A stretch of 64,000 nucleotides of DNA from Heterostelium album PN500 (Eukaryota; Evosea; Eumycetozoa; Acytosteliales; Acytosteliaceae), in contig NW_008805076.1 of the NCBI RefSeq assembly GCF_000004825.1, forward strand, positions 806,001-870,000, in the 5' to 3' direction. A model generated the notes under the pieces. It was not told where the DNA came from, did no database searches, and saw nothing but the letters and a program-made list of their open reading frames with translations. The stretch's first letter is position 1. Every line of letters begins with the position of its first letter. Made by a program: the position numbers and the translations under genes. This document shows, piece by piece, positions 1 to 64,000 of this stretch.

Positions 1-810
1 CAGATATTCCTACACTACGGTGCACTTCAGAATCGTGAGTTGGCACTCTACTATGGATTCGTAATCCAAGATAATCCGTATGATAGTATGTTGATTGGAT
101 TCGATCTGCCAGACGAAGATACACCGGAGATCACCAAGAGCAAGCAAGATCTACTCGCTGCCAATCTGCTGTCGATCGATACACACTACCTCAGAAAGAG
201 CAATATTCCACCCAAGGTTTTGGCAGCTCTGAGAGTGGCGTTGATGACACCGGAAGAGTGTAATCCATACGTCGACATCTGGAATCCTATCACTCGTAGA
301 AACGAGGAGTCGATGCTGCACACTCTCTACTCGACGGTATTGATGTTTTTGAAACAATTCTCGTCGTCGTGGGAAGAAGACAAACAGCTATGCGAACAAG
401 TCACCTCCAGACAGAAATCACTACTCTCAAAGATTACCAATAGTAAAGAAAGAGTGGATCGTAGCGGTAGTAGTGGCGGTAGCAGTGGCGCCAGCGGTAA
501 CCATCAAGAAAATGATGATGATGATGATCAACATGAAGATGACGATGATGCTAATGAACAGCAAGAGGATGATGATGAGCAACAATCATCGGAACAAATG
601 AAGATTGTACTCCAATACAGAATTGAACAGAAGCAGATATTGACTGGTACTCTTCAGAAGATCATTGAACGTATGACAGAAATGGGTATCGAGATTCCAA
701 AATCACCAAGTGAATATTCTGACGATGAACAAGATTATAACGAGGATGATCAAGATGATGAAGATGAAGATGATGATGATGAGCAATACTTTAGTGATAG
801 TGAGGAGTAA
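1..810 (+). CDS. SET-domain lysine methyltransferase (Rubisco LSMT/SETD3-SETD6 type), 3' end only
   Basis: The reading frame is open from base 1, so the gene starts before the window; the stop is TAA at 808-810. The first residues (HYGALQNRELALYYGF, then DNPYD) match the end of the SET domain in the Rubisco-LSMT/SETD3/SETD6 class. In that class this stretch lies by the S-adenosylmethionine and lysine pocket and is followed by a helical substrate-binding domain. A mainly helical segment of about 120 residues follows and fits that domain. The C-terminus is low complexity: a Ser/Gly run, then Asp/Glu-rich blocks, one around 510-580 and a second just before the stop. By family this is a protein lysine (or histidine) methyltransferase; the substrate cannot be read from this part. 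The catalytic N-terminal half is outside the window. No introns are seen in the visible part. Confidence 0.8.
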   Translation, partial: QIFLHYGALQNRELALYYGFVIQDNPYDSMLIGFDLPDEDTPEITKSKQDLLAANLLSIDTHYLRKSNIPPKVLAALRVALMTPEECNPYVDIWNPITRRNEESMLHTLYSTVLMFLKQFSSSWEEDKQLCEQVTSRQKSLLSKITNSKERVDRSGSSGGSSGASGNHQENDDDDDQHEDDDDANEQQEDDDEQQSSEQMKIVLQYRIEQKQILTGTLQKIIERMTEMGIEIPKSPSEYSDDEQDYNEDDQDDEDEDDDDEQYFSDSEE

Positions 811-3028
811 CACTAAAATAAAAAAAATATATGTCTTGTAAATATTATATTTGGTAAAACACATACAACTTATTGTTTCAAGCTCCCTCACAATTCAAAT
901 CAAATACAAACAACCTCGCTCGATCCACACCAATCACAATCAAATTCAAAGTTGAATTGAATGTTTCAAGTGATTTTTGTTTGAATCTATATGATTGGTT
1001 ATTGAAGTGCTTAATTATTATAATCTTACATATCAAAATCAGATAACATTTATATAAAACAATTTGAAATTTTGGGATTTTAGGTTGTATGTAGATCATG
1101 ATGATGATGATGATTGATTGATTGATGGTTGATATTACAATTGTGTAATGTGGTGTAACCAATAGGATTGTAAAAGAGAATAATTGTATCTACCATCTTC
1201 CACAAATAGTCGGTTTGTAGAGTAAGCAGTCAAATCAAAATCTAAAAAAAACTATCTGTCTACACTTTTTGTTTATGATTGTAAATCACAAATCTTAAAA
1301 GTAGTTTAGTTGAAGTGAAGTAATGTGGTTTAATATTTATTTGATCATAAATAAACTATCTGTCTTTCTATCTGTTTCAATTTCAAATATTTCATTTATT
1401 GAATATATGGTTAGATTTACATAAATCACATAAACAAAAAGTGTAGTGGATAGTAGTATTGAAATAGAATAGAATAGAATGCTTGAATGACCGATGAATA
1501 ATAGTAATATTTATTTAACACACACTAAAACTCTATCCATTTTCTACACCAAGTGTTTGTGGTAATCAATAAATAAAATAACCATTCGTAAAGGAAGTGG
1601 ACATTATAAAATAATAGTTTTGTTGGTATTATCTGATAGTAAGATATAAAAAAATAATATAATACATGTGGTAATTATTTAAATTAATTAAATAAATTTG
1701 AAAATAAAAATGTGTGTGTTATGTGTGTTAGAGAGAGAGAAGTTGGGGTGTTTTTTTGTGTTAATGTGATTTTATTGATCAAAAGGTTAAACAATCATTG
1801 GTTTAATGATTGAAGACTGATTTTTTTAATGATGATGTTATGTTGTTTAATTATAAAGGGTAATTTTTTTATTTTTAAATAAAGTGTTTATTGTTTTAAA
1901 AAATTTTTTTAAAAACTATCAAAAAAGAAAAAAATGGATTTATTTAATTGTGAATCTTATAATTGGCGTCGCTAGAAATAGATAAGTTGTGTGAGGGGTT
2001 TTTGTTGTTGGTTGGAAATAATGTGGTAGTGGGTGATTGTGCTGAGAGTGAGTGATTATGGAAGGGCGATGATGGTACCTCTGCCTCCGCAGTGCATTTG
2101 TTTGTTGTTGTTGGTTGTTGGTTAATAAATAAACACAACAAGAAAGCACAACAACAACAGAACAACAACAACAACAACACACAAACAACTACATTTTTAA
2201 TATCAGTACAAACTAAACTACTACTTATACAATAATAGTTGTTATAACAAACGCTTTTATACTACTCAACTCTTACTATATATATATTCTTTTTCTTTAA
2301 ATTGAATAAGAGAAAAAGATAGAAAGTAATAACCAAACAATCAAGTGCAACAAGAAGAATAACAAGAAAGTTATAAACATTAGAGATTAAAATAGTTTCA
2401 AAATATTTAGTTGTTGTTGTTGTTGTTGTGTTGTTTAAATCTCTTAATATCGATATCATTATTTTGAACATAGACCATTAAATCTTTCTATCTATCAGTC
2501 AATCAATCATTCAATCAAATTCAAATCAACTCAATTTCACAATAAGCAATTTATATTTATTAAAAAAAAAAAAAGAGTCTTGTGATTTGGGAATTCTTGG
2601 ATTTTTCAATTACACAATCAAAATAGTATAACAACATAATAATAGTGATTAAGAGAAGAGATCTTTCTTCTATAATCAAGCCAATTGTGTGTGATGGTCA
2701 TTTTACCAATTACACTCCTGGAAAAAAATTAAAAACCATTCATTTGAAGTAAAATCCAGTTAAATCCACAATAATTATTATTAAAAATCTATTCCAACTT
2801 TTATTCACTTCACACAACGATTACACATTATCTCGATTTTCAACTATCGGTATCCATCCGATTTTCCAAGCCATCAAGGAAAATAGTTTATTTTTTAAAC
2901 ATTATTATTTAATTATTTAAAAATTTTTGTTTAAAAAATAACAAATATATCAATTATAGTTTTAATATATCTTTATCTATATTTTTATATTATTTACATA
3001 GTTTTGATATAATAATAATAATTAAAAA
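811..3028. other. Intergenic region upstream of the adenylyl cyclase
   Basis: This 2.2 kb AT-rich spacer contains no reading frame that looks coding. It holds simple repeats: GATG/TTGA runs near 1098-1127, a GAGA run near 1731-1740 and CAA/GTT triplets at 2098-2180 and 2410-2430. The small frames overlapping those triplets are repeat artefacts. The length fits a long promoter for the developmentally regulated type of gene downstream, but no specific element was identified. Confidence 0.5.
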
Positions 3029-6000
3029 ATGTCATACTATAATTCTTGCTATGGAGCAAGTTTTACTGCGAATCGTGAAATAAGATTCGATGATTTTCCA
3101 ACTATATATGCTACAAGCCCAACCAATAATAATAACAATACCGCCATCAATATTAATGTAAGCAATACAAACTTGAAGAGAAGTAATCTTCAACCAATTC
3201 CAGTTCAGCCACCACCAGCATTATGTTCGTCTTTTTCGCTTGCCAGTTTCACAGATACCCACATTGAGCTGGAATCAAGAAACAGAAGTAACACCTATCA
3301 TGACCCACAGATGTGTCAAAACATCTCCACCATTCAACAAAGAAATCGTAGTAATTCTGTTGTTACCACTTTAAATAACAAGATTGACATTGAAAATCAA
3401 ATGATTTGGAATGATTATTCTATTTCCAAAGGTAAATATATAAATTAATAATATTAATACCTAAGTTATTAATAAATTATTTTATTTTAAAAAATATAAC
3501 CAATACTATCCGATAATTATAGATTCAGTATTTGATGAACCTGTCAATTTCAATAAATTCACTCTAAGTTTAAAAGATAATTTAGAAAGTTCTTTTTTAT
3601 TTCACCATTTCTATAAATATAGAATTTTATTAAGTGTAAGTAGTATCATTTATTTTATTAATTTTCTTTATTTATTTATTAATTTTTAAATTTAATTATT
3701 ATTAGGTATTAAATATAATTGGATTGATTGCAGCAATCATTTCATTATACAATGGCAGAAACGATATTTTTATGATAGTGATTAGAAGTATTGTTGTGAT
3801 GTCATATGGATCGATGGTTGCAACAGGATTTCTGCAACCGAATTTCTATAGAGTTGTCTTTAATGTGGTATTCACAATATGTAATATATTATTCTTTCTC
3901 TCGTTGGCCAGAGAATATCTTTCAGAAACACCATCTACCTATCTATTTATTTATGCAATTTTCTTCCTATCACTCTATTCGTTTGGAATCATAAAATTCC
4001 TATGGATGATTCTACTGAATTCCACCATATGGTTGATATCGGTTATCTATATATTCTACAATCATCTCGCTATCTACACATCCATTTCATATCTATTATA
4101 TTTCTCTATCATTTTCCTACTTGGTGTTTCAAGTATCTATGTTTTAGAGAAATCAAGAAAACATGTAAGTAGTAGATCAATCAAGTTTTGATATTTATTA
4201 TACAAAATAATTTATGTAATATTAATATTCATTCCTACAGAGTTTTGTTAATAAGATTAAAGTTATAAAATCAACAGATGAAATTCAAGAAGAGAAAGTA
4301 AAGTCTGAGCAATTGGTATCAAAGATTCTACCGGAATTCATTATCAATATGATGAAAGAAATATCATGTGACACTCCATTTCCATTACTTTCAAAAGTAT
4401 TTCCAGATTGTAAGTAATATAAAAAAAACAATAGATAGTTTATACTTACTAACAATTATCAATATTTATAATAAAGGTTCTGTATTATATTGTGATATTG
4501 TTGAATTCACAACTTTATCTTCAAAGGTAACACCCAATCAATTGGTTACATTGTTAAACCAAATCTTTACAGAGTTTGATAAGGTAGTTGCTTCACATGG
4601 CTGTGAGATGATAAAAACCGATGGTGATGCATTCCTATGTGCAGGTGGTCTTACCATTCAAAATGGAAATCACTTCAAAGCCATCGTGGACACTGCATAT
4701 GATATTTTGAATCTAAAGATTCTTAAACATAATAGTTTAGATATTGAAGTGAAGATTAGAATTGGTGTGGCGAATGGAACTGTTATTGGAGGTATGATCG
4801 GTTCACAGAAATTCCAATTCGATCTCTGGGGAGAAGCAATTGCGCTGGCTCATGCACTCGAACAAAGTGGATGTCCTGGAAGAATACACGCTATCAAGAA
4901 AGGTCTTGAGTTGCTCGGTGACAAGTACATCTCCGTTGAGAATCCATCGACACCCGACGAGTTTCAACAACCTACTTACTTTATCTATCCAAACCAATCG
5001 ACTACCACTACCTCTGATGATAGTAGTAGTTGTTCGTCATCGTTGTTATCCGGCGCTATCGTGCCAGTGAGTGCCAGTCCACAGTCGACCACAAGTGAAT
5101 CCACTGTATTGGATATCAGTGAAGTAAACTCATCTTCCACCTCTACAAGTAGAAGTAGTTCCAACAGTAACAATAACATAACGATCGGTGGTGGTGGTGA
5201 AGATGCAAGTTGTCAACACTCTGCATCTAATCTGGAGAACATTGTTTCAAAGACAAAACAGCTGTTAAAGTCAACCAATCTATTCCCAGCGAATGGTGTT
5301 GATTCCGAGTCAAAGCATATCGACGAGACCGAGTGTTATATATTCGATCGGTTCACAAGATTCAATCTCTATCTGCTGATGTTTAGAAATTGGTATGTCG
5401 AACGATTCTTCTACAAACACGTTATCAATAGAACCGTCTGTGAAACCAGAGTGTTCCTTGTGATCGGTGCATTAATACAAATGATATTCGGTGTCAATGA
5501 CTTTCTATTGATACCCATTCAAGGTCTTTACTCAACGAGAACACTCTACATATGGATAGCTACATTGTATGTTATCTACTTTGTCTTTACGTTTACACCC
5601 TTCTTTAGAAGACCGTTTACACACCAGATTGGATCGTTTTTCTTCCTGATGACAACAGCAATACTCACCGTATTGATCATGCAACCGTCTTCATCGACAA
5701 ACGCCACCACTTTCAGCAGTGATAGAATACCATTGGTTAGACTTACTATCATACTTTTCTTCTCCACCGTATTTCATTCTTTGAATTATTTATTCTCTGC
5801 TATAATTATTATAATTTTAACCAGTAAGTATAAACATTACTACTACTACTACTATTTAATTTATAACTATTATTGTTTATTAACTTTTTGTTTTATTAAA
5901 ATATAGTTTTATATTTTGTTTATTTTGGTAGATTATCATTTTTTGATATGACAATTGCTGATTACTTTGGTATTGCTATATTCATTCTATTGCTTTTGGC

Positions 6001-6939
6001 ATCACTCTATATTATGAAACTTGAAATCAGAAGAGCATGGTTAATTAGATCAAATGTTAAATACAAAAGTTTAGTTTTAGTTGATGAGAAAGAGAAATCA
6101 TCTAAACTATTGCATCATATATTGGTATGTTTAAATTAGTAATGAATATCCTAATATAGTAAAGTATTAATCATTCATTTATGTAGCCACCACATATAAC
6201 AGAAAAGATAATAAAAGATAAAAGCAATAATGGTAATGGTATGCTTATATCACAGAATCACAATGCGGTGGTTGTAATGTTTATAAATATACTTGGATTC
6301 GAGAAGCTACAGAATCACCACGAGATACTCTCACATCTCAATAAGATCTTTACTATCTTGGATGATGAAGTCATTCACTACAAGATCGAGAAGATTAAGA
6401 CTATCGGTACGACCTACATGGTGGTAGCCGGTCTGAATCACCATATCAATGGCAACAACAATGTCAACATTGGCAATAGCAATGTCAGTCTCTCGAGTAG
6501 CAGTAGTAGTGAACAACAAGCCTATCTCAGACAATCGATTCAGGACATGGCCAATATGGCGCTGTCGGCCAAGGCATTCGTAAAGTTTATCGATCCGCGA
6601 CTCGACGTGCAGATCGGGATGAGCGTAGGTCCGTGTGTCTCTGGTTGCATCGGTATTCAACGCGCCAAGTTTGACATCTGGGGCGACACTGCCAACACTG
6701 CCTCGCGAATGCAGACCTCTGCACCGCCCGGCAAGATACAGGTTACCAAGGAGGTGTGTCGTCTGCTGATGCGTTGCTTCTACATGGAGGAGCGTGGTGT
6801 CATCCAGGTGAAAGGCAAAGGTGAAATGAAAAGCTTCTACCTCATCGGCAGGAAGACATCGAATGACAACACCATCGACGAACTACCACCACACTGGAAA
6901 GAAGTAAACTTTAAGCAACACGAAGGTAGCTATTATTAA
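3029..6939 (+). CDS. acaA: Twelve-transmembrane adenylyl cyclase, ACA type
   Basis: Seven exons (3029-3431, 3523-3635, 3706-4164, 4241-4409, 4477-5823, 5907-6124, 6187-6939) give 1153 residues. The order is a Ser/Asn-rich N-terminus, a membrane block in exon 3, cyclase domain C1 in exon 5, a second membrane block across exons 5-6, and C2 in exon 7. C1 has both metal-binding aspartates, D388 (CDIVEF) and D432 (TDGDAF), 44 residues apart as in mammalian cyclases. C2 lacks them (N937, T978) but has the adenine-selecting pair K974 (EKIKTIG) and D1066 (FDIWGD), plus N1073 and R1077. Guanylyl cyclases carry Glu and usually Cys at the two purine positions, so ATP is the predicted substrate. ACA makes the extracellular cAMP used in dictyostelid aggregation. 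Some dictyostelids have several ACA copies, so the exact paralog is uncertain. A Ser-rich insert lies between C1 and the second membrane block. Confidence 0.9.
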
Positions 6940-9900
6940 TCAGTAATTAATTAATTAGCAACAACCCAAACTCTGTTAGCAAAACAAAACGAGCAAACAA
7001 ACAGAAAACCAATAAAAAGCAACACAACCATATAATAATCTGTATTATATGTCTTTTTGACACTCCCCACAAACAACAACAACTTTACTTTTCAAAAGTT
7101 AATTGCATTCATACATTATTTGAAATTGTGTAAACTGAGTTTGTTTGTAAATAAACTTCATAGAATTTGTTCACCCTTTTTTTTTTTTTATTATTTTTTG
7201 ACAAACTTTTCTGTGCTAGAACCCTTATTCACAAATTTATTTGAATGTGTGTTCATATGTATTGTTTAAAACAAAGTAGTAATCTTTTCATAATAATTAA
7301 TTAATAAAAAAAACATATATTATAATATTTTTTTTTTATTTTTATTTTTTTAAGATTAAATTTTCATTTTCTAAAAACACTTTTTTATCCTCCCAAAAAA
7401 TAGTATACTTGTTTTTTTGATCATGGTTCAGACAGGCTACACTGAAAAATGGGATCTTATAATGATCTCTAAAATACAATGAAAACCTCTAAATTTAGCC
7501 CAGAGTGTGGTGTAAACCCGCCTTCTGAAAAAGAAATTTTTTTCTTTTATCTTTTTTTTTTTTTCAAACCTCCAAAAAGTTTTTGATTTTTTTGTTTGAT
7601 GATGGTAGGCATCACCCCTTTAGAGCAATGCAACAGTTTTGACGGATCATTAATTATTTTCTAACAAAAAGCTTTTTTTTGTTTTTTTTGTAACCAAATC
7701 TAAACAGTTATTTTATTACAAGCAATATCAATCAATACCAATTCATATTGTTTTTTCACAGATTAGGAAATACGAAAATAAATAAACTATATATATATAT
7801 ACACTATATATTCAATTGTTTTAGATTAAAGATTAAAATAGCGATATTTGTTGAGAAATCAGATTTTAAGTAGATTAACGTTAAATTGACTATCAGAATC
7901 AACATTAAAGAGGATCATCATAAGTCAAAGGTAGGCTTAAAGACTTCATAATCAGTAGTTACTTTTTTTTTTTTTTGTATTATAAGAGAGAAAAACAATG
8001 GTAGATCAGTTCCAAGTTTATAATATCGGTTCACCTATATTCAGTTAATGACGACAACAACAAATAATCTTCATGGTGGATTGTTTGTCATTTTATTACA
8101 TATTATTACATTCTGTATTAAATTCGAGTCACAAAGACAGCAGTTTTAAATTTAACAACAAGTATTTTTATCATCTTTTGTTTTGTGATGTTGATTGCCA
8201 TGTTTCAAACAATTGTTACCTCATCAGCTTATCCTCTCTCTCTTTCAATCACTTTATAAAGCATGCCATTCACATCGATGTAATAGGACCATTCGGTCAT
8301 TCATTTTTATCACACTTGTCAGAAGTGTGAGGCACATAAACTATGTTTGACAGAATTGCTCACAATTTTCAAGTGTCAAATCAAATTCACCTGTGTGTGT
8401 GTGTTTTGTTGGTGTCAAATTTTATTTTTATTAATCACAGATGAAAAGGTTTTTTTTATTTGAAATTAATTTAAATTAAACACCCACCAACCGGTTGTAA
8501 AGTAATATAACTTGGTCACATGTTAGAGTGCTAAAAGAGCGGCATGATCAATCTGTATTGTCGTCGAAAAATACAAAAATAAATTTCTTTTTTGATAATA
8601 ATCACCCCAATTCACTATTAATCCACAATAAGATAAATGGTTGTTGTTGAAAACACAAAACAAGAATAAGGTAGAGAAGAGACAAAGCTGCTTTTTTATT
8701 TATTTATTTTTTCTTATAATTTGAAAAGAGTTCAACAGCACAAACAATTTAATAGACATTCATATTTATATGATTGAATCTATCAACACTCCTCAAGTTA
8801 AAAAATCGATTTTAAAAGCTTTCCTCGATGAATCTCACATTAATCCACACTCTTTAGAAAGTCAGTCTTCCCTCCTCCTTATCTGTATCTTATCTGTGTC
8901 TATATCCTTACATCTATAACATCTATCTGTACTACCTATAACACATTGATTTGATTCAAGAGACCAAGTAGTGTATCAGCTAGTCATTCTTAAAACAAAA
9001 CAAAACAACCATTTCAATCAGAAATTCAATCAAGCTTAAACTATTAAATCACTCAATCAAATTAATCAATCAACCAAACACACTCACACACCCAGCTCAC
9101 AAACAAAATAATTTCAGCATATCTTTCCTTCAATTTCGACAAAATAACTACTGCAACATTTTTGTTTACCTTCTATATTAATGATTTATTTCCTATTTTA
9201 AACAACAAAAACAATAACGATAGTAGTTAGCAACTTAAAAGGTAGTGATCTTCTGAGCTGTAATTATAGCAACATCATTCATTTTAGGTACAGGTTGATT
9301 TCGATTTTCACTTATTCTTTTATATTTGTGGTTAAACCATCAAACCAAACTACAGGCATCAAGAGTAACTAGAAAGTTACCAACAATAATAATAATAATA
9401 ATAACAACATTGGTCTAACAAGATTAATATATCATCGTTTGTCCTTTTACAATAACAGCCTTAATACTTTGACATCAATAACAAACAAACCAAATCAAAC
9501 CACAAATCTAATAACAAATCATTTCAATCCATCAAATAATTTTACAAACAATTTTATAACTTGGACATCGTTTATCTTTCATCTTTCTTAAAAACCAATC
9601 ACTTGACTTGCTCCCTGACTGATCAGTTAAGTATGTAAATATATCATTCAATAATAAATCACTCAGGCAACATCAGACCAATAATAAACAGGATTAATAA
9701 TAACTACTACGATTCAATCGATTATTGATCAAACACAATCATCCAACACTATCTACCACTACCCACCAACTAAATCAACCACATCAATACCAAAACCAAG
9801 TACTTTACTACCTTTTAAAAAAAACAATAACAATAACAGCAACAACAAACAATCAAACAAACATTTCAAATTGAAAACAATTTTATATTTATTCCATTTT

Positions 9901-12145
9901 CCAATTTTCAAAGTTGACATTTTCTCATAATAATCAATATATAATACTGATAGCATTGTTATTGTATAACTATAGTATTGTTTAGTGATACCAAGCAGTC
10001 GATCGAACATATATAGACAAAAAAACTTTAAAACTCTGCCTTTAAGAATTGTAAATATCTTGGTAGTAGATGAATAAACATTAGACCAATCCTCATCAGC
10101 ACCTACCACAACATTATCATCACAATTCATCAGTCATCTTCAATTTTATTTTATATCTATATGTTTACATAAAATAACCACCCCACCATTCATAATAACA
10201 TCAAGGTATTGAATTTCAAACCATCTATCCCCAACCAATATATAAACAAAAAAAAAACTAATTATATACAATCGACTTTTACTACGATTCAATATATAAA
10301 TCTACACCATCCAAATTAATCATGTATTATTTACAATAAAATAATAAATATTACTCGTGTTTGTTTGTTGTTGTGTTGCAATTTCAATCCCTCACCCCAT
10401 CACCACTACTACCACAATAAATACTCACCCACATCAATCAATCATTACCACTACTCCACTTTTTATATTTCCCCATACATAACATAATAGCATCATCGTA
10501 TAGACTGTTTTACTTATCAAGCAACAAAACTATCCAAACAACCAACCAAAAAAAAATATTATAGAATATACAAATCCACAATATAATAATTTGAACAATT
10601 GAAATTATCACTAGTAATACCAACAGCCAATTGTATTAATTAATTCTATGTGTAATATAATGATGATAAATGCATGACTACTATTTTTTCTACCTATCAT
10701 TTAATATATAAACACTAAAAATAATAATTTCAATCAGTAAATTAATTCAATTGACAAACAAATATCAAAATAATTCAAATTGAATAGTGTTATCGATATT
10801 TTAGCGTTATTGAATCAAACATCATAATAATAATAATTATTTTATATCAGAACTAATAAATAAATCTGTTTGTTGTTGTTGATTTTATTTTATTATTAAA
10901 AAATAATAAAATAATAAAAAATATAAACATAGAATAGATAGACAGGCAGAATAGAAATTATCTTGTAGTTGATTAATAATTTAAATAGGCATTTTCTCAG
11001 TAGGAATCATAATTAATCAATTAAACAAACAAACAAACAGACAATTAAATCAATCAATCTCGTAAAAATGAAATCCAATATCGACAAAAAGACTATCAAT
11101 CAATCAATCAATCAATTCGATTGTCAAAAATTGTTTCACTCAATCTTGGACATTTTGTTACTTTCAAAGTTGATCCAAATCAGCATTCGATTTAATTATA
11201 ATATACATGTTTTAATATATATCGTCATTTCTAATATGACTCACTAGATTTAGTTGATATCGCTGATTCTAATTCAGAAATTTACTTTACTATTTTTATT
11301 ATATTTATACACATAGAAAGAAATTTAATTTAATGATAATTTAATAATAATCAAAAATATTTTTAAATATTAATATATCTAATTAAAAATTTCTAAATAC
11401 CCTTGGATATTATCTCCAAATATAATAACAACAATAATAATAATACACCATAAAAATCAATATATCACATGTAAGAACTAATATCTAGGCAATGGCAATT
11501 TATATCAAAAGCATTACACATTATTTGAAAATAATATTTATAACTTGATAAATTGAAATTCTTTTAATTATTGTGATCCAAACACCTTAATAATATTCTT
11601 TTTTTCACCACGCTGACCAGTTATAATCACAATATCCTTTTTTTTTTGTGTGTTTTGATCTTTTTTTTTAATTGGGTCAATCACAGATACAAAAAAAACT
11701 ACCTTTTTTATTTATTTTAATAATATTGTTTGTTTGGGTGTAATACACATAATAAAAATAACGATAATAATATTTAAATCAAAAAAAACAATAACAATAG
11801 TGATCATTTTATTAACTTAATTTGCCTTTAGAATTAATAATAGGTTATTAGATTTAATTTAAAAAAAATAGTAGTTCTCTAAAATCAATCAAGTTTGCAC
11901 TTTTCAACTAATATATTAATATTATCAACCAATCATTGGAAATCTAAAAATCACACAATCTAAAGTCTTTAGATAATTATATTTAATCAATAATCAAAAT
12001 CAAATATAGTAATTATAGTTGTTAAACAACACAAACACTTAAACCAACAACATCATCATTTTCCACAATTACCCAATCCAATCAATTACAGTAGTTAGAA
12101 TATTTTTAAAAATATACTTTAATTTTTTAAAGTAATACAAAAACA
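6940..12145. other. 5.2 kb gene-free region
   Basis: No convincing coding exon was found on either strand. The longest ATG-started frame (123 residues, minus strand, 9759-10130) has no recognisable domain, and its C-terminal half is the reverse of CAA-rich repeat DNA. Between about 7420 and 7650 the sequence is less AT-rich than its surroundings, with no coding frame. Tetranucleotide repeats (CAAT type) occur near 9050-9080 and 11040-11116, with AAT runs near 9385-9405. Much of this may be promoter for the GTPase gene that starts at 12146. An unrecognised non-coding RNA cannot be excluded. Confidence 0.45.
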
Positions 12146-13474
12146 ATGTTTAATATAAATCCATATAAAGTAAGTAGTATTTATTTATTGAAAATTAAAA
12201 TATTCTAACAACAAATTTCTTTAAAGAAAAAATCTTTATCGCCTTTTACATCGAGTTCCTCATCATCAAAGGATAAAAAGAAAAAGAAGGAAGAGAAAAT
12301 ATCATCATCACCATCGTCAGCCACTTCAACACCAAACATCAGAGGCGGAGAAAACAGTTTGTCGTTGACTTCCATCTCTGAGATTACGAATTCACTTTCC
12401 AACACACACACTCATACAGATACTTCAAACACCAACGAGGAAGTTAGTGAGCAAGGCGATGACTACGATCCATTCCTTTCGATCCTCGAAGAGCCAATCG
12501 AGGAGGGTGGCATCGAGAAAGAGACCACCGAGGAGCTACAAGAGATGCTGGCCGTGCTCAAAGGTGTACAGAACGAGTGTAACGTGCTGCTGTTGGGACG
12601 TACCGGTGTCGGAAAGTCATCCACCCTCAACACAGTGTTTGGCATCGATATTCCAGTGCACTCCAGTGAGTCTTGTACCCAAGAGCCTTTTACATACAGT
12701 CGCAACGTCAATGGATTCAAGCTGAATATCATCGATACACCAGGATTTCTCGATAGTCAGGGTGACGCAGTGGACGCCGCCAACATGTTGAAAATACAAA
12801 AATATCTATCGGGCAAAACAATTCACTGCGTTTTGTTTGTTGAGAAATTCACAGAGACGCGTTTCGACGGTGCACATCAACTGGTCATCAATCAATTCAC
12901 AGAGAAGCTAGGACCACAGCTGTGGCGTAATGCCGCCGTCGTCCTTACCTACGCCAATTCAGTTTTGCCAGATTCATGCTACGACGGATTCGACGAGGAA
13001 GACGAAATCGGTCCATGGAAAAAGCACTTGGAGTCGCGTAGTCAGCAGTTTAAAAAATTCTTTTCCGACATTTTCTCAAAGTTGCCACAAGACGATTTCC
13101 CACCAAAGAATATTGCAGTGTACGCCATGGAGAACTCAAGACGTTGTCGTCGTAACGAACAGGGTCAACGTATACTTATCGATGGAACCCCATGCTTACA
13201 CCTCTTGATTAGCGGTCTGCTGCGAATGGTCGATCCAAAGACAGCGTTCCTTTTCATGGGTCATCTCCGTGCAAAGAACAAACCTGGAAAAACACACAAG
13301 GGTGATCAACTGGATCGTGAACGTTCCATCTTTGACAATCTCGGTGAAATTCTCAAACTATTTGTAGTGCCACCATTTGATCAACTTGGAAAGGGTCAAG
13401 TAGCAAAAATCCTAGAAAGTTGGGGTAAAAAATTGGATAGATATGGTAATCTTCCAAATTTACTCAAGATATAG
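12146..13474 (+). CDS. AIG1/Toc34-like (septin-related) GTPase
   Basis: A 24 bp first exon (12146-12169, MFNINPYK) joins exon 12227-13474 in phase, giving 423 residues. The first 100 or so residues are Ser/Lys-rich and acidic low complexity. The G domain has the P-loop GRTGVGKS at 132-139, G3 DTPG at 178-181, a TYAN sequence at the G4 position instead of NKxD, and ENS as likely G5. This pattern is typical of AIG1/GIMAP and Toc34-like GTPases, which bind membranes as dimers. The fold is clear but the role is not: no C-terminal membrane anchor is seen, which distinguishes it from Toc34 and many GIMAPs. The short first exon is supported by a clean GTAAGT donor and a TTTAAAG acceptor. Codons here are richer in G and C than in neighbouring genes, as expected for a well-expressed gene. 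Confidence 0.8.
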
Positions 13475-13982
13475 ATTTATTATTATTATTTTCATTATAT
13501 TATTATTATCATCATCAAACTATTTATATTTATAAATTCTCATATATAATTATTTACGTAATATCACAACAAACTCCAACGGTAAAACAAAAAAAAAAAA
13601 AAAAAAAAAAGAAAAAAATAGTTCTACCCCCTCTTTCTTGGATGGTTCACTACTCTCTCTTTGGTTTGTCCAAACATAGACCAAAGCCAGCGATTACACT
13701 ATGCGTTTACAGTAAACAACGTTTTAAATTTACCTTCCACTCCATAATAATAATTCATCTAAAATTATTTTATAACAAAACCAACATAACTAAAATGACA
13801 ACCTGTAAATTAATCAAACCCAACTACATTAAATATATTTATAATCTTACTCAATAAATATGGTTTAAATTTGAGTAAATTCAAAATAATTTATTATCTT
13901 GCATTAATTAATATTATTTTTCCAATTTTTCATCCCTCATTTTTGATCATCATGATTTATAAGTTTCACCACCAAATATTGG
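13475..13982. other. Intergenic region with a long poly(A) tract
   Basis: 3' flank of the GTPase gene. It contains a 22 bp A-run at 13589-13610 and no recognisable gene. Frames at 13642-13857 and 13871-13980 have no domain similarity, although the second one is in frame with the pseudogene that follows. Confidence 0.4.
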
Positions 13983-14960
13983 TAAATAAATATATGGCAA
14001 CATTACAACCAAAATATCAACAAATGCAAGCAGTAATTCAAATAGATCCTAAAGTAAACTAGGAGAATTCACTTTCTGGTGCAAGAAAGTCGAAAGCAAG
14101 TTTTTTTTCTTCAAGCATTCAGTTAGAGAAATTTGTTATAAATCTAGAGAATTGGATAAAAGGAGCTGCTACAGTATCACCACAGTATCACTCGACTCAC
14201 TTAATAGCTGCAGCTCGAATACTCGATAGCTGGAAACTATCAAACTCTCATTTTAATCTAGAGTTATCTGGCCTCGATCTCTCTTCATTGCCAATTGGAA
14301 TAGGACAATTCAAATCTTCGGTCACAGAGATTGATTTAAGCAACAATCTCTTTACAGAGTTCCTAAGGAGTTTTTGGAGTTCACCAGTCATCTACATGCA
14401 CTTGATCTATCAAATAATCAATTGAAATAGATACCAAGAAAATTCTACAAACTCTCTAACATTTATTTCCTTGATCTCAGTCGTAATCAGCTAACAACAC
14501 TCCCAGAGAAATTACCGAGATGAGGACTTCGTTTTCTGTTCTAGATTACAATCGTATCACTCTATTCCCCATGGATTTCACAAACTTTCACTATACAAAG
14601 ATGCATTATCAAGTGACTTATCATCCATTACATCGAAAATGGCGAGATATTCTCTTTACGGAACAAATCAAAGTGACCGCTGGCCTTCATACACTCTCTC
14701 TGTTGCACAATGGTATTCAGACTGCCAATCTTCCAGTTGAAATACTAATGAGAAAGATACAACATCTTTATCTTAATATCAATGAGTTTACTGATTTACC
14801 ACCAATGAAATTCCTTGATGTATGCTACCTTAACATTTCAAACAATCGACTCACCACATTGCCACCTGCAAAACATCAAAGTATAGTATATTCAATTAAT
14901 GCATCAAATTACCAATATTCCCTTAGATCAAAAATGGATAAAGCATATAGTATCCTATAG
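13983..14960 (+). pseudogene. Decayed leucine-rich-repeat protein gene
   Basis: Leucine-rich-repeat signatures are spread over several reading frames. One frame, from about 13983, is interrupted by TAG at 14060-14062. It continues to about 14350 and contains LSGLDLSSLP and ITEIDLSNN-like repeats. A shift near 14355 moves the signal to another frame (LDLSNNQL, then LDLSRNQLTTLPEKL), which also has stop codons. A third frame, 14520-14960, continues with LDYNRITLFP, a LPVEI repeat and LNISNNRLTTLPP. At least two shifts and several stops are therefore needed. The whole can be explained as one LRR gene, perhaps the N-terminal part of a larger LRR protein, that has lost function. The parent family could not be identified. 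Introns might explain a single break but not all of them. Confidence 0.65.
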
Positions 14961-17784
14961 CATTAAAGGAAATCCAATCTACCATTTAAATCTATTACAA
15001 CTACCTGGGATTTTTCTATTTATTCATACAACCCATGATAAATTAAATAGAATTTAATCTAATGTACATTAAATAAATGATTAAAAAAGATTTCTTAATC
15101 ATCAAAAGAGCAATCTGACAGAAGAGCTATTTTTATTAATTTATTACTCTCAGACTTCATATCACTATAAACTCTACATTAACAAATCACACTATCTTTG
15201 CAGGTCAAAACTTCTAGCAATTGATTAACAAAGGTTTATTGTAGAAACAAAGTTGTTATTTTTAGCTCCACTCTCAATTAATTAAGCTATTAATTTAGAT
15301 AAATATGATATTAATAAAGTGTAAGAGCAATGGGAATGATGTATCATGTGATGACAGATTACTTTATAGTAAGTTACTCTATAACAGTAAAGCTATATTG
15401 ATGTAAGTACTCTACAATTAGTTTTATGTCTATGTATCGAAATCGAATGAATCATATGATGGTTGGGCTGTCAATGATAAAGTGTCTTGAGAAAAAGCAA
15501 TCATTGGATAATATATATATGATTTTCGATAAATAGATCAACCACATACTATATACATCATTTCTATTATTATCAGGGTATTTTATTGGTGGAGTGAAGT
15601 AATTATTAGATAGCACAATACTCGATCCATAAGATGTTCACTATGTGTATAAATAAATCATTATAAAACAAAGACACGACAACCAACCAAAAAATCCTAC
15701 AACCATAATATATTACATTTATTTAGTAAATAATAAAAATAAATAATCTATTTTTATATTATTTATTTCATCTACCAGACATATATCAATGAAAATGAAG
15801 GTAGCTATAATTGACAGGTTTGTGCTTTAAAAATTTTATATTATCAAAGTAACCAATTTAGTGTGAGTGTGTTATTTAATAGTTAGTGACTACTATTTTT
15901 ATTGTGAAAGTGAACGGGCAATATAATTATTAAATACACATGATGATGTAAAAGGTGGAATATCAAAAAAACATGTTCGACATCAGCATTAAAAAAAAAC
16001 AATATGGATAATTTTTTTGTGTGTGTGTGTGGTGTCGATTAATTTGTCTAATTTTTAAATCATCAAGTGATAGCAATAACACAAAGTAGTGTGTAAACAC
16101 ACACAGTAAAAGATGTAATGTGAAAAGGTATAAAGTATTATACCCACACCAACATTATATAAGTCAAAGATATTACAGTATACAAGCAATAATAAAAGAT
16201 GCGTTTGGGTTATGATATATTATATGGTTCACACAATCACAATCACAATCACAATCACACTTGATCAAGGTGTGAACAACACACTTACCACCACTATATT
16301 TAATATTTATTGTACAAACATAACAAACAAACACCATTAACAAAAAAATCAATCATCTTTTGCTGTTAATCTACCTACCTTTGACCACCTTTGTCAAGAA
16401 AAAAAAATATATATATTTATAAAATATTTAGTTGTTGGTCATCAACATCATCAGCAACAACAACAACAGCATCATCATCAACATAATCAGCGTTATCAAC
16501 ATCATAAATGGGTGTATGTTTGCCTTGTTTTACTTTCAATATGATCCGACCTCAATATCTATATGTATATATAAAAGCAGACATATAAACCACGTGTGGT
16601 GGTTTCGTTCTCAAAAGTAAGCTACTGTTGTCAACTTCTGTTGAGTAGGCAACTTATATTTCTCGTCGTAGTTACTTTACTTACAGAGCATTGATTAAAG
16701 TACAAACCTTCTAATCAAGAGCAGTTCCCACCATTTATCAATAATATTCTTTCCTTTATGTCATGACAAAGAGTAAGTGAAACCACCATATGGGTTGAGT
16801 TCATTAGATTTAAATATATTTTGATGATAATGTACACACCCACTTCTGATGTTATAGATCAAATTGATACTACACCTTGTTACATATCATTTGTTTGGTA
16901 GAGAGTGTGTGGAGTGGAGTGAGAATGTGCACACTTGTTGGAATAAGTGATGATTTATTAATATCATTTTCATTTCCATTTGACAATTTATTTTAATTAT
17001 TTGTTTTGTTTAGGAAGAGAGATTAGTGTTTTTTAAACAAGTTATATTTTATTTTGATTGATTGATTTAGTAATAATCAATCAACCTTTTTATTTCAAAA
17101 AAAAAAAAAAAACAACCAAACAAACCAAACAAACAAACAATTTTAATAATAAAAACTATTCAATAGTTTAGAATCGCATACACATCTTAAACTTTGACCA
17201 GACTGTTGTTGTTACAGCACCAAACACACACCCACATCACCTATATATTATAACATTTACTTTTAAATTAACTTTCAATCAATAATTAATTTAAAATAAT
17301 CAATCATTTCCACCACTTTCCAGCTCAGCTCACCTGTTCAGTATTAGTATCTCAACAACAACTGGAACCAACGCTTGTGGCTACATTTATGATTCACTCC
17401 ACCTCCTTCCTTTGAAAATCTAATCTTACACCCACTACATTCACCAATAGCAACAAGTTTTAATATTACTTTTTCAATTGTTGTTTTTTTATTATTATTA
17501 TAATTTTAAGAGATAATACAAGTTATAAATTCCAAAATAAATCACTCCACTTGATAATTGTTTTAATTTTTATTCTAAATAGTCGTTGGTTGATACTACT
17601 ACTTTCAACTTCTTCAACAATTTATCATTATACAATTGTTTATTTCCTAAAATATAACATAGATCAATATTTAATACTTTTAAAGAGTATTAAATTCCAA
17701 TCTTTAAATATATATATAATTAAATTTCGGTATTTACTTTTTTTATATTATATCAATTTATATATATATTACAATTCAAAAAAA
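14961..17784. other. Intergenic region
   Basis: This 2.8 kb spacer is AT-rich and has no convincing gene. It includes a hexanucleotide repeat of ACAATC units at about 16232-16259, a TGTG run at 16019-16031, a CAA/CAT triplet stretch at 16440-16500 and an A-run at 17099-17112. The RasGAP reading frame stays open upstream of its ATG (from 17551), but that part is Ile/Tyr-rich spacer-like sequence. Confidence 0.4.
16232..16259. repeat. ACAATC hexanucleotide microsatellite
   Basis: Four to five tandem ACAATC units in the spacer upstream of the RasGAP gene. It lies outside any gene and no function is implied. Confidence 0.7.
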
Positions 17785-18669
17785 ATGTTAAATCATAACT
17801 TGTCAACAGTTCCAGCTTTAACATCTAATTTATCATCATCATCGCTATCGATTTTTTCTCCAGAAATGAATAATTTCCAACTATTAGAATATTTCATATT
17901 AAGAGAGGTTGACCAATGTAAAAGTTGGTCCACTTTATTCAGACTAAATTCACCGTCAACCGATTTAATGTCACAGTTTCTCAGCAATGACGCTTGTCGA
18001 ACATATATCTCCAAGTTTGTTTTGCCCATCGTTTTGATGGTAGAGAAATCGAATACAGACAACATTGTTCCACGTGAAGTTGCCTTGAAAACCATAAAAC
18101 AAGTGACACAGAGCATCGGCCAATGTCCCGAAATAATAATGAGCATCTCCAATTCATTGCGCCGTATAGTTTCAATCAAGTTCCCGAACCACTGGAATAT
18201 TGCAGTTGCCAGTTTCATATTCCTTCGATCGATATCACCTGCAATCGTTACCCCAGAGAAAATAGGTATCAAGTGTAAGAAGCTCACTGACAAGCAAAGA
18301 GACTTGAAGTTGAGCATTGTGAAATCACTGCAAGAATTGGTAAACTCATCCATTTCAAAACCAACTTCATCGTCGTCGCTGTCCTCACTCGAAGAAGAGG
18401 CATGCTGCGAAACCGACGGCAAAGACAAAGACTTGACCGACTACTTTAACCGAATTTCAGTAACACCAAACAACCCCGACAGAACACAACGATTTAAAAT
18501 TTCACCACAATATAGAAACAAATCAACCTACAATTTAAAGCAATACGTTAATGACTCTCGAAATGAAGAGAACCTAAATGACCCGGTCCTACTAAAAGTT
18601 GAAGAAGTACTTTTGGCAATCGAGGAGAAACAATCGTTTATGAAAAAATTGAAAAAGATATTCAAATAA
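17785..18669 (+). CDS. Minimal RasGAP-domain protein
   Basis: Single exon, 294 residues. The chosen start is the ATG at 17785, preceded by an A-run as is usual in dictyostelids; sequence upstream in the same frame has spacer composition. The first 30 residues are Ser-rich, then an almost bare RasGAP domain fills the protein. The predicted arginine finger is R53 in LFRLNS, and the FLRxxxPA signature is at residues 146-153 (FLRSISPA). By family it stimulates GTP hydrolysis by Ras-type GTPases, with the finger completing the active site. Unlike IQGAP, NF1 or RasGAP-C2 proteins, no targeting domain is visible. The C-terminal third is Ser/Lys-rich with a basic end. The arginine finger and structural residues are present, so it is likely active. 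Which Ras it acts on cannot be inferred. Confidence 0.85.
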   Translation: MLNHNLSTVPALTSNLSSSSLSIFSPEMNNFQLLEYFILREVDQCKSWSTLFRLNSPSTDLMSQFLSNDACRTYISKFVLPIVLMVEKSNTDNIVPREVALKTIKQVTQSIGQCPEIIMSISNSLRRIVSIKFPNHWNIAVASFIFLRSISPAIVTPEKIGIKCKKLTDKQRDLKLSIVKSLQELVNSSISKPTSSSSLSSLEEEACCETDGKDKDLTDYFNRISVTPNNPDRTQRFKISPQYRNKSTYNLKQYVNDSRNEENLNDPVLLKVEEVLLAIEEKQSFMKKLKKIFK

Positions 18670-19772
18670 TAATCATATAAATAATATAAATTTTTTTTAT
18701 ATTGTATCAATTAATATAATATTTTTTAATTATATTAATATTTTAAAATTAAAATAAAAAAATTATTGTACATACAATGTTTTTAAATGTGTTTAGTTTA
18801 TTTTTTGTTGTTGAACAAAAAAAATGGTGAGTGTAACAATAAAAAAATTTAACAATAATAATCAACGATTTAAAGTTGTTTCTCAAATCGCAACACTCGA
18901 CGAGATGACATTTGTTTATCATATTGAACGTCATGTTATTAATTGAAATAATTCCCCAAAGACTAAAGTGAGGGACCCGACGCAAATTGAAAGGACACTT
19001 GTTTTAATGAAGTTCATCACCTCCGGTGGGCTTTTAACAATCTAAAATTCGATCAATATAATCAGGATGCAAAAATAGAATGGGTTAATATGGGCTGTGT
19101 TTAAACCACACACTTGTGTTTGTTGCTCTCAATTTAAAAGATTAAAGGTTGTGTGGTTATGAAAAATAAAAAAAAAGTGTAAAGTGGATTTATGATGAAG
19201 TTGTGGGTTGATATAATTGGCTTGTTTTTACCCCACCACACTTGTAATTGGGAAGCTTGTTTCAATCAAAAAAACTCAACTCTCTAAAGGAGCTCCATTT
19301 TTAAGTTGGTACTTATTAGGCAATAAATTATCTCCCTGTGATAACTAAAGATATATTACCACTTTTTTAAATAAGAACAATGAAATTAGCAAAGTGATAT
19401 CAATGTCTTTTTAATACCAAAAAGAAATTAATTTTAACTATTTTTAAACTGGAACTCAACTCTTAGGTTCACTATTTAAACTTCATTTAAAATCATCTTT
19501 TGATCAAGTTATAATGATTAAACAACTCATATTTAAAAAAACATCTTTATACTTATAAAATTATATATATTTATACAAACAAAACTTTATCTTTTTATTT
19601 TTATTTTTATTCAACAGAATTATACATATTTTTTATACGAATTTTATTATTACTTTATATCATTACCATATATCATTACTTTATATTATTACTTTATATA
19701 ATTACAATTACAACCATATATCCATTATAATATAATATAAATATATAATACGAATTTTTCCCCTTTAATAAA
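18670..19772. other. Intergenic region
   Basis: 1.1 kb spacer between the RasGAP and Myb-like genes with no credible gene. A somewhat less AT-rich stretch at 18880-19060 gives no coding signal on either strand. Confidence 0.4.
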
Positions 19773-20147
19773 ATGAATTTATCATATATTCTAAATCCAA
19801 TAAGTATACCTAATATGTATAACATATCGAAAACCGATAACGATATATTTATTATGGAAAAGTCCAAAGTCAATAGTGAATCTCTAGTAGCCAAGGAGAT
19901 GTTAGTAAAAAACCAAACCCCATCAAAAGTCCAAATAAAACCAAACTTTTTATATAACTGGTCCCCAGTTCAAGTGGAAATTCTCATCAGAATGGTCATA
20001 GAGTGTGACTTCTACAGTCTAGATCCAATGGAGAGAAGAAATCAATGGGAAAAAATAGCAAAGTCCCTTAATAGAACTGTACCAGCCGTCAGAGCCAAAT
20101 TCAGCCGACTGAAATTGGATAGCAAATTAAAACAAGCAGCTTTATAA
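19773..20147 (+). CDS. Small Myb/SANT-like DNA-binding protein
   Basis: Single exon of 124 residues starting at an ATG after AATAAA. Residues about 64-116 look like one Myb/SANT-type three-helix repeat. It opens with W (NWSPVQVEILIRMV), has a central W (RNQWEKIAKSLNR), and ends in a basic recognition-helix-like segment (PAVRAKFSRLK). Single Myb/SANT repeats usually bind DNA or histone tails. Nothing else is recognisable; the N-terminal half is unstructured with several Lys and Ser. It could be a transcription regulator or a subunit of a chromatin complex. It stands alone, with more than 1 kb of spacer on both sides. The second conserved Trp is shifted from the classical R2R3 spacing, so the family name is tentative. 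Confidence 0.6.
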   Translation: MNLSYILNPISIPNMYNISKTDNDIFIMEKSKVNSESLVAKEMLVKNQTPSKVQIKPNFLYNWSPVQVEILIRMVIECDFYSLDPMERRNQWEKIAKSLNRTVPAVRAKFSRLKLDSKLKQAAL

Positions 20148-21201
20148 ATATATAGTATTTCTTTTAATAACAATAATAATATCATATAGTATTTATTTTA
20201 ATTTTTTCTCAATTTATTTTATTTAATAAACAAAGAGTATAATTGTTTTTTATGTGTTAATTTCAATTATTATCTATTTAAAGCATAGATCTTTTTCTTT
20301 TTAATTAATTTAGACTTTATATCAATCTAAAACAATAAAATCTTTAATTTACAGATTTTGTACTAAATTTGGAAGAATCATAAATAAATTAGTATATTTT
20401 TTGTCACAGATTCAATTTGGAAAATAACAAATTTATGAGATATCTTGAATCACCAATATTAATGAGACCTACGCCAAATTTTTAACAGATCTTGTCGATA
20501 ATATTTCAATCTTAACCCATCAAATGTGGTTGCTACACATCTACAGATAGATAATCATTTTTTTTCGTTCAATCAAAAATAAATATTTTTAACATTTAAA
20601 TTCTTTTTTAATTAAAAATTTTTTTGTCAGGTTTTTCAACCGATTTGTTACCCCCCATAAAGTGATAGTAATAAAATAAAATATCAAACACTCTTTATCA
20701 GTATGACATTTATATTTCGTTGTATCTTTATCTGTAACATATCTTTTACAATAGATTAACCCATTATTCACCTCTCAATTGTAATTGTAATCGAATTGTT
20801 CCTTTATCCAGTTTTCAATCCACTGCTCACTTGAACAAAAAATAATTAATAAATAATAACAATTGTTATTTTTATATATTATTATATTAGTGACAACATA
20901 CAAAACATCAATACCATTATTAATTATAAAATGATATCATAAACTAATTAATTCTATTCGTAATAAATAATGGTAAATTGATGGAAATTAAAACATTGTC
21001 ATTTTTATAATGGACTATCTTCTTGATTTGGAAAGGACATATCACGTGGAAAACAATTGAAATCAATACAATGTTTTGCTAGTTTAACATGAGCAAATAG
21101 AGAAATAAAATAAATAAGAGTCATTTCATATCTAAGGACATTCTATTTAGAATAAAATCATTAAAATAATACAAGGTTTCTATTATTATTTATTTATAAC
21201 A
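20148..21201. other. Intergenic region
   Basis: 1.05 kb of AT-rich spacer with no coding signal. The minus-strand frame at 20589-20771 has no domain and spacer-like composition. Confidence 0.4.
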
Positions 21202-21546
21202 ATGAAAATTTCAATACATATCTCAATCTTTACTTTGGTTTTAATTTCCATCCTATTTTTCTTTGGCTCTGCCAAAGGTTATGCAGAAGAAGATAATTGT
21301 CCAAAGAACGCTTGTTGTTTTTTTAGTCGATCACAATTTAGAGGATCCAAATTCATATGGTACAAGCGCGATGGTACAGTCGATTTACCAAATGACCATT
21401 CCGGTCATGTAGGTTCCTACATTGCAAATATCGAATGCTGTCTACACTCCAACGAAAATGAAAAATACCATATTCGTGGTTTGAAATTAGACTACACTAG
21501 AGAGAGAGGTGCAGTATTATCCAACAGAGTATCTGATAGATGTTAA
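21202..21546 (+). CDS. Small secreted Cys-rich protein, possibly beta/gamma-crystallin-like
   Basis: Single exon, 114 residues. A strong signal peptide (KISIHISIFTLVLISILFFF, likely cleaved near residue 28) leads into an 85-residue mature protein with six cysteines (CPKNACC, ECC and a terminal C). That cysteine count suggests disulfide bonds. The stretch CFFSRSQFRGSKFIWY followed by DGTVDLPNDHSGHVGSYIANIEC resembles one beta/gamma-crystallin motif: an aromatic strand, then F-x-G, then a Ser-containing loop. The same fold occurs in small secreted inhibitors of the I36 type. This is a motif-level resemblance only. Extracellular location is well supported; the activity is unknown. A TATAA-rich stretch precedes the ATG. 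Confidence 0.65.
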   Translation: MKISIHISIFTLVLISILFFFGSAKGYAEEDNCPKNACCFFSRSQFRGSKFIWYKRDGTVDLPNDHSGHVGSYIANIECCLHSNENEKYHIRGLKLDYTRERGAVLSNRVSDRC

Positions 21547-21679
21547 ATAAAACCATTATAAATATTAAAATATTTGGTACATTTTTCCATTTTTATTTAA
21601 GTTTCTGTTTTGTTTTGAAAATACACAAATCACAATTAACTATTTACTCTCTTTTCTTCTTGTTATTGATCATTATTTT

Positions 21680-24593
21680 TTATCTATTTCTAAGATGAAC
21701 CACTAATAGACCACCTTGATCTTGGAAAGTAAGTTTACATTCTTTCAACAATGAAATTAAAGCAGGTTTAATTTTGGCGACACCACCTTGACTGTGATTT
21801 CCAAGTCCGCATATAAACTCAATGGTTTTTGGTCTCTCTTCATTTCCTTGATACTCGCCATTGGTGTGAACATCCAAAATCTGACTGACCATCTCCAAAG
21901 CCTCTGTGACATGCAAACCATGTAAATCGATCTTTAATGAATCTCCAATACGTGAATTACTAAATAAAATAATTTGTAAATAAAAATAGTTGATTAATAA
22001 ATATAAAACTACTATTATAATTCATTATAATAATAACTTACCATGATAAGAAAATTTGATTGGATGCATTTGCATTACATTCCTTTACTAAACGGTCGTA
22101 GTATCTACCTTGTTCAGATAAACCTCTGGCTTCTGCTGCCTTTCCAGCCATGTATGCCGCGGCAGCTTGTTGGAAGAATGTATTTCTTAGAGCAGCATAA
22201 CGATTTGCCTCTGCACGGTATTGTTGATAATCCTTCCTGTTCATATCGGTATTTTTATTCTTCTGCTTGGATTTGTTGATCGGAGAAGTTGGCTGCACTC
22301 TTTGGAACTTAGCATCAGCCTCATTCTTTTCACCTGCATAGATCTCAACCTTGTTTGGACCGGTTGGAATAATATTGACTCTATCTTGTAACTGTTGCAT
22401 CTGTTGTTGATATTGCATCTGCTGTTGATATTGCATATGTTGGTTATAATTCAAATATTGCATCTGTTGCATCTGTTGTTGATACTGCATCTGTTGTTGT
22501 TGCATCTGTTGTTGTTGAATCTGGTCCAAAGGCAATGGTGAAAAATTACCGTTATTGTTAATATTGTTATTATTAATATTATTAATATTGTTGTTGGTAT
22601 TGTTGTTTGTATTGTTGGTATTATTTGTATGGTTGATTTTCTTTAATACATCGGTTTGTTGTTGTTGCTGTTGTTGCTGCTTGATCTTTGTTGCCAAGTT
22701 CTTGACTTGAGCACCACCCAACTCTTGTTTGCTCATTTCACTGAGAGAACGCCATGATGACTGGAAGTTATTGTTGGTTTGAGCGTAGATAGACCGAATA
22801 AGCTCTGGCTCCAACAATGAGAATTCCTTCAAGAGAATATTTAACTTCTTGTCGTCAGCCTTTGATTTCTTCTTCATCTTGGCCATCTCCAATATATCAT
22901 CTGCATGAACATCACCGAAATCCTCATCTACCAATGCATTCTTTTCCTCAAGCTCTTGTTGTAGCAATTGTTGTTTTGTCTTATTACCTTTAGTGGTTGT
23001 TGTATGTACATATTTATATGGTGAACTAACTTCATTTGCACTCTTTGCCTTTTGCTCTTTGATAATATCATCAAGACTTTCAGTTGGTCTAGATTGTTGT
23101 TGTTGCTGTTGTTGTTTGTTCTTCTGATTGATTAATGGTACAGGTGTTTTAACCTTATTATTATTTGGTTGTTGTTGTTTTGGTACTTCTTTCTTTGGTT
23201 GTTGTTGTTGTTGTTGCTTTAATTGTTGTTGTTGCTGTTGCTGTTGCTGTTGTTGTTGTTGTTGTTGCAGCTGTTGTTGTTTCTGTTGTTGAGCAATCAA
23301 ATCTTGTTCTTTCTTTAACTGCATCTGTTGTTTATGTTCACTTAATACAATGACAATACTTTCATCTAGCAATGCATTGGATGCTTTCTCGATATCGAAA
23401 CCGTTCATCTCCAATACCAAGGCAATGTCAAGTCGTGAGAAATCAACGAAAAGCTCTTGAAGTTGACGTATCATCTCTGGATAGTTTGATTCACTTGTCG
23501 ATACTGGCTGCTGATCTACTGTGGGTTCTTCAACTACTTCGGGAACTTCAGCTACTGGAGTACCATAATCATAACTACTACCCTCTGCCGCTCCAATTTG
23601 ATATGCATCCGGTACTCCATACAATTGTTGCATCTGCAGTTGTTGTTCCAATGCTTTTTGTTTTTCTTTTTCTTTCTTTTTTAATCTCTTCTTTGCTGAT
23701 GCTGATAATACAGTATTATTATTATTATTATTATTACTATTACTATTATTATTATTGTTGTTATTATTATTATTATTATTATTGTTATTATTATTATAGT
23801 TCTTATTATAATTTTTATTGTAATCTTTGTTGTAATTCTTGTTATTACCATTGATATGGTTATTATTGGATGTGCTGGTTGTTGTTGTTGTTGTAGTTGA
23901 TGAATAATCATCATCAGAGATTGACAGTTTCTCTAATTTAGACATATCAGATGGATAGTCAGGGAAGGCACCACTATCATCACCATTGTTACTATCGTCA
24001 TAATGAAACTCTAACATTGTCTGTACAACCTTTGACACATCTCCTTTGAATTCGATCAACATACACTCCAAAGTATCAAATTCAATGTCCGGTAACAATG
24101 TTACCAAGAAATCCATTGAGTTCTTATCGATTTGTATTACTTCTGGTTCTGGTGTTTGTATCTGTTGTTGCTGTTGTTCTTTTTGTTGTTGTTGTTGCTG
24201 TTGTTTATTTGATGAATATGGATTATTGCTATTCTGTTGTTGTTGTTGTTGTTGCTTCTGTGATGGGTATTGATTATTGCTCATCTGTTGTTGTTGTTGG
24301 TGTTGCTGTGATGGATATTGACGTTGATATTGATACTGTTGCTGTTGTTGCGGTTGCGGTTGCGGTTGAATGTACATATTGTTTTTAACAGTAGTATTGG
24401 TGGTGGTTGTTGTTGTAGTTGTTGTAGGTGAAGACATCATCGACTTTGGTGAATTTCTTTGATAGAACTTTTCAAAAGATGATTCATCGATTGACATATC
24501 AGGAAAGTAGTCTCTCGATATAGGATACATATAATGTGATTGATCCGGCAATTTAGGTGGTTTACCACCTAAATAAGGACTATTATTACTCAT
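21680..24593 (-). CDS. CUE - DUF1771 - Smr domain protein (N4BP2-like C-terminus)
   Basis: Two exons on the minus strand, 24593-22042 and 21959-21680, with an 82 bp intron; 943 residues. A large part is Gln and Asn runs. Ordered blocks are CUE-like helical segments near residues 155-195 (DFLVTLLPDIEFDTLECML) and about 370-410 (IRQLQELFVDFSRLDIALVL), a third similar segment near 610-640, a DUF1771 helical region at about 780-845 (ANRYAALRNTFFQQAAAAY), and a C-terminal Smr domain. The Smr domain carries DLHG at 862-865 and GLGNHS at 902-907, the two motifs that form its active or nucleic-acid-binding site. CUE domains bind ubiquitin and Smr domains bind or nick nucleic acids; N4BP2-type proteins act in RNA surveillance. 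No P-loop kinase domain is present, which differs from animal N4BP2. The splice restores the DLHG frame, which supports the model. Confidence 0.85.
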
Positions 24594-25052
24594 TGTTGTT
24601 TTTTAAATCTATGTTTATTCTCTTATCTTATTATTGTCTATGAATTGACTATGATTCAGTTATTGATTGGTTTAATTATCAATTTTTTTTAATTATTACT
24701 CTTTTTTTGTTTTTTAGAAAAATAAATTTAAAAGGACGAGAACAACTTTTTGTAAGACGGAATTTGACTCTACAAAGATTTGCTTAACTCATACAAACAA
24801 GTTTTTGTTCTTAATCTTTTTAAAAAAAAAAAAATAAAAAAAAAATAATTCAACTGAATATTAATCGTTGTTTGTGTATGTGTGTGTTCAGTTTTAATAA
24901 ATGATACTAATAATAGCGAGAAGGTACTAGATCAACAAGAAAGAGAATGAGAGCTTATTAAAAATAATGAAGTTTGTTATTTTTATTTTATTAATAATAA
25001 AACTCAGTAAAAATATTATTATTCTTAAATATGTAAAACTTTGATATAGTTA
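24594..25052. other. Intergenic region
   Basis: 459 bp between two minus-strand genes: 3' flank of the ComC/EGF gene's neighbour and promoter of the Smr gene. Contains an A-rich tract at 24822-24848. No gene seen. Confidence 0.4.
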
Positions 25053-28000
25053 TTATTCTTTATTAGTTTGTATGGTTGATGTGTGTCTCTTTAATTTTGC
25101 CTCCATTCGCTTGGCATCCTTTTTGAATTTTCTCTTTTTCATAAATAATACAGTTGCAGTTGCTAACGCTGCTATCAAAACAACACCTCCAACTACAACT
25201 CCAACAATAATCTTCCATGTATTCGATGACTTTTCACCACATGTTTTCTCTTGGTTGTCGACGTTGACTAAAGCACTAAAGTCTGGGTCAATCAAACATT
25301 CTCTACACATTGGAATATTGATACCAAGTAGAACATGACTTTCACTGGCGTTCGGTGATATAGTTTGGTTGATAAGTTGAACAGAAGAATAGGTGGGTCT
25401 TCCATTGGAAACTGCAATATTGGTGAATCTTCCGAAGAACTCTACATCGTTGCTAAAAACGCGGAGGAATTGAACTGTTATGTCATCTTTATCCTTGGTA
25501 ATTGAAATCGGTTCATTCGAACAGGAATCTAAACTTAAAGGTGACCTGTAAACAACTCTAAGATGTGAAAGCGAAGTCTGATAGACCCATCCAGTAATAT
25601 TGACGGAAATCTTGATGGAATTGGGTGCCAAGTCAATTACTTGTCCTCCAAATCCAATTTCTACAGAGGTCGATGTGTTTGTAATTAGAACTACCGATTC
25701 AATTGAAAGATTAGCGACTTGATTTCTGGTGTCAAACACATAGTATACTGATGATAGACCATCTACATTGGTGATTTGATCTATTGTCCAATTGCTAGTC
25801 ATCGGTATTTCCTTTAGAATAGCTTCGGTATCATCAATCTCTTGAATTGCAACAATCGAGAAATCAAAGTTGAATCCTTTGTAATTGATTGAAGCTGATG
25901 GCGTTGTATTGTTGACATTGATGTTTGGACCAGTTGCAATTTGTTGATTACATTTGACACCATAGTAACCACTTCCTTTGTCACATACACATTTTCCTTC
26001 TTCACTACACTGTCCATGCCCAGAACAATTTTCATAGATTCTCTTACAATAGTCAATGGTGTCCTCAGGTGGAGGAAGAATTACCACAACCGAGTTGGAT
26101 ACAAAGTAGAATCCACGGTCAGAGACATTGAGAGATTGGTAACCGACTGAAAAAGGTCCTTCAATGTAGCATGTGATAAAGAAGGGGCCATCGTCAGTCT
26201 TTAAACAAGGTTTGCCTCCAATCATGGTAGAAGTATTGCTTGTACCTGAGAAACTACCAGAGAGAGTGACAACACCTCCATCTACCGTAAGTCCAGACGC
26301 TGCGGTTACAATAGGGAATTCCAAAACTAAATTAGAATTTACCGAGACTGCGCTGTAAGGATCACTAATTGTAATATTCTTTAGACCACCTTGGACTGGA
26401 TCACATAAACTATCGTATTTATAAATATCTGGTGGACCAATTGCCAAATTCGAAGTTGGTGGAGAGAGTGCCAATCCTACTGAAACACACTGTGCCCCAT
26501 CTAACCAATAGTCTAAATACATATTGAAACCAAAGGTTAAATTGAGCGTTGATTGAATGAAAACACCACTTGGAGTTTGGTATAGGCTGGCCTCTAGTAT
26601 AACGATACTTCTAATTTCCCAAGTGATATCAATCGATACATTCGCGGCGATAGAGAGTACAACATTTGCTTTATTCGGCAAACCAGTAATATTAAACAAG
26701 AATTTCTCGTTGATCTTCAATAATGTAAGTCTTGGGTCATAGTCATTTCGGTAAGCCCAACCCAAATTACTTCCAACAATTGTAATCTTATTAGGATCAT
26801 AAGTTACATAATGCTTGGTATAATTTAATTCTAAAATGAAGAAGATTTAATTAATATTGCTAATTTGCTATGAATAGAATAGAAATACTTACTACATGAA
26901 TATGTAGAAGGATTAAATGTTTGAAAGAAAGGGGTACTTCTAAAATCAGAAGCACCAGGTACATTATATGCTTTTAAATAGCATTTGAAACATTCTGGAA
27001 TATCTTGAAGAGAGGTAGATTGTGCTAATATAGCTGTAGCATGACATGCTTCATCTGTGATGTTAGTTATACCAACGTTGCCACCAATATTGATTGAGTT
27101 AAATATTGAATCATAATAAGAATCTGGAACTGTACCACTAAGATTATTACCAAACAATGATAATGAAGCAGATCTAGTAAATGGGGTTTGTACAGTAAAG
27201 ATTGGGAATGTCGCAAGATTTGAATAAGAATATCCACTATAATAATAATTTAAAAAGTTAATAATGAAAAAATCAAGAATAGTTTGATATTTTTTTTTTT
27301 ATAATTTACATTGAAGCTGTCTTATTTGAAATGACAGAGTATGGGAAATCAGAAAATACATTATTACGTGAAGAACTAAATATACTATATTTATATAAAG
27401 TTTTCATTATGCAATGTTAAAACTCAAATAATATTTAATATTATATATATTTAATTTTAACATACCCCAAACTATATATTGAAAGATTCTGAGGTGAAAA
27501 AGATGATATCGGACCATTAATATCTAATAAATAGAAAGCGTCCGCCTTTGAACCACTTAAAGTAAAACCAGGAGGAGTGACAGTACTTTCTGTGTAACTA
27601 TATACTTGACTATAAAAGGTTTTAATTAATTATTTAAATTTGTTAAATTATTAAATAAATATTGCTTGGTATTATTTTTTAAACTTACAGTGATTTTAAA
27701 TATGTTGTATCAATATTTATAAAAGTATTCTTATTAAACAAAGTAAGAGTCCTATAGTGTTTAAATAAGAATTGTTAAAAAAATAAAATATAAAAAAAAG
27801 GAAAATCTATGATAATTACAAAACAAGAGGAGTTTGAATATTTGGCATTAATATACTTGAATCAAAAGTGATAGAGGTATCATTCATTCCTAAACCGATA
27901 TTCCTAAATACATTTTTAATATTATATTAATATTATCTCTTTTTAATATTTAAAGATATACTACCTACAAATAAGAAATTCTAGAAACTGCATTTGGGTT

Positions 28001-28785
28001 GTATTCTAATGATAACAAAGGACTCAATGCAAGACTTTTTGAAAAATAGTAAAATTTTCATTAGAAATTGATTTATCAATCTTATAAATATTATTATTCC
28101 TTACTTTAGACTAGATAAAAAATAGGGGGGATGAAGTATATAGTTAGGTACCACTGTAAGTGACTTTGCACTTAGTGTTAGAGAAGTCAGTAAAGGAAGC
28201 TGACTTATAGCTGGTGGAATAGTGGTCATTTCATGGTCAACATGGACGAGATAATTTAAAGCCGGGAATCCAATCGGTTTAATTAAATTGATTAAACTTA
28301 AAGTTGGATCATAGATGGAAATCTGTTTTTTGTTAAATGAGAATCTGGTCATCTTTGGGAAAGTAAAAGTATCAAGAGTCTTATTTGGTTGTCCATTGTC
28401 AACAAACGGGCTATTATCATCTTCAAAATAACTGTGTTTGATGAAATAGAATTAATAATTAATTTTTTGTAAATACTATTATTCCAATAAACAAATACCT
28501 ACATTTCTGTGATAGAGTTACTAATATCACATTTTATTGTGATTCCTCCAGTTAGTGCACCACATTGCAAATTCAAAATGTTGAAATTTATCTTGTATTG
28601 TTGAATAATCCAATTGACAGAAGAAACTAAAGATGAAAAAATTTAAAAATTATTAACAATTTTTATTTTTTAAATTATAAAAATTACTATTCGGATATAA
28701 ACTTACTTTCTTCTTGGGAAATACCATTTACCAAATAAAGATTCAAAAAACTTAAAAAAAGTAATAAATAAAAGATATTTTTCAT
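25053..28785 (-). CDS. ComC/EGF-like single-pass cell-surface protein with LRR-like and E-set regions
   Basis: Ten exons on the minus strand (28785-28707, 28626-28503, 28431-28105, 28034-27969, 27903-27820, 27751-27689, 27609-27466, 27384-27310, 27236-26893, 26830-25053) give 1027 residues. The exon 8 start could instead be 27375, nine bases shorter. A signal peptide (MKNIFYLLLFLSFLNLYL) is followed by an extracellular head beginning LNLQCGAL. Leucine-rich-like segments come next, then IPT/E-set-like repeats (KITIVGSNLG), and an EGF-like motif with C-x-C spacing near residues 695-735. After that come a ComC-type beta domain, a transmembrane helix at about 976-1002 and a short basic cytosolic tail. 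This layout belongs to the expanded dictyostelid surface-protein family that includes ComC and resembles Tgr proteins. A role in cell-cell recognition or communication is inferred from family membership only. Confidence 0.85.
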
Positions 28786-29462
28786 TTTAGTATCGACCTT
28801 CTGTTTACGAAAAAATAAATAATGTGATCTTTTTTTTTTGTAACCAATTATCAAGATTAAGATGGTGGAATTTAAAAAAATTAATAAAATGTACTTTGAA
28901 AACCGAAAAGAATCAAGATATTAATAAAAAACTGATCAAAAAATCTGATAATTCCTTAAAGTTTTAAAGAACTGCACCCCGCCTGGAATGTCTTCAAAAA
29001 TAATAAAAAAAATAAAAAAAAACCATCAAACCCCAAATTTTGGTTTTTCTTCGTTTCAATTATCCTAATTTGGAACAAAAAAAAAAGTTTAAAAAAAAAT
29101 AAAACAGAATCAAGAGTTCAGCCTGTTTTTAAATCATAATCTATTATTAAACAACCTCAAACACTTCTTTTGCAGAACTTAAAGAAACGATTAAAATAAT
29201 CTCAATTAGACAAAGAGAATATAATGTGTTCAATTAAATTTAACAGCTTTATAAATTTTTTTTGTTTTTTTTTTAGTTTACAATGTTCTTCATTTTTAAT
29301 AGTAGAATGAGGGACAAAAATTTAAAATAACCTGGTTTCATTGTAATAACCAAATTTGAGCCATCAGATAATAGCTATTGAACAAAATGTAAACGACTTC
29401 ATTGTAACAAAAACAGTAACAAAACATCACACCCTTCAGATAGATAATGAATTATTTAATAA
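28786..29462. other. Divergent intergenic region
   Basis: Spacer between the ComC/EGF gene and the start of the CBM49 upstream repeat. It contains several T- and A-runs (for example 29255-29275) and no credible gene. The frame at 29356-29544 has no ATG and no domain. Confidence 0.4.
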
Positions 29463-29888
29463 AAAGCCTAGAAATAGAAATAATATATTAGAAATCAATA
29501 TTTTAATAGATACGTTACAATGCATATATCTACAGAATTTATAGAAAATGATAATGAAATGTTATAAATAATTTTGATTACCAAATAAAACATTTAACAA
29601 CTTGACTTTATTTGGATTAAAGATTTAATAGTTTTAAAAGTAAAATCTTTAAATATCAATTGATAATGGGGATTGTAATACAAAAATTTTAAATTTTATA
29701 TATTGTGGGTTATACAATATTTTTTATCTATAACTCAAAATTAATGGACAAACTATATTATTATGGAGTTAAATTGATTAGAGAATATGTAAAGAGAAAA
29801 GACAAGTATAAATAGGAATGGTTTATATTGGATAAACTCATAACATTCTACAAACTAATAAAATTACAAAGTCAGAAATACAAAGAAA
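29463..29888 (+). repeat. CBM49 upstream repeat and promoter, copy A
   Basis: About 425 bp shared, with indels, with the upstream regions of the other CBM49 genes at 39370-39703 and 44926-45353 (both inverted). Landmarks are the GCCTAGAAATAGAAATAATA block at the distal end, a core with TTAACAACTTGACTTTATTTG (29542-29670), an inverted ACCCACAA near 29703, and a TATAAATAG box at 29805-29815. The region ends at the ATG of CBM49 copy 1. Shared TATA position and spacing suggest it is the promoter that was duplicated with the gene. Confidence 0.75.
29805..29815 (+). promoter_or_regulatory. Probable TATA box of CBM49 copy 1
   Basis: AGTATAAATAG lies about 75 bp before the ATG and is conserved at the same place in copies 3 and 4. 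Confidence 0.6.
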
Positions 29889-30342
29889 ATGAAAGTTTTA
29901 ATTGCTCTTTTTGTTTTGATGGCAGTTGCCTTTACCAGTGCACACTACAGCTGTGGTGCCAACATCTGCAATCCATATTACTCATGTGTTTTGGATGGAC
30001 ATGATTACGGATGTATCTTTAGATGTGATCGTGTTACATTGACACAAAAGATTGTCAAACAATGGACTGATGACAACGGAAGCAAACCATACACTCAAGT
30101 GGAAGTCACCATCAGAAACAACGGTCCAAGATCAGTCAACCAAGTTGTTATCGGTGCTGCCGATGGTACTTTGAACATTAAGAGATGCAACTTCCATCTG
30201 GAACATTGCTGTTGTCGGTGCTGATTTCACACTCCCATCGTATGCCTCAACATTGGGTGCTGGTCAAACATTCACTTTCGGATACATCAACAAAGGTAAT
30301 CAACCAGCCAACATGTACCTCAAGTATGCTCATGTCCTCTAA
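29889..30342 (+). pseudogene. Secreted CBM49-type cellulose-binding protein, copy 1, frameshifted
   Basis: Close copy of the intact gene at 44473-44925. The start, signal peptide (MKVLIALFVLMAVAFTSA) and first half are intact. One extra A near 30180-30181 (ACATTAAGAGATG against ACATTAGAGACG) shifts the frame, so the predicted product ends early after about 111 residues. It then loses the second half of the CBM49 beta-sandwich, including the LPSYASTLGAGQTFTFGYI strand pair. The original stop is still present at 30340-30342, and the total length is exactly one base longer than the intact copy. The promoter is well preserved, so a truncated secreted peptide could still be made. A one-base sequencing or assembly error in a repeated gene is the main alternative. 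Confidence 0.75.
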
Positions 30343-30529
30343 ATTGTTTGATTGAGTTTCCAACCATATCCATCTATCTATTTATTAAAATTATTAAATT
30401 AATTTTAATAAAGATCACCTTACAATTTTTTAAAATAAACATTTATTACATTTGTAAAAAAATACCACCTATTTTTTTCTTTTTTTTTTAGAATTTGAAA
30501 ATAAGATTAAAAAAAAGATTAGAAATAAG

Positions 30530-32289
30530 ATGTTTAATAATAATAATAATAATAAAGAACAAACTTTAATTGATTTGGAATGTTCAGAACATAAAAAGGT
30601 GTTTGAATATATATGTTTAAAGTGCAATAATCTATTTTGCTACCGATGTGCCAATAATCATACAAAATCACACGCACAACACCATTGTGATCATATCGAT
30701 GAAATCAAATCACATTTAAATTCAACCAATTTATCTTTTAATACTAAGAATAATAATAATACCAGTAATCAAGATAATTACATTCGATTACGTATCGATA
30801 ATTTATGGTTAAAGATTAAAAGCTCATCAAAACAAATCGAATCATTTGAACAAAACATCGATGAAATCAGCAATCACTTTCAACAACTTCATCAATATCT
30901 AATTGTTGAAGAACATAAACTAAAGAAACCAATCATTAATAATATTGATGAATTAAAGGAGGAAATCAATCAACAACTTGATCAATTGAAATCGATCATC
31001 AACATTGTAGATCTATATCAACATCATTATAATCAACAACCAAATAATGAAAATGATAGTAGTAATTTAGAAGATATTGGCAATAATGATGATATTACCG
31101 AAAGATATTCAATAGAGTCAATCATTAAAAGCATTCAAATATCACAAACAATCATTGAATTTATAGATAGTAATAATAAAACGATCTTTAATCAACATAA
31201 CAATAATAATATGATAAACTATTATAAAGATAATATAGATAACATAGATTCAGTCATTCTGATGTCAATCAAATTACATAATAATAGATTTCAATCAAAG
31301 ATAAACAACAACAACAACATTTCAAGCAGTAGCATTATATCGAAAGTTATTGCAACGAAACGATATGATAACTATTTGGTGACAACAATGTTTAAAGAAG
31401 GTGAAATCAATTTACTTAACCAATTACTACAACAATCAATAATTGTATCATTGAAATCACAAGAAACAACTTCAAATATTACTAAGAAAGCTCATACCAA
31501 CGATATAGAGATTACAAAGCGATATATGCCAGAATTGTTTGATGACCATTGCTTTTATCTTTGTAAATTGGTAATTGTTGGTGATCCAAGCGTTGGAAAG
31601 GTAAACTTTAAACTAAATATAAAATAGATTCTTATTGCAATATCTTAATATTAATAATCAATTGAATAGTCTTCAATCCTGAAAAGATTCACAGATGATC
31701 GATACGATCCATCGATTCTTCTGACAATCAATGTTGACTTTGGAATTAGAACGATCGAGCATGAATCACTCAAATATAAACTGCAAATTTGGGATATTGC
31801 TGGCCAGTCTGCATTTAGAACTGTGACAAATTCCTACTTTCTGGGTGCCAATGCTTTTCTAATTGTATATGATGTCAGCTATGAACGATCTTTTAACAGT
31901 AAGAGAATGAGAAGGTGTTATTAATGATATTTAACCAAATTTACTAATTGTAATTTAACCAATCTACTAAAGATTTAAGAGAATGGCTCACACGTATTAG
32001 CATCAATCAAGAGGCAATCAAAATTATTGTTGGCACTAAGAGTGATCATCCAAAGAGAGTGATTCAATACCAACAAGGCAAAGAGTTGGCTGACGAATTG
32101 GGTTTGGATTTCTTTGAGATATCAGCAAAGACTGGACAAGGTGTTGATGCTGCATTCACCAGTATCGTTGATAGATTTAAACATTGTATTCTTGATGAGC
32201 ATGGTGATCTAGTTTATGTCAACGGTCTTAAGAAGAAAACTAACAATAATAATCCCAAAGGTGGAATTCTCTCTTTTTTTAAAAGATAA
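30530..32289 (+). CDS. B-box zinc finger - coiled coil - Rab-like GTPase fusion, copy 1
   Basis: Three exons (30530-31600, 31670-31898, 31973-32289) encode 538 residues. The N-terminus has a B-box zinc finger (CSEH, then CLKC, CYRC and following His). A long Asn/Gln-rich helical region with coiled-coil character (about 90-330) follows, then a C-terminal small-GTPase domain from about residue 348. The GTPase motifs are G1 GDPSVGKS (split exactly at the exon 1/2 junction), G3 DIAGQ, G4 TKSD and G5 SAK, closest in style to Rab proteins. It ends in LSFFKR with no cysteine, so no prenyl anchor is expected. B-box plus coiled coil plus GTPase recalls animal TRIM23, which carries an Arf domain, but there is no RING and the GTPase type differs. 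The function is unknown. All GTP-binding motifs are present, so nucleotide binding is likely. Confidence 0.85.
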
Positions 32290-32689
32290 GAGTATTCGTA
32301 CCAAAGCAACACAAGAGAGAATATAGCTACAGCTTTATAAATAAATACATTGTAAGATTACAACAATTGGTAGCACAGGACATCAGAGTAATCATACTGT
32401 CAGAGCAATAGTGAAATGAAGAGGAACAAACTTGCATGGTCCATCAAATGATTAAAAATCAAAAAAAAAAAAGGAAAAGATTGATTAAAAGTATTGATAC
32501 AGTATGCAAATATCTATACTTTTATAGAAAATGATAATGAAATGTTATAAAACAATTTGATTACCAAATAAAACATTTAACAACTTGACTTTATTTGGAT
32601 TAAAGATTTGAATAGTTTTAAAAAGTAAAATCTTTAAATTTCAATTGATAATGGGTAATATCATACACATAATTTAAAATTAAATTGAG
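32290..32689 (+). repeat. Spacer with CBM49 upstream repeat, copy B
   Basis: 3' flank of the first B-box/GTPase gene, including a poly(A) run at 32461-32472. The core of the CBM49 upstream repeat follows (32525-32655; TTAACAACTTGACTTTATTTG block and TCAATTGATAATGGG end). The TATA-proximal part is missing: the repeat runs almost directly into the truncated CBM49 copy 2. Confidence 0.7.
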
Positions 32690-32908
32690 GGTCCAAGATC
32701 AGTCAATCAAGTTGTTATCGGTGCTGCCGATGGTACTTTGAACATTAGAGATGCCACTTCCATCTGGAACATTGCTGTTGTCGGTGCTGATTTCACACTT
32801 CCATCGTATGCCTCAACATTGGGTGCTGGTCAAACCTTCACTTTCGGATACATCAACAAAGGTACTCAACCAGCCAACATGTACCTCAAATACGCTCATG
32901 TCCTCTAA
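32690..32908 (+). pseudogene. CBM49-type gene, copy 2, 5'-truncated
   Basis: Only the last 72 codons and the stop of the CBM49 gene remain, beginning GPRSVNQVVIG and ending YLKYAHVL. The frame is intact, and the sequence at the frameshift site of copy 1 is the normal one. The signal peptide, Cys-rich N-terminal part and proximal promoter are gone. The left break is at about 32690, directly next to the core upstream repeat. This suggests an internal deletion between the promoter core and the middle of the gene. Confidence 0.8.
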
Positions 32909-33069
32909 ATTGTTTGATTGATTTCCAACCATATCCATCTATCTATTTATTAATAAAGATCACCAAATTCAAAAATTTTTCCACAAACAAACATTGGTAT
33001 GTGGTATCATATTTTTTCTTTTTTTTTTTAGATTTTGAAAATAAGATTAAAAAAAAGATTAGAAATAAG

Positions 33070-34871
33070 ATGTTTAATAATAATAATAATAATAAAGAAC
33101 AAACTTTAATTGATTTGGAATGTTCAGAACATAAAAAGGTGTTTGAATATATATGTTTAAAGTGCAATGATCTATTTTGCTACCGATGTGCCAATAATCA
33201 TACAAAATCACACTCACAACACCATTGTGATCATATCGATGAAATCAAATCACATTTAAATTCAACCAATTTATCTTTAAATACTAAGAATAATAATAAG
33301 ACCAGTAATAAAGATATTGATAATAAAGATAATTATATACAATTACATATCGATAATTTATGGTTAAAGATTAAAAGTTCATCAAAACAAATCGAATCAT
33401 TCGAACAAAACATCGATGAAATCAGCAATCACTTTCAACAACTTCATAAATATCTAATTGTTGAAGAACATAAACTAAAGAAACCAATCATTAATAATAT
33501 TGATGAATTAAAGGAGGAAATCAATCAACAACTTGATCAATTGAAATCGATTACCAACATTGTAGATCTATATCAACAACACCATTATAATCAACAACAA
33601 CAACCAAATAATGAAAATGATAGTAGTAATTTAGAATATATTGGCAATAATGATGATCTTACTGAAAGATATTCAATAGAGTCAATCATTAAAAGCATTC
33701 AAATATCACAAACAATCATTGAATTTATAGATAGTAATAATAAAACGATCTTTAATCAACATAACAATAATAATATGATAAACTATTATAAAGATAATAT
33801 AGATAACATAGATTCAGTCATTCTGATGTCAATCAAATTACATAATAATAGATTTCAATCAAAGATAAACAACAACAACAACATTTCAAGCAGTAGCATT
33901 ATATCGAAAGTTATTGCAACGAAACGATATGATAACTATTTGGTGACAACAATGTTTAAAGAAGGTGAAATCAATTTACTTAACCAATTACTACAACAAT
34001 CAATAATTGTATCATTGAAATCACAAGAAACAACCTCAAATATTACTAAGAAAGCTCAAACCAACGATATAGAGATTACAAAGCGATATATGCGAGAAGT
34101 CGATGGCAATTGCTATTATCGTTTTAAATTGGTAATTGTTGGTGATTCAAACGTTGGAAAGGTAAACTTTAAACTAAATATAAAATAGATTCTTATTGCA
34201 ATATCTTAATATTAATAATCAATTGAATAGTCTGCAATATGGAAAAGATTCATAGATGATCGATACGATCCAAAGATTCTTGAAACAATGTATGTCGACT
34301 TTAGTTATAGAACGATCGAGCATGAATCAATCAATTATAACCTGCAAATTTGGGATACCCCTTGCCACTTTACAACAGATAGAGATGTACAATTCTTAAA
34401 GGGTACAGATGCTTTTCTAATTGTATATGATGTCAACGATGAACGATCTTTTAAAAGTAAGTAAGAGAATGAGAATGAGAAGGTGTTTATTAATGATATT
34501 TAACCAAATTTACTAAATTGTAATTTAACCAATCTACTAAAGATGTAATTACATTCTCGAGTTATCTCACATTTTTTAACATCTCTAATCAAGAGGCAAT
34601 CAAAATTATAGTTGGCAATAAGAGTGATCATCCAAAGAGAGTGATTCAATACCAACAAGGCAAAGAGTTGGCTGACGAATTGGGTTTGGATTTCTTTGAG
34701 ATATCAGCAAAGACTGGACAAGGTGTTGATGCTGCATTCGTCAGTATCGTTGATAGATTTAAACATTATATTCTCGATGAGCATGGTGATCTTGTTTATG
34801 TCAACGGTCTAAAAAAGAAAACTAACAATAATAATTCTAAAGGTGGAATTCTCTCTTTTCTTAAAAGATAA
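33070..34871 (+). CDS. B-box zinc finger - coiled coil - Rab-like GTPase fusion, copy 2, with degenerate switch motifs
   Basis: Three exons (33070-34161, 34231-34456, 34543-34871) encode 548 residues. The start is the ATG matching copy 1; the frame is open upstream but that part is T-rich spacer. B-box and coiled-coil regions are nearly identical to copy 1, with small in-frame indels such as an extra KDIDN block. The GTPase half differs. G1 is GDSNVGKS and G4 is NKSD, the canonical form. G3 reads DTPCH instead of DxxGQ, losing both the glycine that senses gamma-phosphate and the catalytic glutamine. Switch I also differs. The last 75 residues again match copy 1. It should bind nucleotide poorly or hydrolyse it slowly, acting as a fixed-state or pseudo-GTPase. 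The reading frame is fully open and splice sites are kept, so it is not an obvious pseudogene. Confidence 0.85.
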
Positions 34872-35984
34872 TATTCGTACCAAAGAAGCAGCACAAGAGA
34901 GAATATAGCTACAACTTTATAAATAAATACATTAGGGTGTACTAAAAATAAAAAAAAAATGAAAAAAAAAATTGTTTGGTGTTAAACAATCAAATTTTTT
35001 TAATATTGAAATTTTTTTATTTAATTTTGTACATTTAAGTACTCTGCTCTGAGAGGACCACCATTAAGAATATTGGTAATATTTATTTATAGTTGATATT
35101 GAAACTCCATACTTTTCAGAAACGAATTCTTCATTTCCATGTTGAGAGTTTCTCAGCTATGAGTTTAAAAAAATTGTTTTGTTCTTCCATCTTCGAATAA
35201 AAAAATTAAAATAACAGAGAAAAAATGAAATTAGAGATGTACTATCTTCAAAAAATGTGTCAATTCAATTTAAATATGCTAAAAAAATTGAATTGTACCA
35301 TTTTTAGATCCAGTATATCAAATGTACTAAAACTACTAAAATAAGTAATTTTTTGGTGGAACATGCAACTAAAAATCAAAAAAAAAAAAAAAAAAAAAAT
35401 TGGTTGAAAAGATAAAAAGTATCTTTTAATGATATGTTTTTTTTAAATAAAATATATATCTATGTTTTAAATCTTTTGTACAAATAATTTTTAATTGATT
35501 TGGAATGTTCAAAACATAAAAGGTGTTTGAATAATAATAACATAAAATACATTGAGCCTTCAACATTGGAGTCAACAGACACAACAATAGTTTGATTTAA
35601 ATTGTAAATCATTTGAATAGTTATCCTTTATTGTCAATCATTTCAGCTGAGTGCAATATGTTAAAGTTGTTATTTGTTTTCAATAGTAAATATATATAGT
35701 ATACTAAAGTAAATGAAATTGAGAGAGAAGAATTGGAAGGTTTATAATATGAAAATTACTTATTACTGAATCGTTAAATAATATTATTATTGGGGAGTGG
35801 AGTTTGTTTAATTTAATTTAATATTGATTGGTTGGTGGTTGATAGATTGTTGTATTGAAATTGAACAACGATTGTGTGAATATTCTTTACATTTTGTTTG
35901 TTTTTGATTTGATTTGTATTGTTTGATTGTTGATTGTATGTTCTCGAATGATAATTATTAAAAAAGTAAACCTAATGTGTTACT
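34872..35984. other. Intergenic region with a B-box/GTPase gene remnant
   Basis: Between two convergent genes. At about 35491-35535 there is a short remnant of the 5' coding part of the B-box/GTPase gene (TTAATTGATTTGGAATGTTC, then CATAAAAGGTGTTTGAATA), with a base missing in the lysine codons. An A-run occupies 35378-35399. Otherwise no gene is seen. Confidence 0.55.
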
Positions 35985-36978
35985 CTATAAATCATCATTC
36001 ATAATAAATCTGTTTCCTTCTGATTGTCTACCATAATAAACATAGTTGCTAACAGTAAATCCTGATTTTCCTTGACCTTCCTCTGTCAACTCCTGTGGTA
36101 ATGCTCTAAATGATTCTTCTTCTTCCTCTTCTTTTGGAATCTATATTGTTAATTAAAGTTATTGATAGATTGATTAATTTATGTAAAGATACGAATGAAT
36201 GGATATTATATTTATAATTACATCTTGTTGGGTTGGACGAGCAGCAAAAGCAAAAGCACCCAATCTGAGTGCTTCTTTCTTTTCGTCTTGAGTCGCTTCG
36301 TTGAAATCCAAAAACTTTAAATTCTTGAGGTTCGACAATACGTAATATCTATATTTTTGGTAGTCACCGAAATCGGTTCCAGTGAAGTAGTAACTCGGAC
36401 ATGCTGGATTCTTTAACAGACTGAGATGTGTCAAATTTGGGAATTTATCTTTAATTGATTCAATGAATAACTTTAAATCATCGATCTAATAATTAATTAT
36501 AAAGAGAATGAATGTTAATTACCGATCTACAGATTTTACAAATAAAGATTTTCCTTTTTTTTTTTCAAAAAACTTACATTATTATTATTTAAAGAAAGTG
36601 TTTTCAATGTTGGAAGATGAGGAAATGAATTTTCACTTCCAATTTGATTGTTATCCAATACCAATGATTGTAATCTTGTCAGATTATCAATAGATTCTAC
36701 TTTCCTATAAAAATAATAATAAAATAAACAACAATTAATGACTATTATTCATAATACCTATCATTGTCACTGTTTTTTTAGACTTACTTAATATTATTAT
36801 AACTTAAATCTAATTGAGTAACATTTGGATTATTTTTAAAAAGATGTACTGGCATACTGTCAAAGTCTTGACCTGGACATGCTATTGATTCTTGCATTTC
36901 TTCTATTTCTGTATCTTTTAACTCTTCTAAATATGAACTCTTTTGTTTATTCTTATTGCTATTTTTATTACTATCGAC
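35985..36978 (-). CDS. LRMDA-like leucine-rich-repeat protein (first exon not found)
   Basis: Four minus-strand exons close in phase: 36978-36788, 36704-36578, 36485-36222 and 36140-35985, encoding about 245 residues. The first ends the acceptor at ATAG|GTCGAT, with a stop just upstream in frame, so at least one more 5' exon is missing. Leucine-rich repeats include VTQLDLSYNNIK, LQSLVLDNNQI and LKTLSLNNNN. They are followed by LTHLSLLKNPACPSYYF and YYVLSNLKNLKFLD, the LRR-capping type of ending. This pattern resembles animal LRMDA (C10orf11), a small LRR protein linked to melanosome formation and Rab interaction. The tail is acidic (EEEEEE) and ends in NDDL. The resemblance is judged by eye, so the function is only suggested. 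The start may lie within 36979-38000. Confidence 0.75.
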
Positions 36979-38584
36979 CTATTTATGAATAAGTTATTAT
37001 ATATTAATACATGTTAAATGATAAAATAAAACTATAATGAACAATATAAAAAGAAAAAAAAAAAAACTAGATGATATTTTATAACTGTTATAAAAATAAA
37101 TATCTAAAATCTTTATAAATTAAGAAATTGATGGATGTGATATATTTATATATATAGTTAAGAAAAGAAAATGAAAAGATAATTATAATGATTATTATGT
37201 TGAATAATAGTAAAACTAATTCGTGATGATAGGATAATCATCAATCAAGTTCTAAAAGTTGATGTTATTATTGTTTTTATTGATAGTTTGTGTTGTGTTG
37301 TGTTGTGATGTTGCAAATTAGATATCTAATTTCAAGAATTGGATTGGTTGGATTTGATACAACAAGTACTTGTTGTTATTGTCGTTATTAGTGTTGTTAT
37401 TTTGCTAGTAGTGTACTTAGTGGGTGTGTGTGTGAGGAAATTGAAATGTAAGTGTTTGTTTTTACATATTTCTTGTTTTAATTATAGGATCTATTCATTT
37501 ATATCTTTAAACACTCTACATATTCACTGTTCATACCCTCCCTGTTTTCTTAAAACTTATAAAAAAAAAAAAATAATAAAAAAAAAAAACACTACACACA
37601 ACCACTACACACTTCTTTCTTCTTATGTTGTATGTCTACCCATTTGCTTTAACATATAAATATATATATTTATAATAAATTAAATATTTAAATATTTAGT
37701 TATGTTATGTTATGTAATTATATAAATATGGATATTGTTGTTGGTTGTCAAGATATTTGCATTCATTAAATATCTCTAAAATAAATGAAAAAAAAGAGTA
37801 AACAGGAAAAAAAAAGTATTATCTTAACACAATGCTACTGCTCTACTTACACCAGTATTATTTTTGTTGTCTGAAATGTTTGCAGTGTTACTGGGGATTT
37901 CTGTTGTGGTGGTGGTTGTTGTTGCTGCTGGTTTCTGTTTATATATATTTAAATCCTCTCTTTCCAAATAAAAAGAAAACATTGAATCCTATGATTGTTA
38001 ATAATTCAACATTAACCAAAAAAAATAAAAAATTATTTAAAAATTAAAAAATAAAAAGGCAAAGTTTGTTTGCTACTGATTCTACTACAAATAGGACTGT
38101 TGATATCCCAATAATTTGTTAAAGGTTTTTTTTTTGATGCCAAATCGAAAAAGGATTTGAAATTTTTTATTTATTTTTGAATTGATTTTTGATTTTATTT
38201 TTGATTTTTTTCTTTTTTTACAATATTTAATTTCGAATTAATTGCAAGAAAATTCTGTATTCTATTTTCGAACAGAATAATGAATTACCTAATAAATTAA
38301 ATAAATATCTCGTTACCAAATTTAAATATCTCTTGATTTTATAACTCAATGTTCAGAATAAAGAAAAGATGACATTGCCAAACACCAATCGATCTTTAGT
38401 GATATCGAAATTATCTCTTATTGTTAAATATGATTTCTTGTTTCAATAAAATTTTCTTTGTATATTTAACAAAAAAAAAAAAAAAAAATTCACTTAAAAC
38501 ATATTAATTAATATTGATTCAATTACAAAATATTTATTTGTTAATATGAATCTAATTGTTTGACATCAACTTTAGTTTGATATG
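36979..38584. other. Spacer with possible short hydrophobic exons
   Basis: 1.6 kb with no firm gene. It should include the unseen first exon of the LRR gene on the minus strand. On the plus strand, 37341-37447 encodes a strongly hydrophobic stretch (LVVIVVISVVILLVVYLVGV) that lacks an ATG but is flanked by a plausible acceptor and a GTAAGT donor. A second frame at about 37869-37964 starts MFAVLLGISVVVVVVV and stops after about 31 codons. They might be exons of one small membrane protein or chance products of GTT-rich DNA. TGTTG and TTATG repeats lie at 37288-37310 and 37699-37712, and an A-run at 38471-38488. Confidence 0.3.
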
Positions 38585-38752
38585 CTAACAGTTAAAGAAT
38601 CCACTGTGATGGCAAATACAAAAGGTGTATGGTGTTGGAGAGGTAACTGGGATTTGACATGCTGCGTCTTGACCAAAATTTTGAATAAAAATGGTTGGAT
38701 TGGCAGATTCATTGACATAGACATAGACAGAACCGGGTAGTATGCCACATGT
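38585..38752 (-). pseudogene. C-terminal fragment of a secreted Cys-rich protein gene
   Basis: Minus-strand frame of about 55 codons ending at TAG (38587-38585). It contains five cysteines and a pattern typical of extracellular domains (TCGILPGSVYVYVNESANP, then YTFCICHHSGFFNC). No start codon or acceptor consistent with the frame is visible, and a stop lies just upstream. It sits next to CBM49 copy 3 and may be the end of a secreted gene destroyed by rearrangement, or a last exon whose partners are missing. The family was not recognised. Confidence 0.4.
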
Positions 38753-38912
38753 TCTTATTTATTAATACTATACATCTTGTTTGTTTTACAAACCTCATTA
38801 AGATGAATCTAATAAGAAAACTTTAGGTATTTAGGAAAGTTTATTATTATAATAGTTAAAAAAATTGTAATTGGTGAAATAGATAGATGGATATGGTTGG
38901 AAATCAAACAAT

Positions 38913-39369
38913 TTAGAGGACATGAGCATACTTGAGGTACATGTTGGCTGGTTGATTACCTTTGTTGATGTATCCGAAAGTGAAGGTTTGACCAGCACCC
39001 AATGTTGAGGCATACGATGGAAGTGTGAAATCAGCACCGACAACAGCAATGTTCCAGATGGAAGTTGCATCTCTAATGTTCAAAGTACCATCGGCAGCAC
39101 CGATAACAACTTGGTTGACTGATCTTGGACCGTTGTTTCTGATGGTGACTTCCACTTGAGTGTATGGTTTGCTTCCGTTGTCATCAGTCCATTGTTTGAC
39201 AATCTTTTGTGTCAAAAGTAACACGAGCTCGACATCTAAAGATACATCCATAATCATGTCCATCCAAAACACATGAGTAATATGGATTGCAGATGTTGGC
39301 ACCACAACTGTAGTGTGCACTGGTAAAGGCAACTGCCATCAAAACAAAAAGAGCAATTAAAACTTTCAT
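38913..39369 (-). pseudogene. Secreted CBM49-type cellulose-binding protein, copy 3, frameshifted
   Basis: Minus-strand copy, four bases longer than the intact gene. The change is confined to 39212-39235. A single Asp codon is replaced by two codons around a GAGCTC palindrome (net +3), and one extra T lies in the following ACTTTTGAC (net +1). The extra T shifts the frame, so the product from the ATG stops after about 61 residues. The remaining CBM49 frame is otherwise open to its normal stop. Promoter and TATA box are conserved. The remnant of a B-box/GTPase gene lies just upstream on the same strand, mirroring the gene order at 30.5-32.9 kb. Confidence 0.75.
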
Positions 39370-39703
39370 TTTCTTTGTATTTTACTTTGTAATTTTATTA
39401 GTTTGTAGAATGATATGAGTTTATCCAATAAAACCATTCCTATTTATACTTGTCTTTTCTCTTTACATATTCTCTAATCAATTTAACTCCATAATAATAT
39501 CTTTGTCCATTAATTTTGAGTTAGAGATAAAAAATTGTATAACCCACAATATATTTTAAATTATGTGTATGACAATACCCATTATCAATATCAAAATTTT
39601 TAATAACATTTCATTATCATTTTCTATAAAAGTATAGATATTTGCATACTGTATCTATTAAAATCTTGATTTCTAATATATTATTTCTATTTCTAGGCGG
39701 TTC
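39370..39703 (-). repeat. CBM49 upstream repeat and promoter, copy E
   Basis: Inverted copy of the CBM49 upstream region. The TATA box is at 39440-39450 on the minus strand, an ACCCACAA block is near 39541, and the TATTTCTATTTCTAGGCG landmark is near 39685-39702. The core (39578-39632) is shortened: the TTAACAACTTGAC part is deleted relative to copies A and D. Confidence 0.7.
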
Positions 39704-39949
39704 ATTAAATTTTATTCAAAAATTATCTAATGGGCTTATGTCTTTGGTAGTTACAATGAGAACAACCAAATTATGTGAACCAAATTAAAAAAATGTTGGT
39801 TGTGTTTCTTTTTTTTAAAATTAATGCTCAGGTGAAAGTGGTTGGGAGACAGTTTTGATTTGTGTTTTTTTTAAATATAAAATTTACAATGTATCTATTT
39901 ATATAGTTGTAGCTAAAATCTCTCTTGTGCTGCTTTGGTACGAATACTC

Positions 39950-40245
39950 TTATCTTTTAAAAAAGATAGAATTCAACCTTTAGGATTATTATTGTTATTT
40001 TTCTTCTTACGACCGATGACATAAACAAGATCACCATGCTCATCAAGAATACGATGTTTAAATCTATCAACGACACTGGTGAATGCAGCATCAACACCTT
40101 GTCCAGTCTTTGAAGATGTCTAAAAATAATCCAAACAATTCGTCAGCCAACTCTCTGCCTCGTTGGTGTTGAATCACTTTGGATGATCACTCTTATTGCC
40201 AACTATAATTTTGATTCTGTCAATAAGTGAGCCATTCTCTTACAT
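39950..40245 (-). pseudogene. Remnant of a third B-box/GTPase fusion gene (last exon)
   Basis: Minus-strand sequence matching exon 3 of the two intact B-box/GTPase genes, from the CTAAAG acceptor to the terminal AAAAGATAA. The G4 region NKSD, GKELADEL-like and TGQGVDAAFTS parts are recognisable. Several indels break the frame, and GGTTGAATT creates a stop where the intact genes have GGTGGAATT. The 3' flank (39891-39949) also matches the intact genes. Exons 1-2 are absent, so the gene is dead. Position and orientation show that an inverted block carrying a GTPase gene next to a CBM49 gene once existed here. Confidence 0.8.
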
Positions 40246-40675
40246 CTTTAGTATACAGATACGCCAAAATTTTTTATGAATCAATTCTATTACTTTGGGC
40301 CAAGCAACAGTATTGGTAGTGATAGAGGAAACGATTTATGATTAGGAATAAGAGAAAGATATGATAAAATTTCAAAGAGTTATATGGATATATCTAAAAA
40401 TTTGATTGAGATTGGGGTAATGAACAATCCTCATAAGTTTCATGAAGAGAAAAATGAAATTTAAATCATGTTCTTTTATTGTATAATTCTCAAAGCATAA
40501 CAATAGTATATTTATATTTATTTTCAATGTTTTTTGAATCAGAAAATGTTCATAGAAAAATAGTTAGTGGTCTAAGAGTGCGGATAGCATCGAGATCTGC
40601 TTATCTCAAAATAGGTCATTGATAGAAGAAAAAAACCAGTTGCAAAGTTGTTTTTCATATATAGATTAATATTTA
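40246..40675. other. Intergenic region
   Basis: 430 bp of AT-rich spacer between the GTPase remnant and the orphan minus-strand gene. No gene recognised. Confidence 0.4.
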
Positions 40676-41384
40676 TTATTCATCATGTTGAACAGGTATC
40701 TCCAAAGAATAATCAAAATTTAACATATATAAGGATACCAAATCATTCGGAATAGGACAAACACCTGGTCTGAATAAATATCTTTAAGAATATTTGGTTA
40801 GAAATGAAATGAAATTTTAATATATTAAAAAGTATAAACTTACAATTCCACTGTAATAAATTCAGGATTATCACCTCCTGATATTCTAAGACAGCATTCT
40901 GATTTACTATCAGATTCATACCGGTATATTGGTACACCATCTAAAAGAATTTTATAATCATCATCAACAATCTTATGAATAGGACCAGTGGCACCAACTT
41001 GAACTGTAACAAACTTTCCAGTTGCTTTAAGAGGTACCGCCATAGCAAGTGCTTTTTAATAGAACAATTTAGATTAGTTGATGAACAACTAGAATAAATA
41101 TATTTGTGGAACTTCACTTCAGGAACTCGAACCTCATAAAAAAATGATTTTACCCCATCTCTGGCAATATTCAAATTTTTTTTCGAAAATTGTTTTTTCA
41201 AAATAGTACAAGTTTCTGAAGTGAAGTTGATTTATTAATAACTCTTACAATTGTTATAAGTTATCGATCCATATCCATAATCCAATGGCACTTCTTTCAG
41301 GAGTAGGTCTTTACCATTCTCTTGATTAATAACTCTTACAGGGAGTTTTGAATAGTTAACAACAAATCTAATTTTAAAAACCAT
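40676..41384 (-). CDS. Orphan small protein, 149 residues
   Basis: Three minus-strand exons (41384-41249, 41051-40844, 40781-40676) close in phase and give 149 residues starting MVFKIRFVVNYSK. No signal peptide, membrane segment or known motif is seen. The alternating hydrophobic pattern (KFVTVQVGATGP, YKILLDGVPIYRY, CCLRISGG, PEFITVEL) suggests a beta-rich fold. Intron 1 (192 bp) is long for this window and carries an inverted repeat. The splice sites are GTAAGAG/AAAAAG and GTAAGT/TTAAAG. The gene is divergent from the Cry-like toxin gene, with starts 576 bp apart, so they may share a promoter region. The function is not recognised. It could be a small cytosolic beta-sandwich protein. Confidence 0.6.
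41110..41230. repeat. Inverted-repeat (MITE-like) insertion in intron 1 of the orphan gene
   Basis: AACTTCACTTCAG at the left and CTGAAGTGAAGTT at the right form an inverted pair. Extended, they match over about 20 bp with three mismatches, and about 80 bp lie between the arms. On the minus strand the interior includes GGTTCGAGTTCC, close to a tRNA B box, with GCCAGAGATGG about 30 bp before it. A small foldback or tRNA-derived element is possible; no target duplication was clear. Confidence 0.45.
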
Positions 41385-41960
41385 TTTATGAATTATATAT
41401 AGATAAAAAGTTATTCAGAGAGATGACAAATAATTAATAAACAAAGTGTTCTCTTTGGTTAAAGGAGTTCTTTATTCAATATCTGACGAACCTAATCCTA
41501 CCACCAACAAATTCAAAGTGTTATTTATTAGAATAAATTCTTGATCTGATTCATCGTTTTCTAAATATCTGATCACGGTGTTGTTCAACTCGACCAAAAA
41601 AATAAAATTTTTACATCCTCCTCAGCAAGAAATTTTTTTACATTCATCTAAATTTAGATCAAGGGTATCATTTTTTTTCTTGAAATTGAAAATCAAAATT
41701 CATCGCAAAAGTGCACTAAGGCGCCGTGTATGATCACGCTGGTGAACACCAACCGTCTACCTCTCAAAAACAAACAGTGTTCCACTTACGATTGCTTGTG
41801 TAATGCTCCATGAACATACATAACTCAGTTCAACTAATATTCAACGAATCATTCGTATCTAGAGAAAAAAAAAAGGTTTTTTGTTTGATACCTTTGTATT
41901 TAAAACAAATTTTACCTTATTCATTATCATTTGACCTAATATACTTTTGGTAAAAAGAGA
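41385..41960. promoter_or_regulatory. Divergent spacer between orphan gene and Cry-like gene
   Basis: 576 bp between two divergent starts with no gene inside. Less AT-rich around 41700-41830. No specific regulatory site was recognised. Confidence 0.4.
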
Positions 41961-44066
41961 ATGTCTAGTATAGATAAATATTTGAGTGCAGCAGGTAGAA
42001 ATTTATTAAATTCTTATTTTTTATCTTTGTTCTATTCTAATATAAAAGTTTTTAATTATTATTACAGCAAAGGTTTTGGTTGACGATAAGTTTGCCAATT
42101 TCATAGAAAAATCAGTATCAGCTCAGAGTGGATTGGTTGCAAATTTTTTCAATGGATCTGAGAAACCAGGTGACCAATTACCATTCATTTTTGCAAACTT
42201 TTTATCGGGCGCAATTGCGGCAGTCCCAGTGTATGGATCTGCATTATCTGCTGTTTCTTTGCTCATCTTCAAGTTGGTGATTGACAATCCGGACCCTGCT
42301 GAACAACAGAAAAAGTTAATTGCAGATATGATTGGTCAAGCAATGCAAAAGGATGCAATGGAAGAAGCTATGAACGTCTATAAAGGAATGGTTGCTCATA
42401 TCCAAGATAAAGCCGATGCTGAAGCTGTAATTTTGAAAGGAGACCAACCAGATTGGATTACAATGAGAATGAAAATCGAGAATGTATTCAGTCATTTCTT
42501 GTTTTCCTCATCGATTATTCTCAAGGAGAACTATGAAGTTGTCAATCTTCCTATATATGCTCAATTTTCTGCGCTTCATTTGACATTCATTTATGATGTC
42601 ATTCAAAGAGCATCGTACTTTGGTATTTCAGATCTACTTAAAATACATTATTGTAATACATTCAAGAAATACAAAAAATTGTATTTGGATAATATTTTTA
42701 GAATCTACAACAAAGGTCAAGAAGAGGTGATGAAGAAATTCCCAGAAAAACCATTGGCTAAATACAACTACCATTCAACATTCAACAAGTATCAGGAATA
42801 TAGAAATACAATCATGTTGGATGTCTACCAATATATGCATATATTCGCAATTCTAAACATTGACAGACTTGCATTGTTTGATAATGGATTCAACTATGTC
42901 AATCCACGACCAATCTTCTCCAAGATGATTGCCAAGACAGTTCCTCCACTCAAGACCAAAGTTGTCAAACAGGGAGCCACTCCAGTTAAAGTGGTGAATC
43001 CAGGTAAATATTTACAATGGTCATTCTTTAATAATTAATTTTAGAATTTAAACCTATTTATCTCATTCTTATCTCTTTCAATTTTATTTGTTTTATACAG
43101 AGGCAATGGTATCTTTCAGAATGCCACTCGATACAATCCTCAAAAAGTTAGATGAACAGAAAGGATCATTCTATTTCCAAGAGATATGGCGTGTTTGGGT
43201 CACAGCCAATGAAGAGCGAATCAACAGTCTTCAATGTCAATATTACAAATCACCACTCTCAGCTGCACCATTCACAGATATCATTGGTGAAACAAATGGT
43301 GTACTCCAAGATCTTCTTGGACCATTGACAAACCAACTCATTTTCAATATCAGAGATGAAGATGATGATGATAGAATGAAATTCATTGGATTATATTCTG
43401 ACAAGAGAGTGGGTGCAACCAAATATTTGGATAAAACACCAACTTTCGACAAAGTAACCTTTAAGAACCACAAGATTTCACAAGTCATCGGAATTGATAG
43501 AACTTCATTCCGTACCAAGCCAACAGAAACTGACCCAGGTATTTATGGTTTGGTTGTTGCATTTGTTCCAGAATCGCTTGAACCAAACTTTTTGGATCCA
43601 ACTAAACTCAATATTATGTCACCAATGTGTTTGGATCAACCAATAGGTAAGAGAAGAGAAAAAATTTAATTCCATTAACATTGATTGTTTATTAAAAATG
43701 ATATTGATTATTTTATTTTAAATAGAAAAAAACTTTGCCCTTCAAAAGAATTATAATAATGTTCTTGGTATAGATGCATTGTTATTGAAAACAAACGGAG
43801 AGGTGGTTTTCGATTATAAATGCAAGAAACCAACTCTGTTCATTATTTACATTGATGTGGTAGCACCTGTTGATGCAACTATATCATTCTGGAAATTAGG
43901 TGAAAAAGCAGTTAATTATGATATTGTCAAAGGTGGTGAACTTCGCCAAGTTTCCAACCAGACTATCCAAGAAAACACACAGAAATTCCACTTGAAAGTA
44001 ATCAAAGGTCAAATTATTTTGAAATCAATCTATCTTGCACCAGTAAAACCACCCAAAGCCAATTAA
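41961..44066 (+). CDS. Cry delta-endotoxin-like protein (Endotoxin_N helical domain)
   Basis: Four exons (41961-41994, 42068-43003, 43101-43646, 43726-44066) encode 618 residues, similar to the 600-650 residue core of three-domain Cry proteins. Residues about 40-270 fit the N-terminal pore-forming helical bundle. They include a hydrophobic helix with GAIAAVPVYGSALSA and the hallmark LPIYAQ (172-177) followed by ALHL (180-183). The rest is beta-rich and would correspond to the receptor/carbohydrate-binding domains, though similarity there is weak. There is no signal peptide or long protoxin tail. Delta-endotoxins are bacterial. Such domains have been reported in dictyostelids and attributed to horizontal transfer, and the three introns and local codon use here show a domesticated nuclear gene. 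Role (defence, feeding or other) is unknown. The reading frame appears intact. The domain assignment rests on motif recognition alone. Confidence 0.8.
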
Positions 44067-44472
44067 AGAATAAATAATTAAAATAGTTCATTCAATACAA
44101 TATTAAATTAATTATTCATAAATATGTTTATAGAAAATGAGAATGAAATTTTATAAAACAAATTGTTTGATTACCAAATAAATCATTTAACAACTTGACT
44201 TTATTTGGATGAAAGATAAGATTTTAATAGTTTTAAAAGTAAAATCTTTAAATATCAATTGATAATGGGTAATATCATACAAATATGATGTTTAATAGCC
44301 ATAAGAATAATAATAATAATGAACATCTTTTAATTGGTTTAATCATTCAAAGTTAAAAAAATAAAAAATTGTTTATTTAAAAAAAATTGTAATTGGTGAT
44401 CTTTGTTAAAATTAATTTAATAATTTTAATAAATAGATAGATGGATATGGTAGGAAAACTCAATCAAACAAT
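44067..44472 (+). repeat. CBM49 upstream repeat core, copy C, with a B-box/GTPase gene remnant
   Basis: After the Cry-like gene, 44131-44269 repeats the core of the CBM49 upstream region in plus orientation. At 44285-44345 a degraded start of the B-box/GTPase gene follows (ATGATGTTTAATAGCC, Asn codons, then TTTTAATTGGTTTAA). No intact gene accompanies this copy. It marks a collapsed repeat unit directly beside the 3' end of CBM49 copy 4. Confidence 0.65.
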
Positions 44473-44925
44473 TTAGAGGACATGAGCATACTTGAGGTAC
44501 ATGTTGGCTGGTTGATTACCTTTGTTGATGTATCCGAAAGTGAAGGTTTGACCAGCACCCAATGTTGAGGCATACGATGGGAGTGTGAAATCAGCACCGA
44601 CAACAGCAATGTTCCAGATGGAGGTGGCGTCTCTAATGTTCAAAGTACCATCGGCAGCACCGATAACAACTTGGTTGACTGATCTTGGACCGTTGTTTCT
44701 GATGGTGACTTCCACTTGAGTGTATGGTTTGCTTCCGTTGTCATCAGTCCATTGCTTGACAATCTTTTGTGTCAAAGTAACACGATCACATCTAAAGATA
44801 CATCCATAATCATGTCCATCCAAAACACATGAGTAATATGGATTGCAGATGTTGGCACCACAACTGTAGTGTGCACTGGTAAAGGCAACTGCCATCAAAA
44901 CAAAAAGAGCAATTAAAACTTTCAT
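44473..44925 (-). CDS. Secreted CBM49-type cellulose-binding protein, copy 4 (intact)
   Basis: Single exon of 150 residues on the minus strand. The signal peptide (MKVLIALFVLMAVAFTSA) is followed by a short Cys-rich segment (CGANICNPYYSC and CIFRC), then a CBM49 domain over about residues 50-150. Typical CBM49 strands are visible: VEVTIRNNGPRSVNQVVIG, SIWNIAVVG, LPSYASTLGAGQTFTFGYI and YLKYAHVL. CBM49 domains bind crystalline cellulose, and dictyostelids secrete many such proteins into stalk and spore walls. The Cys-rich segment may add one or two disulfides. Its promoter has a TATA box at 44997-45007. It is the only copy of four here with an undamaged full frame. Family and location are secure; the developmental role is inferred. 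Confidence 0.9.
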   Translation of the reverse strand: MKVLIALFVLMAVAFTSAHYSCGANICNPYYSCVLDGHDYGCIFRCDRVTLTQKIVKQWTDDNGSKPYTQVEVTIRNNGPRSVNQVVIGAADGTLNIRDATSIWNIAVVGADFTLPSYASTLGAGQTFTFGYINKGNQPANMYLKYAHVL

Positions 44926-45353
44926 TTTCTTTGTATTTTACTTTGTAATTTTATTAGTTTGAAGAATGATATGAGTTTATCAAATAAAAACCATTCCTAT
45001 TTATACTTGTCTTTTCTCTTTACATATTCTCTAATCAATTTAACTCCATAATAATATCTTTGTCCATTAATTTTGAGTTATAGATAAAAAATTGTATAAC
45101 CCACAATAAATTTAAATTATGTGTATGACATTACCTATTATCAATTGATATTTAAAGATTTTATATTGACAATTTTTCAAATCTTTCATCCAAATAAAGT
45201 CAAGTTGTTAAATGATTTATTTGGTAATCAAACAATTTGTTTTATAACATTTAAATGCATTATCATTTTCTATAAAAATTTTTAGATTTTTATGTATTGT
45301 AATGTATCTATAAAAATATTGATTTCTAATATATTATTTCTATTTCTAGGCGA
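44926..45353 (-). repeat. CBM49 upstream repeat and promoter, copy D
   Basis: Full-length inverted copy upstream of the intact CBM49 gene. It has the TATA box (44997-45007, minus strand), ACCCACAA near 45101, a core at 45137-45274 and the TATTTCTATTTCTAGGCG landmark ending near 45353. It is the best-preserved companion of copy A. Confidence 0.75.
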
Positions 45354-45670
45354 CTACATTAAATGTTATTCAATAATTATCTATCTGATGAGTGTGATGT
45401 TTGGTTACTGTTTTTGTTACAATGAAATATATAAAAAAATGGTGATTTTAAAAAATTTAAAGTTAACCTCAGATCAAAATTCAAGATAATAATCTAATGT
45501 TTAATAGATCTATCATTAATACATTTTACAACTAAAATTGATGAATAACAGCTATATCGAGCTACATTCTAATTCAATGTATTACATTCTATAGAAGTAA
45601 GTATATTTTATTTATCATGATAAATAATAATACATTCTGCTAAACATAAATGTAAAATTAGACTTTACTG
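45354..45670. other. Intergenic region
   Basis: About 317 bp of AT-rich spacer downstream of the G8-domain gene; nothing recognised. Confidence 0.4.
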
Positions 45671-48600
45671 TTAAAGTGTACTAGAAGGTAATACATCAGA
45701 TAAACCAGTAAAGAAACCATTGACTGGTGGTGTAACAGTGTTTTTAGCATTGATATGTACTAAAAATTCCCAGTAGACATCGAATATCTTGGCACCACCT
45801 CGACTAAAGTACTCACTGCCATCCAATCTAAAGTTTACAAGTTTGACAAAGAGATGTGTACCATCAAAGTGGTAGGTCTTTCCATTACCGTTTCTTACGG
45901 CACTGGGTGATGCTGCCATCGTAAAGTTGTATGAATATTGACTGTTATACTTGTATTCACAACTCACTGAGAATGTTGTGCTCGCCGGATATCTAACCGC
46001 GAGGAATACATAGTTACTATAGACCACCTGTGATAGCCATATCTTCATGTAGGTTGGACTACCTGCAGTCAAGTATAGGTACCATCCAGCATTGGAGATA
46101 CCGGTGACACCAGCATTCCTCGTGGCAACGGTTCTTCTCACGTCACTGATTCCATTTCCAAAGAGATAGGTATAACCTACGTAGGAGTTGGCAGGCCAGC
46201 TTTCATCACGTGAAATCAATCCTGGCACCCAGAATTGTACGTTGGCAATCTCACGACTACCTTTATCGCATACCCAGCTGTTCCAAGCAGAGTTATAGAC
46301 GCAGCTACTATCGAACTGCCACCATTTGTCGTGGGCACCAACAATTGTTGGTACACCAGCTCTGCCAGTGACAGTTCCATCGAAATCGATGAAATTGAAA
46401 TATCTCGAAGATCCAGTGTCCACGATGTTGTGACCGATAATCTGGCTAGCCAAACAGTTTTGAAGAGTAATGTTGCGAGTTGCTGAGATTCCTTGTGGTT
46501 TGAACTCGTCAGAGTGTGTCATGGAGATAATCACTTTGTTGTCGTCCTCAGAGCTTTGCGAGTATGGATACACTGTTGCATAGTTTCTGAAAACAACATT
46601 GGTGAGAATAGTCTTTACATAGGTATCGTAGAATTGGAATCCTTGTCTGGAAACTTCATTGCCTTTCGCCAACAGGTTTGCAGATTGTCCATTCACCAGA
46701 GCATTGTTTACCCACGATTCACCAAAGAGTGAAGCGGGTCGACGAGAATCATGCGACTCCAAAGCATTGGCTTCACTACGCTCTCCCCACATTCCAATGC
46801 CTCTGTTCGAGAGATACACTTTCGTATTGTTAAAAGTCATCCAAACAATGTTGGCATCGTTCTCCACACCGTTGGAATAGGTTTCTCTTGAAACTCTACC
46901 ATTCGTATAGTAAAGTAAGCCATCAGAGTCATCGTAGGTTAGCTTTCCACCAACGTAGATCGATGAGCCAAACTCAAAATAATAACCTGAACTGTGTGCT
47001 GTATTTCCATTGAACTCTTTAAGTGGATATTGGAATGGGACGATTGGACTGGTCAGGAAATTTCCAACCGGTCTCTCCAAGTATGGAAAAGAGAAGGATG
47101 CCCAACCACCAGACGCTGCATTTCCAATGAATGAATTCCATGCATTGCTAATGTAGAATCCACTGGCTGTTACATCTGCCGGCTGTTTCAGAGAGTCGCT
47201 CTCTGTAAAGTCGTCACCATACTGTGTACTTCCAGCAGCTGGTTGACCAATAGTTTGAATTCGAGCAGCCAAATTGAATGATAATAGATTATCCATTTCA
47301 ACACCATCCTCCAAATAGTAGCAATGTCCAATTGCATTGAATGCAACATTTCTAGTTAGAGTTAAATTGTTGGTTCCATGGATAGTGTAGCATCGGTAGT
47401 AGGAATCTAAAACAGAGCAATCAGAGATGTAGGAATTGGTTACAGTGCCGGCCATGTGGAAGTGGAGAGGATAACGACCTTTGATATTCTTTTGTCCCAT
47501 TTTAATGAGTTGCAATCCAGAGAATTGACCGTTGGAGTTTACGAGAATATGTCCTCCAAACTGGTCGGAATCGGTATTACTACTATTTCCATCACCTCTA
47601 AATACCAATCTTCTGCTGAGCAATCCAACTTCAGCTTGGTATTCTTGACCTCCATAATGATAGTATCTCAATGAAGTGGTCAGTTGAATCTTTTTTCCTT
47701 CAATAGCGGCAATGGTCATGATTTCATTTTGATTACGAAGATTATCCTTATAGATACTTGTGGTAATAACAATCTGTTGACCAACTTCCCAATTGACATC
47801 ATCTTGAACGTAGATAATACAATCACCAGACCATGCAGTTGCAGCCAACTTTGTCCATGTTTGATGGTATTGTTTACCTTGAACACTAATGAAACCGGTC
47901 GATGCCACAGCAATTCCTTTGCTTCCAAAATTGGTAGCTATTGTACTGGCTGTAGTTCTAGCACCATGGAATACAATATTAATATTGGCATTGTATCTAC
48001 ATGAACGTGTACCCATTGTGAATCTTCCCTGAACGTAGATATCCTTGACATTCCAAGTCATTGCAGCGTCGGAAAAGATTAGCTCTGATGTGGCTGGAAT
48101 AACTATTTTTTGGTAAACAGCAGTTTGGCTGATTGAACAAGGCGATAAAAGAACTCTTTTGTTTACTGGCAGTGTAATGGTTGCGGTGTTTGGTGCTGGG
48201 ACTACACCTCCACTCCAAATAGTTGGGTCATGCCAATGAACGAGGTTTGTAGCTGCATAGGGACAACTGGCTGGATCTTGAATATCAATCGCTGAAAGCG
48301 GTGGTTTTGGGATATTAACCAATTCCGAATCTTTGGTCAATAGAGTCGATGGTGGTACAATGGGCTGCGATGGAATGGTCAGTTTCATCTCACTGATAAA
48401 AATGGTGGTAACAACTGGACCGGTTTGAGTAGTTCTTTGGATTTTCAATGCTAATACCGATTCTCCAATATCTGTAGTTGGAATAATAGTGACAGAGTTG
48501 GCAACGAACGATGTCGATGAAGTAAAACTACCGGTAAAAGTCTTTTCCAACAAAGGAGTTCCCGATGAAGTTGTAAAATACTGACTACTTCCGTTTGGAT

Positions 48601-49191
48601 CTGTAATATCGTCTGGTCTAAACAAATACAAGGTCATACTTGACACTCGATTGTAAGTACCGTAGACTTGACCAAGTTTGAAATTAAAACTAAATTGATA
48701 GGATACACCTGACTTTAGAGCTGGTGTAGGTGTTTTACTAACAAGATAATGATATTCTGGACCCCCTTTTTTTCAGACATATTATTAGTTTAGATTTTTG
48801 ATTTTTATTTTGGATTTACATTTTTAATTCATTTACTTACAGGTTGGATAGTTTATTGTGAATGAATTTACGACACCAGATGGACCATCTGTCAAACTTG
48901 TTGCAGAATATCCATATTGTGCCATGAATATTAAATTACTCTCATCATAGAGTGTACTTACAGCTGGCGATGCTGTGATAGTGATTGGTGGAGAACTTGG
49001 TGGTGTGGCCGATGCCATTGTCGGTCTCCATGCTGTTGCAGTCGAAGGACAACTTTGAGCTTTAATCTAATAAAAAAAAAATTTTATTAATTAAAATTTG
49101 TTTTCTTTTGTAAGTACATATTTGTTTTATAAAATACCGTAGAAATACATAATAAATAAATAAATAAATAATTGATAAATATATTATTCAT
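45671..49191 (-). CDS. Secreted G8-domain protein with parallel beta-helix
   Basis: Three minus-strand exons (49191-49138, 49066-48841, 48765-45671) encode 1124 residues. A signal peptide spans the first two exons (MNNIFINYLFIYLLCIST, cleavage probably after IKA). Residues about 263-385 form a G8 domain with the conserved CPY, WHDPTIWSGGVVP and VLLSPCS pattern. A long pectate-lyase-like region rich in right-handed beta-helix repeats follows. This layout is shared with the extracellular part of animal TMEM2/CEMIP (hyaluronan-degrading or binding) and with dictyostelid G8 proteins. No C-terminal membrane helix is seen, so it should be secreted or matrix-bound. The exon 3 acceptor follows an A7-G run and leaves a G-run in the coding part, so the local residue (Trp) is less certain. 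Polysaccharide binding or cleavage is likely but unproven. Confidence 0.85.
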
Positions 49192-49977
49192 TTTATTTTT
49201 AAAATAAATAAAATAAATAGATTATAATAGAAAATGGTCTTTACATTTTATATTTATATCATTTTATTATATCGTTTTATTTCCAAAAAAAAAAACTTTG
49301 GCTATCAATAAAATTCTTTTAAAATTTGTGTCCATCCCATTTTTATGTAAATCTTTTTCAAGATGTAAAAATGGGTTTTGATCATTTCACAAAAATACTG
49401 ACATGATGAATTTCATCTTTGGTGATCATCAGTACCAAAAAATATCTTAATTTTCGAACTTTTTTTCGCGAAGGATTTTTTGTATCTTCATTTTATTAAA
49501 TCTGTTTCTAGATTTTAAACGATACATCAGTTCATAATTATTCTAATTGGAGGTATTAAATTTAATACAAACATTAAAAAAATAAATAATTAAAAAAATT
49601 AAATAAAAAAAGATATTTGAATTTATTATCTTTTGTTTTTAAAAGGGTGAACCATACTCTGCTATCATTCCGTTGTAAATAATAAAATTTCGAATTAGTG
49701 GTGTTTATTTTTATCTCTTTATAGAGATAAAACACGCAATTTGAATTTTACTTTTAGAAATTGAATACACACAATGTGTTAAATTTACAAATAATTTAAT
49801 ATTTTCCGAAAGATGGACCTATATGTATCTCAAATCTTCCTATTTTAAGATATTTATTCTTTTAATTTTATTTATTCATACTTTTTAAATAAAAACTAGA
49901 TTTTTTAAAATAAAGTAAAAATAAGTAAATGGTTTAAACTAGTTTATAAATGAGAAAAAAAATAATAATTATTGGAA
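49192..49977. other. Divergent intergenic region
   Basis: 786 bp between the G8 and PHP genes, which are transcribed away from each other. AT-rich with A/T runs; no gene or clear regulatory element recognised. Confidence 0.4.
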
Positions 49978-51436
49978 ATGTTGGTTTTATACAGAAAAAA
50001 GAAAATTAAAAATAATGTTAAATTATTTTTCAAGAGGTGTGGGATACATTTATTAGTATTAATATTGATAATAATTATTATTGTCCCAATTTCAGTTTCA
50101 ATCTATAACAGTCCACCAAGGAAATACAAGGGAAAAGGAACATTCTATCTTAGTACTCTCGAAAACTATGAACCAAGAGTATTGAAAGTTTACGATCAAA
50201 CAAGTGTTCCAAAATACAATGTATTACTCGATCCTCATTCTCATTCGACTGTGTCAGACGGCGGTTTGTCACCGGAGGATAACATAAGATGGCACATTCT
50301 CAATGGGTACAATGCAATGTTTTTAACTGACCACAACAGAGTACGTGGAGGTTTGGAAGGTGAACGAATCGCTCGTGAGAAATACAACGATAAGATTGTA
50401 GTAATCCCGGGAATTGAATGGACCAATTGCAGATGCCATCTCGGACTGCTTGGAGTGCGGAGTGATGTTCCATTGTTTAAGAGTCCAACAGACCAGCAGA
50501 TTAAAGATGTCATCAAATTGGTGCATGACCAAGGTGGTCTTGTCGTTCTAAACCATTATCCATGGTCAACTTGGGCAGGCTTGGATCAGCCAGATCTAAA
50601 CACATGGTTGTCGATGGGTATCGATTTCATAGAGGTGGTGAACGATAGAACTCTGGATATGAGTGGATTGAACTTTGCCAAACAACATAATCTCAGGTAT
50701 TTGACTGGTTCTGACTTTCACATGGGAAATGATGGTGCTACTTGGACAGTGTTTCAAGTGCAAGACACGAGAGGAGTGTATCAGCAAAATCAACCCATAA
50801 CAGCACGTCATCTGACAACCGATAACATCATGTCTGGATTGCGACACGCCAACATATCATTCCTTTTCGATGCTGTAGGATCACATCACAAGATAGATAA
50901 AGTCAATAGAATCAGTGGAAGATATCAATTCCTTTCACCATGGATCTACCTAGGTGAATTCTTTCATCAATTCTATGAATTAAGAAAAGGTAACCAAAAA
51001 GATTTGAATCTTTATAATAATTTAGCATACATATCAAGATAACTAATACAAATGAAATAATAATAACAATAATAATATAGGAATGTATAGTTTTGTAAGT
51101 GGAAGTTGTACAAGACAATATGTTGTTGTTCATACAAAAGAGATAGTGGCATTGGTTGGTTGGATTCTATTTTTATTTTTTATGTTTGAAATTGTATACT
51201 TTATATTGTTTAAATTGATAAAGTCATGCAAAGGCAAAGAAAGGAAGGCATTGGAGATCTATGAAGATGTCAGTGGTAGTGTAGATGAAGAATCGATATC
51301 TACAACCTCGAGATCTAAAGAAAAAGATATTCAATACAGTGAAATGTATGAAGGTCAATCAAATTCTGATATACCTTCAAACTCCAACTATATGAATAAC
51401 AAAAACAACAATATTATAAACAATAACAACAATATC

Positions 51437-51505
<69 letters not shown>

Positions 51506-51748
51506 TCAAAAGAAAATAGAAATAAAAATAATAAAAACAACAAAAATAACAAAAATAACAAAAACAACAAAAACTATAATAATATCGACAACAATAATAG
51601 TGATATTATAAATTCAAATATTAATAATCTTTATACATATCCATATTTAAATGAATTTAATAACTATAACAATAACAACAATAATACAAACTTTAATAAT
51701 AATATAACTAATAATAATAATAATCAGATATATGGTTATTTTGGTTAA
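49978..51748 (+). CDS. Membrane-anchored PHP-family phosphoesterase
   Basis: Two exons (49978-50989 and 51081-51748) give 559 residues. The splice (AAAAG|GTAACC to ATATAG|GA) replaces a short read-through ending at 51042 and adds a second membrane helix, which makes a more complete protein. The chosen start is the ATG at 49978. The order is a basic N-terminus, TM helix at about 22-44, PHP domain, TM helix near 358-380, and an Asn-rich tail. PHP metal-ligand motifs are present: DPHSHSTVSDGG (HxH at 87/89), TDHN near 118, GIEW, LNHYPW and GSDFH. PHP enzymes hydrolyse phosphate esters with two or three metal ions; the substrate is unknown. Both ends are predicted cytosolic with the catalytic domain on the extracytoplasmic side. 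If the second exon is separate, the enzyme would have only one anchor. Confidence 0.8.
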
Positions 51749-51792
51749 TAATAAAGAAATGCTTTAATTTTAATCTGTTGTGCTGGTTTTTC

Positions 51793-51820
51793 AAAAAAAA
51801 AAAAAAAAAAAAAAAAAAAA
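51793..51820. repeat. Poly(A) tract of 28 bp
   Basis: Uninterrupted A-run in the 145 bp spacer between the PHP gene and the next gene. Common in dictyostelid spacers. Confidence 0.8.
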
Positions 51821-51893
51821 TTAGTTTCATTTTTGAAACAATTTTAATTACTTTTCTTTATTAATATTATTTAATTATAATTAGATTTATAAA

Positions 51894-54326
51894 ATGATAA
51901 ATATTGATAATATTAATAATAATAGTAATAGTAGTAGTGGTAATAGGAAACAATTCGAACAACAACAACAACCTACCTTTCCTCTAAGAAATGAACCTAC
52001 CACAATAGACTCTGAATCAACTTCACCTTCCACCACCATAGTATCAACAACAACAACAACAACAACAACACCACCATCTACAACAACACCAACAAATATC
52101 AATAATAATAATAATAACAATAATAGTAGTAGTAGTACAAGTAGTAAATATAATGTTTTAAATCTATCTTCACCAATGGCGACAGCGACAACAAAGAAAT
52201 CAATTGCTGGACAAAACAGTAGTAATAATAATGCAGATAAATATCAAAAGAGTAATAATAAACAATATTGGTGTTGGTTGCTAAAGGAATATATTAGATT
52301 AGGTCATGCTAAATCTATGAATCGTGTGATAAAGATCATAGATCAATTGGAATCCTATCCATTCAGTTACTTTAATAATATCTATCACGACGACCAAAAG
52401 AGCAACACGATAAACAGCAACAGAAACAACGTCATCTCTGATAAATACATGAATGACAGATACTACTACACCTACAACAACGTGGATCTAGTCGATATAA
52501 GACGTCTATCATTCCCATTCCTCTACATCCCCAATCTTCTCCGGCAACGAAGCGATCTCTTTCAGTACTTTAACAAGAACTTCTCATTCAGTAACATTCT
52601 ATACGCTCTTAGTACCGCTAATATTGAATCGTTATTACAACCAAAGTATGTTTGATATATTATTGTTAAAAAACTAACAAACTAACTAACTAACTAATAT
52701 TATTATAGTTATTTACCGATATCTAAATCAGTACCGATTGTACCATTTCTACTGACGATGGTATATTTAAAGTTGTGTGTATCTAAGGGAGAGGGATTGC
52801 GTGCTATTGTCGATGCACTTGTAGATTGTCGGGCAAAGATTCATATGATACCTGCCTATGAGTATCCAGCGATTCCACTCGATGTACTCTTGAACTCGAT
52901 ACTACTTGGACATGTGCGTTTCATCGATTGGGATCCAATCACATCCGATCTCATAAAGACAGAAGTATACTTTAACGAACTATTTGAAACTCTCTATTTA
53001 ACTGGTAGAGATTATTTAACATTACCATCAACCAACACCAATAATAATAATAATAATAATAACAAATCAACAACTTTAAATTCAACTTTATCTTTATCTC
53101 CTTCTCTAAACAACAAATCAACAACAACAACAATATCATCTTCTACTTCTACTACTTCTTCTTCTTCACCTTCAAATTCAAATGTAATATCAAATTCAAA
53201 TTCAACAACAACAACAAGTACGAGTACAGGTACAGGCAGTGTAAAAAGTTCAACAAGTAGATCATTACCATTGCTAAGTATTCCGAGTGAAGATTATAAT
53301 CTAAAGACAATCGATATCTATTTGAATGACAGCAGGAAGATCGTTTACTACAACATAAAGTATCTGATCAACAGAAAGACAAACTCGTCGATATGGACCA
53401 AAGAGAACCTTGCCATTCTGTTTGAGTGTACATTATATAATATAGATCTCTATGTAAATAGCAAAGATAGTAGCACTGTTTCACAACTACAAGAAATAAT
53501 GATTGTATTAGAGTCTTGTCTAAGACTATCGCTAAATTGGATATCAAAAGTAACTGGTATACAAGGTGGTATGTATCATTATCATTATGATCATTATAGA
53601 TAGTACTACAATAACATAACAAACAAACATTTAACAATTTAATATTTACATACATTAATAACAGAGAGTTTAGATAAAGATAGTTGGTGGAATAAACAAC
53701 CTGAACAATTGAATCTATCAATGAAACTTTGGATTGGTTTAATGGATAGAATATTCTCAGAGATCATCAAGGATCCGAATGCAGATAAGCTACGTTTGAT
53801 TGGTTTGATTTGGTTGGGTATTTCTATATCGTTGGATGATGAATCATATCCTCTATTTATACATTATATCAATAAGTATCCTGATAATCTAAGGTTTGTA
53901 TATATTTTATTATAATAATCAATTGATTCTCTTCATTTATTAATTAATACTATTGTTGTTATTATTATTGTCTTTATAGTGATATAACAAAATCAACATT
54001 AATTATAAAGGCAATTGGATTCGCATTGATTGGTGTACAAACGATTGAACAAACGATCGAGCTCGTTGGAATGATGTCATCACTCTGGGATAATCCTATT
54101 CACCAACCAAACACACCACCGACATTGGAACATGCATTCTTAATCTACAAAACGATTCACTCTGTATTCAACAACAAGTTTAAACAACAACAGACACTAC
54201 AACAACATCAACAACTTCAACTTGAAAATGAAATAATAGATTGGACAAAAGTTGTTTGTGATGAAGCAAACAATATATTTTATCATTCAAATTTAAGTAT
54301 GATTAATTAACAACTATTATTATTAC

Positions 54327-54365
<39 letters not shown>

Positions 54366-56241
54366 TGTTTAGCTATATTATAAATTACTAATTAAATAAC
54401 TCTTTAGACTCAAAATATACAAGTTTGTTTATTGGATCAGCTATTATTCTTTTAGTTCAAAGTAGTAAATGTAAATTCATTCCAAGTGAACAAAGAAAAC
54501 AGATGATGAGCCAGATTCAAGAGATATTCTACACCTCTGTCAATCAATCAAATCATCTTTCGAAACATCAAAAGATTGGTGTTGCAACTGCCTACTCTAT
54601 GAGTAAGATTGAACCATTCCAAGATAAACAAGCATGTCATGTAAGTATAAGTATAAATTTATTTATATTAAGAGTTTATTGCTTATTCTTATTAACAATC
54701 GATTTATTTTTATTTTTTTTTTGAAATAATAATAATAATAATAATATAGAATATATTAAAGATAACATTAGATGTTTTATTGGAAGAGATCTTGGGTATC
54801 AATTGTTGTTTGAATGAGTGGTTGGAGAAGCCATCTGATATTAGTAATCTTGTTATCAAAAAGATAGAATCTCATAGAACTGCACCGATCTTTACCGTAT
54901 TACCTTCATTTGTTACTTCTATTACAACGTTAATATTGTATCTGAGTGACAATGATATCAACAAATCGATACTTTTGAAACTATGTGACTATGCTTACAA
55001 TCTCAATGAACTGTGGTATAACTTTACCAAGGAAACAAACCTATCATTCCCAAGAGGTATGTAACTAACTAAACTATATATATAAACTAGAATAACTTAA
55101 TTAATCAAATTATTTTATTTTATTTTTTTTTTATAGCATCGATTCAAAGAACATTAACACCTACTTTAACGGGTATTGTTAGATGTTTCTCATTTCTATT
55201 CACTGATATTGCTAAATCGTTGACTCCAATCGATAGTGTCATGGGAATTGAGATATTCAGTCAGATTGGATTCATCACTGACGATGACATACCGATTGCC
55301 AATCTAGCTATCATGTCGCTAGTCAACAACGTTAGCAAATCAGAGTGTGCAATCACACGTGTCGTTGACAAACTACCAATCTATTTAACAGTTCCAAAAG
55401 ACGATAGTATTGCTTGCTCCAAGGTAGTAATCTATTTGCATGCTCTTGAGAATCTAATCACCAAGGTTCCACACAGTCTAATTATAAATCACATCGTACC
55501 AAACCTGTTTGAGTAAGTTACAACAATCAAAACATTACTATTGTTAACAATTTGATATACTAACCATACTCTTCTTATTTATCTCTTTAGATATATGGAA
55601 TACCCAAATGAAAAGATTAACAAACTATCTCATATGATCATGGCAAAGATATTTACAATCCCAGACTTGCAACTGACGATAAAGATGGTACCAAAATACT
55701 TGTCTATTGCTTTAAGAGTATGTTTTAATATATAATCTTATCAATACTTATATTTACTAATGTTAACATTTTCATTTGAATTTCTTTACAGACATTCCCA
55801 ACATTCACAAAGATTACATCTATATTTACAGTACTAGTTAGTATTATCGAGAATAATTCACCTACCAATCCGGTTGTGTTGTACTCTATCAAGATGCTTA
55901 CTGACCAAGTTTTGAATATGATGCCACAAGACAAACAAAAGACATCGTTGAATGGTTCACTCAGCAATTTGGTTCATCTGCTATTCTCAACACTCCAGTT
56001 TATAGATGCTCAAATATTGAAGCTGGTCCTCGTAGATATTAAGGATGTCATCGACAAGGCACCAAACTTTAAGATTAAAACTGAACTGTGCACGCTTTTG
56101 CTTTCAGAGATCACCGGTAACCTTGAAAACTCAAAGAAGAACATTTGCATTTCATGGTACCTAGATTTGATGAAAAACATTAAATCAACACAAACAATAT
56201 CCAACAACTCAATCAATAGTAACAATATTGATCATTTATAG
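51894..56241 (+). CDS. Large orphan protein, probably alpha-helical repeat (HEAT-like)
   Basis: Nine exons (51894-52645, 52709-53568, 53665-53893, 53980-54296, 54408-54640, 54750-55056, 55137-55512, 55591-55717, 55792-56241) close in phase to 1216 residues. The first 120 residues are Asn/Thr/Ser-rich, and a second low-complexity insert lies near 370-460. Elsewhere the sequence is a long series of amphipathic helices (for example LRLIGLIWLGISISL, LDVLLEEILGINCCLNEWL, VVIYLHALENLITKVPHSL), suggesting an alpha-solenoid of HEAT/ARM type. No signal peptide, membrane helix or catalytic motif is seen. Moderately rich Ile/Leu and regular helix spacing fit a scaffold such as a trafficking or transcription complex subunit. 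I do not recognise the family. Intron 1 contains a run of ACTA repeats (52677-52697). Confidence 0.75.
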
Positions 56242-56606
56242 TAGACTGATAGAATTATAAATAAATGTTTATCAAAATCAAAATATTTTTAGTTTTTTAA
56301 TTATTTTTACCATTTTTTTTTATATTGAAAAATGGTATTTGTGTTCTATTGTTTTGTTTTTGGTTTTTGTAAAAATAAATTGTTTTAAATAAGAATTGAT
56401 TCTGAAAGGAATAATTAAAAGTTAAAAAAATAGAGACTTTAGTATTAACTGGTGTTATTTGCAAAAATATAAGAAATAACTGGGCAAAGGGGGGGTTATT
56501 TTTTTGTTTTTTTATTTTTTTTTTAAATTTTTTTTTTTTTTTTTTTTTAAGAAGTAAAAATTGATTTATTAAGTAATATATTGGGATGGTGTAAACCATC
56601 GAATTT
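56242..56606. other. Spacer with long T-runs
   Basis: Between the helical-repeat gene and the older retroelement. It contains T-runs at 56519-56549 and a short perfect hairpin, GATGGTGTAAACCATC, near 56585-56600. The T-runs may be remains of the element's A-tail. Confidence 0.4.
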
Positions 56607-57808
56607 TTCTTTTTTTTTTTTTTTTTTTTTACAGTTTTTACTTTTTCATAATTCTGCAATTGATTGCTATTTTGATTATTATTATAATTATTTTAGTTAT
56701 TGATATTAATAGATTGTTAAGCTGATGAGAATACTGATGATTGAATTGGTTAATTTGAAAATGAAGAAATGAAGAAGAGGAAATAATAGTTGGCTGACAT
56801 TTGATTGGTTATTGGTTATTTAAGTTTGGATTGTAAGTTACTGATACTGTTATTTATAATTAATTTCATTACTGATAAGTGCTGTATATATTCATTAATG
56901 ATAGATTCATTAGATAGTAGGTTGTTATCGTGGAGAGGAGTACCGCCAAAATAGGATTTACAATAGAATTTCCAGATTTGATGAAAGACAAGTGAAACGA
57001 GAGTAGTGATGTTGTCCTTTCTTCTAACCAACTGATACGCGTCTTCCATAGTCCAATCGAATCGTTGACCACCTGAAAGCTGTAAGGAGTCAAGAATGGT
57101 GTTAAGGTTGAATCTGTGCATAACTGCTCGACAATTAAAGAATGTATGGAAATATGGGTCAGAGCAGTATGTGAAGCACAGTTCACATTCTTTGTTTTTG
57201 TTGTAAGCTAATCCAGGAAGTGAACGAGAGAAGAACCGGAAGACAGTGTTTCGTCCACGCTGGTGTTTGATGAGCGAAATATAGGTGAAGATACAGTCGT
57301 AAGATGTGTAGTCGAATTTGGTTGGTGGTAGCGATAGTTGGAACTGACCATCAGTTAGTTGTGGAATGCCATGTTTGACGAACAATAGGTGGTCGTAGAT
57401 TTGCTTTAGAGTGGGTGGTAGACCATCAATCAGAATTGGTTTAGCAGATTTGATCTTGTTGTCCAGATGTTTGAGATGAACTGCCAATTGGTGCCACAGA
57501 GTGTAGCATAGATTGAGATACGGCGAGGTGATAGATCTGCAATAGATTTGAGATAGCCAACTGGTATAATAACAAACTTTGGAAGGATCAGAGGATGAAA
57601 GTAGGAATCTGTTGAATATCCACACGTGTTGGGCATCGTTACGAAGTTGGATGTCCCATAGCGAGATGCCACCACGTAACCATGGTTGTACAGCTCTGGT
57701 CTTTTTCATTGTGTTTTTATATTTCTTGGAGTCGATGAACGGATTGGAGTTGGACGACCACAGGTACCAAGACAGTATGTTATCGAGTTTCTTGACTTCC
57801 TCATCGGT
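56607..57808 (-). mobile_element. 5'-truncated TRE-like non-LTR retrotransposon (older copy)
   Basis: Minus-strand open frame from about 57808 to the TAA at 56816-56818. It matches the last 320 or so residues of ORF2 in the full-length element, beginning TDEEVKKLDNILSWYLWSS. Shared blocks include GGISLWD, GQFQLSLPPTKFDYTS, RGRNTVFRFFSRSLPG and the terminal zinc-finger CELC...HTFFNC. Identity is moderate, so it belongs to a different subfamily. The 3' UTR ends in the T-run at about 56607-56631, its probable A-tail. It is 5'-truncated, as is usual for target-primed reverse transcription; APE and RT domains are missing. Before the newer element inserted, it lay directly beyond the tRNA-Gln gene. 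Confidence 0.8.
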
Positions 57809-57822
57809 AAAAAAAAAAACTA

Positions 57823-57837
57823 TATCCGCATGCGTTT
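57823..57837. repeat. Probable target-site duplication, left copy
   Basis: TATCCGCATGCGTTT flanks the 3' A-tail side of the full-length retrotransposon. The same sequence is at 62350-62364 beyond its 5' end. The match extends to about 22 bp with one mismatch (ACTAT against ACTTT). Confidence 0.7.
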
Positions 57838-58010
57838 TTTTTTTTTTATAATAACTAAAGTGGTATACATGTTTTATTAAAAGTTGTATTAAAAGGATGG
57901 ATTTACCATCAAGTTTTTTTTCGTAGTCTATTTTTTTTTTCTTTTTAGTTGTTGGTTGATTTAATTAATTAGTTGGCAGGTTGGGAAGAGAGTTAATTTC
58001 ATTTACTTGA

Positions 58011-61000
58011 TTAGTTGGCTGGTGTTGGAGTGTTGTTTATTAATTTTAGAATGTTTCTGTGGATATCGAAGTCGGATATAATAGATTGGTTGGAGAAATC
58101 GAGTATTTTGTCATCTTGACTGAATAGAATTGAACTGACATGTTTCCAAATGTTGTGGTAGATTATCGCTGTTAGGTCTGATGATTCATCGCAGAGGTAG
58201 AAGTGAGTAGTAGATTTTTCCAGTGACCATTCGTCTTCGTAGTTGGCAATTTGTAGATGTTGTGTGATGTGTTTGAGGTTGAATTTGTTTAGGATGACTC
58301 GACAATTAAAGAAATAATGTGTGTGTGGGTCAAAGTCATTTGCTGAACATAGTTTACAACTGTCTTGTTTGATGTATGCCATACCAGGAAGTGATCTTGA
58401 GAAGAATCTGAATACTGTGTTTCTACCTCTGTGGTGTTTGATGGAGTTAATGTAGTAGAAGATGTTTCGGGTTGATGTAAAGTCTATTTTGGTGGGGGGA
58501 AGAGATAGTTGGAATTGACCTGATGTAAGTACTGGTTTGTGGTGATGGTTGATAAGGTTGTGGTATATGAGTTTAAGTGGTAGTGGTTCGTCATTACGCA
58601 ATATTGGTTTCATTTGATGTGGAGGTAATTTCATAATTGGTCTAAATTGTTGCCAAAGAAGGATGGAATGTTTGAGTGTAGGTGAGGTTATCTTGTTATG
58701 TCTAATTTGGTTACGCCAGCTTTGGTAGTATGGGGAATAGACATCTTGATTTGCAATTACTCTATTTAGTATCCAAATGTGTTGAGAGTCATTTCGTAGT
58801 TTCATATCCCACAATGAAATGCCACCATTTTTCCAATGATGTACTGCTCTGGAGAGTGTCATTGTATTCTTAAATGATTTTGCATCTTCGAAAGGTCTGA
58901 GATTGGATGACCATAGGAACCAAGTGATTATTTTGTTGAGTGATTTGATATCTGATTCTGTGAATTTGTCAAGGTACATGTGGTAAGAGAGTTTTGATAG
59001 TGTGTATGACTTGAGTATTGACATTTTAGTCCTTAGGGTTGTGCCAAACTTCTTCCATTTGATCAGTGATGATTTAACTTCGCTGACTATTGATGAAAGT
59101 GAATGATGTAATCCTTCGGAGTTAAAGAAAAGACCGAGATATCTTTCGTTGACAATTGACTTTGGTATTCTTGTGTCGCCTATGATCGGGGGGTGGTGAA
59201 GATGGTCGCTGCAAGGTGGACCTATTTGGATGATACAACACTTGGTGGGATTGATTTTGGATGATGTGGCTTGGCAGAACAGGTTAAAGATTCTTAATTT
59301 TAGTTTCAGATCTTTATAATTTGCTGAAAATGTGCTACTGTCATCTGCAAATTGTAATAATTTAACCATTGTGTTGAAATCGTTAAGTGGAAGACCGATT
59401 GCTTTGGAATTGAGTATGGCTCTGGCCAAACATTCGATGACTAGAACAAATAACGTTGGTGATAGTGGATCTCCTTGTTTAACTCCTCTGTTGATAGGAA
59501 TAGGGTTAGTTAAAAATCCATTGACAATTACTCTGGCGGTAGAACCTGTGAGAAGGTTCATTATTAGGTTGATTATTTTGTTGTCTATTTTAATGTGTTG
59601 TAGTGTTCTTCTAATAGCGCCGTGAGAGATGCTGTCGAAGGCTTTGTTGAAGTCGAATAATGTTATTAAGCCACTTAATCCTCTGAGTTTGCAGTATTCT
59701 ATTATTTCATTCATCGTGATGATGTTGTCCATGATATATCTCTTGTGTACAAAGCCAGTTTGGTTGTCGTTGATGATTAGGTCTACCAAGGTTTTCATTC
59801 GATTGTTGATTGCTTTGGTGATAACTTTGTAATCGTTGTTGAGTAGTGTTATTGGTCTTCTATTGGCTGGATCGAATATATCACCTTTCTTGTAAATAGT
59901 TGTGATGGTTCCTACTTTGAATTCGCTTGGTAATGGATTGCCTGAGTTGAGTGATTGGTTGTAAAGTTTGGTGAGTATAGGGGCAATGACATCGCAGTGG
60001 GCTCGGTAGAACCAAAGTCCTAAGCCATCTGGGCCAGGTGATTTCCATGGGTTGGATGAATTAATAGTTTCTGTGATCTCTTCGGTTGTGAATTCTCTGG
60101 CAATGCTGTCATCGGTTATTTCACATTTCCATTCGTTAAGTAGTCTATTGTGTATGGTTGGATCATCAGGAACATTTCTGAATAACGATGTGTAGTACTT
60201 CTCCATGATGTTCACCATATCATCGAGATTAGATGTAACCGTGGTTTCATTTAATCTTAAACCGACGATGTTGGTATCTTTTTTGGATTGAGCTAGTTTA
60301 GCGGTTAATAATCGAGAAGGGATTTCACCGTTTAGTTGTTGGTTGACCTTGCGAATTGAATCTCTTAGATTTCTTTCTTCTGTTTGTAACTTGATAAGAT
60401 CTAATTTTGCTGATTGTATGATGTTGTTGGGGAGGTTGGAGTCTATTGTTTTCAGTAAGTTGATTATCGCATTTCTTTTTATTCTTTTCCTTTTCTTTTG
60501 ATAGTTTATGTAGCATTCTATGATTAATGATTTGACTTTTATCCAGTCTTCTATGTTGTTGATGTTGTTGGTGGTGATAATGTTATTAATAAGTGATTGT
60601 ACTTCTGGTTCTAGTGAAGTTTCTTTATCGAGTCTCCACTGTGTTTGTGATAGTTGTGGTGGTGTGATTTTTATGTTTGTTGTGATTGGTGAGTGGTCAG
60701 ATAGTGCTCTAGGGTGTAGTTGGAAGTTGGATGTTTCTATTGTAAATTTGCAATATATTCTGTCTAATCTCTTTTCTGTATCGCCACGTTTCCAAGTGCT
60801 GCTGTTGTTTGTACTATCTAGATCAATAAGATCATGATCATCGCTGAGGAAATCTAATATTGTTGATAGTGGTGAGCTGTCTCCTGGTATACAATTAAAG
60901 TCGCCAGTGCAAATGTCTATATGGTTTGGTAACCAAAGAGAAGTGTTGTTGAAGAGTTGATCAGCAAACAATCTTTGCTCTGGTTTGCTTGCTGGAGCAT

Positions 61001-61334
61001 ATATATGTAGGAGATTGAAGCTATTGTTGAATATTCTTATAGTACACAGAATGAATCTTCCATTAGGATCGATGAGAGAGGGGTATAGATTGATATGCTT
61101 GGAATGAGAGATGATTGCAACCCCAGTTCCTTGACCGTTTGAAGTAGTTATTATCTTATTATTATTATTATTTTTGTTGAAATATGAGTTGAGTGAGGTG
61201 ATTGTGACGTGATTAGTTTCTGTAAGTAGGGTGATGTGTGGTGAAGTAGATGAAATTAAAGAGGCTATATCTTCCAGTGATTTTTGTAGAACTGCGCCCC
61301 TGCAGTTCCATAGAAGTAGCTTAAGGTTGTCCAA
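58011..61334 (-). CDS. Retrotransposon ORF2: APE endonuclease - reverse transcriptase - zinc finger
   Basis: Single open frame of 1107 residues. The N-terminal apurinic-type endonuclease (about 1-230) shows LLLWNCRG, LLTETNH, CTGDFNC, LDRIYC and the terminal LSDHSPI. The reverse transcriptase (about 420-700) has GPDGLG, ITLLN, GFVHKR, DFNKAFDSI, GVKQGDPLSP and the catalytic FADD near residue 663. A C-terminal Cys/His motif (CKLC, then HTHYFFNC) lies near 991-1012, a feature of TRE ORF2 proteins. The enzyme should nick chromosomal DNA and copy the element RNA onto the nick. The 14 bp overlap with ORF1 suggests coupled translation by stop-restart or a frameshift. No frameshift or stop disrupts it. 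Confidence 0.9.
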   Translation of the reverse strand: MDNLKLLLWNCRGAVLQKSLEDIASLISSTSPHITLLTETNHVTITSLNSYFNKNNNNNKIITTSNGQGTGVAIISHSKHINLYPSLIDPNGRFILCTIRIFNNSFNLLHIYAPASKPEQRLFADQLFNNTSLWLPNHIDICTGDFNCIPGDSSPLSTILDFLSDDHDLIDLDSTNNSSTWKRGDTEKRLDRIYCKFTIETSNFQLHPRALSDHSPITTNIKITPPQLSQTQWRLDKETSLEPEVQSLINNIITTNNINNIEDWIKVKSLIIECYINYQKKRKRIKRNAIINLLKTIDSNLPNNIIQSAKLDLIKLQTEERNLRDSIRKVNQQLNGEIPSRLLTAKLAQSKKDTNIVGLRLNETTVTSNLDDMVNIMEKYYTSLFRNVPDDPTIHNRLLNEWKCEITDDSIAREFTTEEITETINSSNPWKSPGPDGLGLWFYRAHCDVIAPILTKLYNQSLNSGNPLPSEFKVGTITTIYKKGDIFDPANRRPITLLNNDYKVITKAINNRMKTLVDLIINDNQTGFVHKRYIMDNIITMNEIIEYCKLRGLSGLITLFDFNKAFDSISHGAIRRTLQHIKIDNKIINLIMNLLTGSTARVIVNGFLTNPIPINRGVKQGDPLSPTLFVLVIECLARAILNSKAIGLPLNDFNTMVKLLQFADDSSTFSANYKDLKLKLRIFNLFCQATSSKINPTKCCIIQIGPPCSDHLHHPPIIGDTRIPKSIVNERYLGLFFNSEGLHHSLSSIVSEVKSSLIKWKKFGTTLRTKMSILKSYTLSKLSYHMYLDKFTESDIKSLNKIITWFLWSSNLRPFEDAKSFKNTMTLSRAVHHWKNGGISLWDMKLRNDSQHIWILNRVIANQDVYSPYYQSWRNQIRHNKITSPTLKHSILLWQQFRPIMKLPPHQMKPILRNDEPLPLKLIYHNLINHHHKPVLTSGQFQLSLPPTKIDFTSTRNIFYYINSIKHHRGRNTVFRFFSRSLPGMAYIKQDSCKLCSANDFDPHTHYFFNCRVILNKFNLKHITQHLQIANYEDEWSLEKSTTHFYLCDESSDLTAIIYHNIWKHVSSILFSQDDKILDFSNQSIISDFDIHRNILKLINNTPTPAN

Positions 61335-62100
61335 TTAGGGCTAAGGGTATTCTCACATGTGTCTGCGTATTACCTGCTGGAGCCTGAGTTCTCTTGTTTT
61401 GATTTGTATCTTCTGAATCTTTAACTTCTCTTTGTCTAACTGTTGTAGTGTCGTTCTTCTTCTTATTTCTCTTCTTATCGGTTGAAGTTGTTGTTGTAGT
61501 TGTAGAAGAAGTTCTTTGTGTAGGTTCTACGTATTTGGTTAGAGTTGAAGTATAACCCGATTCTTCGTCTTTGTAGTCAGCGTCAGAAATGATGACATCT
61601 TTCTCGTAGAGTACCCATGTAGATGCTTTGTATAGTTTAGTGGTATTGTCTTTGGTGGGTAGCAGAGAGGAGACATGTGAAAAAAGAGCATGATTCTTCT
61701 TGTATATCTTCTTGAATTCATCCTCTTTAATTGCTTTAGAGCTGTCTGATGTTGTTATTGCTGATACTTTTAGAAAGTTGAAAGAAGGGAAATAGGCAAC
61801 AATCTTTCTAGGTTTATTTATCGAAAGGTTCTCACTACAGTAAACATGTAGATCATTGAGACGTGATCTGTCAATCCTTCCGTTAAATACAATTCCTTTG
61901 CTTGTCCTACGACCCTCGGGATCTGATACAGTGCTCATAATGAAGAGATCATATAGTTTTTCTAAAATCTTGTTACTGACGTAATTTGATTTAGGAAAGT
62001 ATAGACGTACATGAATGCTCTCTAGTTGTATGAGTTGCATGAAGGTCGCATTGTTGCTAAGCTTTAGATTCTTTTTATAGAACTCGAATAGAGTACTCAT
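61321..62100 (-). CDS. Retrotransposon ORF1 protein
   Basis: Intact frame of 259 residues starting MSTLFEFYKKNLKLSNN. The first 170 residues look folded, with alternating hydrophobic strands. The C-terminal part is Thr- and Lys-rich (TTTTTTST, KKRNKKKND) and would bind nucleic acid. In TRE elements ORF1 is essential for retrotransposition and, in TRE5-A, contacts TFIIIB, which explains tRNA-gene targeting. Whether this protein does the same is inferred. There is no zinc knuckle or coiled coil. Its stop overlaps the ORF2 start by 14 bp. Confidence 0.8.
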   Translation of the reverse strand: MSTLFEFYKKNLKLSNNATFMQLIQLESIHVRLYFPKSNYVSNKILEKLYDLFIMSTVSDPEGRRTSKGIVFNGRIDRSRLNDLHVYCSENLSINKPRKIVAYFPSFNFLKVSAITTSDSSKAIKEDEFKKIYKKNHALFSHVSSLLPTKDNTTKLYKASTWVLYEKDVIISDADYKDEESGYTSTLTKYVEPTQRTSSTTTTTTSTDKKRNKKKNDTTTVRQREVKDSEDTNQNKRTQAPAGNTQTHVRIPLALIGQP

Positions 62101-62349
62101 TTTACTAATTGATTGTTCTTATTGTTATTTAAATGTATATAAATATATATTATAGAATAAAATAAGATTTGATGGTGATTAGATGAATATGTAATAATTA
62201 GTTTAAATTTATATTAAATCTTATATTATTGCAATAATATGTTGTATTATTAATAGTTATTGCTAAATAGTTGATATAAATATGAAAATATAATAATTAT
62301 AAATAGTAGTATACAGTTACTAATTGTATACAAAAAAACGAAAAAACTT
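62101..62349 (-). other. Retrotransposon 5' UTR
   Basis: 249 bp between the ORF1 ATG and the right target-site copy. In TRE elements this region (A-module) holds the internal promoter. Very AT-rich; no motif identified. Confidence 0.5.
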
Positions 62350-62364
62350 TATCCGCATGCGTTT
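62350..62364. repeat. Probable target-site duplication, right copy
   Basis: TATCCGCATGCGTTT between the retrotransposon 5' end and the tRNA gene; partner of 57823-57837. Confidence 0.7.
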
Positions 62365-62394
62365 AATTTTTTTCATTTAAATTTTAAAAGTTTG

Positions 62395-62466
62395 TTGCTC
62401 TGCTGAGATTCGAACTCAGATGACTGGATTCAAAGTCCAGGATACTAACCCTTATATGACAGAGCA
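62395..62466 (-). tRNA. tRNA-Gln (anticodon UUG)
   Basis: 72 nt on the minus strand. The acceptor stem pairs TGCTCTG with CAGAGCA. The anticodon arm is CTGGA-CTTTGAA-TCCAG with anticodon TTG. The T arm is CTGAG-TTCGAAT-CTCAG. The D arm is short with GG in the loop. CCA is not encoded, as expected for a nuclear tRNA. The first base U is typical of Gln tRNA. There is no intron. A T-run soon after the 3' end on this strand could be the Pol III stop. Confidence 0.9.
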
Positions 62467-64000
62467 TTTGATGAATTTTCAATTTTTTTTAAAATTCTAA
62501 GTTCGCTCGAAATAAAAGACATTACTATTTACTCTTTATGCACTTTCCATTTCATATTCACAGGCCCTCCTCCTATCAAAATCGAGCACCTCTTAAAATG
62601 CAAAATACTAAACACCTACAAACCTATTATAAAACGGAGCATACACAAATTCACAGGGGAGATGGAGTGAGAACACTTTATAAAAAAAAAAATTATAAGT
62701 ACAAATATTAAAGATTAATCAATAGAGTTCTAAAATGGACAATTTTATAACATATAATGGAAGAGTAAATTTTCTCCGATAGTTTTGGTCATCCAATGAG
62801 AGATTTGAAAGTAGGTAAAACGAATAAACAGATACCAACTCCCGTATCTAGGCTTGAGCTTTAAAACAATTTTATATTAATTTGCTATCAATTATTTCTT
62901 TTAAACTTTAATCTGAAACAAAAAACAATTTTAAAATTAAACTTGAGATTCTCCGTTCTTTGAAATATATTTAAGATCTTCATTAAAACTAAATTCAAAG
63001 ATTTATGCTTCAGAGATAAATGTCATCATCATATCACCACCCGAACTGAAATGATTTACTTTAATCAATCTAATAACTCTTTACTTTAATTGGAAATTAA
63101 ACAAAACAAGAGTAATCAAACTAGTTGTGATTTAATACCCACATTACAAAGACCAGTTTCAAATATCTGTTTGAAAAAGAAAAGATAATATACACAGAAA
63201 ATTGGTAAAGCGGTGTTAAATGTCACAATCAAACCATTGGATATTGACACTGCACCTCTTCACCAATATTTCGGTGATGGCTGGGCAAATAAAGATTTGT
63301 TTGGAGAGAAAAAGATCTTTGTTCCAAGCTTGACCCTATATGAAAAATTAGAAAAAAAAAGTAAAAGCAGTAAAAACTATAGGATACCAGACCATATTGT
63401 CGCAAACTTGATAATCTTATTGAAAACAAAACATTACTGGTAGATTTGCTGTTTGGTTGACGATGGTAATCAGATTTTTTTTTTTTGCAAATTTTTTTTT
63501 CAAATTTACACAAATTATATTAATTTAAATTAAATGGAGACTCTGGAATGCCTTTCGGTGGTTAACACAGTCATTCGAATGACTTTTTACAATGTTTTGA
63601 TGGGATCACATCAATCAAACTTATCAAATTGAAATCAATAATCAATATTTGTGGAGGGAATGATGTGATACTTGAAACACCACATCCATTTTGTAAATAC
63701 TAAATGATTTTTAGAAAGATCGTGTATGAAATGGATGATTTCATTTCTACAACTTTTTGGATTAAGGCCACCACCCCTACAATTTTGGAAAAAACAAAAC
63801 AAAATAAATGTAAAAGTGACATATAAAAAGATCAGTGCCGGGAAGCAAATGAATAATAGGTCATAAATTCCCAAAATATCTTAGATGGGTGGTATCATTA
63901 TTTGACGATATTTAGTTTTTTTGTATAAACATGCCAAAGATGAAATGTTTCGAAAAAAAAAACAAAATATCTAAAAAAACCAATTTTTTTGAGGTGGATT
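62467..64000. other. Terminal spacer
   Basis: 1.5 kb upstream of the tRNA with no complete gene. T-runs at 62482-62490 and 63474-63500. The only coding-like stretch is at 63187-63443. The final 550 bp show nothing recognisable. Confidence 0.4.
63187..63443 (+). other. Possible exon or gene fragment of unknown family
   Basis: An open frame of about 79 codons without an ATG, ending at TAG (63441-63443) and preceded by a possible acceptor (ACACAG at about 63193-63198). The composition is protein-like (VTIKPLDIDTAPLHQYFGDG, then NKDLFGEKKIFVPSLTLYEK), unlike nearby spacer. It may be the last exon of an unseen gene or a remnant. The family was not recognised. Confidence 0.3.

What the first reader, a model, noticed from the sequence alone, without database searches (positions are those of the whole stretch)
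30530..34871. B-box/coiled-coil/Rab-like GTPase fusion, a TRIM23-like layout with a different GTPase
Two adjacent three-exon genes join an N-terminal B-box zinc finger and a long helical region to a C-terminal small GTPase with Rab-style motifs (G1, G3 DIAGQ in copy 1, G4, G5) and no prenylation cysteine. Among families I know, only TRIM23 (RING/B-box/coiled coil/Arf) is similar in plan. The GTPase type and the missing RING point to an independent invention. A role in membrane traffic or immune-like responses is speculation.
Basis: partly seen in the sequence, partly recalled or inferred. Interest (0 to 1): 0.78.

Follow-up and report, generated by a model that had tools for sequence, protein, structure and literature searches.

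The report
TRIM-like amoeba proteins carrying Rab domains
A social amoeba carries a small family of genes that join a B-box zinc finger and a helical region to a captured Rab-type GTPase whose partner-binding surface differs most between copies; they belong to a larger TRIM-like gene family with the same design, which may be a home-grown recognition (immune-like) repertoire.

Summary
Two tandem three-exon genes (30530-32289, 538 aa; 33070-34871, 548 aa) encode a B-box, a long helical region and a C-terminal Rab-type GTPase; no RING or prenylation cysteine was found. The genome is Heterostelium album PN500. I modelled six members (two here, four elsewhere), found further broken copies and relics, and the six form one clade, so one fusion event is likely. 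The GTPase half has the same two intron positions and phases as a Rab8-like gene of this genome, so it was probably captured as an intron-bearing Rab1/8-type gene. The B-box/helical half has relatives at 74 places, some ending in a kelch propeller. The main new result is where these proteins vary. In two kelch subgroups all 36 loop sites under inferred positive selection lie on one propeller face. In the Rab clade, recent duplicates differ mostly in switch I, switch II and the segment before beta-1, while introns are nearly identical; only copy 1 of six keeps DxxGQ. Formal selection tests in the Rab clade are mixed. Best reading: a TRIM5/finTRIM-like recognition repertoire, one branch using a Rab as bait surface. 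Fusion and single origin are well supported; the bait function is inference.

The parts
30530..31600 (+). copy 1, exon 1: B-box, helical region, beta-1 and the P-loop up to GK
   Evidence: splice model; Pfam; B-box spacing
30581..30673 (+). copy 1 B-box ligand segment (C18 to H48)
   Evidence: pattern match; Pfam zf-B_box_Trim66 E=0.012, below its cut-off
31601..31669 (+). copy 1 intron 1 (GK|S, phase 0); 0 of 69 substitutions against copy 2
31670..31898 (+). copy 1, exon 2: alpha-1, switch I, interswitch, switch II (DIAGQ), beta-4
31899..31972 (+). copy 1 intron 2 (phase 1, inside an Asn codon); 0 of 74 substitutions against copy 2, 12 gap columns
31973..32289 (+). copy 1, exon 3: alpha-3, G4 (TKSD), G5 (SAK), alpha-5, tail ending GGILSFFKR, stop
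33070..34161 (+). copy 2, exon 1: B-box, helical region, start of GTPase
34231..34456 (+). copy 2, exon 2: switch regions, G3 degenerate (DTPCH)
34543..34871 (+). copy 2, exon 3: G4 NKSD, G5 SAK, tail GGILSFLKR, stop
30123..32351 (+). tandem repeat unit, first copy (90.8% to 32690-34933)
   Evidence: self-comparison
32690..34933 (+). tandem repeat unit, second copy
   Evidence: self-comparison
39881..40216 (-). relic of exon 3 and 3' flank of a further copy, frame broken
   Evidence: 90.1% to 32016-32359; match 39955-40221 with 2 TGA and 1 TAG

Best explanation
The two genes are members of a Rab-carrying clade inside a TRIM-like family of H. album: a conserved B-box and helical (coiled-coil-like) half, presumed to self-assemble and signal, followed by a C-terminal recognition domain that changes faster. 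In a number of relatives that domain is a six-bladed kelch-type propeller; in this clade a Rab1/8-type gene, with its introns, was fused on, most likely once, and then duplicated. The Rab half keeps the P-loop lysine, the switch I Thr, NKxD/TKxD and SAK, so it probably still binds guanine nucleotide, but it lacks a membrane anchor and, in five of six models, the catalytic DxxGQ. Its effector-facing surface (switch I, switch II, the segment before beta-1, in copies 1/2 also alpha-3) is what differs most between duplicates. Proposed mechanism: a soluble, oligomeric Rab look-alike that binds Rab-targeting proteins, most likely those of ingested or intracellular microbes, and presents them through the B-box/coil scaffold to ubiquitin or autophagy machinery. 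Shown by sequence: architecture, single clade, shared intron positions, loss of G3 Gln and anchor, concentration of changes. Inferred: nucleotide binding, oligomerisation, bait role, microbial partners.
For: Architecture and splice models. One clade of the six in the N-terminal tree, support 100/98, 1 change against a shuffled mean of 5.7 (43 rows). Same intron positions and phases as the Rab8-like gene at C10:2062700-2064100. Copies 1/2: introns 0 of 143 substitutions against 41 of 223 in exon 2, Fisher p 4e-10. Pair C25_433/C25_437: introns 2 of 163; GTPase part 29 nonsynonymous to 1 synonymous codon, omega 6.3, p 0.017; pre-beta-1 plus both switches 22 to 0, p 0.0037, segments chosen after seeing the data. 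In the GTPase core the two pairs change the same columns more than chance: 11 shared of 40 and 19 in 159, p 0.0012. Kelch relatives: propeller M2a against M1a P 1e-15 and 2e-28; 36 of 37 sites lie outside strands and all 36 in alternate loops, i.e. one face (28 distinct positions, 8 of them shared by the two groups, p 1.6e-6).
Against: The five-sequence site test on the Rab GTPase part (C7_165 left out) finds no positive selection (2dlnL 0.00). The copy 1/copy 2 pair gives omega 0.70 for the GTPase part and 0.35 (p 0.037, below 1) for its pre-beta-1 and switch segments, where indels make the alignment unsure: there the pattern may be old differences kept while gene conversion levelled introns and flanks. 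M2a is also favoured for the B-box/helical part in the C5 kelch group (P 6e-5) and the Rab clade (P 0.026), so the N/C contrast is not clean. In some C11 propeller segments pS exceeds pN. No partner, expression or infection data. No RING was found, so a ubiquitin role is not supported by sequence.
Confidence: 0.42

Rival explanations
1. A host trafficking or scaffold GTPase: copy 1 is a working Rab-like switch on a B-box/coil scaffold that regulates the amoeba's own secretory or phagosomal traffic, as TRIM23 uses its Arf domain; the other copies are specialised or failing duplicates.
For: Copy 1 has canonical DIAGQ, P-loop, TKSD and SAK; best PDB matches of its GTPase part are Rab1A, Rab1B and Sec4 chains.
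Against: No prenylation site in any of six models, catalytic Gln absent in 5 of 6; duplicates differ on the surface by which Rabs meet their regulators.
Confidence: 0.25
2. Relaxed constraint: the GTPase half is a vestige, free to change, and the clade is decaying.
For: Frame break shared by the C9:1804k and C9:1814k copies, relics at C15:582k, C15:595k and window 39881-40216, short exon 2 and Lys after GK in C7_165; omega not above 1 in copies 1/2 and no M2a signal in the Rab GTPase part.
Against: In the C25 pair N exceeds S (29:1) while beta-2/beta-3 has 0 nonsynonymous changes and beta-5 to alpha-5 has 2 in about 139 sites; a P-loop with Ser/Thr after GK and the C-terminal SFxKR are kept in 5 of 6, G4 and SAK in 6 of 6. 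A vestige should drift evenly.
Confidence: 0.15
3. Gene-conversion islands: introns, coil and tail of neighbouring copies are repeatedly levelled, and only segments held apart by selection, or by chance, keep their old differences.
For: Copies 1/2: introns 0 of 143 although the helical region has pS 0.055; only 2 changed codons between residues 191 and 330; omega 0.70 in the GTPase part.
Against: No outside donor of exon 2 seen: with copy 1 as query the best other exon-2 match is copy 2 at 59%, with copy 2 as query it is copy 1 at 53%, then 40% and less. The C25 pair has 1 synonymous change in its GTPase part.
Confidence: 0.3
4. B-box exon and GTPase exons belong to separate transcripts.
For: No cDNA seen.
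Against: Exon 1 itself runs through beta-1 and the P-loop up to GK in all six models, so the B-box frame already contains the start of the GTPase; splice sites match those of a Rab8-like gene.
Confidence: 0.03

Closest known systems
TRIM23 (RING, B-boxes, coiled coil, Arf)
   Same: B-box and coiled coil followed by a C-terminal small GTPase (TRIM23 layout recalled, not fetched)
   Different: Rab1/8-type GTPase instead of Arf, no RING found, one B-box, part of an amoeba gene family
TRIM5alpha and fish finTRIMs (PMC2657112, passages read)
   Same: multi-copy family, B-box/coil half, C-terminal recognition domain with positively selected loops
   Different: kelch propeller or Rab instead of B30.2; no RING found in the members scanned; no infection data; unrelated host lineage
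Rab1/Rab8/Sec4 GTPases
   Same: G1, G4, G5 motifs; fold (P0001 model, Foldseek TM by target 0.75-0.88 in the 50 rows listed); intron positions of the H. album Rab8-like gene
   Different: no prenylation tail, G3 Gln lost in 5 of 6, fused to a B-box/helical half, diversified switches
Metatranscriptome Rab/B-box proteins P0092 and P0102
   Same: Rab and B-box in one chain
   Different: opposite order (Rab first), source organism unknown; probably independent
RASEF-type large Rabs (P0117, P0119)
   Same: long N-terminal part before a C-terminal Rab (layout partly recalled)
   Different: EF-hands instead of a B-box; animal genes

Membership tests
TRIM (RBCC) proteins | N-terminal RING | tested here: not met
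   no RING family in Pfam scans of copies 1 and 2, P0001 and C25_433
TRIM (RBCC) proteins | B-box zinc finger | tested here: met
   ligand spacing in 6 of 6; the further B-box/GTPase copy C9:1814658 is over the PF00643 cut-off; copies 1 and 2 themselves are below it
TRIM (RBCC) proteins | coiled coil after the B-box | tested here: inconclusive
   AlphaFold2 gives helix 81-178 in P0001 at pLDDT about 60 and 75-166 in relative P0131; no oligomer test
TRIM23 subfamily | C-terminal Arf domain | tested here: not met
   copy 1: Ras 157.7 bits against Arf 46.0 bits; Rab chains on top in PDB
Rab GTPases | Rab fold with G1, G3, G4, G5 | tested here: met
   copy 1: GDPSVGKS, DIAGQ, TKSD, SAK; fold match of paralog P0001
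Rab GTPases | C-terminal prenylated cysteine | tested here: not met
   no Cys in last 10 residues, 6 of 6
Rab GTPases | GTP binding and hydrolysis | not testable with these tools
   needs protein
finTRIM-like recognition repertoire | recognition domain under positive selection | tested here: inconclusive
   two kelch groups: met; Rab clade: pair C25 yes (p 0.017), copies 1/2 no, five-sequence test no

The most novel reading that the evidence does not exclude
A social amoeba independently evolved a TRIM-like innate recognition repertoire of dozens of B-box genes, with a hypervariable single face on kelch propellers and a branch that carries captured Rab domains as baits for microbial Rab-targeting proteins (an 'integrated decoy' in a TRIM-like receptor).
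Probability: 0.28. Interest if true: 0.92.

Novelty: new variant of a known kind. Interest (0 to 1): 0.7.

Why it matters
D. discoideum is described as having a single identified TRIM (PMC5758549, passages read). A relative with 74 loci of a B-box/helical family and a face of positively selected sites would be a second, independent case of TRIM-like recognition diversification, outside animals. A Rab used as the variable recognition surface would be a new kind of decoy and makes the question of what amoebae recognise inside the cell directly testable with purified domains.

Tried and rejected
Separate transcripts: rejected because exon 1 already contains beta-1 and the P-loop in all six models. 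Misassembly of the tandem pair: not favoured, since introns and exons differ in different ways and a second tandem pair (C25) shows the same design; not tested with reads. Exon-2 donor elsewhere: searched with copy 1 and copy 2, none found. The fusion in other dictyostelids: three protein searches; for the B-box/helical half only H. album proteins came back. Sensitivity is limited to shared 5-residue words, one search scored only the 7993 candidates sharing most words, and one search listed 120 of 368 hits, so absence elsewhere is not shown. Structure of the fusion: mean pLDDT 57 with a poor B-box; only the GTPase part is usable. Papers: ten searches, of which I saw listings and starts of abstracts, showed no description of a B-box/Rab fusion or of this H. 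album family; passages were read in two papers; the H. album (P. pallidum) genome paper is not held. The Rab changes could not be mapped onto coordinates (none are returned); switch boundaries come from the alignment with Rab1A and general knowledge. 'One face' of the propeller is inferred from strand order in the model, not from coordinates.
Full report
WHAT IS THERE. Copy 1 (30530-31600, 31670-31898, 31973-32289) encodes 538 residues and copy 2 (33070-34161, 34231-34456, 34543-34871) 548 residues, with GT..AG introns and open joined frames. Pfam finds Ras in both (157.7 and 123.7 bits, cut-off 21.6) and no RING; its B-box models are reached only below their cut-offs. The ligand pattern CxxHx7CxxCx4CxxCxxxH is present in 6 of 6 modelled members, and a further B-box/GTPase copy at C9:1814658 passes PF00643 (31.6 bits). 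In the relative P0131, AlphaFold2 models the N-terminal 50 residues at pLDDT 69-85 and a 92-residue helix after it, at lower confidence; in P0001, the annotated member of the Rab clade, only the GTPase is well modelled, and it matches Rab1, Rab8 and Sec4 structures.

WHERE IT COMES FROM. Contig lengths of the assembly equal those given for H. album PN500 proteins: C15 (the window's contig) is 1054919 bases, as is the contig of P0001, named 'ADP-ribosylation factor-related protein'. P0001 is the paralog at C15:604k (66% identical to copy 1 over 93%); its deposited C-terminus differs from the splice model, which ends in GGFLSFLKR. One search returned nothing closer to copy 1 than P0001, so copies 1 and 2 seem unannotated or modelled otherwise; the record itself was not checked.

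THE CLADE. Searching the genome with copy 1 (80 of 347 candidates scored) and with GTPase parts gave six members that could be modelled with three exons: copies 1 and 2, C15_604, C25_433, C25_437 and C7_165. C9:1814k carries GTPase exons behind a frame-broken exon 1; C9:1804k has the same break and no B-box match; C15:582k, C15:595k, C9:1811k and window 39881-40216 are partial or broken. C7_165 is doubtful: its exon 2 is short, the residue after GK is Lys, and the modelled tail lacks SFxKR. In a tree of the N-terminal halves of 43 B-box rows (6 Rab type, 37 others) the six form one clade (100/98).

ORIGIN OF THE GTPASE. The genome holds an ordinary Rab8-like gene ending in cysteines at C10:2062700-2064100 (best PDB hits Rab8A). 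Its introns lie after GK (phase 0) and inside an Asn codon after SFG (phase 1), exactly as in copy 1. The B-box relatives are often single open frames: 58 of 109 B-box matches lie in open frames of 550-700 codons. So an intron-bearing Rab1/8-type gene was probably joined to a B-box exon, the joint lying before beta-1. Which Rab was the donor was not tested by a tree.

MOTIFS. P-loops: GDPSVGKS, GDSNVGKS (twice), GDACVGKT, GDSCVGKT, GDSTVGKK. G3: DIAGQ only in copy 1; DTPCH, DTSGL, DTSGT, DTCGN, DTYGF in the rest. G4 NKSD/NKCD (TKSD in copy 1), SAK in all six. A switch I Thr is kept in all six (alignment). By general knowledge this predicts nucleotide binding with little hydrolysis, except perhaps in copy 1.

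WHERE DUPLICATES DIFFER. Copies 1 and 2: introns 0 of 143 substitutions, exon 2 41 of 223 (p 4e-10), with further clusters just before beta-1 and at the start of exon 3. In codons: 48 nonsynonymous and 10 synonymous changes in the GTPase part against 12 and 8 before it. Pairwise omega is 0.70, and 0.35 for the pre-beta-1 and switch segments, so positive selection is not shown by this pair; levelling by gene conversion around old differences fits too. C25_433/C25_437: introns 2 of 163, GTPase part 29 to 1, omega 6.3 (p 0.017); pre-beta-1 plus switches 22 to 0 (p 0.0037; segments chosen after looking); before the GTPase 15 to 7, omega 0.60. Changed columns of the two pairs coincide (11 shared, p 0.0012) and concentrate in the switches (p 9e-4 and 2e-6). 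A five-sequence M1a/M2a test on the same part, without C7_165, gives no signal (2dlnL 0.00), perhaps because that tree is long (3.6), but it is a result against.

THE LARGER FAMILY. One search lists 90 matches to copy 1; by my count 74 distinct places match its B-box/helical half. Separately, PF00643 has 109 matches in the genome, all over the cut-off (150 of 192 candidates scored); not all need belong to this family. A kelch propeller was shown for P0006 and P0007 by Pfam and for P0131 by its model, with 24 strands and matches to kelch domains such as KLHL2 and Keap1; 17 of the 37 other tree rows were called kelch type by a motif only. I compared two recent groups, picked by nucleotide identity: C11 (4 genes) and C5 (5 genes). 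In C11 the N-terminal segments have pN 0.00-0.035 (one at 0.071), the propeller segments 0.034-0.120; in several propeller segments pN far exceeds pS (for example 0.120 against 0.006), in two pS is higher. M2a against M1a on propellers: P 1e-15 and 2e-28; on N-terminal halves P 0.083 and 6e-5 (own implementation, branch lengths scaled from M0, topologies assumed, recombination not modelled). Of 37 propeller sites above 0.9, 36 lie outside strands and all 36 in loops 1-2, 3-4 ... 23-24, the loops of one face in an antiparallel propeller; these hold 94 of 135 loop residues, so chance is 0.004 (15 sites) and 0.0005 (21 sites) for the groups, somewhat optimistic because neighbouring sites are not independent. 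The 36 are 28 distinct positions; eight are shared by both groups, p 1.6e-6.

HOW IT MOST LIKELY WORKS. The shared plan is a steadier B-box/coil and a changing C-terminal surface. In TRIM5alpha and finTRIMs such a pattern is tied to recognition of foreign structures (PMC2657112, passages). By analogy the Rab branch would use the Rab effector face as bait. Rab1 and Rab8 are known partners of bacterial effectors, as PDB titles show (LidA, DrrA, VirA, LepB); a review names Rab1 as important for, and Rab8 as detected at, the Legionella vacuole (PMC5758549, passages). That the amoeba's Rab-like domains bind such proteins is inference.

LIMITS. No transcripts, no other dictyostelid genomes, one strain. 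The absence of the fusion elsewhere is not shown. Two metatranscriptome proteins (P0092, P0102) join Rab and B-box in the other order, so the combination probably arose more than once.

Noticed in passing
window 29889-30342, 32684-32908, 38877-39589(-), 44353-45426(-): A secreted-type CBM49 gene is repeated around the pair; the copy at 29889 has a frame break, that at 32684 lacks its 5' part; the minus-strand copies are 95% and 92% similar to the first.
   Followed up: partly
window 39881-40216 (-): Inverted relic of exon 3 and 3' flank of the Rab fusion, beside a CBM49 copy, so a larger segment was probably copied and inverted.
   Followed up: partly
L033, L034, L051, L054 (C11) and L061, L067, L071-L073 (C5): B-box/helical/kelch genes whose inferred selected loop sites lie on one propeller face.
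   Followed up: partly
P0092, P0102: Metatranscriptome proteins of unknown source with an N-terminal Rab and a C-terminal B-box over the Pfam cut-off.
   Followed up: partly
L041 (C9:1810500-1818000) and L048 (C9:1803500-1808500): Two further copies share a frame break at the same place in exon 1; a third (C9:1811k) has the B-box half followed by what looks like transposase frames (label recalled, untested).
   Followed up: no
P0001: Deposited H. album protein seems mis-spliced at its C-terminus, hiding the conserved GGFLSFLKR tail.
   Followed up: partly
window 36174-36978 (-): Open frames that look like a leucine-rich-repeat gene; not analysed.
   Followed up: no
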